40,160 nucleotides of DNA from an uncultured Mucilaginibacter sp. (lineage in GTDB: Bacteria; Bacteroidota; Bacteroidia; Sphingobacteriales; Sphingobacteriaceae), in assembly GCF_937859865.1 (NCBI RefSeq), contig NZ_CALMAT010000115.1, positions 1-40,160 on the forward strand. Reading direction: 5' to 3'. Made by a program: the position numbers and the translations under genes. This document shows, piece after piece, positions 1-40,160 of the stretch. A model generated the notes under the pieces. That model did not search any database. It was given only the letters and a program-made list of their open reading frames with translations, and was not told the DNA's origin. Position 1 is the first letter of the stretch. Each line of letters opens with the position of its first letter.

Positions 1-2
1 CA

Positions 3-527
3 CATATCGTTGCCCGTTATTTAAGCGGCGATATTGCGGCTTTTTACCAGGGCAGCTTGCTGATGAACATTATTAAAATCCATGGTTTTGACTTGTGCAG
101 CATCGGTTTAACGGAATGCCCCGAAGGTAGCGGTTATGAAGAGATTGTGTTTATTGACAAAGCCAAACGCTATTACAAAAAGTGCATCGTTTACCAGGAT
201 AAATTAGTCGGCGCAATTTTGATCGGCGATAAAAACGAGTTCCTGGAGTTTAAAGAACTGATTGCCAACAAAACAGAACTAAGCGATAAACGCCTGCAAT
301 TGCTGCGCAGCGGAAAGAAAGCGGAACCGGTTTTAGGGAAATTAGTGTGCAGTTGCAATAATGTGGGCGCCGAAAACATCTGCCAGAAAATCAAATCCGG
401 CTGCACCGGATTAAAGGAACTGAGCGCAGCAACCGGTGCCGGCACCGGCTGCGGTTCTTGCCGGCCGGAAGTAAAACGGATTTTGGAAGAATATTTAGAA
501 GCCAACCTGCTGGAAAAAGCAGTGTAA
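3..527 (+). CDS. C-terminal part of a nitrite-reductase-type FAD/NAD(P)H oxidoreductase with BFD [2Fe-2S] domain (5' end outside window)
   Basis: The frame is open from the left edge, so the N-terminal FAD and NAD(P)H domains lie outside the window. The visible 174 residues begin in the oxidoreductase C-terminal region and end in a BFD-like [2Fe-2S] domain. Its ligands are visible as CSC near residues 118-120 and GCGSC near 151-155, with about 32 residues between. This matches the electron-input half of NirB-type assimilatory nitrite reductase. The next gene starts 6 bp downstream and carries a nitrite/sulfite-reductase half-domain plus rubredoxin, so the two probably form one transcript and one electron-transfer route in the cytoplasm. 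An internal ATG at 57 is not the true start, because homology-like sequence continues upstream of it. Assignment to nitrate/nitrite assimilation is inferred from domains; nitrate reductase itself is not in view. Confidence 0.8.
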   Translation, partial: HIVARYLSGDIAAFYQGSLLMNIIKIHGFDLCSIGLTECPEGSGYEEIVFIDKAKRYYKKCIVYQDKLVGAILIGDKNEFLEFKELIANKTELSDKRLQLLRSGKKAEPVLGKLVCSCNNVGAENICQKIKSGCTGLKELSAATGAGTGCGSCRPEVKRILEEYLEANLLEKAV

Positions 528-533
528 AGACCG

Positions 534-2006
534 ATGGAAGAAACAACCGGACACCTGATCAAAGTTAACCTGCCGGGCGGCCTGATTTCGCCGGGCGATT
601 TGCAGGAAGTGCTGGCCATTGCCGAAAAATCTGGCGCAGGCGAAGTAGTTTTTGGCAATCGACAGCAACTTTTTTTTAGGGTAAAAGAAGCATTGCTGGA
701 AGATTTGCACCACGAACTGCTGATGGCCGACATCCATTATGAAGTGGATGCCGACAATCATCCAAACATCCTGAGTTCGTATGTTACCGATGATATTTTT
801 GACCATCCGGGTTGGCTGCGCGAAGGGGTTTATAAAGATATTTTCGACTTGTTTGACTATCAACCCAAACTCAAGGTCAACCTGGTGGCGGCCAACCAAA
901 CCTTTGTCCCGTTTTTTACCGGCAACTTTAATTTTATTGCTTCCGAAGTGAGCAACTACTGGTTTTTGTACGTCCGCTTTCCCAAAACCAACCAGTTGTA
1001 CTGCTGGCCGTCCTTAATTTATTCCGAAGATATCCCAACCTTAAGCAAACTGATTGAAAGGCATATTCTGGAAAACCGCGACCTGTTTTTCGATCAGCCA
1101 AACATCAACGCCGAAGTACTGCTTTACCAAAAAATTGCCGGTAAAAACAGTATGCCCGTCCAGCTCATCCAGCAACCGCTAAAGCTGCCTGACTTTTCTT
1201 TGCCTTATTACGAAGGCTTTAACAAATACGGAAACAACAAACTGTGGCTGGGCATTTACCGGCGCAAAGAGACTTTTGCCATCGCCCTTTTAAAAGATAT
1301 TTGTAAATTGTGTTTAAAAACCCGTATCAGCCAGTTGCATATCACGCCTTGGAAATCATTGCTGGTGAAGGAAATTGCACCTGCCGACCGCCACTTCTGG
1401 GAGAAAATACTGGACCAACACCGCATCAACGTGCGCCATGCTTCCAACGAACTGAACTGGCAGTTGGAAGACAATTGTGCCGAAGGTTTGCACTTGAAGC
1501 AGGAATTGGTAAAACAGTTTGAAGAAGCCGACCTGCACACTTACCGCCTTTGTTTCGCCATCAAAACACATTTAAAGTCGGGTTTATTTGGTTCGGTCAT
1601 CATCCGGAAACTGCTTGAAGTTGAAACAGAAACAAGGTTTGAAATTTTGCACACGCCGGATTTCAACCCCAACAACAAAACCTTGACCGTTTACAAAAGC
1701 CATTTGAAACAAGCAGAACTTGGCCGCGAACTAATTGCTTTGTGCGATGCCTATTACAGTTTATCGGTTTTAGAAGAACCCGCCCCTGTTGAAAACCCTG
1801 TTGCAGAAAGCGGTGCAAATGCAACTTCGTACTTCGTTTACCAGTGCAAAAACTGTCTCGGCCTATACGATGAAGCCTGGGGCGACGAAGCAAACGGCAT
1901 TGCAGCCGGAACCGGTTTTGCCGCTTTAACCACCTACCCTTGCCCCACCTGCGACTCGCCCAAAGAAGATTTTGTCAGGATAGAAAGGGCGGTGCCAGTT
2001 TTTTGA
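534..2006 (+). CDS. Nitrite/sulfite reductase half-domain protein with C-terminal rubredoxin
   Basis: 490 residues. Residues about 5-60 read like a nitrite/sulfite reductase ferredoxin-like half-domain (LPGGLISPGDL, then VVFGNRQQLFFR). A second similar stretch lies in the middle. The last 55 residues are a rubredoxin: the iron ligands are CKNC (YQCKNCLGLYDE) and CPTC (YPCPTCDSP), with GDEANGIAAGTGF between. I do not see the paired C-x5-C and C-x3-C motif that binds siroheme and [4Fe-4S] in NirB or CysI, so this protein probably does not reduce nitrite itself. It may pass electrons between the upstream flavoprotein and another enzyme. It starts 6 bp after the upstream stop, which suggests co-transcription. 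Domain identity is fairly clear; role is inference. Confidence 0.75.
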   Translation: MEETTGHLIKVNLPGGLISPGDLQEVLAIAEKSGAGEVVFGNRQQLFFRVKEALLEDLHHELLMADIHYEVDADNHPNILSSYVTDDIFDHPGWLREGVYKDIFDLFDYQPKLKVNLVAANQTFVPFFTGNFNFIASEVSNYWFLYVRFPKTNQLYCWPSLIYSEDIPTLSKLIERHILENRDLFFDQPNINAEVLLYQKIAGKNSMPVQLIQQPLKLPDFSLPYYEGFNKYGNNKLWLGIYRRKETFAIALLKDICKLCLKTRISQLHITPWKSLLVKEIAPADRHFWEKILDQHRINVRHASNELNWQLEDNCAEGLHLKQELVKQFEEADLHTYRLCFAIKTHLKSGLFGSVIIRKLLEVETETRFEILHTPDFNPNNKTLTVYKSHLKQAELGRELIALCDAYYSLSVLEEPAPVENPVAESGANATSYFVYQCKNCLGLYDEAWGDEANGIAAGTGFAALTTYPCPTCDSPKEDFVRIERAVPVF

Positions 2007-2077
2007 GTTGACGGGAGTTTAAGAAAAATTGTTGTTGTTGCCCTTAGTTTTTGTTGCGGTGAAAGGATTGTTCCTGA

Positions 2078-2288
2078 TGCTTCTTTTACCGGTATAAATT
2101 AGGTGGTTGAAAGAAGTTAGTTTAAAGAAAATAGTTTAATGTTTTTATTACGATGGCATGACCGCCCGCAAGGTAGCCACCCAGGCGCGTGGGGCTGAAT
2201 GCCGCCCGGAGGCGATCCGAAATGCTTGATTTCGTTGGTTCTTTTTCATCAAGCAAAAAGAACGTAAAAACAGGGCAACGACCCGTTA
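2078..2288 (+). repeat. Dispersed repeat E, copy 1, led by the TGCTTCTTTTA motif
   Basis: Begins with TGCTTCTTTTACCGGTATAA (2078-2097). The body has a GC-rich block (GCCCGCAAGGTAGCCACC, about 2163-2180) and a short hairpin, GTTCTTTTT facing AAAAAGAAC. It is nearly identical over about 190 bp to the copy at 2485-2676 and is more distantly repeated at 11271-11462. No gene is visible in it. Confidence 0.8.
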
Positions 2289-2330
2289 TTTGTGTTGATT
2301 ACAGCGTTACGCAAACCTGCGGTTGCTTGA

Positions 2331-2440
2331 GCTACTTTCTTTTTGCTTGATCAAAAAGAAACAAAAAATCAAGAACGGCTGATCGCTCATCCGCGCACCC
2401 GTTCAGCCCACCACACCTGGGCGGCTACCTGTCGCTTCGG
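2331..2440 (-). repeat. Inverted partial copy of repeat E
   Basis: Read on the minus strand, this stretch matches the body of repeat E: GACAGGTAGCCGCCCAGG corresponds to GCAAGGTAGCCACCCAGG of copy 1, and a CTTTTTGATCAAGCAAAAAG hairpin lies at the same relative place. It faces copy 1, so 2160-2440 is a long imperfect inverted repeat that could form a cruciform or a transcript hairpin downstream of the rubredoxin gene. Confidence 0.65.
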
Positions 2441-2484
2441 AATGTCCAGCGGTTATCTTGCGCTTTTAAAGCTTGTTGAGCAAA

Positions 2485-2676
2485 TGCTTCTTTTATCGGT
2501 ATAAATTAAGTGATGAAAGGACGTACTTGTTTTGTTACGATGGCATGACCGCCCGCAAGGTAGCCACCCAGGCGCGTAGGGTTGAATGCCGCCCGGAGGC
2601 GATTCGAAATGCTTGAATTTTTGGTTCTTTTTGTTCAAGCAAAAAGAACGTAAAGACAGGGCGAAGACCCGTTACC
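2485..2676 (+). repeat. Dispersed repeat E, copy 2
   Basis: Starts with TGCTTCTTTTATCGGTATAA and repeats the copy 1 body in direct orientation, including CGATGGCATGACCGCCCGCA and the CAAGCAAAAAGAACGTAAA end. The two copies differ by a handful of substitutions and by a shorter spacer after the leading motif. Confidence 0.8.
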
Positions 2677-2691
2677 AATGTTAATAAAGAA

Positions 2692-2721
2692 CACACCCCT
2701 AACCCCTCTCGAGAGGGGAAG
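2692..2721. repeat. Single arm of a CACACCCCTAACCCC palindromic repeat
   Basis: CACACCCCTAACCCCTCTCG is followed by AGAGGGGAAG, giving a CCCCTCTCGAGAGGGG palindrome. It resembles one arm of the inverted elements at 12417-12525, 12673-13304 and 16141-16276. No partner arm is visible here. Confidence 0.6.
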
Positions 2722-2816
2722 CAGGGCGGCTACTTTTCTAATGGCAAACAACAACTCAAAAGCAGGAAAAAGAAGCCAAACCCCACCTCCTTTCCCTGCT
2801 TAAACAAAAAAACATA

Positions 2817-3437
2817 CTACTGCACCACGCGCGACAACACATCCGAATACGCCAACTGGTCTTTACGGCCGATGGCGGCCACACGGGCGTAAATGCGGGT
2901 GCCGCTGGGCAGGTCGGTAAAGGTGGTCGAAACCGTGGTGGTAACCCAGGTAACCCAATTGGTGTCCTCATCGGGCTGTGTTAAGCAGTATTCATGACTG
3001 TACATCACCGCCTGCGCCACCCCTTTTACGGTTGATTTCAGTTCGCCGGGGTTCAGCCCGTCGGTAAGCGTATAACCCGTTGGCGCCAGCATCGCCGGGA
3101 CGCTGCTGCCCGAAGCCGCCAAATCAAAGCCCGTTCCGGCCAGTTTGGCCTGGTTGCCCAGCGAAAGCCCTTCCAGGTTGATGGCCAGCATCCGCATCGC
3201 GCCCAGCAACGAATCTTTGTCCTGGTTTTTCATGGCAATGGCCGCGCGGTCGCCGCTGGAGGCCGCCACCAAGTTGGCCGAATACGTGTTTTTGACCGTT
3301 GTAAAATCGGCCAGCGAAGGCACGGTGGCCGGGAAATCCGTGTTGCCGGTGAGGGCGGCAATAATTTTTCCGCCTTTTAAGTCCAGGTTAGATTCACTCA
3401 GTTTTGAGTAATCTTTAATCAGGGTAACATTTTTCAT
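2817..3437 (-). CDS. Fibronectin type III-like protein of unknown function
   Basis: 206 residues, start ATG at 3437 (MKNVTLIKDYSKLSESNLDL). There is no signal peptide or membrane segment. The N-terminal half is alanine- and serine-rich and helical. From about residue 115 the sequence (PTGYTLTDGLNPGELKSTVK, later TDLPSGTRIYARVAAIGRKD) has the strand pattern and terminal Tyr/Arg-Val motif of a fibronectin type III fold. Small proteins of this layout are common in Sphingobacteriaceae, but I know of no assigned function. It stands alone, flanked by repeat elements on both sides. The shift to GC-rich codon use compared with the restriction genes fits a native housekeeping-like gene. The coding call is firm; the fold is a moderate-confidence guess. 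Confidence 0.7.
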   Translation of the reverse strand: MKNVTLIKDYSKLSESNLDLKGGKIIAALTGNTDFPATVPSLADFTTVKNTYSANLVAASSGDRAAIAMKNQDKDSLLGAMRMLAINLEGLSLGNQAKLAGTGFDLAASGSSVPAMLAPTGYTLTDGLNPGELKSTVKGVAQAVMYSHEYCLTQPDEDTNWVTWVTTTVSTTFTDLPSGTRIYARVAAIGRKDQLAYSDVLSRVVQ

Positions 3438-3674
3438 ATTGGTTTTTTTTATCGCCGCAGGACCATTCCCCCGGCTAACTGGAACGAAAATAAGCCTGCT
3501 TTAACAAACCAAAAAACGCGTTTTTGCCAATTTACCGCCTTTTCCCAGCCCTTTAAAAACACTGCTGTTTTTTGCCCTGCTTTACCAAAAAACGTTGTTT
3601 TTCAATTTTTTTGCCTGCTTTTGGCCTCGGCTGCTTTTTCCTGCCAAAACCCGCGAAAAACCGTAGGTAAAATG
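3438..3674. other. Gene-free stretch upstream of the fibronectin-like gene
   Basis: This holds the presumed promoter region of the minus-strand gene ending at 2817. It is rich in short A and T runs with CTGCTTT repeats. I see no convincing gene, terminator or promoter box. Confidence 0.4.
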
Positions 3675-3965
3675 CCGTTTTCCTTAAAGGAAAAGGCTGT
3701 TTCCTTAAAGGGTTTTGTGTTTTCCTTTAAGGGTTTTGCGTTTTCCTTCAAGGGTTCTGCCCATTCCTTCAAGTAATCTGCCTTTTCCTTTAAGGGTTGC
3801 CGCCTTTCCTTCAAGTACTTTGGGCTTTCCTTAAAGGGTTTGGCCGTTTCCTTAAAGTATCCCGGCCTTTCCTTTAAGCAATCCGGGCTTTCCTTAACGT
3901 ATTGGGGCTTTTCCGCAAAGGGTTCCGGCGTTTCCCGTCAGGGTTCCGGCGTTTCCCGTCAGGTT
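3675..3965. repeat. 21-bp tandem repeat array (about 14 copies)
   Basis: TTTCCTTaAAGGG-type units recur with a period of 21 bp (CC dinucleotides at 3703, 3725, 3746, 3767, 3787, 3808, 3829, 3850, 3871, 3892, 3913, 3934, 3955). Copies at the right-hand end have diverged to TTTCCCGTCAGGGTTCCGGC. On the minus strand one frame stays open from about 3943 to 3602 and gives a seven-residue repeat of the form (P/Y)-(L/F)-K-E-x-x-x. That frame has no ATG, so translation is doubtful. The period divisible by three and the conserved KE pair may simply follow from the unit length. Confidence 0.75.
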
Positions 3966-4184
3966 TTTGGCCATTGTTGCGGGTTTTGGCAGAGGCTGGT
4001 TTAGCTTTTGCCGCCGGGCAAGCTGCAAAGCCGGCTTTTGTTTAAAGCCTAAAGCTGTTCCCCAAGCGTTTGGCCTGCCGCCATCTTTTCCGCAAGTTTT
4101 AGTGCATCAAAGAAGCATAGAAACAAAAAATGCCCTTCGGCAGGGCAAAAGGGCATGGTGTATCGGCAGTATAAACCGGCGCAA

Positions 4185-4331
4185 TTACAAACTGAGGTGG
4201 AAATACAGTTGTTCGCGGGTCAGCCGGTATTCTTCGCAAAGCTGGTACACGTTTAGCCGCTCTACCCCGTACTTGCTGCAATAGCGCGAAAGTTCCAACC
4301 GGCAAGTAGTTTCGCATTGCTGGGTAAGCAT
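4185..4331 (-). CDS. Possible small protein of 48 residues, unknown function
   Basis: From ATG at 4331 the minus strand encodes 48 residues ending at TAA (4185-4187). The sequence (CRLELSRYCSKYGVERLNVY, then QLCEEYRLTREQLYFHLSL) is balanced in composition and looks amphipathic and helical, unlike random A/T-rich DNA. The same frame is open upstream to 4445 with further protein-like residues (FNKYLTFYHPLNNTFIQTVI), but that part has no standard start, so either the start is unusual or this is the end of a decayed gene. I do not recognise a family. Confidence 0.3.
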   Translation of the reverse strand: MLTQQCETTCRLELSRYCSKYGVERLNVYQLCEEYRLTREQLYFHLSL

Positions 4332-4533
4332 ATGCAGGTGCTGCCAGGTAACAAACAGTAAGGGGGCTTTTTTGATAACGGTTTGTATAAAGGTGTTGTT
4401 TAAAGGATGATAAAAGGTTAGGTATTTGTTGAAAAAATATGTGGCTTATTACGGTTGGGAATAAGTTAAGTTACTTATTAAAAGAAGTTTATGCTAATAA
4501 TAACCTACAAATCGGCCTGATTAGGAGAAAAAA

Positions 4534-4674
4534 ATGTTTGCGGCTAAAATGAACAGTCGAATTGAAAATAAAATTTATGGAATAATAAGCGGAGATAATC
4601 ACGTTTCGGTAGCTATATTGCGGCATTCGTTTGTGGGTAGAGACGTTGCATGCAACGTCTCTACAAAAGAATAA
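4534..4674 (+). CDS. Possible 46-residue leader or small protein directly upstream of hsdM
   Basis: ATG at 4534 is preceded by AGGAG at 4523-4527, six bases away, a better ribosome site than most in this window. The frame (MFAAKMNSRIENKIYGIISG, then DNHVSVAILRHSF) runs to TAA at 4672-4674, three bases before the hsdM ATG at 4678. Its last 13 or so codons are made by the 28-bp palindrome at 4637-4664. hsdM has only a weak ribosome site, so it might be reached by translational coupling from this frame. I recognise no family; it could also be a chance frame. Confidence 0.35.
   Translation: MFAAKMNSRIENKIYGIISGDNHVSVAILRHSFVGRDVACNVSTKE
4637..4664. repeat. RAYT-linked 28-bp perfect palindrome, copy 1
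   Basis: GTAGAGACGTTGCA is followed by its exact complement TGCAACGTCTCTAC. It lies 13 bp before the hsdM start. Further copies are at 7518-7545, 7553-7576 and 7915-7942, all in or beside this operon, which holds a RAYT transposase of the kind that acts on such palindromes. Confidence 0.9.
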
Positions 4675-4677
4675 AAC

Positions 4678-6261
4678 ATGTCAGAAGATCAGAAGAAACA
4701 ACTGGAGCAACAACTCTGGAACATTGCCAATACCTTACGCGGCAAAATGAATGCAGATGAATTTCGGGATTATATCTTGGGATTTATTTTTTACAAGTAC
4801 CTTTCAGAGCGGATGGAAATATACGCTAATGAAATCCTGCAAAATGATCTGTTCAAATACAAAGAAATTAACGAGTACGCAGAAGAAGGTAAAAATTATT
4901 TAGAAGCGATAAAAGAAGCATCCGTAGAAAAATTGGGTTACTTTTTAAAACCTTCCGAATTATTTAGCGAGGTTGCTAAACGTGGCAACGATGATAAAGA
5001 CGAAGATGAAAGCAACTTTATTTTGGAAGACCTGCAAAAAATCCTGACCAACATACAACAAAGTACAATGGGTACGGAAAGCGAAGAGGACTTTGACCAT
5101 CTGTTCGAAGATTTGGATTTAAACAGTACCAAGTTAGGCAAAACTCCGGAAGCAAGAAATAGCATTATTGCCAGAGTATTGGCGCATTTGGATAAAATAG
5201 ACTTTAAATTGGAACTCCACGAGATGGACGTTTTAGGTGATGCTTACGAATACCTGATCGGGCAGTTTGCCAGTAATGCAGGCAAAAAAGCAGGCGAATT
5301 TTATACGCCGCAACAGGTAAGTTCTGTGTTAGCAAAACTGGTAACCACGGGAAAGAAAAAATTGAAATACGTTTATGACCCTACCTGTGGCTCAGGTTCA
5401 CTGTTATTGCGTGTAGCAAAGGAAGCGCAAGTAAGCTATTTTTACGGACAGGAATTAAACCGCACCACTTATAACCTGGCACGGATGAACATGATTTTAC
5501 ATGGCATCAATTACCGTCAGTTTGATATAAAACAGGAAGATACCTTAGAGTATCCGCAGCATTTGGGAAGGGAGTTTGAGGCGATCGTGGCAAATCCACC
5601 GTTTTCGGCGCAGTGGAGTGCTAACCCTTTGTTTACCAGTGATGACCGCTTTAGTCAGTACGGCAAACTAGCGCCAGGCAGCAAAGCTGACTTTGCGTTT
5701 GTGCAACACATGATTCATCATCTGGCAGAAAACGGAACAATGGCAATTGTGCTGCCACATGGTGCTTTGTTTCGTGGCGGTGCAGAGCAGCATATCCGCA
5801 GGTATCTCATCGAAAACCGGAATTATTTGGATGCGGTAATTGGTTTGCCAGCCAATATTTTTTACGGCACCAGTATTCCAACCTGTATTATGGTGTTTAA
5901 AAAATGCCGGGAACAGCCGGACGATATTTTGTTTATTGATGCCAGCAAAGGTTTTGAAAAGGTAAAAACGCAAAACGTATTGCGTGCAGAACATATCGAA
6001 CAAATAATTGATACTTACCGCAGCCGACAGGAAATACCGAAATACAGCAAAAAAAGTACGATAAAAGAAGTATCAGCAAATGATTACAACCTCAACATTC
6101 CTCGCTATGTGGATACGTTTGAAGCCGACGACCAGTTGGACATTAACGCCATTGCCCTGGAACTGCAAACTTTGGAGCTTGACATGAAAAATACGGATAC
6201 CGAATTGGCTGCTTTTTGTACAGCATTGGGTATTGAAACACCTTTTCCGTTAGCAATATGA
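4678..6261 (+). CDS. hsdM: Type I restriction-modification DNA methyltransferase subunit M
   Basis: 527 residues, the usual length. The N-terminal helical HsdM domain begins MSEDQKKQLEQQLWNIANTL. The N6-adenine methyltransferase core has the AdoMet-binding motif DPTCGSG at residues 234-240 and the catalytic NPPF at 306-309, and ends with NDYNLNIPRYVD, typical of the EcoR124I-like (type IC) branch. It methylates adenine in the bipartite target chosen by HsdS and protects the host DNA; with HsdR it forms the restriction complex in the cytoplasm. The stop overlaps the hsdS start by four bases (ATGA, 6258-6261), so the two are translationally coupled. A palindrome and a possible small frame lie immediately upstream. 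Confidence 0.97.
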   Translation: MSEDQKKQLEQQLWNIANTLRGKMNADEFRDYILGFIFYKYLSERMEIYANEILQNDLFKYKEINEYAEEGKNYLEAIKEASVEKLGYFLKPSELFSEVAKRGNDDKDEDESNFILEDLQKILTNIQQSTMGTESEEDFDHLFEDLDLNSTKLGKTPEARNSIIARVLAHLDKIDFKLELHEMDVLGDAYEYLIGQFASNAGKKAGEFYTPQQVSSVLAKLVTTGKKKLKYVYDPTCGSGSLLLRVAKEAQVSYFYGQELNRTTYNLARMNMILHGINYRQFDIKQEDTLEYPQHLGREFEAIVANPPFSAQWSANPLFTSDDRFSQYGKLAPGSKADFAFVQHMIHHLAENGTMAIVLPHGALFRGGAEQHIRRYLIENRNYLDAVIGLPANIFYGTSIPTCIMVFKKCREQPDDILFIDASKGFEKVKTQNVLRAEHIEQIIDTYRSRQEIPKYSKKSTIKEVSANDYNLNIPRYVDTFEADDQLDINAIALELQTLELDMKNTDTELAAFCTALGIETPFPLAI

Positions 6262-7499
6262 GTTCAGAAACTTCAAAATCCGTGCGTGTGCCTGCTTTGC
6301 GTTTTCCTGAATTTGAAGGAGAATGGGAGCGTAAAAAATTAGGGGAAGTAGGAAATTTTGTTGGCGGCGGAACCCCAGAAACTAATGTTAACGAATACTG
6401 GCAAGGGAATATTCAATGGTTTACGCCAACAGAAATAAAATTAGACTTCGTATCTAAAAGTGTTAGAACTATTACAGAACTGGGATTAAAAAAATCTTCT
6501 GCTAAGTTATTGCCTAAGGGAACGATTTTGTTAACAACAAGAGCAACAATTGGCGAAGCTGCAATTGCAACAGAAGAATGTTCAACGAATCAAGGTTTTC
6601 AATCTTTAATTGTTAATGAAAAGAATAGTAATATCTATGTTTTCAATTGGATAAAGATGAATAAGGCTGAACTTCTGAAAAGAGCAAATGGTTCAACTTT
6701 TCCAGAAATTAGTAAAATTGAAATTGAACAAATTGTAATTTCTCTTCCCTCACTTCCCGAACAAAAACGCATTGCATCTTTCTTTACCGTTTTAGATCAA
6801 AAGCTAACCAAACTTAAACAAAAGAAAAACCTGTTGGCGCAATACAAAAAAGGGGTGATGCAGCAGCTTTTTTCGCAGGCGTTGCGGTTTAAGGCTGATG
6901 ATGGGAAGGATTTTCCGGATTGGGAAAGGAAGAAGTTGGGGGAGGTTGGGGAATTTAAAAATGGAATAAACAAATCAGCCGAAGATTTTGGACATGGCTT
7001 TCCATTTGTCAATTTAATGGATGTATTTGGGAAACAAACAATATCGAACTTAAATCTTGATTTAGTAAATGCAACGAAAACAGAACTTCAATTATATGAT
7101 CTTAAAAAAGGAGATATATTATTCATCCGATCTTCTGTTAAGAAAAGTGGAGTTGGTGAAACTTCTTTAATATTAGAGGATTTGCCAGATACTGTTTTTA
7201 GTGGTTTTTTAATTAGGTTTCGTGACGAAAGAATAAACCTCAACATCAACTTTAAGAAGTATTGTTTTGCAAATAAAAATTTTAGGGAAAGCCTAATTTC
7301 GTTAAGTACAACGAGTGCGAACACAAACATTAACCAGGAATCCCTTAAAAGTTTAGAGATAGCGATTCCAGTATTCGAAGAACAGACCAAAATTGCCAAT
7401 TTCCTTTCAGCCATCGACGAAAAAATAAATCAAACGCAAACCCAAATCCAAAAAACCGAACACTACAAAAAAGGGCTATTGCAAAAAATGTTTGTGTAA
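6258..7499 (+). CDS. hsdS: Type I restriction-modification specificity subunit S
   Basis: 413 residues with the standard two-half layout. Each target recognition domain opens with the same phrase: EWERKKLGEVG near residue 22 and DWERKKLGEVG near 222. Each is followed by a conserved helix: KLTKLKQKKNLLAQYKKGVM near 183-203 and TQTQIQKTEHYKKGLLQKMF at the C-terminus. The two variable domains read each half of a split recognition site and the helices set the spacer length. The variable domains are richer in A/T than the conserved helices, a common sign of domain exchange. The specificity cannot be deduced from sequence. There is no second hsdS or inverted partner nearby, so no phase-variable shuffling is seen. 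Confidence 0.96.
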   Translation: MSSETSKSVRVPALRFPEFEGEWERKKLGEVGNFVGGGTPETNVNEYWQGNIQWFTPTEIKLDFVSKSVRTITELGLKKSSAKLLPKGTILLTTRATIGEAAIATEECSTNQGFQSLIVNEKNSNIYVFNWIKMNKAELLKRANGSTFPEISKIEIEQIVISLPSLPEQKRIASFFTVLDQKLTKLKQKKNLLAQYKKGVMQQLFSQALRFKADDGKDFPDWERKKLGEVGEFKNGINKSAEDFGHGFPFVNLMDVFGKQTISNLNLDLVNATKTELQLYDLKKGDILFIRSSVKKSGVGETSLILEDLPDTVFSGFLIRFRDERINLNINFKKYCFANKNFRESLISLSTTSANTNINQESLKSLEIAIPVFEEQTKIANFLSAIDEKINQTQTQIQKTEHYKKGLLQKMFV

Positions 7500-7517
7500 T
7501 GGTTGGTGGTTGCATTT

Positions 7518-7576
7518 GTAGAGACGTTGCATGCAACGTCTCCAAATACAATAGACGTTGCATGCAACGTCTCTAC
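7518..7576. repeat. Two adjacent RAYT-linked palindromes, copies 2 and 3
   Basis: The first copy (7518-7542) keeps GTAGAGACGTTGCATGCAAC but its right end is altered (TCTCCAAA). The second (7553-7576) lacks the left GTAG but has a complete right end, TGCAACGTCTCTAC. They sit between the hsdS stop and the RAYT start (7594) in the arrangement of a REP doublet. Confidence 0.85.
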
Positions 7577-7593
7577 CGATAAAACAATAAACG

Positions 7594-8178
7594 ATGGATA
7601 AATTCAAAAATAAATACCGCATTCCTTCCGCCCGGTTGCAAAATTGGGATTACCGTTCTGATGGTGCGTATTTTATTACCATCTGTACCAAAAACAGGGA
7701 ACCTTTTTTTGGTGAAATTTTAGATGCAAATGTTTCGATAATGAAATTGAATGAGCTTGGTAAACTGGCAGAACAATATTGGTTAACCATTCCGGCACAT
7801 TTTCCTTATGTTGAATTGGGAAATTTTGTGGTGATGCCTAACCATATACATGGTATTTTAATTATTGATAAAATGGATGATGGTTTTGTTTGCGGGGTTG
7901 ATCCGGTTGGATTTGTAGAGACGTTGCATGCAACGTCTCTACCGAAAAACGCCGATCGTCAGATGTCACATATTTCTCCTAAATCCGGTTCCATATCTAC
8001 CATCATCCGTTCCTACAAATCTGTCGTTTCAAAACATGCGCGGGCTATCCATCCCAACTTTGAATGGCAAACCCGTTTCCACGATCATATTATCCGTAAT
8101 GCTGATTCGTTTGAAACCATCCAGAATTATATATTTAACAATCCTGCCAACTGGAGCAACGATAAATTCTATCAATAA
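7594..8178 (+). CDS. REP-associated tyrosine transposase (RAYT), IS200-like Y1 family
   Basis: 194 residues. The HUH metal-binding motif is visible as PNHIHG (His84 and His86), within VVMPNHIHGILI. The downstream WQTRFHDHIIRN and FNNPANW are typical of Bacteroidota RAYT proteins. I cannot assign the nucleophilic tyrosine with confidence; Tyr141 in IIRSYKS is a candidate. Such enzymes nick single-stranded palindromic repeats and are normally single-copy domesticated genes, not mobile elements. Here four palindromes flank or invade the gene, and one (7915-7942) encodes residues about 108-117 (FVETLHATSL) between the HUH motif and the helical end. The gene sits inside the restriction operon and its TAA overlaps the hsdR ATG by one base (TAATG), so it is probably co-expressed. 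Confidence 0.9.
   Translation: MDKFKNKYRIPSARLQNWDYRSDGAYFITICTKNREPFFGEILDANVSIMKLNELGKLAEQYWLTIPAHFPYVELGNFVVMPNHIHGILIIDKMDDGFVCGVDPVGFVETLHATSLPKNADRQMSHISPKSGSISTIIRSYKSVVSKHARAIHPNFEWQTRFHDHIIRNADSFETIQNYIFNNPANWSNDKFYQ
7915..7942. repeat. RAYT palindrome inside the RAYT coding sequence, copy 4
   Basis: The perfect 28-bp palindrome starts GTAGAGACGTTGCA and lies in frame within the transposase gene. It is read as part of FVETLHATSLP without a stop or frame change. Confidence 0.9.
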
Positions 8179-11033
8179 TGAGTAAACAGCCGGAACAAAT
8201 ATTGGAAGAACAATTAGTAGCACAATTGCAGAAGCTGGGTTACGCTTTTGTTCAACTTAAAAATGAACAGGATTTGTTAGCCAACTTAAAAACGCAGTTA
8301 GAGCAGCACAACAACATCCAATTTACCCAAAAAGAATTTGAACGGGTGCTTAACCTGCTAAACAAAGGTTCGGTATTTGAAAAGGCAAAAACACTGCGTG
8401 GCTCGCAGCATTTGGTGAGGGACAATGGCGATAACCTGTATTTCGAGTTTTTGCAAACCGAGCATTGGTGCCAAAACCGTTTCCAGGTAACGCAACAGGT
8501 AAGCATGGAAGGCAAATACAAAAACCGATACGATGTTACGCTGCTGATAAACGGTTTGCCCTTGGTACAAATAGAACTAAAACGCCGCGGACTGGAACTG
8601 AAAGAAGCGTTTAACCAAATTAACCGTTACCAGCGACATTCATTTGGCGCAGGTGCGGCCCTCTTTCAATATGTGCAGTTGTTTGTAATCAGCAATGGTG
8701 TAAACACCAAGTATTACGCCAACAACAAAACCCAAACATTTAAGCAAACCTTTTACTGGACAGACCGGGAAAACCAGCGGTTGACCAATATCCTTAACGG
8801 TTTTACTTCCGATTTTTTAGAACCTTGCCATATCAGCAAAATGATATGCAAATATATTGTGCTAAACGAAGCACACAAGGTTTTGATGGTGTTACGCCCA
8901 TACCAGTATTACGCGGTAGAAGCTTTAATAGACCGGGTTAAAAACAGCAACAAAAATGGTTACGTTTGGCATACAACAGGTTCGGGCAAAACATTGACTT
9001 CTTTTAAAGCCAGTCAAATTTTAACTGGCCTACCCCAGATTAAGAAAGTTGTTTTTGTGGTTGACCGGAAGGATCTGGACTACCAGACTACTAAAGAGTT
9101 TAATAGCTTTAGTAAAGGCAGCATAGACGGAACAGACAATACCAAAGCATTAGTAAAGCAATTTACTGATGATACCAAACTAATTGTAACTACGATACAA
9201 AAATTAAACACCGCCATCAGTAAAAAGCAGTATCTCGACCAGATGGAGAAGTTGAAGGAGGAACGCATCGTTTTTATTTTTGATGAATGCCACCGTAGTC
9301 AATTTGGCGACACGCATAAGCGCATTAAAGCTTTTTTTAACAACATTCAGCTATTTGGCTTTACTGGCACGCCCATTTTTGCTGATAATGCCGTAAAGAA
9401 TGAACTGGGCAAAAGAACAACAAAAGAGCTTTTCGGCGAATGCTTGCATAAATATGTAATCACCGATGCTATCAGAGATGAGAATGTGTTGAAGTTTGCA
9501 GTAGAATACGTTGGCCGATATAAACGGAAAGATACTGCAACCGAAGTGGACATTGAAGTAGAAGATATTGACACACAAGAGTTGATGGAATCGCCGTTGC
9601 GTTTAGAAAAAATTGTAGATTACATCATTGCTAATCATCACCGTAAAACGCATAGTCAGGCTTTTACGGCCATGTTTTGCATTAACAGTGTTGATACGCT
9701 GATTAAGTATTACGACATCTTCCAGCATAAAAAAGAAGCCGGTGAACACAGTTTAAAAATTGCAACCATTTTTAGTTATGCTGCCAACGAAGACGATGCC
9801 GATGCAAATGGTTTTATTCCCGAGGAACTTTCTGTTGCAGAAGAACCAAAGGTTTTATACGGATTGAATGTACATACCCGCGAAAAGCTGGACGAGTTTA
9901 TCAGTCATTATAACCAGTTATTTGATACCAAGTTTTCGACCAGAGACAGTGAAAGTTTTTACAACTATTACAAAGATATTTCTAAAAAGGTAAAGGAAAA
10001 GAAGATTGATATTCTGTTTGTGGTTAATATGTTTCTAACTGGCTTTGATAGTCCGGGTTTAAATACGCTTTACGTGGATAAAAACTTACGGTATCATGGC
10101 CTCATACAAGCATATTCACGCACTAACCGGATTTTAGACGAAAAGAAGTCTCAGGGCAATATCGTGGTTTTCCGAAACTTGAAGAACGCTACAGATGAAG
10201 CGATCACACTGTTTAGCAATAAAAAAGCGATTGAAGAAATCATCATGGCACCTTTTGAAGATTATGTTGAGAAATTTAACAACGAATATGATGAACTACT
10301 GAAAATTACACCAACGGTAAACAGTGTGAATGATTTGCAAAGCGAAGAAGAGGAACTTGCCTTTATTAAAGCATTCCGCGAATTGATGCGCATTAAAAAT
10401 ATCCTTACTGCTTTTGCTGATTACGACATGGATAGCGTGGAAATGCCCGAACAGCTTTTTGAAGATTACAAAAGCAAGTATCTGGATTTATACGATAAGG
10501 CAAAAAGTAACGACCAGAAAGAGAAGGTTTCTATTTTAGAAGATGTGGACTTTGAACTGGAACTGATTCATCGTGATGAGATTAACGTTAGCTACATTAT
10601 CCAGTTGCTTATTAAACTAAAAGCAAACTCCAAAAAAGATACAACCCAGGTTGAAAAGGAAATCTTTAATCTTTTAAACACAGAAGCACCGCTAAGAAGT
10701 AAAAGGGAACTGATCGAAAAGTTTATTCAGGATAATTTGCCGGTTTTAGAGAACACGGATGACATACCGGAAGCATTTGAGCGATTTTGGAACAAAGAGC
10801 AGCAGACAGCTTTTGAGCAACTGGTAGAAGAAGAAAAACTTTCGGCAGATAAAACTGAAAAGATGATCGAAGATTATCTTTATGCAGAACGTGAACCTTT
10901 GCGCGACGAAGTACTGGAATTGTTAGAAGGCGATAAACCATCCATTTTAATGCGCAAGAAAACAGGCGACCGGATTTTAGGAAAGATTGTTGGCTTTGTA
11001 GAGAAGTTTATTAATGGAATGGTAGGAGTTTAA
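8178..11033 (+). CDS. hsdR: Type I restriction endonuclease and translocase subunit R
   Basis: 951 residues. The N-terminal nuclease domain shows the PD-(D/E)xK pattern: Asp119 in RYDVTLL and Glu133-Leu-Lys135 in VQIELKRRG. The superfamily 2 motor follows: Walker A TTGSGKT at 266-272, DECH box at 369-372 and FTGTP at 395-399, with helicase motif VI near AYSRTNR. The C-terminal helical part is complete, including a region that contacts HsdM. It uses ATP to pull DNA and cut far from unmethylated sites. ATG at 8178 overlaps the RAYT stop by one base. Length and motifs indicate an intact, probably active EcoR124I-like enzyme. No clear terminator follows. Confidence 0.97.
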   Translation: MSKQPEQILEEQLVAQLQKLGYAFVQLKNEQDLLANLKTQLEQHNNIQFTQKEFERVLNLLNKGSVFEKAKTLRGSQHLVRDNGDNLYFEFLQTEHWCQNRFQVTQQVSMEGKYKNRYDVTLLINGLPLVQIELKRRGLELKEAFNQINRYQRHSFGAGAALFQYVQLFVISNGVNTKYYANNKTQTFKQTFYWTDRENQRLTNILNGFTSDFLEPCHISKMICKYIVLNEAHKVLMVLRPYQYYAVEALIDRVKNSNKNGYVWHTTGSGKTLTSFKASQILTGLPQIKKVVFVVDRKDLDYQTTKEFNSFSKGSIDGTDNTKALVKQFTDDTKLIVTTIQKLNTAISKKQYLDQMEKLKEERIVFIFDECHRSQFGDTHKRIKAFFNNIQLFGFTGTPIFADNAVKNELGKRTTKELFGECLHKYVITDAIRDENVLKFAVEYVGRYKRKDTATEVDIEVEDIDTQELMESPLRLEKIVDYIIANHHRKTHSQAFTAMFCINSVDTLIKYYDIFQHKKEAGEHSLKIATIFSYAANEDDADANGFIPEELSVAEEPKVLYGLNVHTREKLDEFISHYNQLFDTKFSTRDSESFYNYYKDISKKVKEKKIDILFVVNMFLTGFDSPGLNTLYVDKNLRYHGLIQAYSRTNRILDEKKSQGNIVVFRNLKNATDEAITLFSNKKAIEEIIMAPFEDYVEKFNNEYDELLKITPTVNSVNDLQSEEEELAFIKAFRELMRIKNILTAFADYDMDSVEMPEQLFEDYKSKYLDLYDKAKSNDQKEKVSILEDVDFELELIHRDEINVSYIIQLLIKLKANSKKDTTQVEKEIFNLLNTEAPLRSKRELIEKFIQDNLPVLENTDDIPEAFERFWNKEQQTAFEQLVEEEKLSADKTEKMIEDYLYAEREPLRDEVLELLEGDKPSILMRKKTGDRILGKIVGFVEKFINGMVGV

Positions 11034-11270
11034 CTTTTTCCTCCTTTAACTTTTAAATCTATAACCCTGTAAATACAAATCACCCTACTTCTTTTACCAA
11101 CCTAATTTTAATTAGCGCTTCATTAATCTAAAACCAAGGCCGCAAAGGATGCAAAGTGTTTAAGGACGATAAAAGAAAGGATTGAGAGCAATTCATTACG
11201 AATGAGTAGGTCTGTCTCAGCTACAAACTCTTTTGCGCTTGACATCCGTATTTAGGTTATTTATTGCAAA

Positions 11271-11462
11271 TGCTTCTTTTACCGGCATAAATTAGGTGGA
11301 TGAAGAGGTTCTTGTTTTTATCAAGAAAGACAAGCCGCTTGCAAGGTAACCACCCAAGTGCGTAGGGCTGCATTTCGCCCGGAGGCGATCCGAAATGCTT
11401 GATGTTTTGGTTCTTTTATAGCAAGGGAAAAAAACGGAAATAGCGAGCAACCGCAGGTTTGC
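11271..11462 (+). repeat. Dispersed repeat E, diverged copy 3
   Basis: Starts TGCTTCTTTTACCGGCATAA and shares GCAAGGTAACCACCCAAG, CGCCCGGAGGCGATCCGAAA and ATGCTTGAT with copies 1 and 2. Its end (AGCAACCGCAGGTTTGCG) is the reverse complement of a stretch after copy 1 (about 2310-2328). Confidence 0.7.
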
Positions 11463-11503
11463 GAATAAAAATACGTCAACAGCCATACCTGCACCTTAAT
11501 CAT

Positions 11504-11511
11504 TATATTTG
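11504..11511 (+). promoter_or_regulatory. Likely -7 promoter box for tpx
   Basis: TATATTTG matches the Bacteroidota -7 consensus TAnnTTTG and lies 28 bp before the ATG at 11540. A matching upstream -33 TTG element is not obvious. Confidence 0.4.
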
Positions 11512-11539
11512 CTTATCTTAAAACAACAATCAAACTAAT

Positions 11540-12136
11540 ATGACAACCAAAAACAAAGGTACACACCATCTGAAAATGCTTTTTATAGGTTTGGCCGGCT
11601 TATTTATGGCCACCGTTTCTTTTGCCCAAAATACTACCGGCACTACCGTTACTTTAGGCGGTAAACCCGTACACACCGTTGGCAAACTGCCTGCCGTGGG
11701 CACACCTGTTAAAAACTTTACCCTGGCCGGTGTTGACCTTTCCGACAAAACCCTGGCCGACTATAAAGGCAAGTACGTGATCATGAACATCTTCCCGAGT
11801 GTAAACACAGGCGTTTGCTCCAAATCGGTACGGAAATTTAACGAGGACGCGGCCGGCTTAAAAAACACCGCTGTGCTTTGTATCTCTAAAGACCTTCCCT
11901 TTGCACAAAAACAGTTTTGCGGTGCCGAAGGCATCAACAATGTGGTGATGCTTTCTGATTTCCGCAGTGATTTCGGAAGCAGTTACGGGGTGCAGATTGC
12001 CGACGGGCCGATGAAGGGTTTGTTGAGCCGCGCCGTGATTGTGGTGGACCCAACCGGTAAGATTGTTTATGAAGAACAGGTGCCGGAAATTGGCCAGGAA
12101 CCAAACTACACGGCGGCCATTGCAGCCATAAAATAA
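11540..12136 (+). CDS. tpx: Secreted thiol peroxidase, Tpx family of peroxiredoxins
   Basis: 198 residues. The first 30 or so form a signal peptide (LFIGLAGLFMATVSFAQ, cleavage likely near residue 29), so the enzyme should act in the periplasm. The Tpx core is complete: peroxidatic Cys93 in FPSVNTGVCSKSVRKF and resolving Cys127 in LPFAQKQFCGAEG, 34 residues apart as in the E. coli enzyme. It reduces hydrogen and organic peroxides using thioredoxin-type reductants. The E. coli type is about 168 residues, so the extra length is the export signal. It stands alone between repeat-rich regions, has its own -7 box and ends at a strong terminator. An internal ATG at residue 13 is a possible start but leaves a shorter signal. 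Confidence 0.93.
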   Translation: MTTKNKGTHHLKMLFIGLAGLFMATVSFAQNTTGTTVTLGGKPVHTVGKLPAVGTPVKNFTLAGVDLSDKTLADYKGKYVIMNIFPSVNTGVCSKSVRKFNEDAAGLKNTAVLCISKDLPFAQKQFCGAEGINNVVMLSDFRSDFGSSYGVQIADGPMKGLLSRAVIVVDPTGKIVYEEQVPEIGQEPNYTAAIAAIK

Positions 12137-12168
12137 GTATGGGTTTAGCGTAAGCTGGCCGGTTATTA

Positions 12169-12200
12169 AAAAAGGCACAAGTTTTCGCTTGTGCCTTTTT
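12169..12200 (+). terminator. Rho-independent terminator after tpx
   Basis: A perfect 13-bp stem AAAAAGGCACAAG / CTTGTGCCTTTTT with a TTTTCG loop, ending in T residues, lies 32 bp after the tpx stop. It is symmetrical enough to work in both directions. Confidence 0.9.
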
Positions 12201-12232
12201 GTTTACGGTTGTCTGGCCCCGTTGTTTTCCGC

Positions 12233-12388
12233 CTAAAACACGCTTTCGGCTAAATTTCCAAAAGCTTTGTTTATTTCAGGCCATGCTTCTTTTATGCCGG
12301 TAAAATCAGTGTTGGCTTTTATAAACCTCTCCCGAAGTACAAACAATTGGTTGGTTTTGATGACGAAGTTGTTTAAACTTAATTTCAA
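12233..12388 (-). CDS. Doubtful 51-residue frame spanning a repeat motif
   Basis: From TTG at 12388 the minus strand reads LSLNNFVIKTNQLFVLRERF, then IKANTDFTGIKEAWPEINKA, and stops at 12233. The composition is protein-like. The NTDFTGIKEA part is encoded by the dispersed repeat at 12284-12306, so the frame may be a decayed gene end or a by-product of the repeat. No ATG and no family were recognised. Confidence 0.2.
   Translation of the reverse strand: MKLSLNNFVIKTNQLFVLRERFIKANTDFTGIKEAWPEINKAFGNLAESVF
12284..12306 (+). repeat. TGCTTCTTTTA motif, single copy
   Basis: TGCTTCTTTTA, six variable bases (TGCCGG), then TAAAATC. It stands alone, without a facing partner within 100 bp. Confidence 0.75.
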
Positions 12389-12389
12389 A

Positions 12390-12586
12390 TGCTTCTTTTA
12401 GGGCATAAAAATAAAAGACACACCCCTTGCCCCGCTCAAAAGGGGAACCTGCAAACGACGCCTTTTTAAACGTTAGAAAAGTAGCAAGCTATGCCTCCCC
12501 TCTCGAGAGGGGCAAGGGGTGTGTCCTTTAACAAAAATCTGTAAATGAATAATAAAAGTTTAAACAATTTGGGGATAAAAGAAGCA
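12390..12586. repeat. Nested composite repeat: facing TGCTTCTTTTA motifs around a CACACCCC inverted repeat
   Basis: The outer pair is TGCTTCTTTTA (12390-12400) facing TAAAAGAAGCA (12576-12586). Inside, GACACACCCCTTGCCCC (12417-12433) is exactly complementary to 12509-12525. The same nesting recurs at 16112-16374. Confidence 0.8.
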
Positions 12587-12614
12587 TCGGCAATAGCTTG
12601 CACAGAGATTAAAC
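12574..12614 (+). repeat. 41-bp direct repeat, left copy
   Basis: GATAAAAGAAGCATCGGCAA through AGATTAAAC is identical to 13321-13361. The first 14 bases are the dispersed motif; the following 27 bases are unique to these two copies. The pair brackets the 85-bp array. Confidence 0.85.
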
Positions 12615-12672
12615 AACCGTTGTTTAATTTTATTTTTTGTAGGAACAAGGCTATTTACAATAACAAGCAACT

Positions 12673-13304
12673 CATCCCCCTAACCCCCCTTTAAAGGGGG
12701 AAGCTTGTCGCCTACCTTTTTAACGTTTAGAAATCTGGAGATGGAAAAGTAAAAGTCCTGGTTCTTTTTCATCTTCTAAAGGGGGAAACAGGTCGCCTAC
12801 CTTTTTAACGTTTAGAAATCTGGTTATGGAAAAGTAAAAGCCCTAGCTCTTTTTCCGTTTCTAAAGGGGAAAGTACATCGCCTACCTTTCTAACTTTTAA
12901 AAATTTGGAGATGGAAAGGTAAAAGTCCCAGCTCTTTTTCATCTTTTAAAGAGGGAAGCTCGTCGCCTACCTTTTTAACGTTTGGAAATTTGGAGATGGA
13001 AAGGTAAAAGTCCTGGCTCTTTTTCATCTTTTAAAAGGGGAAGCTTGTCGCCTACCTTTTTAATGTTTAGAAATCTGGTTATGAAAAATTAAAAGTCCTG
13101 GCTCTTTTTCATCTTTTAAAGGGGAAGCTTGTCGCCTACCTTTTTAACGTTTGGAAATTTGGAGATGGAAAGGTAAAAGTCCTGGCTCTTTTTCATCTTT
13201 TAAAGAGGGGAGCTTGTCGCCTACCTTTTTAACGTTTAGAAATTCGGAGATGGAAAGGTATGCGCCCCGGCCCTTTTCCCCCTTTGAAGGGGGCCAGGGG
13301 GATG
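12673..13304. repeat. 85-bp tandem array inside CCCCCTAACCCCC inverted arms
   Basis: The outer arms are CATCCCCCTAACCCCC (from 12673) and, facing it, GGGGGCCAGGGGGATG (to 13304). Between them the block CGCCTACCTTT recurs at 12709, 12794, 12879, 12964, 13049, 13133 and 13218, a period of 84-85 bp in seven copies. Each unit also has ATGGAAAGGTAAAAGTCC and TCTTTTTCATCTTTTAAAGG. The single-unit form of the same element is at 16141-16276. Confidence 0.9.
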
Positions 13305-13320
13305 ACCTTAATTTTTACCC

Positions 13321-13361
13321 GATAAAAGAAGCATCGGCAATAGCTTGCACAGAGATTAAAC
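13321..13361 (+). repeat. 41-bp direct repeat, right copy
   Basis: Identical to 12574-12614. It includes an inverted TAAAAGAAGCA motif at 13323-13333 directly after the outer arm of the 85-bp array. Confidence 0.85.
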
Positions 13362-13500
13362 CATCGCCAAAACAATTGTCAAAACCAATTCTGCCATCCG
13401 TTCAACAATTAAATGTACCTTTTGCAAAAGCTGTAGGGTATAATAGGTTTGGAAAAAAAGGCCATGCTTTCCCGGTGTTGGAATAAAACGGTAGCGCAGC

Positions 13501-13508
13501 TATCTTCG
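13501..13508 (+). promoter_or_regulatory. Possible -7 box for the MscS gene
   Basis: TATCTTCG fits TAnnTTTG with one change and lies 54 bp before the ATG. No clear -33 element is seen. Confidence 0.3.
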
Positions 13509-13562
13509 CCCTAACCTTTTTTTCAACGTACGAGGTTTAAAAATCCGATAAAACAACAACCC

Positions 13563-15983
13563 ATGTCCAACCCATTCAAGCCGGTTTATATTTTTCTGTC
13601 TTTTGTGCTGCTGCTTTCATCCCTGCAAAACGGCCTGGCCCAAAACAAAAAGGCAAAGGCGCACCGCTCGGTCAGGGATTCTTTGCGCGAAAAAGTATTG
13701 GAAAGGGATTCCGTGATCCGCTCTTTCAAACACTCAAAAAGTTCGCTTAACCTGCTTTTGGGGAAGATTGAAGATTATAACAGTTCTTATACGGAGATCA
13801 ATTCGGATTTTTCCAAAGGCTTTGATACGTTGGACATCAGCCAAAACCTGCCCCAGTTGGAAAGAAGGATGGGTTCGATGCGTACGATCATCAACAACTC
13901 GACGACGTATGGAAACCTGGTTACCATACGCAGCTTGATTGACCACCTGAAAGAACAGTTGGGCACCTGGCAGGATCAGCTTACCCTTTATAACAACCAG
14001 CTTGACAAAGTAGGCGCCGATATTGCAGCATTTAAAGCAGATTCTACTTTGCGCACCGCCCCTGCTGACAGCAGTTTGAGGGAAAGAAGCCTGATCCAGG
14101 TAAAGGCGTTGGAAAAAAAGTGGGCAGGCTTAGATAGCAGCACCGAAAAATCAATGATTAAAATCGGGCTGTTGGAAAACAGGGTTTCCTCGCTTTCTAT
14201 TTTGATGATTGACCTGGACGACCGGATTGACCTCAGGATCCATGAGTTTACGGTCAAGGCCATGACAAACGAGTATGGCTTTATTTGGGACATGCACCAA
14301 AAAGAAAGCAAAAACCGTTTGGATTCTGCCCTGGTCAAAACCTACAAGCTTAATACAAGGCTGTACAGGTACTTTTTCACCAGCAAATCAAACTACTGGC
14401 CGCATATCATCAGCGTGCTGTTGCTGATCGGCTTTTTAATTTGGATCATCCACAGCAGGCAAAAAATCAGGAAGCTGAACCAAGGCTACCAAAGCATTTT
14501 CAACCAAACCCATTACATCGTAAAACACCCGATTCTGTCGGCCCTTACCGTGGCCAGCATCCTGTCGCCTTACTTTTACGACCATCCTGCACAGGTATTT
14601 TCGCATACCATGCTCCTGGTCATGATGGCTTCTATTGGCTTGCTGATCAAAAATTATTGGCCAAAACCCTTGTTCAGCTTTTGGGCCATGCTGTTTTTAG
14701 TGGCCATAATTTATTGTATCAGCAGTTTATTGATCCAAATAACTTATGCCGACCGCATCATCCTGTTGCTGCTGTCTGCCTTTATTATTTATCGGGCACT
14801 CAGGTTAATCAAGCAGTTAGAAAATTCTTCAACAGCTTATCCGCCATATACCGATGCCCTATTAAAAGTGTTTATCGCTTTGCAGGCAATATCGGTTTTG
14901 TTAAACATCGCAGGAAGGTTTAGCCTGGCCAAAATAGTGGGCGTTACCAGTACCTTAAACCTTTGCCTGGCCATGGGCTTTTATTTGTTGGTGCAAATAG
15001 TAATGGAGGGCCTGTTTTTACAGTTGGAAGCCGGGAAAGCGGACAAAAGTAAAAACGTGTCTTCTTACTTTGATTTTAATACCTTACAAACAAAAATCAA
15101 AGCAAATATGATTAAAGCGGCGGCTTTGCTTTGGCTGGTTGCTTTGGCCAAAAACCTCACCATTGATGATTATATTTATGATGAGGCCAGTGATTTTTTA
15201 AACCGTCCTTACAAGTTCAGCAGTACGGCCTTTACGTTCCGCAGCGTGCTGATTTTTATGGTCATCATCTGGATATCCGGTTTGCTTGCCCGCGTCATCA
15301 GTTATTTTTTTGATAACCCCGAACAGCAAACCTGGCTTACGCCGCAGGCCAAAAAAACCAGATCTTCCATTTTGCTGATCCGTTTAACGGTATTTGTGGT
15401 TGGTTTTTTTGTGGCGATAACGGCAGCCGGAATCCCGATGGACCGCGTAACGATCATCATCGGTGCCTTGGGCGTAGGTATCGGTTTTGGTTTGCAAAAC
15501 ATCGTGAACAACTTAGTATCGGGCATCATCCTGGCGGTAGAAAAACCGGTACAGGTAGGCGATATTATTGAAGTGAGCGGGAAATCCGGCACGATTAAAG
15601 AAATAGGCATCCGCTCCAGTAAAATCGAGTGCGGAGACGGTTCGGAACTGATTGTGCCAAACGGCGACCTGATATCGCAGCATGTGGTAAACTGGACGCT
15701 GAACAACAACAACCGCCGGGTCGAACTTTTGGTGCGGGTTGCTTACGGGTCAGATGTGCTGAAAGTTGAAGAGATCCTCCGTTTAGTGATCACCAACCGG
15801 GAAGACATCATGAAAACGCCCGAGCCCTCTATCTTTTTAAACAACTTTGGCGAGAAAGCAATTGAGTTTAGGGCCTGGTTTTGGGCTGCAGAGATTACCC
15901 GTTATTTAAGTTTAAAAAGCAGCGTGATGAGCGATATTTACACCGAATTTGCCAAAGAAGGCATCGAAATACCAAAAGGCTGA
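13563..15983 (+). CDS. Large MscS-family mechanosensitive ion channel
   Basis: 806 residues. Residues 1-26 are a signal peptide ending GLAQ. About residues 27-260 form a long, charged, coiled-coil-like periplasmic region (ERDSVIRSFKHSKSSLNLLL and on). Then come many membrane segments from about 280, and the MscS pore and beta-domain: GALGVGIGFGLQNIVNNLVS, then VEKPVQVGDIIEVSGKSGTI and the C-terminal cage (PNGDLISQHVVNW). This layout matches the MscK/MscM-like large members, which open under membrane tension and release solutes on osmotic downshock in the inner membrane. The gene stands alone between repeat clusters. The pore helix is glycine/alanine-rich and intact, so it is likely functional. 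Sensing by the periplasmic part is unknown. Confidence 0.92.
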   Translation: MSNPFKPVYIFLSFVLLLSSLQNGLAQNKKAKAHRSVRDSLREKVLERDSVIRSFKHSKSSLNLLLGKIEDYNSSYTEINSDFSKGFDTLDISQNLPQLERRMGSMRTIINNSTTYGNLVTIRSLIDHLKEQLGTWQDQLTLYNNQLDKVGADIAAFKADSTLRTAPADSSLRERSLIQVKALEKKWAGLDSSTEKSMIKIGLLENRVSSLSILMIDLDDRIDLRIHEFTVKAMTNEYGFIWDMHQKESKNRLDSALVKTYKLNTRLYRYFFTSKSNYWPHIISVLLLIGFLIWIIHSRQKIRKLNQGYQSIFNQTHYIVKHPILSALTVASILSPYFYDHPAQVFSHTMLLVMMASIGLLIKNYWPKPLFSFWAMLFLVAIIYCISSLLIQITYADRIILLLLSAFIIYRALRLIKQLENSSTAYPPYTDALLKVFIALQAISVLLNIAGRFSLAKIVGVTSTLNLCLAMGFYLLVQIVMEGLFLQLEAGKADKSKNVSSYFDFNTLQTKIKANMIKAAALLWLVALAKNLTIDDYIYDEASDFLNRPYKFSSTAFTFRSVLIFMVIIWISGLLARVISYFFDNPEQQTWLTPQAKKTRSSILLIRLTVFVVGFFVAITAAGIPMDRVTIIIGALGVGIGFGLQNIVNNLVSGIILAVEKPVQVGDIIEVSGKSGTIKEIGIRSSKIECGDGSELIVPNGDLISQHVVNWTLNNNNRRVELLVRVAYGSDVLKVEEILRLVITNREDIMKTPEPSIFLNNFGEKAIEFRAWFWAAEITRYLSLKSSVMSDIYTEFAKEGIEIPKG

Positions 15984-16111
15984 AAAGGAAATGCTGCTGC
16001 TGAAAAGGCCGGAAAAAACCTGTCCTTCATTACAAAAACCGATGATACTTCTTTTATGCCTGTTTTTTTGGTATTGGTATTTATATTAATTTGTTTAAAC
16101 TTATTTCCAAA

Positions 16112-16374
16112 TGCTTCTTTTATCAAGTAAAAATTAAGGTCATCCCCCTAACCCCCTTCAAAGGGGGAAGAGGGCCAGGGCGTATACCTTTTCATCTCCA
16201 ACCTGTTTATCTCCAACTTATAACCGTTAAAAAGGTAAGCGACAGGCTTCCCCCTTTGAAGGGGGTTAGGGGGATGAATTGATTTCTATCCTTTCTTCTT
16301 ATAAAAAAGTTGAAACAACTTCACCGTTAAAAAAAGCGACACAAACCAATGATTTTTATGTGGTAAAAGAAGCA
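16112..16374. repeat. Nested composite repeat around a perfect 30-bp inverted repeat
   Basis: The outer motif TGCTTCTTTTA (16112-16122) faces TAAAAGAAGCA (16364-16374). The inner arms 16141-16170 (CATCCCCCTAACCCCCTTCA...) and 16247-16276 are exact reverse complements over 30 bp. The centre (GGTAAGCGACAGG, TCTCCAACTT repeated) corresponds to one unit of the 85-bp array at 12673-13304 on the opposite strand. Confidence 0.9.
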
Positions 16375-16435
16375 TTGAAAATAAACGGAATTTGCTTGCT
16401 TAACCTATCCTGCGCAAATAGTACAATAAATAATA

Positions 16436-16443
16436 TAACTTCG
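16436..16443 (+). promoter_or_regulatory. Possible -7 box for the GH13 gene
   Basis: TAACTTCG fits TAnnTTTG with one change and lies 22 bp before the ATG at 16466. Confidence 0.3.
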
Positions 16444-16465
16444 CTTCAATCAATCCTCAATCTCA

Positions 16466-18208
16466 ATGAACCATCCAATTACCCGTTCAACTGCCGTTTT
16501 ATTTTTGCTCCTGTTTGCTTTAAATGCTTGCAAACAGGCAGATAACAAGAGCCAAAACCAAAAAAACACTTCTGCCGCCGATCAGAATTGGTGGAAAGAA
16601 GCCGTGGTTTACCAGATTTATCCCCGAAGTTTTAAAGACAGCAATGGCGATGGCGTAGGCGATTTGAACGGCATCACTTCTAAATTGGATTATATCAAAA
16701 GCTTGGGCATCAATACCGTTTGGCTCAACCCGGTTTATTCTTCCCCAAACACAGACAATGGTTACGATGTGAGCGATTACCGCAACATCATGAAAGAATT
16801 TGGTACGATGGGCGATTTTGACAAAATGCTGAAAGGAATGCACGAACGCGGCATAAAGCTGGTAATGGATTTGGTGGTGAACCACAGCAGCAACCAGCAC
16901 GAATGGTTTAAACAATCGCGTAGCTCGCGCAGCAACCCTTACCGTAATTATTACCACTGGTGGAATGCAGAACGGGGCAAACCGCCCTACCGTTACAGTT
17001 TGTTTGATGTAAACCACGATGCCTGGAAATACGATTCGCTCACCAATGCTTATTACCTGCACTATTTTTCTGTCCAGCAGCCGGATTTGAACTGGGAAAA
17101 CCCGAAAGTAAGGCAGGAAGTGTACAGCATCATGAAGTTTTGGGCAGACAAAGGGATTGACGGTTTCCGCATGGATGCTTATCAGTTTGCGGCAAAAGAC
17201 ACTACTTTTCCGAAAATACCAGTGAACGGACAAAATTTTATGAAGTATTATGCCATCGGTCCGCACTTGCACGATTATTTAAAGGAAATGAACCGCGAGA
17301 TTTACAGCAAGTACAACCTGATGAGCGTAGCAGAAGGTGCCGGAAACTCCTTGCAAGATGCACATGATATGGTAGATGCCGACCGCCACGAACTCAATAT
17401 GGCTTATGCTTTTGATGGCGTTAGCGTTGCTAAGGCCAACGGTTACAGTTTGTTGGAATTAAAAAACGTTTTCAGCAGATGGGACAGCGCGTTTGCCAAA
17501 AAAGGCTGGTTGTCTATCTTTTTGGCCAACCACGACCAAGCCAGGTTGGTAAGCAGGTTTGGTAACGACAGCCCGGAATTTAGGGAAGTTTCCTCAAAAA
17601 TGTTGAACACATTTTTATTGACCATGCGTGGCACACCTTATGTTTACAATGGTGATGAACTGGGGATGACCAATGCCGGTTTCACCAAAATAGAAGATTA
17701 TAACGACATTGCTTTACGGAACGAATACCAGCATATGGAAAACACCGGCGGCGACCTGAAGCAATTTTTGCAATTGGCCGGAAAAGAAAACCGCGATAAC
17801 AGCCGTACGCCTTTTCCCTGGAACGGTTCGGCAAATGCAGGTTTTACTACCGGAACGCCGTGGTTAAAAATTAACCCAAATTACAAAACGATCAATGCTT
17901 CGGCAGAAGACAAAGACCCGAACAGTTGCTTAAACTACTTCAGAAAAGTGGTAAAACTTAGAAAAGACAACCCGGTACTGGTTTATGGCAAATACACTTT
18001 GCTTGACAAAAGCAACCCCAACGTTTATGCTTATACCCGCGAGTACAACGGCAAAAAACTGCTCGTCCTCCTCAATTTTAAAAATAAAGCGGCTGTAGTA
18101 AACACAGGGATTGACCTGGCCAAAGCAAAAGTATTGTTGGGGAATTACGCCGAACCTGCGCAAGATGCCAAACTGCGCCCTTATGAAGCCGTGGTTTACC
18201 AGCTCTAA
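16466..18208 (+). CDS. GH13 alpha-glucosidase-like lipoprotein (oligo-1,6-glucosidase type)
   Basis: 580 residues. A signal peptide ends at Cys22 (FALNAC), so it is probably lipid-anchored. The GH13 motifs are all present: DSNGDGVGDLNG calcium loop (58-69), DLVVNH (135-140), QPDLNW (205-210), GFRMDAYQ with nucleophile Asp237, VAEG with acid Glu290, and NHDQ (355-358). QPDLNW and the calcium loop point to the oligo-1,6-glucosidase/trehalulose-type group that acts on short alpha-glucosides rather than long starch; the exact subfamily is not settled. It hydrolyses or transfers alpha-glucosyl units in the periplasm. The trehalase gene follows on the same strand about 160 bp on, separated by a facing motif pair, so the two probably share regulation but not one simple transcript. 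Confidence 0.9.
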   Translation: MNHPITRSTAVLFLLLFALNACKQADNKSQNQKNTSAADQNWWKEAVVYQIYPRSFKDSNGDGVGDLNGITSKLDYIKSLGINTVWLNPVYSSPNTDNGYDVSDYRNIMKEFGTMGDFDKMLKGMHERGIKLVMDLVVNHSSNQHEWFKQSRSSRSNPYRNYYHWWNAERGKPPYRYSLFDVNHDAWKYDSLTNAYYLHYFSVQQPDLNWENPKVRQEVYSIMKFWADKGIDGFRMDAYQFAAKDTTFPKIPVNGQNFMKYYAIGPHLHDYLKEMNREIYSKYNLMSVAEGAGNSLQDAHDMVDADRHELNMAYAFDGVSVAKANGYSLLELKNVFSRWDSAFAKKGWLSIFLANHDQARLVSRFGNDSPEFREVSSKMLNTFLLTMRGTPYVYNGDELGMTNAGFTKIEDYNDIALRNEYQHMENTGGDLKQFLQLAGKENRDNSRTPFPWNGSANAGFTTGTPWLKINPNYKTINASAEDKDPNSCLNYFRKVVKLRKDNPVLVYGKYTLLDKSNPNVYAYTREYNGKKLLVLLNFKNKAAVVNTGIDLAKAKVLLGNYAEPAQDAKLRPYEAVVYQL

Positions 18209-18224
18209 AACCTTAAATTGTTGA

Positions 18225-18300
18225 TGCTTCTTTTACCACCATAATTTCGGGCTGTAAACTTACTACAAACCACACTGATTTTTAGGTGCTAAAAGAAGCA
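18225..18300. repeat. Facing pair of TGCTTCTTTTA motifs between GH13 and trehalase
   Basis: TGCTTCTTTTACCACCATAA begins 17 bp after the GH13 stop; the inverted partner is GATTTTTAGGTGCTAAAAGA to 18300. A 76-bp unit with A/T-rich centre. Confidence 0.85.
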
Positions 18301-18337
18301 TCCGGGAAATGGGCAGGAAGAAATTAAAACAGGTTTG

Positions 18338-18345
18338 TAAATTTG
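18338..18345 (+). promoter_or_regulatory. Likely -7 box for trehalase
   Basis: TAAATTTG matches TAnnTTTG and ends 22 bp before the ATG at 18367, which supports that start rather than the upstream ATG at 18343. Confidence 0.4.
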
Positions 18346-18366
18346 CACTTGCCTAAAGCTACAACC

Positions 18367-19929
18367 ATGAAAAAGTTTTTTACCCTAAGCATTGCCTGTT
18401 TATTTTTTGCGGTTGCCCATGCACAGCAACTTTCACCGGCACAATTGTTTCCGGGCTTGTTTCAGGCGGTGCAGCTTTCAGGCGTTTATCCTGATAATAA
18501 AACTTTTGTTGATGCCCTCCCAAAACAAGACCCTGCAATTATTTTAAAAGCTTACAACCAGCAAAAAAACAAACCGGATTTCGACCTGAAACAATTTGTA
18601 GACGCTTACTTTACCGCGCCCGGAAGCGGCAGCAATAATTTTACGAGCGATGTTAAAGCCGGTATCCGCGAACATATTGATACCTTGTGGCAGGTGTTGT
18701 ACCGAAAACACAACATAGTTCCTCCCTATTCTTCTTTGATTGCGCTGCCACACGATTTTATTGTTCCCGGCGGCCGTTTCAGGGAAGTTTATTATTGGGA
18801 TTCTTATTTTACGATGCTGGGTTTAAAACAAAGCCACAAAAACCAGTTGATCAAAAATATGGTGGACAATTTTGCTTACCTGATTGACCATTTTGGCTTT
18901 ATCCCCAACGGAAACCGGACTTATTATTTAACCCGTTCGCAACCGCCGTTTTTTGCCATGATGGTTAGTTTGCTGGCAAAAATTGAAAGCGATACCGTTT
19001 TAGTGCATTACCAGCCCGAGCTTTTGAAAGAATACGCATACTGGATGAGCGGCACGAACAATTTAAAAAACGGTCAAGCTTTTAAAACTTTGGTAAGGCT
19101 AAATGACGGGACTTTATTAAACCGTTACTGGGACACGAGCGACCAACCGCGGGAAGAATCATACAAACAAGATGTGGCAGCAGCCAAATTGACCAAACAA
19201 AAACTGCCTGATTTTTACCATAATATCCGTGCCGCCGCTGCTTCCGGTTGGGATTTTAGCAGCCGTTGGTTTGATGCTTCCGGCAAACTGGAAACGATTC
19301 AAACTACCCATATTATTCCGGTTGATTTGAACTGTTTGCTGTACCATTTGGAAACCGTAATTGCACAATCGTATGCTTTACAAGGAAATACGGCGCAAAA
19401 ACAGTACTATCAAGCCAAAGCCGCAGAACGGAAAAAAGCAATTTTAGCTTATTGCTGGGATGAAAAGGCAGGCTGGTTTATGGATTACAACTGGAAGCTG
19501 CAGCAGGTTTCTCCGGTTGAAACCCTTGCCGGCGTTTTTCCTTTGGCGTTTGGGCTGGCTTCAAAAACCCAGGCGGAAAGTGTAGCGCAAAAATTAAAAA
19601 CCAAGTTTTTAAAATCTGGAGGTTTGGTTAGTACCGTTAACCGTACAGGCCAGCAATGGGACGCGCCAAACGCCTGGGCACCTTTGGAATACATGGCGAT
19701 TGACGGCCTGGAAAAATACCAGCAAAAAGAGCTGGCCAAAGAGGTTGCCGAAAGATGGATCGTCATTAACAACCGTGTTTTTGAGCAAACCGGAAAGCTG
19801 ATGGAAAAGTACAATGTGCTGGACACGGACGTGAAAGCAGGCGGCGGAGAATATCCTTTACAGGACGGTTTCGGCTGGACAAATGGTGTTTTGCTGGATT
19901 TAATGAACCGGTATCATGTCAATCCTTAA
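18367..19929 (+). CDS. treA: GH37 trehalase, periplasmic
   Basis: 520 residues from the ATG at 18367, which gives a standard signal peptide (MKKFFTLSIACLFFAVAHAQ); an in-frame ATG at 18343 would add eight residues in front and lies inside the -7 box. Both GH37 signatures are visible: PGGRFREVYYWDSYF (134-148) and QWDAPNAWAP near 430-439. The probable general acid lies in SGWDFSSRWF and the base in GGGEYPLQDGFGWTNGV, as in E. coli TreA. The enzyme splits trehalose into two glucose units in the periplasm. It follows GH13 on the same strand and faces the minus-strand haloperoxidase-like gene. No phosphorylated-trehalose enzyme is nearby. Confidence 0.96.
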   Translation: MKKFFTLSIACLFFAVAHAQQLSPAQLFPGLFQAVQLSGVYPDNKTFVDALPKQDPAIILKAYNQQKNKPDFDLKQFVDAYFTAPGSGSNNFTSDVKAGIREHIDTLWQVLYRKHNIVPPYSSLIALPHDFIVPGGRFREVYYWDSYFTMLGLKQSHKNQLIKNMVDNFAYLIDHFGFIPNGNRTYYLTRSQPPFFAMMVSLLAKIESDTVLVHYQPELLKEYAYWMSGTNNLKNGQAFKTLVRLNDGTLLNRYWDTSDQPREESYKQDVAAAKLTKQKLPDFYHNIRAAAASGWDFSSRWFDASGKLETIQTTHIIPVDLNCLLYHLETVIAQSYALQGNTAQKQYYQAKAAERKKAILAYCWDEKAGWFMDYNWKLQQVSPVETLAGVFPLAFGLASKTQAESVAQKLKTKFLKSGGLVSTVNRTGQQWDAPNAWAPLEYMAIDGLEKYQQKELAKEVAERWIVINNRVFEQTGKLMEKYNVLDTDVKAGGGEYPLQDGFGWTNGVLLDLMNRYHVNP

Positions 19930-19937
19930 ATTACCGA

Positions 19938-19960
19938 TGCTTCTTTTATCGGATAAAATT
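19938..19960 (+). repeat. TGCTTCTTTTA motif abutting the trehalase stop
   Basis: TGCTTCTTTTATCGGATAAA starts 9 bp after the stop codon. A related TACTTCTTTTACCGGCATAA lies at 20188-20207, in the same orientation, near the end of the facing gene. Confidence 0.8.
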
Positions 19961-20000
19961 TAAGTTTAGGGTTTAGGGTGGTTTAAATTTCATTGTTTTT

Positions 20001-20140
20001 TTGGCTAAAGCCAATGCCATCATTTTTTATCCCCGGCCTAAAGGCCGGGGAAATTGTAAAAAAACCTGTAAGATAAGCTTTGGGTATATTGCCCCAGCCT
20101 TTAGGCCGGGGGTTAGCAAACAGGCACAAGCTTTAGCCAA
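20001..20140. repeat. GGCTAAAGCC / CCCCGGCCTAAAGG palindromic repeat element
   Basis: Contains a perfect 20-bp palindrome CCCCGGCCTAAAGGCCGGGG at 20031-20050, a near copy (CAGCCTTTAGGCCGGGGG) at 20095-20112, and outer GGCTAAAGCC (20003-20012) facing CTTTAGCC (20131-20138). It lies between two convergent genes and could end both transcripts. Confidence 0.8.
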
Positions 20141-20228
20141 AACCCCTACAATTCTTGCTTGTTATCATAATTTACCCAGTAACCTGATACTTCTTTTACC
20201 GGCATAAATTTGATAACAACCGTCTTCC

Positions 20229-21560
20229 CTACTTCTTCATCACCAATTTATCCACCACCAAATCGCCAACTTTTTTTCCATACGCATGGGCAACGATACA
20301 GGAATTATGAAAGTGCAAACCGCCGTAAAAGCGCGCCCAATTGTTTTCTTCGGCAGCCGCATAAAAGGATTTGAACATGCGGCTTTTGATGCCAAACTCC
20401 AGTTCCGAAGTATCACGGTAAGCTAAATGATCGCCGTAAACACTCGTTAATGCTTCGGCAGCAGCCGATGAAATGGTAGAGTGGCCACAAGTATATTCGG
20501 GAAAAGGCGGCGTTTGCAAATGTGGGCGCCAATCGGCATTAAAAAATTTCGTGATTACGGTTTCCGGTCGGGCAGTATTGTAAAAATATTTGGCGTCCCA
20601 GCATTGGATAAAGGCATCAAACAAAGCAATCGAAGTTTTGGCAAAACCGTAAACCGTGGTCGGGAAATCAGCTTTGGCATTTTGGGCAGCAATTCCGGCA
20701 ATGCTCATCCAATGTCCGGGCGGCGAAAACTTTTTGGTGATGTACTGTACATGGCCCAACACATTTAATTTCCCTGGGTTATCGTCCCAAAAATCGGCAA
20801 TTTCCTTTTGCTCGGGCGTTAGTTTGCCGGTAACGTTCAGCATGTATTTCACTTCCTGGTAATACTTACTGTTTTTATCACGTACATTATAAACTGGTGG
20901 CGGCGGAACCCGAAACTGACTGGCACTATCCATCAACATCGGCCTAATTTGCTGCCAATGCGGCTCTACTGCTGCTGCATACGAAGGCGGCGTTGGTATC
21001 CACCGGCCTGAAATATTGCTTTTGACCGAATACTTTGAAGCACTGCGGGTTTTTAAATAATTATCGCCTTTGCTCCATTTTACAATCGCAGCGGTAACCT
21101 GTTTGGCATAACTTTCGGATGCGGCAATCATTTCGCTGGGCATCCCGTGTTCTTTGGCCATCGTATGCAAACTATCAGTATAATATTGCATGCTTCCTTC
21201 AGGGAAAGTAACCGCTTGCCCAACGCCGCAAAAAGCCAATAATGCAGCATATTCAAAATCTATTTTTTCGCCTGCTGCGGGTTTTGGCACTTCTTTTAAG
21301 CCATTTAACTGGCCGCATAGCGAAGTATAATGTTGCGGGTTTCCAGCAGCAATTACTTCATAAGCAGCAATATTGGCATAAGCGTAGTTTCTGGAAGCAA
21401 CAACCGGCGTAAAGTTATTGCCCATCACAATACCGTTCAATTCGTGCACGGTTCGGCTGTACATTGCTGGGTCGTGCAGGATTTGTTTGTAGTCGTTTTT
21501 TTTGCAGGAGGATAAAACAATAATTCCTGCTATAAAAAAAAGAAGGCGTTTCATGCTCAT
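20229..21560 (-). CDS. Vanadium-dependent haloperoxidase / PAP2-like lipoprotein
   Basis: 443 residues. Lipobox VLSSC gives Cys19, so it is lipid-anchored. The three phosphate/vanadate-binding motifs of the PAP2-haloperoxidase fold are present with changes: K-x6-RP at Lys324-Arg331-Pro332 (KYFYNTARPE), CGHS at 358-361 in place of SGHS, and R-x5-H at Arg410-His416 (ARFYGGLHFHNS) with Ser420 where the classical phosphatase motif has Asp. The family holds both halide-oxidising enzymes and acid phosphatases; which one applies cannot be told here. It lies between trehalase and GH65 on the GH65 strand with 80 bp between, perhaps in the same transcript. A second ATG two codons on is an equal start. 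Confidence 0.85.
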   Translation of the reverse strand: MSMKRLLFFIAGIIVLSSCKKNDYKQILHDPAMYSRTVHELNGIVMGNNFTPVVASRNYAYANIAAYEVIAAGNPQHYTSLCGQLNGLKEVPKPAAGEKIDFEYAALLAFCGVGQAVTFPEGSMQYYTDSLHTMAKEHGMPSEMIAASESYAKQVTAAIVKWSKGDNYLKTRSASKYSVKSNISGRWIPTPPSYAAAVEPHWQQIRPMLMDSASQFRVPPPPVYNVRDKNSKYYQEVKYMLNVTGKLTPEQKEIADFWDDNPGKLNVLGHVQYITKKFSPPGHWMSIAGIAAQNAKADFPTTVYGFAKTSIALFDAFIQCWDAKYFYNTARPETVITKFFNADWRPHLQTPPFPEYTCGHSTISSAAAEALTSVYGDHLAYRDTSELEFGIKSRMFKSFYAAAEENNWARFYGGLHFHNSCIVAHAYGKKVGDLVVDKLVMKK

Positions 21561-21587
21561 TCAAAAATTAGATAAAAATTTGCCCGA

Positions 21588-21598
21588 TAAAAGAAGCA
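21588..21598 (-). repeat. TGCTTCTTTTA motif between GH65 and the haloperoxidase-like gene
   Basis: TAAAAGAAGCA, preceded by TTTGCCCGA, lies 28 bp upstream of the haloperoxidase-like start and 43 bp after the GH65 stop, so it sits within a possible two-gene transcript. Confidence 0.7.
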
Positions 21599-21640
21599 GG
21601 CAAACAATTGGAGTGAATATGGAAAATTGCTTTTTCAATT

Positions 21641-23677
21641 TTACTTAACCATATAAGTTTTATGTTCCGGGCCGATACCTGTAATCGTCAACGATTTCCA
21701 TTTAGCAGGAAGCTTGCTTTTAACTTGCGTAATACCATTTGGCGTGATATCTAACCCGCCAAAACCCATCAGCAAACTTTGTAAAATCCCGCCTGCACCT
21801 GTGGCAAAATAAGGGTTTGTCCCGCCTTTCGTTTCTGCGATTACGCGGAAAGGTGGAACTAAGTTTGGCTCATAAGATTCTTTAAACCAATGATAAGCCT
21901 TTTCCCCATTGCCCAAGCGCGCATACAACAAGGCAAAAATAGCTTGCGTCATGGCCGGTGTCCCTTCATTCGGAATTCGCGTTTCATAATAACTCAGGTC
22001 TTTTTTGATTTGCGCAGGTTCCGTAATTACTTTAAGCGGATAAGGCAACAAGTTTACATCGCCCTGTTTAATCCCTTCGCCATGATAGGAAGCATGTTCT
22101 TGCGTTACGCCGTTTGCCATTTTCAAAATCGGGATATTTTGAGCCACCAAAGCCCAATCTGCATTAGCCGGAAACCCTAATAATTTAGCTGCTGCCGCTG
22201 CGTTTTGCAGGTTTACTTTTGCCGCTGCGTTGGTAAAAGCGTTGTTATCCACGTTTTCTGCCCATTCATCGGCTGCTACTACATTTTTGATGTCGAAATG
22301 CCCGTTTCCGTTTCTTTCTACGCGGCTTGCCCAAAAATCGGCTGCAGCAGAAAGTATCGGCCAGCCCCGTTCGCGCAGCCAGGTTTTATCTTGTGTTACG
22401 CAGTAATAATTCCAGGCTGCGTTGGCCACATCGGCTGTGATGTGATGCTCAAAAGGACCACTCAAAGCCCAAACCGGCGTTTCTTCTACACCTGTCCCGG
22501 CACTTTCCCATGGAAACATCGCCCCTTTAAAACCGTGGGAAAAAGCATTTTTGCGGGCGGCTTCCAACCGTTCAAAACGATATTCGACCAATGATTTGGC
22601 AATCTCCGGATGCAGAACCAGCAAGGCCGGGTACATCCAAACTTCGGTGTCCCAAAAAACATGTCCGTTATAACCCAAGCCCGAAAGCCCCATCGGCGAA
22701 GGCGAAAAAGCAGTTCCGGCGCGGGAAAACGAATACAAATGGTACAACATACTGTGCACATCTTGCTGAGTTTGCGCGTCGCCTTCAATTTTAATATCGC
22801 TTTTCCATAACTCGTCCCAGGCTTGGTTATGAAATTTCAGCAAGCGGTCGTGTCCTTCCAACCGGGCAAAAATGGTTAAGCGTTCGGCTTCGTTCAGCGG
22901 GTCATCGTGGTGGGCAGAAGTAATGGAGGAACCAACCACCGAAAAAGTATAAGTTTCGCCGGCCTTCAAACTTTTGCTGAATTTCATCTGGTGCATATTG
23001 CTGTCCCACATTTCGTGGATTACGGCTGGCTCTTGCCCGTGCGGTTCATTAAACAAAAAACTGGTAGAAGCGCACAATTGTAACTTCCCGGTAGGGCTTT
23101 TGGCCGTAGAAGTAAGCAGTTTTAAGGTTACGTGCGGCCGGTCAATCTCGTTATAATAATTCTGCACTTCGCGCAAAGCATCCGGCGCTTCCATTACGCT
23201 GGCCGGGGTAATGGTGATGTCTTTTTTCGCCGTGATGGAAATATCCATCAAAACTGTGAACGGCAACTGGCGCAAAGAATAGTAAGTGTATTTTACAGTT
23301 GCGTCATCAGCGTACAAAAAAGTAGTGGTAAAAGAAGCATGCTGCATATCCAGTTGCTGCTGCATATTGCTGGCGGCTTTGGCATCCAAACGCTTTCCGT
23401 TGATGTCCAAATTCATGTTCAACAAGTTAAAACTATTGAGGAAATTGCTCACTCGGCCGCGGCCGTACTGATCGTAAACCCCGGCCAGCACCACATTTTT
23501 CACTTTAAAAGGTTCGGGGGAAGAAACAATCCCGATCATGCCATTGGCAACGGTAACGCCAAAATAATTTGCAGGATCAATTTTATCGGCGGTGATACGC
23601 CAGGGATTAATGTTTTGAGCGAAAAGTTTGGGCTGAAGCAGGTTTAAAAGAAATAAAACGAATGCAATTTTTTTCAT
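21641..23677 (-). CDS. GH65 glycoside hydrolase, acid trehalase / kojibiose hydrolase type
   Basis: 678 residues with a signal peptide ending KLFAQ (about residue 21). The N-terminal beta-sandwich is followed by the (alpha/alpha)6 barrel: GHVFWDTEVWMYP (338-350), the acid catalyst Glu471 in ADEWAENVDNNAFTN, and GIKQGDVNLLPYPL (535-548). A signal peptide argues for hydrolysis outside the cytoplasm, since phosphorylases of this family work inside. Substrate is an alpha-linked glucose disaccharide; trehalose or kojibiose are the best guesses, because hydrolytic GH65 members are known for both. A GCAAACGTTT site lies 145 bp upstream, the same as in front of lacI, which suggests LacI control. The next gene on this strand is the PAP2-like one. 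Confidence 0.88.
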   Translation of the reverse strand: MKKIAFVLFLLNLLQPKLFAQNINPWRITADKIDPANYFGVTVANGMIGIVSSPEPFKVKNVVLAGVYDQYGRGRVSNFLNSFNLLNMNLDINGKRLDAKAASNMQQQLDMQHASFTTTFLYADDATVKYTYYSLRQLPFTVLMDISITAKKDITITPASVMEAPDALREVQNYYNEIDRPHVTLKLLTSTAKSPTGKLQLCASTSFLFNEPHGQEPAVIHEMWDSNMHQMKFSKSLKAGETYTFSVVGSSITSAHHDDPLNEAERLTIFARLEGHDRLLKFHNQAWDELWKSDIKIEGDAQTQQDVHSMLYHLYSFSRAGTAFSPSPMGLSGLGYNGHVFWDTEVWMYPALLVLHPEIAKSLVEYRFERLEAARKNAFSHGFKGAMFPWESAGTGVEETPVWALSGPFEHHITADVANAAWNYYCVTQDKTWLRERGWPILSAAADFWASRVERNGNGHFDIKNVVAADEWAENVDNNAFTNAAAKVNLQNAAAAAKLLGFPANADWALVAQNIPILKMANGVTQEHASYHGEGIKQGDVNLLPYPLKVITEPAQIKKDLSYYETRIPNEGTPAMTQAIFALLYARLGNGEKAYHWFKESYEPNLVPPFRVIAETKGGTNPYFATGAGGILQSLLMGFGGLDITPNGITQVKSKLPAKWKSLTITGIGPEHKTYMVK

Positions 23678-23814
23678 GGATTTGCTACAGGCATAAAAGG
23701 CAGGTTTATAATTAATACTTTGTACGATTAATTAATGTTGCTTCAGATTATTAAATAATTGGTTGGGCTAAGTTAGGCAAGAAATTTTTGGTATCACAAT
23801 ATTAGGAAATTTAA

Positions 23815-23967
23815 AAATCCAGCAAACGTTTACGAAATGCTTTACTGTTTATAACATCCCTGCTGTTTGTGCTGTGGTTTTGGCTGGCAAACTCGCTGAA
23901 CTGGCATCATTTCTTCAATCCCCAAATTGATGCGTTACAAATTGTTGATACTTCTTTTATCACCTAA
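23815..23967 (+). pseudogene. Apparent N-terminal fragment of a FucP-like sugar permease
   Basis: A 50-codon frame reads KSSKRLRNALLFITSLLFVL, then WFWLANSLNWHHFFNPQIDA, then LQIVDTSFIT and a stop. It resembles the first membrane helix and following loop of FucP-like MFS permeases, which read roughly alike as a basic start, FVTSLFFLWG..N.LN and a QSALV-like helix. There is no ATG: the codon before it is TAA, although AGGA lies just upstream. The last residues and the stop codon come from a TACTTCTTTTA repeat (23949-23967), so the coding sequence seems to have been cut off there. The similarity is from memory and short, so the call is tentative. Confidence 0.35.
23822..23831. promoter_or_regulatory. 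LacI-type operator-like site upstream of GH65
   Basis: GCAAACGTTT, with the palindromic core AAACGTTT, is identical over ten bases to the site at 37100-37109. It is 145 bp from the GH65 start. It also falls inside the possible permease fragment, where it reads SKR, so chance cannot be excluded. Confidence 0.4.
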
Positions 23968-23970
23968 AAA
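23949..23970 (+). repeat. TACTTCTTTTA motif ending the permease fragment
   Basis: TACTTCTTTTATCACCTAAA; its TAA serves as stop codon for the frame at 23815-23967. Confidence 0.7.
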
Positions 23971-24072
23971 ACGGTAATTCGCAGTTAAATTATTATTATT
24001 GATTATGCTACATGGCAAGTATCTAAAACTGGTGCTTGCTTCATTTCTATCCTAAAAACATTGTTGCTGTTT

Positions 24073-25005
24073 ATGCTGAAAAGAATTTTTGCCGGCCTGT
24101 TTTTACTGCTCGTCCTTATTTTGGCAGGTGTGTATTTTTTAATTCCAACCGAAATTTCAATCAATAATATCACCGTAAATACGAGTGATGCACATGCTTT
24201 TCAGTTTTTAGCGTACCAAAAAGAGTGGAAAAAGTGGTGGCCCGGAACTGCTGCTTCGGATTTTGAATACCAATACCACAACCATTTGTACACAATAAAA
24301 CAACTTAACAATGATGATGTGGTTTTGCTGATCAGCAATCCTGACCTCAGCCTAAACACGCAGCTTTCTTTTATTGCTACCGATGCGGATAAAGTAAAGC
24401 TGAACTGGAACAGCGTTAAAACGAGCAGTTTAAACCCAATTAGCCGTTTTACTGCTTATTTGCAAATGAAGCGGGTTAAAAAAGACATGAACGCTATTTT
24501 GCTCCATTTTAAGCGTTTTATAGAAAATGACCGAAACATTTACAAAATGGACGTGCGGGTTAGCAAAGTGAAAGATTCGACCATTTTGGCCATCCATATT
24601 GTAACACAGCAATATCCGGAAATGAGGCAGGTTTACAGTTTGGTTGATCAATTGAAGCAGGAAATCCGCAAACAGAAAGCCAAAGAAACCGATGCGCCAA
24701 TGCTCAACGTGCATCAAACCGATTTTAAAAAGTACGAAGTGATGGTTGGTATACCGGTGAATAAAGCGATTCATCCACCAAAAAATATGGTAATTAACAA
24801 AATGGTTTTAGGCGGAAATATTTTGGAAACAACCGTAAAAGGCGGACTAAATACCACGCGTAATGCTTTTAGCCAACTGGAAAAGTACAAAAAAGACCAT
24901 AACCTGGTTTCGCCGGCCATGCCTTTTGAATCGTTAATTACCGACCGATCCGAAGAAAGCGATACGGCAAAATGGGTTACCATAATTTACTATCCAATTT
25001 TTTAG
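24073..25005 (+). CDS. Membrane-anchored SRPBCC / GyrI-like effector-binding protein
   Basis: 310 residues from the ATG at 24073; an in-frame TTG at 24061 is less likely. One N-terminal membrane segment (FAGLFLLLVLILAGVYFLI) is followed by a ligand-binding SRPBCC-like half (FQFLAYQKEWKKWWPGTAAS) and, from about residue 155, a GyrI-like (effector-binding) half of the kind linked to small-molecule binding. Proteins of this two-domain layout are common in Bacteroidota and are mostly uncharacterised. The domains sit on the outer or inner side of the membrane depending on topology, which I cannot determine. It is alone on this strand, divergent from GH65 and convergent with the VCBS gene, and does not obviously belong to the sugar pathway. 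Confidence 0.65.
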   Translation: MLKRIFAGLFLLLVLILAGVYFLIPTEISINNITVNTSDAHAFQFLAYQKEWKKWWPGTAASDFEYQYHNHLYTIKQLNNDDVVLLISNPDLSLNTQLSFIATDADKVKLNWNSVKTSSLNPISRFTAYLQMKRVKKDMNAILLHFKRFIENDRNIYKMDVRVSKVKDSTILAIHIVTQQYPEMRQVYSLVDQLKQEIRKQKAKETDAPMLNVHQTDFKKYEVMVGIPVNKAIHPPKNMVINKMVLGGNILETTVKGGLNTTRNAFSQLEKYKKDHNLVSPAMPFESLITDRSEESDTAKWVTIIYYPIF

Positions 25006-25038
25006 TTTTATTTCAGCGGCATCAATTTTGATTATTGA

Positions 25039-25104
25039 TGCTTCTTTTACCGGCATAAATTTTAAAAAGACTTCAACACCAATTTTATGCTAATAAAAGA
25101 AGCA
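25039..25104. repeat. Facing TGCTTCTTTTA pair between convergent genes
   Basis: TGCTTCTTTTACCGGCATAA (25039-25058) faces ATGCTAATAAAAGAAGCA (to 25104). The right end is four bases from the stop codon of the minus-strand gene at 25109. Convergent placement makes a terminator role possible. Confidence 0.85.
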
Positions 25105-25108
25105 TTGG

Positions 25109-28100
25109 CTAATGCACCAACAACAGGTTCCCTTCGTAAGTCATGAGCAGCATAAAACTTGTATTTTTTGTTTTGATGGGATACAAATATGTTACTTCCT
25201 CAAAGTTAAAGGCTGGGCTGACCCAATAATTTGGTGCCAAAAATTGTTTTTGCCTGGCATCATAACTTAAACCAGCCAAGCCCAAAGCATCGTATTTTCC
25301 TTCAAAAGGAATTACGCCCCAAAAATTTCCGTTGATCAACAACCCACTATTTGGCATCGAAACCATTGAACGAATGGGTGCCTGCTGATAAGGATAAGGC
25401 AATTCCCGGTAAGTTTTTGCATGTAAAATATCGCTGATAAAAATACTGCTGAAGATGTTGGCGGTTAGTTTGTGTGTTTCATCCAGCCGGTCTTTAAAAA
25501 TTTCATCAGTTGTTTTATCCGCCATTTTCTGGAAACTCAACCATTCTTTCTTGATGTACGGCAATTCCTGCTCCAAATCGTTTTTTGGCCGGAAAGGATA
25601 ATATTTGCCTTGAAAATTGTAAGACAGGATCAAATCATTCTTGCCTTCGCGGTCAACATCGTTGTTGTAGGCAAAAAGCGGTGTTTCGGCGGTAACGTTG
25701 TATTTATTGTTTAAACCCCAGTTTCCGGCTATCAAATCCAATTTTCCATCTTTGTCCACATCAGCAGCAACAGCCGTTTGCCACCAGCCTTTTAAATTGT
25801 TTAAAACCGGCAGCTTGAATTTTGAAAGCTGTTTGCCATCGTTCAAAAATATTTGGATCGGCTGCCATTCTGCTGTAATCACCAAATCCAGTTTTCCGTT
25901 GCGGTCAATATCTGCCGAAACAACATCTGTGATATACGGAATGCTCGTAATTTGCTGGTACTTCGTTTTTGCCGCAATTTCAAAATTTCCCTTTCCGGTA
26001 TTCAGCAAGATCACTTGATGTGCAGGTGCAGTATAATCCCGAAAGGAAATACTTTTGGTGAGGAATACATCTTTTAAACCATCATTGTTAAAATCGTACA
26101 AAAACATTTTGGTGAAGTACCCCGGCAATTTTGGCAGTGGCTGATACATAAATTTATTATTGCCTTTGTTGATGTACAATCGTGGCGGCATCGTTTTATC
26201 ATTTTCCAAAAACGGATGGTTAGCGGTGGCAACAATCAAATCCAACAGGCCGTCCTGGTTTACATCAAGCCATTGTGCATCGGTATCGGCAGCTTCCGGT
26301 AACTGGTTAAAAGCAGGAACAGCAACTTTTTTAAATCCTCCTTTTGCATCGTTTACCAGCAAATACTTTTCCTCTCCTGCTATTCCGCCAACGTAAATGG
26401 CATCAGAACCATCGTGGTTAATATCGGCAACTGCAATGGCCGGCGTGTGCGGCAAATACGAATGCGGCAACAAATAGTAGTAGTTAAAATCGGGCGTATC
26501 AAAGGTTTTTACATCGGCCAGCAACGTTGCCGTGCTTTGTTTATCGGTAAATTTTTCGGCTGGTTTTAAAAATTGCTGAAGCAAAGCTCCTAAATTATCC
26601 ATCGTTTTTACCTGCTTGGCATCATAAACCAACGTCGTTTTTTGGTTGAATTTAAATTGGTGAATGGTTTGATAAGAATTATCCGGCCAAATAACCAACA
26701 ACTCCGACGGTTTTTCTCGGCCGGGAAAGGTGAACAGCAAGTCCGGGCTTTGTCCGCTTTCAAAAGCGTTGCTGGTTTGTTTTTCTTGATGGTCAACCGT
26801 GTTTCCTGATTTTAGAAACAGTTTCGCACCAATTGCATCCACATTGTTTGTCTTAAATTTTAGATTGAAGCTGAGAAAAGCAGGCTTGTTTTGCGCATGG
26901 TTTTCTATTGTTGTGTTTTGATACAAAGAAGCGGGACTGTCCATATTATTGGTAACAATTTCCAAATCGCCGTCATTATCCAAATCAACCGCAACAGAAC
27001 CGGCAGAAATAGTTGGCTCGTTCATATCATTTGTGCCAGAAATATCAGCGAATTTTAAGTTAGCTTCGCCGTGATAAAAAACATTATGGACGGCACCGCC
27101 CGGCATCTTGTCAATCTTATCCCGGTCAAAACGCCGGTTTGCCAAAAAGTCTCTGGTAAAGCCCGGCTCGCCCAGATACTTGAGGTAATCCATATCGTTG
27201 AGGCGTTTTTTGATGCCGTTCGAGAAAAACAAATCTTTGCGCCCGTCCATATCAAAATCCTGCACCAACGGCGACCAAGTCCAATCCGTTGCCGAAACAC
27301 CAGCGTATAAGCCCATGTCCATAAACTTTTTGCCGTTGGCCACATTTATTTGTAGGCAGTTTTTAGAGTACTGATAATAAAAACCACTGTTTACTTCCTG
27401 GTTGTAAATATCCAGCGGCTCATCGTTGATGGTTGATTTCAGGTCTTTGATGTTTTCGGGCAGCATATCGGTCGTCAGCACATCCAACTGGCCATCTTTA
27501 TTCACATCGTTCAAACTATTGCCCATCGAAAACAAACTGGTATGGCCGAAGGCGCTTTTTAACTGCTCTTTAAAAGTACCGTTGTGTTGGTTTACGTAAT
27601 AATAATCCTGCTCAAAAAAATCGTTGCTCACATAAATATCGTCCCAGCCGTCGTTGTTCAAATCGCCCACACTCACGCCTAAACCGTAGCCAATTGGCGC
27701 GGCATAAATACCAGAAGACTTGGTTACATCGGTAAAATGCCCTTTATCGTTCCTAAATAAATGATCGCCGGCATCATGGCTGTATTTAAAACGCTGGGTA
27801 GAATCGCCATACGTATCGTTACTATGGACGGATGACGTGAGTAGGAACATATCCAAATCACCGTCTTTATCATAATCGGTAAATGAAGCCTGGGTAGAAA
27901 AACCGGCAAAATCAAGCCCGTACTTGGCCGCGCTTTCGGTAAAAGTGAGGTCATGGTTGTTGATGTACAACTGGTTTTTCCCCTTAAAACCTTTGTAATT
28001 GGCAACAACTGAAACGTAAATATCTTTATAGCCGTCGTTGTTGATATCAACTATGGTTACGCCGGTTTTCCAGTTTCCGGTTCCGGCTACGCCTGCTTTT

Positions 28101-28405
28101 GTAGTGATGTCTTCAAATTTTAAATTGCCTTTGTTCAAGTACAGTTTGTTGGATTTCTGGTTTGATACAAAATACAGATCGGCCAAACCATCGTTGTTAA
28201 AATCGGCCGAAGCAACACCGGCACCGTTGTAGAAATACAGGTAATCCAAGATGTTAACCGAATCGGTAGCCGTGTTTTTATTAACAAAATTGATGTGGGT
28301 TTGGGAAGGCGGCAACAGCTTAAATACCGTTTCGCCGGCTTTTTGCTTGTTGCAGGAGCAGCAAACCAGTAACAGTAAACCCAAGATCAATAAATATCGT
28401 TGCAT
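25109..28405 (-). CDS. VCBS/FG-GAP repeat lipoprotein with UnbV/ASPIC domain, paralogue 1
   Basis: 1098 residues. The N-terminus (LLILGLLLLVCCSCNKQ) is a lipoprotein signal with Cys at 15, 16 and 18. About twelve calcium-binding blades of the form D-x-(N/D)-x-D-G-x-x-D are seen (DFNNDGLADLYF, DINNDGYKDIYV, DYDKDGDLDMFL and on to DVDKDGKLDLIA), the FG-GAP/VCBS beta-propeller type. An UnbV/ASPIC-like stretch lies near residue 505-580 (DAIGAKLFLKSG, then LLVIWPDNSYQ). Proteins like this are commonly encoded after susC/susD pairs and are thought to act at the cell surface, possibly binding the glycan. It is 165 bp from the end of the next paralogue, in the same direction, with a motif pair between, so it may be the last gene of the sus operon. 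Confidence 0.88.
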   Translation of the reverse strand: MQRYLLILGLLLLVCCSCNKQKAGETVFKLLPPSQTHINFVNKNTATDSVNILDYLYFYNGAGVASADFNNDGLADLYFVSNQKSNKLYLNKGNLKFEDITTKAGVAGTGNWKTGVTIVDINNDGYKDIYVSVVANYKGFKGKNQLYINNHDLTFTESAAKYGLDFAGFSTQASFTDYDKDGDLDMFLLTSSVHSNDTYGDSTQRFKYSHDAGDHLFRNDKGHFTDVTKSSGIYAAPIGYGLGVSVGDLNNDGWDDIYVSNDFFEQDYYYVNQHNGTFKEQLKSAFGHTSLFSMGNSLNDVNKDGQLDVLTTDMLPENIKDLKSTINDEPLDIYNQEVNSGFYYQYSKNCLQINVANGKKFMDMGLYAGVSATDWTWSPLVQDFDMDGRKDLFFSNGIKKRLNDMDYLKYLGEPGFTRDFLANRRFDRDKIDKMPGGAVHNVFYHGEANLKFADISGTNDMNEPTISAGSVAVDLDNDGDLEIVTNNMDSPASLYQNTTIENHAQNKPAFLSFNLKFKTNNVDAIGAKLFLKSGNTVDHQEKQTSNAFESGQSPDLLFTFPGREKPSELLVIWPDNSYQTIHQFKFNQKTTLVYDAKQVKTMDNLGALLQQFLKPAEKFTDKQSTATLLADVKTFDTPDFNYYYLLPHSYLPHTPAIAVADINHDGSDAIYVGGIAGEEKYLLVNDAKGGFKKVAVPAFNQLPEAADTDAQWLDVNQDGLLDLIVATANHPFLENDKTMPPRLYINKGNNKFMYQPLPKLPGYFTKMFLYDFNNDGLKDVFLTKSISFRDYTAPAHQVILLNTGKGNFEIAAKTKYQQITSIPYITDVVSADIDRNGKLDLVITAEWQPIQIFLNDGKQLSKFKLPVLNNLKGWWQTAVAADVDKDGKLDLIAGNWGLNNKYNVTAETPLFAYNNDVDREGKNDLILSYNFQGKYYPFRPKNDLEQELPYIKKEWLSFQKMADKTTDEIFKDRLDETHKLTANIFSSIFISDILHAKTYRELPYPYQQAPIRSMVSMPNSGLLINGNFWGVIPFEGKYDALGLAGLSYDARQKQFLAPNYWVSPAFNFEEVTYLYPIKTKNTSFMLLMTYEGNLLLVH

Positions 28406-28454
28406 GTATTGCTATTAATTTTACGGTTTGTTCAAGTTTTATTTACGGTACTGA

Positions 28455-28567
28455 TGCTTCTTTTATGCCTAAAAATCGATCATGGCAAATTGTTGATAGT
28501 TCATAGCGGATAGCTGACGGCTGATAGCTAATAGCCATTTGCCAATTTTTATGTGCTAAAAGAAGCA
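28455..28567. repeat. Facing TGCTTCTTTTA pair between the two VCBS genes
   Basis: TGCTTCTTTTATGCCTAAAA (28455) faces TTTTTATGTGCTAAAAGAAG (to 28567). The centre has TGGCAAAT (28482) facing ATTTGCCA (28535) and repeated GATAGCTGA-like steps. The element ends two bases before the stop codon (28570-28572) of the next gene. Confidence 0.85.
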
Positions 28568-28569
28568 TC

Positions 28570-31500
28570 CTAATTATTGAGTTGAAATGCTTTCGAAGGC
28601 TCGTCGTTGATCCCAAAAAGATAATATTTGCCACCTTTATTGTTTTTGATGATTAAAGATGAACGCACTTGTCCGTTTAATTTTAAACCGCTTTTTGCCG
28701 GTTCTGCATAAGTAAAACCGTTTTTATTGTATTGGTAAAAAAGCCCGTAACTGGCATCCAAACGGCCAATCTCGGGTTTGAAACCGTAAAAGTTACCGCC
28801 CATCATCATGGTTTTTGTGCCGTTATTGCTGATGTCATCACATAAAATGGTGTTGATGCAGGATAATTGTGCGCGAAAAGGAAAAGGCTTGCAGTTAAAA
28901 TGTCCTTTGCCATCATTAACAAAAATTGCCGAAGCGAGATTGTTCACTTCATGTGTTTCGGCCTGGTTTAGCATATCCTCTGTAAAAACCTCTTTAAATG
29001 GTTTGCCGGCATAATTTTCGTACCGTAAAAAACGCTTTTTAAACAAAGGCATTTGCCCAACCAAATCCTGGCGCATATTCAGTGTGTATTCTATGTGGTC
29101 GGTTTTGTACATCGAAGTAACACATTCGCGCGTTCCGTTTCCGTCAAAATCTTTGATGTAAATCTTCATCGGCTCGGTAGCAGAAGCACGAAATTTGGAG
29201 TTTAAACCGAGGTTACCGGCAATAATATCCAAATTGCCGTCGCCATCCACATCGGCAACTTCCAAACTGCACCATAAGCCTTTGTAATTTTCAAGTTGCT
29301 TGTCTTCGGTAAATTTCCCGTGGTTGTTCATCAGTTTTTTGATGCCCATCCAGTTGCCGGCGATGATCAAATCCGGGTAACCGTTTTTATCAATATCCAC
29401 CCATTTTGCTGCTGTAACCATTCCCAACTTGGTATTTCCGCCTAAAACTTCTTTAGAAACATCTTTAAAATGACCTGTGCCATCGTTTTGGAAAACATAA
29501 GAATTGGGCGACGAACCATAAGTGCCGGGAACGCTTCTGCCGCCAACAAACAAATCCAAATCGCCATCTTTATCATAATCGCAGGCGATAACCACGGAAG
29601 CATTTACAGCAGCATGAAGGGTTTTTTCTACATTTCGGTGGAAATTGCCTTTGCCATCGTTCTCAAAAAAACGGGGAAAGTAAATGGGCGTGCCTGCTTC
29701 GTCCTCATTTCCGCCAATGCCAATGATTAAATCCTCGTCGCCGTCTCCGTCAAAATCGCCGAAGGCTGCACCTGCTGTTTCTAAGTACGATTGCTTTTCA
29801 AAATCCTTTGGAATGTACTTTTTAAACTTCCCGCTTTTTTGCTGCATATAAATGGAGGCTGCCGTGCCTTTAGAACTGCCAAAATAAAAATCCTGCAAAC
29901 CATCTTTGTTGATGTCGCCAACAGCCATAAATGGGTTTTCCATCGAAAGCCGCTGCTGCATCAGCTTCTCGTTATCAAAATCAATAAAGTCATCTTCGGT
30001 ATGTTTTGGGATGCTGTCGAACAAGATTTTGGTGGTCTCTTTCAATACTGTTTTTACCGGTGTTTTTTTAAAATTGTACTGGGCAGTGGCATTTTTGCCG
30101 TAAAACGTGTAGCATTTGTTGGCTTTCAAATTTTTAACGGTTTGGTATTTGCCGCCCGGCCAAATAATTTGTACCGAGTCAACCATCGTATTTCTGCCCA
30201 AACCAATGGTTAATAAATTGGGCGAGGTACAACTTTGGAAACCTCGCGTTGACTGGTTATAATAAATTTGGGAAGTGTTTTTGTTGAATGTTTTGATGGT
30301 TGTGCCGATGCCAAAACGGTTTAAGCCTTCCTGCCGCAGCTTTACCTGCAAGTAGTGGTTGCTGTTTTTATCGGTATTGTTTTTATAAATGAAGGGCGGC
30401 ATGTTTACGTTGTTCACCACCAAATCGTTATCGCCGTCGTTATCCAGGTCGGCATAAGCAGCACCGTTGCTAAACGAAGGCTGATCCAGGCCAAAATCTG
30501 TAGCTTTGTTTGTAAAAGTGAGGTTATGGTTATTCAAAAAGCCGTAGTTTGGAATTGGCGTTGATTTCATTTTATCCGTAAAATCACGAAAGTTAAACTT
30601 CTTTTTCTCGCTCACTTTGTCCATGTTTTCGCGGTTGCCCAAAAACTCGATGTAATCCTGGTCGGTCAAATCCTTATAAATCCCGTTGGAAACAAAAATA
30701 TCTTTCCAGCCGTCGTTGTTCATATCAAAACTTAAAGCGCCCCAACTCCAATCCGTAGCGGCAACACCGCTGGCAAAAGCAATTTCAGAAAAAGTATTGT
30801 CGCCGTTGTTTAACTGCAAACAGTTTTGCATAAACTGGTTATAATAGCCATCGTGTTGTTTTAGCTTGGTTACATCGTATGATTCAAAAGAAGTCATCTT
30901 TTTCAACCGCAGATCGCCTTCGGGCAACATTTCGGTGGTAAAAATATCGTACTGGCCGTCGTTGTTGATGTCTGCAATATCAGAACCCATCGAAGCCAAA
31001 CTTAAATGGCCGGTTTCTGCTTGGATATCTTCTTTAAAAGTTCCGTTTTTTTGGTTGATGTATAAATAATCGCGTTCAAAAAAATCATTGGAAACATAAA
31101 TATCCGGGTAGCCGTCCTGGTTAATATCAACCACCGAAACACCTAGGCCAAAGCCAATATCGCTGGAGTAAATGCCGGCTTCTTTGGTGATGTTGGTGAA
31201 GTGGCCGTTATCATTTCGGTACAAACGTGCGCCGCCCTGTTTATCAACCACGCTTCTCAAATTAGAGCTAAAATCAAAAGAACCGATTGGCCGGAAAGAA
31301 TTGTTTAAAACGAAGCAATCCAAGTCGCCGTCATTGTCCAGATCAAAAAAAATGGCTTGGGTAGATAAGCCGCCGTCAACCAAACCGTACTTTTCGGCTT
31401 CCTCTTTAAAAGTGCTGTTGTGCTGGTTGATGAAGAGTTCGTTGCCGCGCAAGTCCCCCGGCTTATTGCCGCTGTGGCAAACGTAAATATCCAGCCAGCC

Positions 31501-31878
31501 ATCACCATTGATATCCACCATGGTTGCGCCGGTGCTCCAGTATTTGGTGCCTTTAACACCTGCCTGGTCGGTTACTTTTTTGTATTTCCAGTTGCCCTGG
31601 TTTAGGTAAAGCTGGTTGCCGTTTTGGTTGGAAGTTAAAAATACATCGTTTAGCCCGTCATTGTTTACGTCGCCAATGGCCACACCGCCGCCGTTGTAAA
31701 AGTTACGGAAGGTAAACACGTTGGTTTGGTTGGTTTCAGTAACGGTGTTTACAAAATCAATACCTGTTTCGCCGTTATCCTGCAAGGTAAATAAAGTGTT
31801 CTTTTTACCGGAACGACAAGCGGAGAAAGCAAACCATAAAACGGCAAAAACATAAATCAAAATCTTTTTCAACATCAT
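28570..31878 (-). CDS. VCBS/FG-GAP repeat lipoprotein with UnbV/ASPIC domain, paralogue 2
   Basis: 1102 residues from ATG at 31878; a TTG three codons earlier is also possible. Signal peptide ends at FSACRSG, so lipid-anchored. It has the same layout as the neighbour at 25109: about thirteen calcium-binding blades (DVNNDGLNDVFL, DINGDGWLDIYV, DLDNDGDLDCFV through DVDGDGNLDIIA), with an UnbV-like stretch (GIGTTIKTFN, then VQIIWPGGKYQT) near residue 520-590. The two differ in many positions, so the duplication is old. Each ends with a similar phrase near the C-terminus (ETHKLTANIFSSIFISD and ETHEVNNLASAIFVND). It follows susD with about 205 bp between, on the same strand, and likely belongs to the sus operon. 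Confidence 0.88.
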   Translation of the reverse strand: MMLKKILIYVFAVLWFAFSACRSGKKNTLFTLQDNGETGIDFVNTVTETNQTNVFTFRNFYNGGGVAIGDVNNDGLNDVFLTSNQNGNQLYLNQGNWKYKKVTDQAGVKGTKYWSTGATMVDINGDGWLDIYVCHSGNKPGDLRGNELFINQHNSTFKEEAEKYGLVDGGLSTQAIFFDLDNDGDLDCFVLNNSFRPIGSFDFSSNLRSVVDKQGGARLYRNDNGHFTNITKEAGIYSSDIGFGLGVSVVDINQDGYPDIYVSNDFFERDYLYINQKNGTFKEDIQAETGHLSLASMGSDIADINNDGQYDIFTTEMLPEGDLRLKKMTSFESYDVTKLKQHDGYYNQFMQNCLQLNNGDNTFSEIAFASGVAATDWSWGALSFDMNNDGWKDIFVSNGIYKDLTDQDYIEFLGNRENMDKVSEKKKFNFRDFTDKMKSTPIPNYGFLNNHNLTFTNKATDFGLDQPSFSNGAAYADLDNDGDNDLVVNNVNMPPFIYKNNTDKNSNHYLQVKLRQEGLNRFGIGTTIKTFNKNTSQIYYNQSTRGFQSCTSPNLLTIGLGRNTMVDSVQIIWPGGKYQTVKNLKANKCYTFYGKNATAQYNFKKTPVKTVLKETTKILFDSIPKHTEDDFIDFDNEKLMQQRLSMENPFMAVGDINKDGLQDFYFGSSKGTAASIYMQQKSGKFKKYIPKDFEKQSYLETAGAAFGDFDGDGDEDLIIGIGGNEDEAGTPIYFPRFFENDGKGNFHRNVEKTLHAAVNASVVIACDYDKDGDLDLFVGGRSVPGTYGSSPNSYVFQNDGTGHFKDVSKEVLGGNTKLGMVTAAKWVDIDKNGYPDLIIAGNWMGIKKLMNNHGKFTEDKQLENYKGLWCSLEVADVDGDGNLDIIAGNLGLNSKFRASATEPMKIYIKDFDGNGTRECVTSMYKTDHIEYTLNMRQDLVGQMPLFKKRFLRYENYAGKPFKEVFTEDMLNQAETHEVNNLASAIFVNDGKGHFNCKPFPFRAQLSCINTILCDDISNNGTKTMMMGGNFYGFKPEIGRLDASYGLFYQYNKNGFTYAEPAKSGLKLNGQVRSSLIIKNNKGGKYYLFGINDEPSKAFQLNN

Positions 31879-31984
31879 ATATAACAATAAACGTAGCGAT
31901 TTTAGCCGCTACGTTTAAAATATTTAGAAATAAAAATTAATGACTAAATGCTAAACCGCCCTGTTACAAATCCTGTATCAACAA

Positions 31985-32053
31985 TACTTCTTTTAGCACT
32001 ATAATTTAAGTCATACAAATACACTTACTGTTTTTACCGGCATAAAAGAAGCA
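31985..32053. repeat. Motif cluster downstream of susD
   Basis: TACTTCTTTTAGCACTATAA (31985) is followed by TACTGTTTTTA (32026-32036), CCGGCA and TAAAAGAAGCA (32043-32053). The last two halves form one imperfect palindrome, which shows that the basic unit is a short hairpin with a variable loop. It lies 33 bp after the susD stop. Confidence 0.85.
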
Positions 32054-32085
32054 TGTAGTTAACTTTGATTTTTAAATGAGGCCTG

Positions 32086-33639
32086 TTAATAGCCTGCGTT
32101 TTGTGTAAGGTTTGGGTTAGAATCAACTGCACGTTGTGGAATTGGGTAAACAGTACGTGATTTATCAGATACCGAAGGCCGCTGGTCAACGGGATCATTA
32201 AATGTTCCAAACCTAATCTGGTCATTCCTTCTCCAGCCTTCCCAATACAATTCGCGGCCTCTTTCAGCCAGTAAAGCTTTGGCATCAAGTGCGGTTAATT
32301 CACTTGCCCCGCGTGTTGTTCTAATGTTGTTAACTATTGCAAGTGCGGTTTGTCCGTTAGGATCAGTTCCTCCCCGCATAATAGCTTCAGCTTTCATTAA
32401 CAATACATCTGAATACCGCAAAATAACATACGTATTGGTTGCATAATCATCATTTACAGAACCATCAGCTTTTGGTTGTGGAAAGTATTTGATCACCCTG
32501 ATGCCTTGGGCTTCTGTAGAATAATTTAAATCAACATTGGGTGTAAAAATTAACGGAGAACCGTTTCTTTGCGTTAAGGCAACATGGCCGGGCCCATATT
32601 GCTGCCCCAGTAAAAACCCGGTTGTTAAACCGTTTAGGTTAGTTAAACCCGGATATGATCCGCCTATACGCTCATCTTTAGGTTCAAATGTTTTGTAAAA
32701 ATCAGCAAGCGTGGTAAAACCGTTCCAACCGCTTGGGCTTTGGTTGTAGTGCATAACCATCCGCCACCGATTGTGTGCATTGGCAGGGGCATTTGTGGAT
32801 GTATTAACTAAACCTAATATAATTTCCTGGCTAAGGGTTGAATTGTTCCAGGAGAAATTATCAAAGTATTTGCCCGGGCCTGCTAATTGATAGCCGGCAG
32901 CTATTACTTTATTTGCATAAGTAATAACTTTGTTCATGTCGTCTGCAACAAAAGTAAAAGGCCCGCCAACGGTAGAAGCTTTGTAAACAGCTTTGTTTAA
33001 ATAAACTTTGGCCAACAATGCATCTGCTGCAGCTTTGCTTGCATGCCCCGCAACAGCAGTAGTACCTAAATTAGTGTCTGCATATTCTAAATCTTTGATT
33101 ATAAAATCTGTGGCATCGCTGCGATTGTAAACAATCGGGTTTGCATCCGAAGATGCTGCCGGATCCCTAAAGGGAGCCTTACCATATAAATCAACAACTT
33201 GGAACATAAAATAAGCCCTCAAAAAACTGGCTTCCGCTTTATTTTGAGTAGAAACACCTGAGGTATTGATTACTTGTGTTGCGCGGTAAACACCAGTGTT
33301 CAATTCATCCCAAGTATCGCTCACCTGTTGGTGAAAGGCATCCCACGTGTGTGTATGCAGTTTACGCCACACCCCAAAATCACCCCAATCTGTGCCTCTG
33401 GTTGGCCCCATCATTTCATCGGTTGGGTGCTCTTGCAAAGCATAGGTATTTGCCTGGTTTGTTTGCCCGTTTAACTGGGCATATACACCGTTCAAATCAG
33501 AAGCAGAGCCTGCGCCACCAGTGGAAACTGATTTTGACCCATAAAGTTCTTCGTTCAACTTGGTACAACTTATGGCAGTAAATACAAGTCCTGCCATAGC
33601 GACCATTCCTATTTTCAATGTTAAATTTTTCATGTTCAT
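32086..33639 (-). CDS. susD: SusD-like outer-membrane glycan-binding lipoprotein
   Basis: 517 residues. Lipobox FTAISC gives Cys25. The RagB/SusD family features are present: KLNEELYG start after the anchor, N-terminal TPR-like helices (VYRATQVINTSG, AEASFLRAYFMFQVVDLYGK), and the C-terminal WEGWRRNDQIRFG with the NPNLTQNAGY end. It forms the lid over its SusC partner and binds the sugar at the cell surface. The start is 4 bp after the SusC stop. The gene is on the minus strand with SusC first. Ligand preference cannot be read from sequence. Confidence 0.95.
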   Translation of the reverse strand: MNMKNLTLKIGMVAMAGLVFTAISCTKLNEELYGSKSVSTGGAGSASDLNGVYAQLNGQTNQANTYALQEHPTDEMMGPTRGTDWGDFGVWRKLHTHTWDAFHQQVSDTWDELNTGVYRATQVINTSGVSTQNKAEASFLRAYFMFQVVDLYGKAPFRDPAASSDANPIVYNRSDATDFIIKDLEYADTNLGTTAVAGHASKAAADALLAKVYLNKAVYKASTVGGPFTFVADDMNKVITYANKVIAAGYQLAGPGKYFDNFSWNNSTLSQEIILGLVNTSTNAPANAHNRWRMVMHYNQSPSGWNGFTTLADFYKTFEPKDERIGGSYPGLTNLNGLTTGFLLGQQYGPGHVALTQRNGSPLIFTPNVDLNYSTEAQGIRVIKYFPQPKADGSVNDDYATNTYVILRYSDVLLMKAEAIMRGGTDPNGQTALAIVNNIRTTRGASELTALDAKALLAERGRELYWEGWRRNDQIRFGTFNDPVDQRPSVSDKSRTVYPIPQRAVDSNPNLTQNAGY

Positions 33640-33643
33640 GTAT

Positions 33644-36631
33644 TTAAAAACCTGCGTTTAAACCAAATGTAATTGTACGTGCTTTAGGGTAAGAAGTGTA
33701 ATCTATTCCTCTTGAAGGTACATTGTTAATTTGCTTATTAGTATTAATTTCAGGGTCAAGACCAGAATAGTTGGTAATCAAGAGTAAATTTTGGCCAGTT
33801 AGGTTTAACCTTAAAGTTTTGAAAGTTTTACTGTTGTTTAAATTAAATGTATAACCCAACGTAGCATTTGAAAGACGTAAAAAATCCCCCTTTTCAAGCC
33901 AGCGTGTTGATACTTGTCCTGAGTTTAACGCATTTTCATTAGTAAAAGCCACGTCGGTTGTTACATTATGGCCGGTTACTAAGTTACCTCTGTAAAAATA
34001 AGCATTGGCTGTATTGTTATATACGTAGAAACCAGTTGCAGCATTTAGGAAAAAACTTAAACTCCATTTACCGTAACTAAAGTTGTTGGTTAAACCTGCG
34101 GTAAACTTAGGCAAAGCGCTTCCTTGCAAAGTAGCCGCATCAATACCATTAGGATAAATTGCAAACCCTTTCGCATCCAAACCATTGTATTGGGCTACTT
34201 TAAATGTAAACAACGGGTAACCATTTTGTATTACCTGCGAAAACGCACCTGATAAGCCCTGTCCGTTTATTGCACCCGTATTAACTACACGTTGGGCAAA
34301 GTTTTTTACTGTGTTTTTTAAGATGGTCATGTTATAGGCAATATCCCAGGTAAACTTATTGCCCTGTACAGCAGCAAAATTTAAACCTAATTCAAGCCCT
34401 TTGTTTATATTGTTGCCTGGCAAATTGATCCATTGTCCGGGAGAAGGCGCAGGAGCTGAGAAATACTGAAAGAATAAAAGGTCTTTTCCGTTTTTGTTAA
34501 AATAATCAATACTACCTGTTAACCTGCCTTTTAAGATTGCAAAATCAATACCTGCACCGTATTGGGTTGAAGTTTCCCATTTCAAATCCGGATTTGGCGA
34601 GTACAATAAAGTTGTACTATTGTTACCGAAATTATATTGGTTTACGGCAAGGGATTGATAAGCCGGAAACTCCTGGTTGCCTGTTTTACCATAATTTAAA
34701 CGCAAGCTTAGTTCATCAAATAAAGTTTTTGGGGCAAAACTTTCATTCATTATTTTCCATTTTACCGCTAAAGCAGGAAAAGTAGCATATTTGTGGTTTG
34801 CACCAAATTTAGACGAGCCATCTGTCCGTACTGTTGCAGTAACCAAATAGCGGTCTTTGTAGGAATAATTAGCCCGGCCGTAAAATGACTGAAGCTCGTA
34901 TTTTGTTGAATCACCATAGATAGGAACTCTGGTGGTAAAGTTGTTAATATCTTTTACCAACACATTTGGAGTAGATGTATTCGACCTGACATCATTACGC
35001 CCAAAGTTTTTAAACACCTGGTAAGAATAACCTCCTAAAACTGTTAAAGCACTATTGTCTGCCCATCTTTTATCATAATTTAAAGTGTGTTCTGTAATTT
35101 GTGAACTTAAGGTAACATACTGTAACTGGCCACGGCCGCTACCGGTAATTGCAGCAATTGATTGCCCTCTTACGTTGTCTGATTCTGTATAACCTGCTAA
35201 ATTTGGATCGTAAAATGTTTTTCTTAAAGATGTTGAATAATCATTTCCAAAAGTCCCTCTGTAGCTTAAATTTTTAAATAATTTTAAGGTAGCACCAAAA
35301 TTTCCCAAATACCTGTTGATATTATCTCTGTCATCTATTTGGTTTAACATAGCAACCGGGTTACGGTTACTGCCGTCAAAAAAATAAGTTCCGTCAGGGT
35401 TTTTTACCGGATAGGTTGGGTTAAGCGTTAATGCCGCCCCTATCAAACTTCCCTGCGCCCCTGCATTGTCTGTAATTGGCGCGTATGTATCTTTTACGTT
35501 TGATGCTAAAAAGTTCAAATCAAATTTTAATACGTCTTTAAATAAAGACTGGGATGCGTTTATACGGCCGGTTAAACGTTTTAAAGCTGATTTTTTAACA
35601 ATACCATTCTGATCGTCGTACCCAAAAGAAGCCCTGTAAGTAAAACCTTGTTTATTTGCACCGCCAAAACCTAAAGTATAGCTTTGAGACAGTGCAGTAC
35701 GAAAAATTTCTTTCTGGTAATCCACGTTTGCCCCTTTATTGATCGCTGACGCATCGGCACCAATGCCGTTAACTGCTTGTACAAATTGTGAAGCATTTAA
35801 TAACTTATATCTGCTTGCGGTAGTGGCGACAGTGGTATTAGCTGAAAATTGTATTCCCTGCCCTGCCCGGCCTTTACGGGTAGTTATCAATACAACACCA
35901 TTTGCACCACGAGACCCATAAATAGCAGAAGCAGAGGCATCTTTTAAAACAGATATATTTTCAATATCGGCAGGGTTTAAAAATGAAAGCGGGCTTCTTG
36001 CCGATGATGAACCAAGAGAGCCTGTTGTAGCGCCCGATCCCGAATAGGTGTCGTTAGTGATAGGAACTCCATCTATTACATACAAAGGATCATTACCAGC
36101 CCTGATTGAACCAGTACCACGGATGTTGATAGAGGCACTGCCACCTGGCTCTCCGCTTGACGGAGTTACCTGAACACCTGCTATCCGGCCTTGTATCAAT
36201 TGGTCGGGTGTGGATATAATACCTTTGTTAAAATCCTTAGGGCCTAACGAAGCCACAGAACCTGTTGCATCTTTTACGCGCTGCGTACCGTAACCGACAA
36301 CTACCACCTCATTTAAGGCATTAGTTGTTGACGTTAAGGTAACATTGACGTTGTTTGATGCCGGAATTGAAACCTCCTTGGAGGTATAACCGATGTACGA
36401 AACTACCAAAGTAGTGGCCGAAGCCGGGACCGTGATCCTGAAACTGCCGCTTGCATCGGTGTTGGTACCCGTGGTAGAACCTTTTACAATAATGGATACG
36501 CCAATTAAGGCTGATTTGTCTTTGCTGTCGGTTACTCTACCAGTAATTACCTTGTTTTGTGCCATTGCCGGCTGTATAACAAAGCAGATCAGGGCAAAAA
36601 AACCAAGTTGGAGTAGTCGTTTTAATTTCAT
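33644..36631 (-). CDS. susC: SusC-like TonB-dependent outer-membrane transporter
   Basis: 995 residues, full length. Signal peptide ends at PAMAQ (about residue 25). A carboxypeptidase-regulatory-like domain follows (VITGRVTDSKDKSALIGVSI, to about 112). Then the NEVVVVGYGTQ segment typical of SusC leads to the plug (GRIAGVQVTPSSGEPGGSAS, then IRAGNDPLYVIDGVPI) and the 22-strand barrel, ending FGLNAGF. There is no STN/FecR signalling domain, so control is probably by the adjacent LacI protein. It imports the sugar with energy from TonB. The upstream region to the divergent lacI is long (516 bp) and holds an apparent permease fragment. Confidence 0.96.
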   Translation of the reverse strand: MKLKRLLQLGFFALICFVIQPAMAQNKVITGRVTDSKDKSALIGVSIIVKGSTTGTNTDASGSFRITVPASATTLVVSYIGYTSKEVSIPASNNVNVTLTSTTNALNEVVVVGYGTQRVKDATGSVASLGPKDFNKGIISTPDQLIQGRIAGVQVTPSSGEPGGSASINIRGTGSIRAGNDPLYVIDGVPITNDTYSGSGATTGSLGSSSARSPLSFLNPADIENISVLKDASASAIYGSRGANGVVLITTRKGRAGQGIQFSANTTVATTASRYKLLNASQFVQAVNGIGADASAINKGANVDYQKEIFRTALSQSYTLGFGGANKQGFTYRASFGYDDQNGIVKKSALKRLTGRINASQSLFKDVLKFDLNFLASNVKDTYAPITDNAGAQGSLIGAALTLNPTYPVKNPDGTYFFDGSNRNPVAMLNQIDDRDNINRYLGNFGATLKLFKNLSYRGTFGNDYSTSLRKTFYDPNLAGYTESDNVRGQSIAAITGSGRGQLQYVTLSSQITEHTLNYDKRWADNSALTVLGGYSYQVFKNFGRNDVRSNTSTPNVLVKDINNFTTRVPIYGDSTKYELQSFYGRANYSYKDRYLVTATVRTDGSSKFGANHKYATFPALAVKWKIMNESFAPKTLFDELSLRLNYGKTGNQEFPAYQSLAVNQYNFGNNSTTLLYSPNPDLKWETSTQYGAGIDFAILKGRLTGSIDYFNKNGKDLLFFQYFSAPAPSPGQWINLPGNNINKGLELGLNFAAVQGNKFTWDIAYNMTILKNTVKNFAQRVVNTGAINGQGLSGAFSQVIQNGYPLFTFKVAQYNGLDAKGFAIYPNGIDAATLQGSALPKFTAGLTNNFSYGKWSLSFFLNAATGFYVYNNTANAYFYRGNLVTGHNVTTDVAFTNENALNSGQVSTRWLEKGDFLRLSNATLGYTFNLNNSKTFKTLRLNLTGQNLLLITNYSGLDPEINTNKQINNVPSRGIDYTSYPKARTITFGLNAGF

Positions 36632-36650
36632 AAAGTTGGGTTTAATTGGT

Positions 36651-36902
36651 TTAATAATTATTACAGGGTAAAAGAAGCATACTGTTTTTATACCTGTAAT
36701 TTCGTTGCGGTGATAGGGTTAGGTAAGCGTTTTTTTTCATTTTAATAAGTTTGATTACAGATATAGCAGCCAACGCAAGCAAAATGCCTGCTGACGGAAC
36801 AGCGTGAACAGAACCTTTACTCGGCCGTAACCCGGCATAAAAAGGCAGGGTTAGGTTTTGCAGCAGTACAGGGATGACGATAAACCCATTAAAAATGCCC
36901 AT
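36651..36902 (-). pseudogene. Apparent C-terminal fragment of an MFS sugar permease upstream of susC
   Basis: The 83-codon frame begins MGIFNGFIVIPVLLQNLTLP and continues FYAGLRP to AGILLALAAISVIKLIKM. The first phrase and the glycine-alanine helix look like the last two membrane helices of SLC45-type / GPH-like sugar permeases of Bacteroidota, which read like MGIFN-FIVIP...AG.LLLLAA. A stop lies a few codons before the ATG, and no earlier helices are encoded upstream, so the rest of the gene is missing. After about residue 57 the frame runs through a dispersed motif (MLLLP) and stops. Same strand as susC, ending 20 bp before it. Recognition is from memory; a search would settle it. Confidence 0.45.
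36669..36702. repeat. Back-to-back motif pair upstream of susC
   Basis: TAAAAGAAGCA (36669-36679) is directly followed by TACTGTTTTTATACCTGTAA (36680-36699), two half-units diverging from one point, unlike the facing pairs elsewhere. Confidence 0.7.
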
Positions 36903-37099
36903 GTTATAATTTGTTTATGGTAAAAGGTTATGGTATAAATTTTTATAAAAACAAAACTTACGGCTATAAAAAGCCTAAAGGGTATTCGTATTGTTGTTTA
37001 AAAAGCTATTAAATCAACTTAATAATTGGTGCCTCGAAGATAGAAAAAGCAACAATAATTTTACAATAGCTTTGTCGTATTTCTTCTGCATGTGTTTTC

Positions 37100-37109
37100 G
37101 CAAACGTTT
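37100..37109. promoter_or_regulatory. Likely LacI operator in front of lacI
   Basis: GCAAACGTTT within CAAACGTTTG, a perfect 10-bp palindrome with central CG as is typical of LacI-family sites. It lies 38 bp before the lacI ATG, just upstream of a -7-like TACCTTTA (37125-37132), so it would allow self-control. It is 470 bp from susC. Confidence 0.55.
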
Positions 37110-37147
37110 GTTGTTTAAAACTTCTACCTTTACAGGCCCGTTAACCT

Positions 37148-38143
37148 ATGAAACCTGAAGTAACTTTAAAAAAGTTGGCAGTTATGCTTAATTTAAGCGT
37201 GTCCACTATTTCCAGGGCCTTAAAAAACCATCCCGACATATCCGCAGAAACACGCACGAAAGTCAAAGAGCTGGCTACCGTTTTAGAATATGAACCAAAT
37301 GCTTATGCCATCCATTTGCGTACCAATAACAGCAAAGAGTTTGGCATTGTCATTCCTGCTATTTCCAGCTACTTCTATCATTCTTTCATCAGCTCGGTAG
37401 AGGAAGAAGCCCGACGGTTTGGCTATTCTGTTATTATCCTGCAATCCGGGGATGACCCGGTTTTGGAACAGGAAAACCTGAAAAAATGCAAACAAAACCG
37501 GGTGAGCGGTGTGTTTGCGGCCATTACTTCAAAAACAGAAGATATTCAAAGTTTTTTAAAATTAGAAAACCAACAGATCCCCGTTATTTTTTTTGACAAA
37601 GTGCCCGCTTTTGAAGCCTGCAACAAAGTTTGTGTGGCAGATGGTTTGGCAGCAAGCATGGCGGCAGAAGCGTTGATTTTGAAGAAAAAATTAGCTGTTT
37701 TATCTATATTTGGAAATAAAAACCTTTCTATCACCAAAAAGCGGTTAAAAAGCTATACCGATACTTTCAAAAAACATAAAACTGGTACAGAAATTTTTAC
37801 TTTTCATGCCGGTAATACCGAAGAAGCTTTTCAAATTGTGCTCCAAGCTTTTGCCGGGCAAAGCAAACCGGATGCTGTTTTTTGCATGAGCGATGAGATT
37901 TTGGCCGGGGCAATGAAAGCCGTGCAGAAATTAGCGTTGAGGTTTCCAAAGGATGTAGGCATCATCACGATAAGCGACGGCTATTTGCCTAAAATATATT
38001 ACCCAGAGATCAGTTACACAGAAACCAGCGGCCATAAATTAGGGAAGTTGGCTTTTAGCAGGATGCTGGCTTGTATAGCAGGCAGCACTGTGGCACAAGA
38101 ATTAAGCATAGACTCTAAGTTGATTGAAGGCGGATCTTTGTAA
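37148..38143 (+). CDS. LacI-family transcriptional regulator
   Basis: 331 residues. The N-terminal helix-turn-helix is standard (TLKKLAVMLNLSVSTISRAL, then SAETRTKVKELATVLEYEPN), followed by the hinge and periplasmic-binding-protein-like sensor (FGIVIPAISSYFYHSFISSV to the C-terminus). It is divergent from susC, which is typical of sugar-use loci where it controls the sus operon in response to a sugar signal. Candidate binding sites are at 37100 and 23822. The sensor's ligand is unknown. An ordinary full-length member. The gene after it (GH130) begins 243 bp downstream, past a motif pair, so co-transcription is uncertain. Confidence 0.93.
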   Translation: MKPEVTLKKLAVMLNLSVSTISRALKNHPDISAETRTKVKELATVLEYEPNAYAIHLRTNNSKEFGIVIPAISSYFYHSFISSVEEEARRFGYSVIILQSGDDPVLEQENLKKCKQNRVSGVFAAITSKTEDIQSFLKLENQQIPVIFFDKVPAFEACNKVCVADGLAASMAAEALILKKKLAVLSIFGNKNLSITKKRLKSYTDTFKKHKTGTEIFTFHAGNTEEAFQIVLQAFAGQSKPDAVFCMSDEILAGAMKAVQKLALRFPKDVGIITISDGYLPKIYYPEISYTETSGHKLGKLAFSRMLACIAGSTVAQELSIDSKLIEGGSL

Positions 38144-38249
38144 AAACAATTATTGGTATTGCCGAAATTGTTGGGCCGGAACCAATGGGTTATTAAATTG
38201 AAAGCTGTAATGGTTTGAGCCGGTTTAACTTTATCCAAAAAAATACCAA

Positions 38250-38337
38250 TGCTTCTTTTATACCCATAAATTTGGTATTGGCTTATACAGGTACAAAAAC
38301 CACAAAAAACAATGATTTTTAGGTGGTAAAAGAAGCA
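38250..38337. repeat. Facing TGCTTCTTTTA pair between lacI and GH130
   Basis: TGCTTCTTTTATACCCATAA (38250) faces GATTTTTAGGTGGTAAAAGA (to 38337). Flanking ACCAAT and TTGGTATTGG extend the left half-unit's hairpin. Confidence 0.85.
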
Positions 38338-38361
38338 TGGGCAATATTTAAACAAGACCTT

Positions 38362-38369
38362 TATTTTTG
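38362..38369 (+). promoter_or_regulatory. Likely -7 box for GH130
   Basis: TATTTTTG matches TAnnTTTG and lies 16 bp before the ATG at 38386. Confidence 0.35.
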
Positions 38370-38385
38370 AAGTACAGAAAATAAA

Positions 38386-39543
38386 ATGGAAATGATGAAA
38401 AGTTTTACGAAGCCTGTCCAAATTTTAATTGGTTTATTATGGATGGCCAGCACCGCGTGCGCGCAACAGAACAAATTGCCCGATTGGGCTTTTGGCGGTT
38501 TTAAAAGGCCGGCTGGCATAAACCCGATAATCTCCCCTGACTCCAGTGCCAAATTTACGGACCCGATCTTGAATAAAGCCGTTGCTTGGGAATCCAATGA
38601 CACTTTTAACCCGGCTGTTGCCATTATCAATGGTAAAATTGTGGTTTTGTACCGGTCGGAAGACAAATCCGGCGTTGGCATCGGCTTCCGCACTTCCAGG
38701 CTGGGTTATGCGGAAAGTTCGGATGGTTTTCATTTTAAACGAAGTAAAACACCGGTTTTTTACCCTGCCAATGATGCCCAAAAAAAGTACGAATGGCCCG
38801 GCGGCTGCGAAGACCCGCGGGTTGCCGTTACAGAAAGCGGCACGTACGTGGTGTTTTATACGCAATGGAACCGGGAAACCCCAAGGCTTGGCGTGGCAAC
38901 ATCAAAAGATTTGAAAAACTGGACAAAACACGGGCCGATATTTGAGGATGCGTATCAGGGAAAGTTTTTGAACATCCCGCATAAATCAGCTTCGGTATTG
39001 ACCAAATTGGTTGGGGATAAACAGGTTATCACAAAAATCAACGGAAAGTACTGGATGTATTGGGGCGAACTGCATGTTTATGCGGCAACTTCTGCCAACC
39101 TGGTAGATTGGGAGCCGGTAACAAACCAGGATGGGACGCTTAAAGAACTGATCTCGCCCAGAAAAGGCTATTTTGATAGCGAACTTACCGAATGCGGGCC
39201 GCCCGCTCTGTTGACGGACAAAGGGATTATCCTATTTTACAACGGCAAAAACAAGGCCGGTAGTGATGGCGACAAGCGTTTTAATGCAAATTCCTACTGT
39301 GCCGGGCAGGCCTTGTTTGACAAAAACGACCCAGCAAAACCACTGGCCCGCTTAGACGTGCCATTTTTAAGGCCGATGGAAGCATTCGAAAAAAGCGGTC
39401 AATATGTAAACGGCACTGTGTTTATCGAAGGTATGACCTTCTTTCAAAAAAAGTGGTTTTTATATTATGGCTGCGCCGATTCGCGTGTTGCCGTTGCCGT
39501 GTATGACCCGACTCATCCAGCCCCGCCCGACCCTGTAAATTAA
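38386..39543 (+). CDS. GH130 beta-mannosidase-like enzyme, exported
   Basis: 385 residues. A signal peptide ends near ACAQQ (about residue 26; lipid attachment at that Cys is possible). The five-bladed propeller shows the GH130 pattern: NPAVAIINGKIVVLYRSED, then YEWPGGCEDPRVAV with the Asp/Glu pair that contacts the -1 mannose, KYWMYWGELHVYAATS, and the end YYGCADSRVAVAVYDP. The wording is close to Bacteroides GH130 beta-1,2-mannosidases rather than mannosyl-phosphorylases, and export supports a hydrolase. If so it would remove beta-1,2-linked mannose, as on yeast mannan. It has Cys in GGCEDPR where related proteins have a hydrophobic residue. A second ATG at 38392 is an equal start. Confidence 0.82.
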   Translation: MEMMKSFTKPVQILIGLLWMASTACAQQNKLPDWAFGGFKRPAGINPIISPDSSAKFTDPILNKAVAWESNDTFNPAVAIINGKIVVLYRSEDKSGVGIGFRTSRLGYAESSDGFHFKRSKTPVFYPANDAQKKYEWPGGCEDPRVAVTESGTYVVFYTQWNRETPRLGVATSKDLKNWTKHGPIFEDAYQGKFLNIPHKSASVLTKLVGDKQVITKINGKYWMYWGELHVYAATSANLVDWEPVTNQDGTLKELISPRKGYFDSELTECGPPALLTDKGIILFYNGKNKAGSDGDKRFNANSYCAGQALFDKNDPAKPLARLDVPFLRPMEAFEKSGQYVNGTVFIEGMTFFQKKWFLYYGCADSRVAVAVYDPTHPAPPDPVN

Positions 39544-39657
39544 GCAGTAAAAATAATTATAGAAGCAAGCATCAAAGCTTAATTTAAATTACCACAATAA
39601 AATAAACTTATATTGACGCTTATCAAAGGTAAAAGCCCTTCACTGATTTTTACCCGA

Positions 39658-39706
39658 TAAAAACAGCATCATCAATTTCTGATACTGTTTTTATCCCTGT
39701 TATTTC
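39658..39706. repeat. Diverged motif pair overlapping the dehydrogenase stop codon
   Basis: TAAAAACAGCA (39658-39668) and TACTGTTTTTATCCCTGTTA (39683-39702). The TTA at 39700-39702 is the stop codon (TAA on the minus strand) of the gene starting outside the window, so the repeat reaches into the gene end. Confidence 0.7.
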
Positions 39707-40160
39707 TTCCCGATCCGGTATAATTTTCCGCCATCAGTTACGGCATAAAGCGCGCCGTCTTTTCCTTCGGCCAAAGCCCGGAAGCGTTCGTTTTTATCAG
39801 CCAGCAGCCTTTCTTCGCCCACCACTTTGTTGTCTTTTATAACCAATCGTGCAATATGCGAGCCGCCCAATGCGCCCAAAAACAAGTTGCCTTTCCATTC
39901 GGCAATCGCATCGCTGTTGTAAAACGTACTTCCGGATGGCGAAATGCTGGGGTCCCAATAATAAATTGGTTGTTCTATGCCGACTTTTTGCTGGATGCCC
40001 TCGCCCACTTTATCGCCGCTGTATTCGATGCCATAAGTAACTAACGGCCAGCCATAATTTTTTCCGGCACGGATAATATTGATTTCATCGCCGCCGCGCG
40101 GGCCAAATTCGTCTTCCCACAATTCGCCGGTTTCGGTGTTCATCACCATGCCTTCTGGGT
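39700..40160 (-). CDS. PQQ-dependent aldose sugar dehydrogenase, C-terminal part (5' end outside window)
   Basis: The minus-strand frame is open to the right edge; the visible 153 residues are the C-terminal third. The family hallmark is GELWEDEFGPRGGDEINIIR, then NYGWPLVTYGIEYSG, with ISPSGSTFYNSD and the closing RFRALAEGKDGALYAVTDGG propeller strand. These match the soluble glucose/sorbosone dehydrogenase (YliI/Asd) family, periplasmic six-bladed propellers that oxidise aldoses using PQQ. An ATG at 40149 is internal, because the preceding codons (PEG) fit the family. It is convergent with GH130 and may take sugars released by this locus, which is inference. Confidence 0.85.
   Translation of the reverse strand, partial: PEGMVMNTETGELWEDEFGPRGGDEINIIRAGKNYGWPLVTYGIEYSGDKVGEGIQQKVGIEQPIYYWDPSISPSGSTFYNSDAIAEWKGNLFLGALGGSHIARLVIKDNKVVGEERLLADKNERFRALAEGKDGALYAVTDGGKLYRIGKK

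Follow-up and report, generated by a model that had tools for sequence, protein, structure and literature searches.

A dispersed, genus-specific DNA motif, putatively an uptake signal, inside a sugar permease relic of a Sphingobacteriaceae genome

Introduction

Known uptake-sequence systems rely on type IV pili, and the protein ComP is a pilin. Uptake sequences typically form inverted pairs at terminators and are missing from foreign DNA. The USS of Haemophilus influenzae and other Pasteurellaceae, as described in extracts of PMC1626085, has a short core flanked by A/T-rich tracts and occurs at near one copy per kb; its perfect copies exceed one-mismatch copies, and two related types are found between subclades. 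The same extracts describe the neisserial DUS as devoid of flanking motifs. According to extracts of PMC3630211, the neisserial DUS is bound by ComP, and Simonsiella muelleri carries two DUS dialects in one genome, so that the encoded residues can vary. For Riemerella anatipestifer and R. columbina, which are Bacteroidota, PMC8459023 reports a natural transformation that needs ComEC and DprA, with pilus homologs not detected. No recognisable report of an uptake sequence in Bacteroidota was found among the open-access papers searched.

Here we analyse a stretch of 40,160 nucleotides from an uncultured Mucilaginibacter sp. of the Sphingobacteriaceae (contig NZ_CALMAT010000115.1), hereafter called the window. 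A first-pass annotation had read an open frame between its lacI and susC genes as the remnant of a sugar permease. We describe a motif pair that occupies the end of this frame, the distribution of the motif in the genus, and the permease relic in which the pair is embedded.

Results

An inverted motif pair in the lacI-susC gap

The 83-aa open frame at 36651..36902 (-), on the same strand as susC, was confirmed in the sequence. It is made of two parts, the second of which holds the motif pair:

36741..36902 (-), permease relic (codons 1-54); residues 1-50 correspond by homology to the two final helices of GPH/SLC45-like MFS sugar permeases
36651..36740 (-), remainder of the frame, which is not permease and holds the motif pair (sequence inspection)
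36667..36680 (+), dispersed motif, GA form (GGTAAAAGAAGCAT) (motif search)
36679..36690 (-), dispersed motif, AC form (TAAAAACAGTAT), inverted and overlapping the GA copy (motif search)
36660..36700 (-), hairpin that the motif pair forms with its flanking bases (-9.5 kcal/mol, z -2.3; equalled by 3 of 200 shuffles)
38325..38338 (+), further exact motif copy in the lacI-GH130 gap (motif search)

The last third of the frame is thus an overlapping inverted pair, with TAAAAACAGTAT on the minus strand and TAAAAGAAGCAT on the other. The motif recurs in the lacI-GH130 gap and in the lacI-susC gap of the congener G002. In the window, 35 sites of both forms extend from 682 to 39693, many of them intergenic, including both gaps flanking lacI; the 13-mer GGTAAAAGAAGCA is found 20 times at up to one mismatch, for 0.15 copies expected.

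The motif exists in two interchangeable forms, G[GAC]TAAAAGAAG[CT]AT and TAAAAACAG[CT]AT, and an A/T tract lies ahead of either form. The tract upstream of the second form, TAAAAACAGYAT, is the same as that of GVTAAAAGAAGYAT and lies at an equal distance for both forms in all three genus genomes; a downstream tract is weaker, and no clear conservation was seen beyond the core and the A/T tracts. Intermediates between the two forms (TAAAAAAAGCAT, TAAAAGCAGCAT) are rare genome-wide.

The motif is specific to the genus

The motif is genus-specific, with about two thousand copies of the main form alone. GVTAAAAGAAGYAT is present in 2064 copies in the 4-Mb genome of the window (1038 and 1026 on the two strands) and in 1826 copies in a congener (903 and 923), and in at most 6 copies in each of the 298 other genomes of our order draw, all from the same family; its reversed control is never found. 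The 13-mer GGTAAAAGAAGCA gave 882, 628 and 351 exact copies in the three genus genomes (882 in that of the window, where the reversed control occurs once) and five or fewer in each of 298 other family genomes. The 12-mer TAAAAGAAGCAT has 2114 copies in the genome of the window and does not exceed 11 in any of 394 other genomes of the class.

We ranked 12-mers and counted sites in samples of 392, 600 and 635 kb from the three genus genomes. TAAAAGAAGCAT and TAAAAACAGYAT are the most overrepresented 12-mers in all three samples, where both forms together account for 336 (0.86 per kb), 453 and 381 sites, respectively. Perfect copies of TAAAAGAAGCAT outnumber all one-mismatch copies (210 versus 112). 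Samples of 100 kb from each of four sister genera showed nothing comparable, and the motif therefore has no dialect family of the kind known in Neisseriaceae.

Sites accumulate between genes and are conserved as DNA words

The 336 sites sampled from the genome of the window fall into 202 intergenic, 115 coding and 19 at gene edges, whereas called frames cover 88% of the bases. Site density is 12.6-, 10.2- and 9.6-fold higher in intergenic than in coding DNA in the three genus genomes. Convergent gaps are richer in sites than divergent ones (odds ratios 1.8-2.5), and we rejected a promoter-only reading of the motif on the poverty of divergent gaps. Neighbouring copies of GVTAAAAGAAGYAT lie within 60 bp of each other in 18 of 190 cases, for 6 expected, and ten of these pairs face each other.

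Conservation of coding sites was followed in 170 reciprocal-best gene pairs between G002 and G001, in which 68 aligned sites were examined and 10 were set aside (5 at edges, 2 in gaps, 3 unaligned). The motif is present in both genomes at 43 of the 68 sites: 31 are identical, 6 differ at the C/T position and 6 are in the other form. The remaining 25 have lost the motif by substitution. By comparison, 5681 of 55394 control 12-mers are identical (10.3%), as are 24 of 96 control words centred on the same tripeptides but lacking the motif. The motif is kept at 7 of 12 sites between G000 and G001 (3 set aside) and at 5 of 5 between G000 and G002 (1 set aside), over a baseline of 9-10%. Each of the six form switches (VKTVF/VKEAF is one) alters two or three bases and, with them, the protein. 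Since such switches change the protein while intermediates are rare, constraint or drive appears to act on the DNA word and not on the protein.

A segment of G002 contig C1 (47,930-122,277; L149-L153; 74 kb) contains no site of either form, for about 45 expected at the G002 rate. It encodes a serine recombinase, two tyrosine integrases, a TrwC relaxase, ArdC, a type I methylase and a C39 exporter, and we regard it as a mobile or defence island. Sites resume after it, with 15 in the next 18 kb among core genes that include an EngA-like GTPase and MetH. The under-representation of the motif in recently acquired DNA is thus illustrated by a single case, spotted post hoc.

A probable DNA uptake signal

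These data make a DNA uptake signal the most probable role of the motif; from its observed distribution and conservation we infer the receptor, the uptake and the drive. A surface or periplasmic receptor would prefer motif-bearing, and hence conspecific, DNA; biased uptake followed by recombination would multiply the motif and maintain it across the genome, its copies being presumably best tolerated between genes and at gene ends. The likeness to uptake sequences lies in a short, non-mobile and clade-specific motif of hundreds to thousands of copies, about one per kb, without strand bias and with perfect copies dominant. It extends to the presence of sites in both coding and intergenic DNA with an intergenic and convergent bias, to inverted pairs at gene ends, to flanking A/T tracts of the Pasteurellaceae type, to two forms that vary the encoded residues, and to absence from mobile DNA.

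As far as the extracts cited above describe the Pasteurellaceae USS, the genus motif resembles it in density, A/T tracts, excess of perfect copies and existence of two types. It differs in having an unrelated core, in belonging to a different phylum, in the position of the main A/T tract (5' of the core as written), and in occurring in a genus where no type IV pilus ATPase was found and where the uptake role is putative. Clade specificity and hundreds to thousands of copies are common to the genus motif and to the Neisseriaceae DUS dialects as presented in those extracts, and the two forms vary residues (VKEA/VKTV) like the described dialect pair of S. muelleri. In contrast to the neisserial DUS, reported there to be without flanking motifs, the genus motif has A/T tracts, and the pilin ComP should be missing from a genus without pili.

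None of the three genus genomes encodes the type IV pilus/type II secretion ATPase (PF00437), which is present in 8 of the 31 genomes searched; this and the lack of dialects in the sampled sister genera count against the uptake reading. ComEC is encoded in all three, as in the Riemerella species of the same phylum for which PMC8459023 describes transformation without detected pilus homologs. However, ComEC is also present in 10 of 14 control genomes, and being so widespread it lends the uptake reading little weight. The phrase 'uptake sequence' does not occur in the main text of PMC8459023, and competence, reported for Riemerella, is putative in the genus studied here. We propose only tentatively that this Bacteroidota genus performs sequence-specific DNA uptake without a type IV pilus, guided by a signal in two forms (GA and AC) that has an A/T tract on its 5' side and recurs about once every 1.2 kb.

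Other readings of the motif

The main rival of the uptake reading, rather unlikely, is that the motif serves as a binding site for an abundant nucleoid (chromosome-organising) protein or for a global regulator peculiar to the genus, selection for binding keeping the sites in place. A comparable distribution could result from any sequence-specific DNA-binding protein whose sites are pervasive, strong conservation of single sites and interchangeable forms are equally expected of a binding site, and a genus without the pilus ATPase sits well with it. Against it, the sites are strand-balanced at about 0.86 per kb, many are coding, and divergent gaps, which hold promoters only, are poorer than convergent ones; the pattern is therefore unlike a transcription-factor regulon. 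The absence of sites from the G002 island fits both the uptake and the nucleoid-protein readings.

A transcription-terminator or RNA-level signal spread at gene ends is improbable. It would agree with the enrichment at gene ends and in convergent gaps and with inverted pairs able to form hairpins, but orientations are about equal within 150 bp of gene 3' ends (70 sense, 62 antisense), most copies are not closely paired, and 115 of the 336 sites lie inside coding frames.

We consider it very unlikely that a transposase spread the copies as REP/MITE-like mobile insertions, as hundreds of intergenic copies, some in inverted pairs, and a 194-aa ORF of the window (7594..8178, +), which we take to resemble a REP-associated transposase, might suggest: a longer palindromic unit inserted as a block was not found, clear conservation stops at the core and A/T tracts, the ORF has no Pfam match at E<=1e-5, and orthologous coding positions without the motif show substitutions (30 sites) and rarely a gap (3 sites), which argues against insertion of a mobile unit. 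This ORF is located inside the type I restriction cluster of the window.

The motif pair is embedded in a permease relic

Residues 1-50 of the frame align with the C-termini of full-length sugar permeases (about 430-460 aa), the best match, to an open frame of 436 aa, reaching 51% identity over 51 aa (E 6.0e-10). Matches at E<=0.1 were obtained in 81 of 301 family genomes, that of the window included; outside the genome of the window, every match with E below 1e-3 falls in a long open frame (430-493 aa). Scored against 49 full-length permeases, the fragment gave 52.0 bits, compared with at most 30.4 bits for 1000 shuffles and 19.6 bits for the reversed fragment; a chance likeness is ruled out by the shuffles and by the confinement of the matches to C-termini. 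At E<=1 the 83 aa matched no Pfam or NCBIfam model, which is unsurprising for a fragment of this length. A full-length permease of a relative (G031) matches MFS_1 above cut-off and TIGR01301 (GPH sucrose/proton symporter) below its curated cut-off. These matches agree with the first-pass annotation, which had likened the frame to the last part of an MFS permease of the SLC45/GPH kind; this holds for the first 50-54 residues or so, and the tail at 36651-36740 is another sequence, which holds the motif pair.

The alignment begins at about residue 375 of 434, in a conserved YMGIFN segment, and the frame retains residues 375-424 approximately. The first 374 or so are absent, so that about 86% of the permease is gone. 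A tblastn search with the permeases of relatives found only chance-level pieces in the 245 bp up to lacI, and we rejected the presence of hidden earlier helices in the gap, in agreement with the earlier reading that they are missing. Five codons ahead of the Met of the frame there is a stop codon. The frame lies directly upstream of susC, as first annotated, and ends 20 bp before its start (36631). Lacking the 12-helix architecture of about 430-460 aa, it is a relic and not a member gene. With the relic as query, only one other permease was found in the same genome (contig C70, 31% identity), and no plasmid copy of the lacI-susC gap was found.

From these alignments, the first 54 codons or so are almost certainly the remaining 3' end of a gene for a GPH/SLC45-like inner-membrane sugar permease, now leader or spacer DNA between lacI and susC. 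A deletion has taken about the first 86% of the gene, with its break point in the YMGIFN segment ahead of the last two helices, so that the ATG of the frame is an internal Met and no gene start. It is highly doubtful that the frame encodes a small membrane protein that arose from the permease tail and is functional, even though it is open, free of internal stops and still 51% identical to a distant permease, because its start is a conserved internal Met, no stand-alone homolog of about 80 aa exists among the matches in the 301 family genomes, the orthologous lacI-susC gap of G002 bears no trace of it and its tail consists of the motif pair.

Most relatives keep a full permease at the locus

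The neighbouring genes of the window are the following:

37148..38143 (+), LacI-family regulator; in relatives, its orthologs show where the permease locus lies (homology)
33644..36631 (-), SusC-like TonB-dependent receptor, downstream of the relic (profile match)
32086..33639 (-), SusD-like protein (profile match)
16466..18208 (+), GH13 enzyme, whose counterpart adjoins the permease in one relative genus, g13 (homology)
21641..23677 (-), GH65 kojibiose hydrolase (above cut-off for NF053734; g13 relatives carry a counterpart at their permease locus)
38386-39543 (+), GH130 (NCBIfam beta-1,2-mannosidase model NF058598 above cut-off)
37095-37108 (-), operator-like word AACGTTTGCGAAAA ahead of lacI (38-bp stretch around it 84% identical in G002)

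LacI orthologs were found at E<=1e-110 in 28 of 301 family genomes, those of the window and of G002 included, and the neighbourhood was read in the 27 genomes other than that of the window. Of these 27 relatives, 24 have a complete permease gene on the stretch that carries the LacI ortholog, in three arrangements: LacI | (GH13) - permease - GH100 - PfkB - SusC - SusD (14 relatives), LacI | (TonB receptor) - GH100 - permease (6) and LacI | permease - GH13 (4). In the first 14 the permease is located between lacI and susC, where the first-pass annotation had predicted a full gene. Two relatives run counter to this: G002 and G209 have no permease at the locus. In a third, G074, contig ends divide the locus; GH100 adjoins LacI there, and a permease opens another contig. 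The earlier suggestion that the locus once had its own inner-membrane permease is therefore well supported, and very probably correct. Import of the released sugar may, as that annotation also proposed, now fall to a gene elsewhere.

The relic is closest (52%) to the permease of the LacI | (TonB receptor) - GH100 - permease type. Compared with these sucrose-type GPH/MFS permease loci (LacI, TonB receptor, GH100, permease), where LacI orthologs are 58-66% identical and permease C-termini match the relic at 44-52%, the window keeps the permease tail only, with no GH100 or kinase gene in the lacI-susC gap. In the LacI-permease loci L054 and L058 (G064, G142), the TonB receptor between lacI and GH100 is 181 aa long or was not seen, a decay of one part of the locus akin to the relic.

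G002 (L079/L080) retains lacI (77% identity), GH65 and FG-GAP genes. The susC gene in the corresponding position shares only 39% identity, and the receptor pair may therefore have been exchanged beside a conserved regulator. In the window, GH130 adjoins the LacI and SusCD genes, whereas the other enzymes look directed at alpha-glucosides.

The word AACGTTTGCGAAAA, repeated in tandem in G002, is likely the LacI operator. A regulon could not be built on this 14-mer, which has one exact copy in the window and looser matches at chance level. Promoters of the Bacteroidota type follow the pattern TTTG...TANNTTTG; we searched for one ahead of susC and found no match in the gap, the pattern occurring at chance level in the window.

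Discussion

Taken alone, the permease relic is ordinary gene decay in a sugar-utilisation locus. The interest of the locus lies in the motif pair inside the relic and not in the permease tail. A permease relic combined with a genus-specific dispersed motif acting as a DNA uptake signal is, in our view, probably the right joint explanation.

If uptake is indeed pilus-less, uptake sequences may have arisen independently outside Pasteurellaceae and Neisseriaceae, with a receptor tolerant of a coupled dinucleotide switch, a proposal to which we give slightly less than even credence. Two proteobacterial families are documented to use self-recognition tags in taking up DNA, and both do so via pili. 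An uptake motif in a Bacteroidota genus without the pilus ATPase would mean that such tags evolve independently of the pilus. Used as bait DNA, the motif would offer a direct handle on the outer-membrane DNA receptor required in pilus-less competent Bacteroidota. Should it prove to be the site of a nucleoid protein, it would still represent an unusually dense, genus-specific DNA code in two forms.
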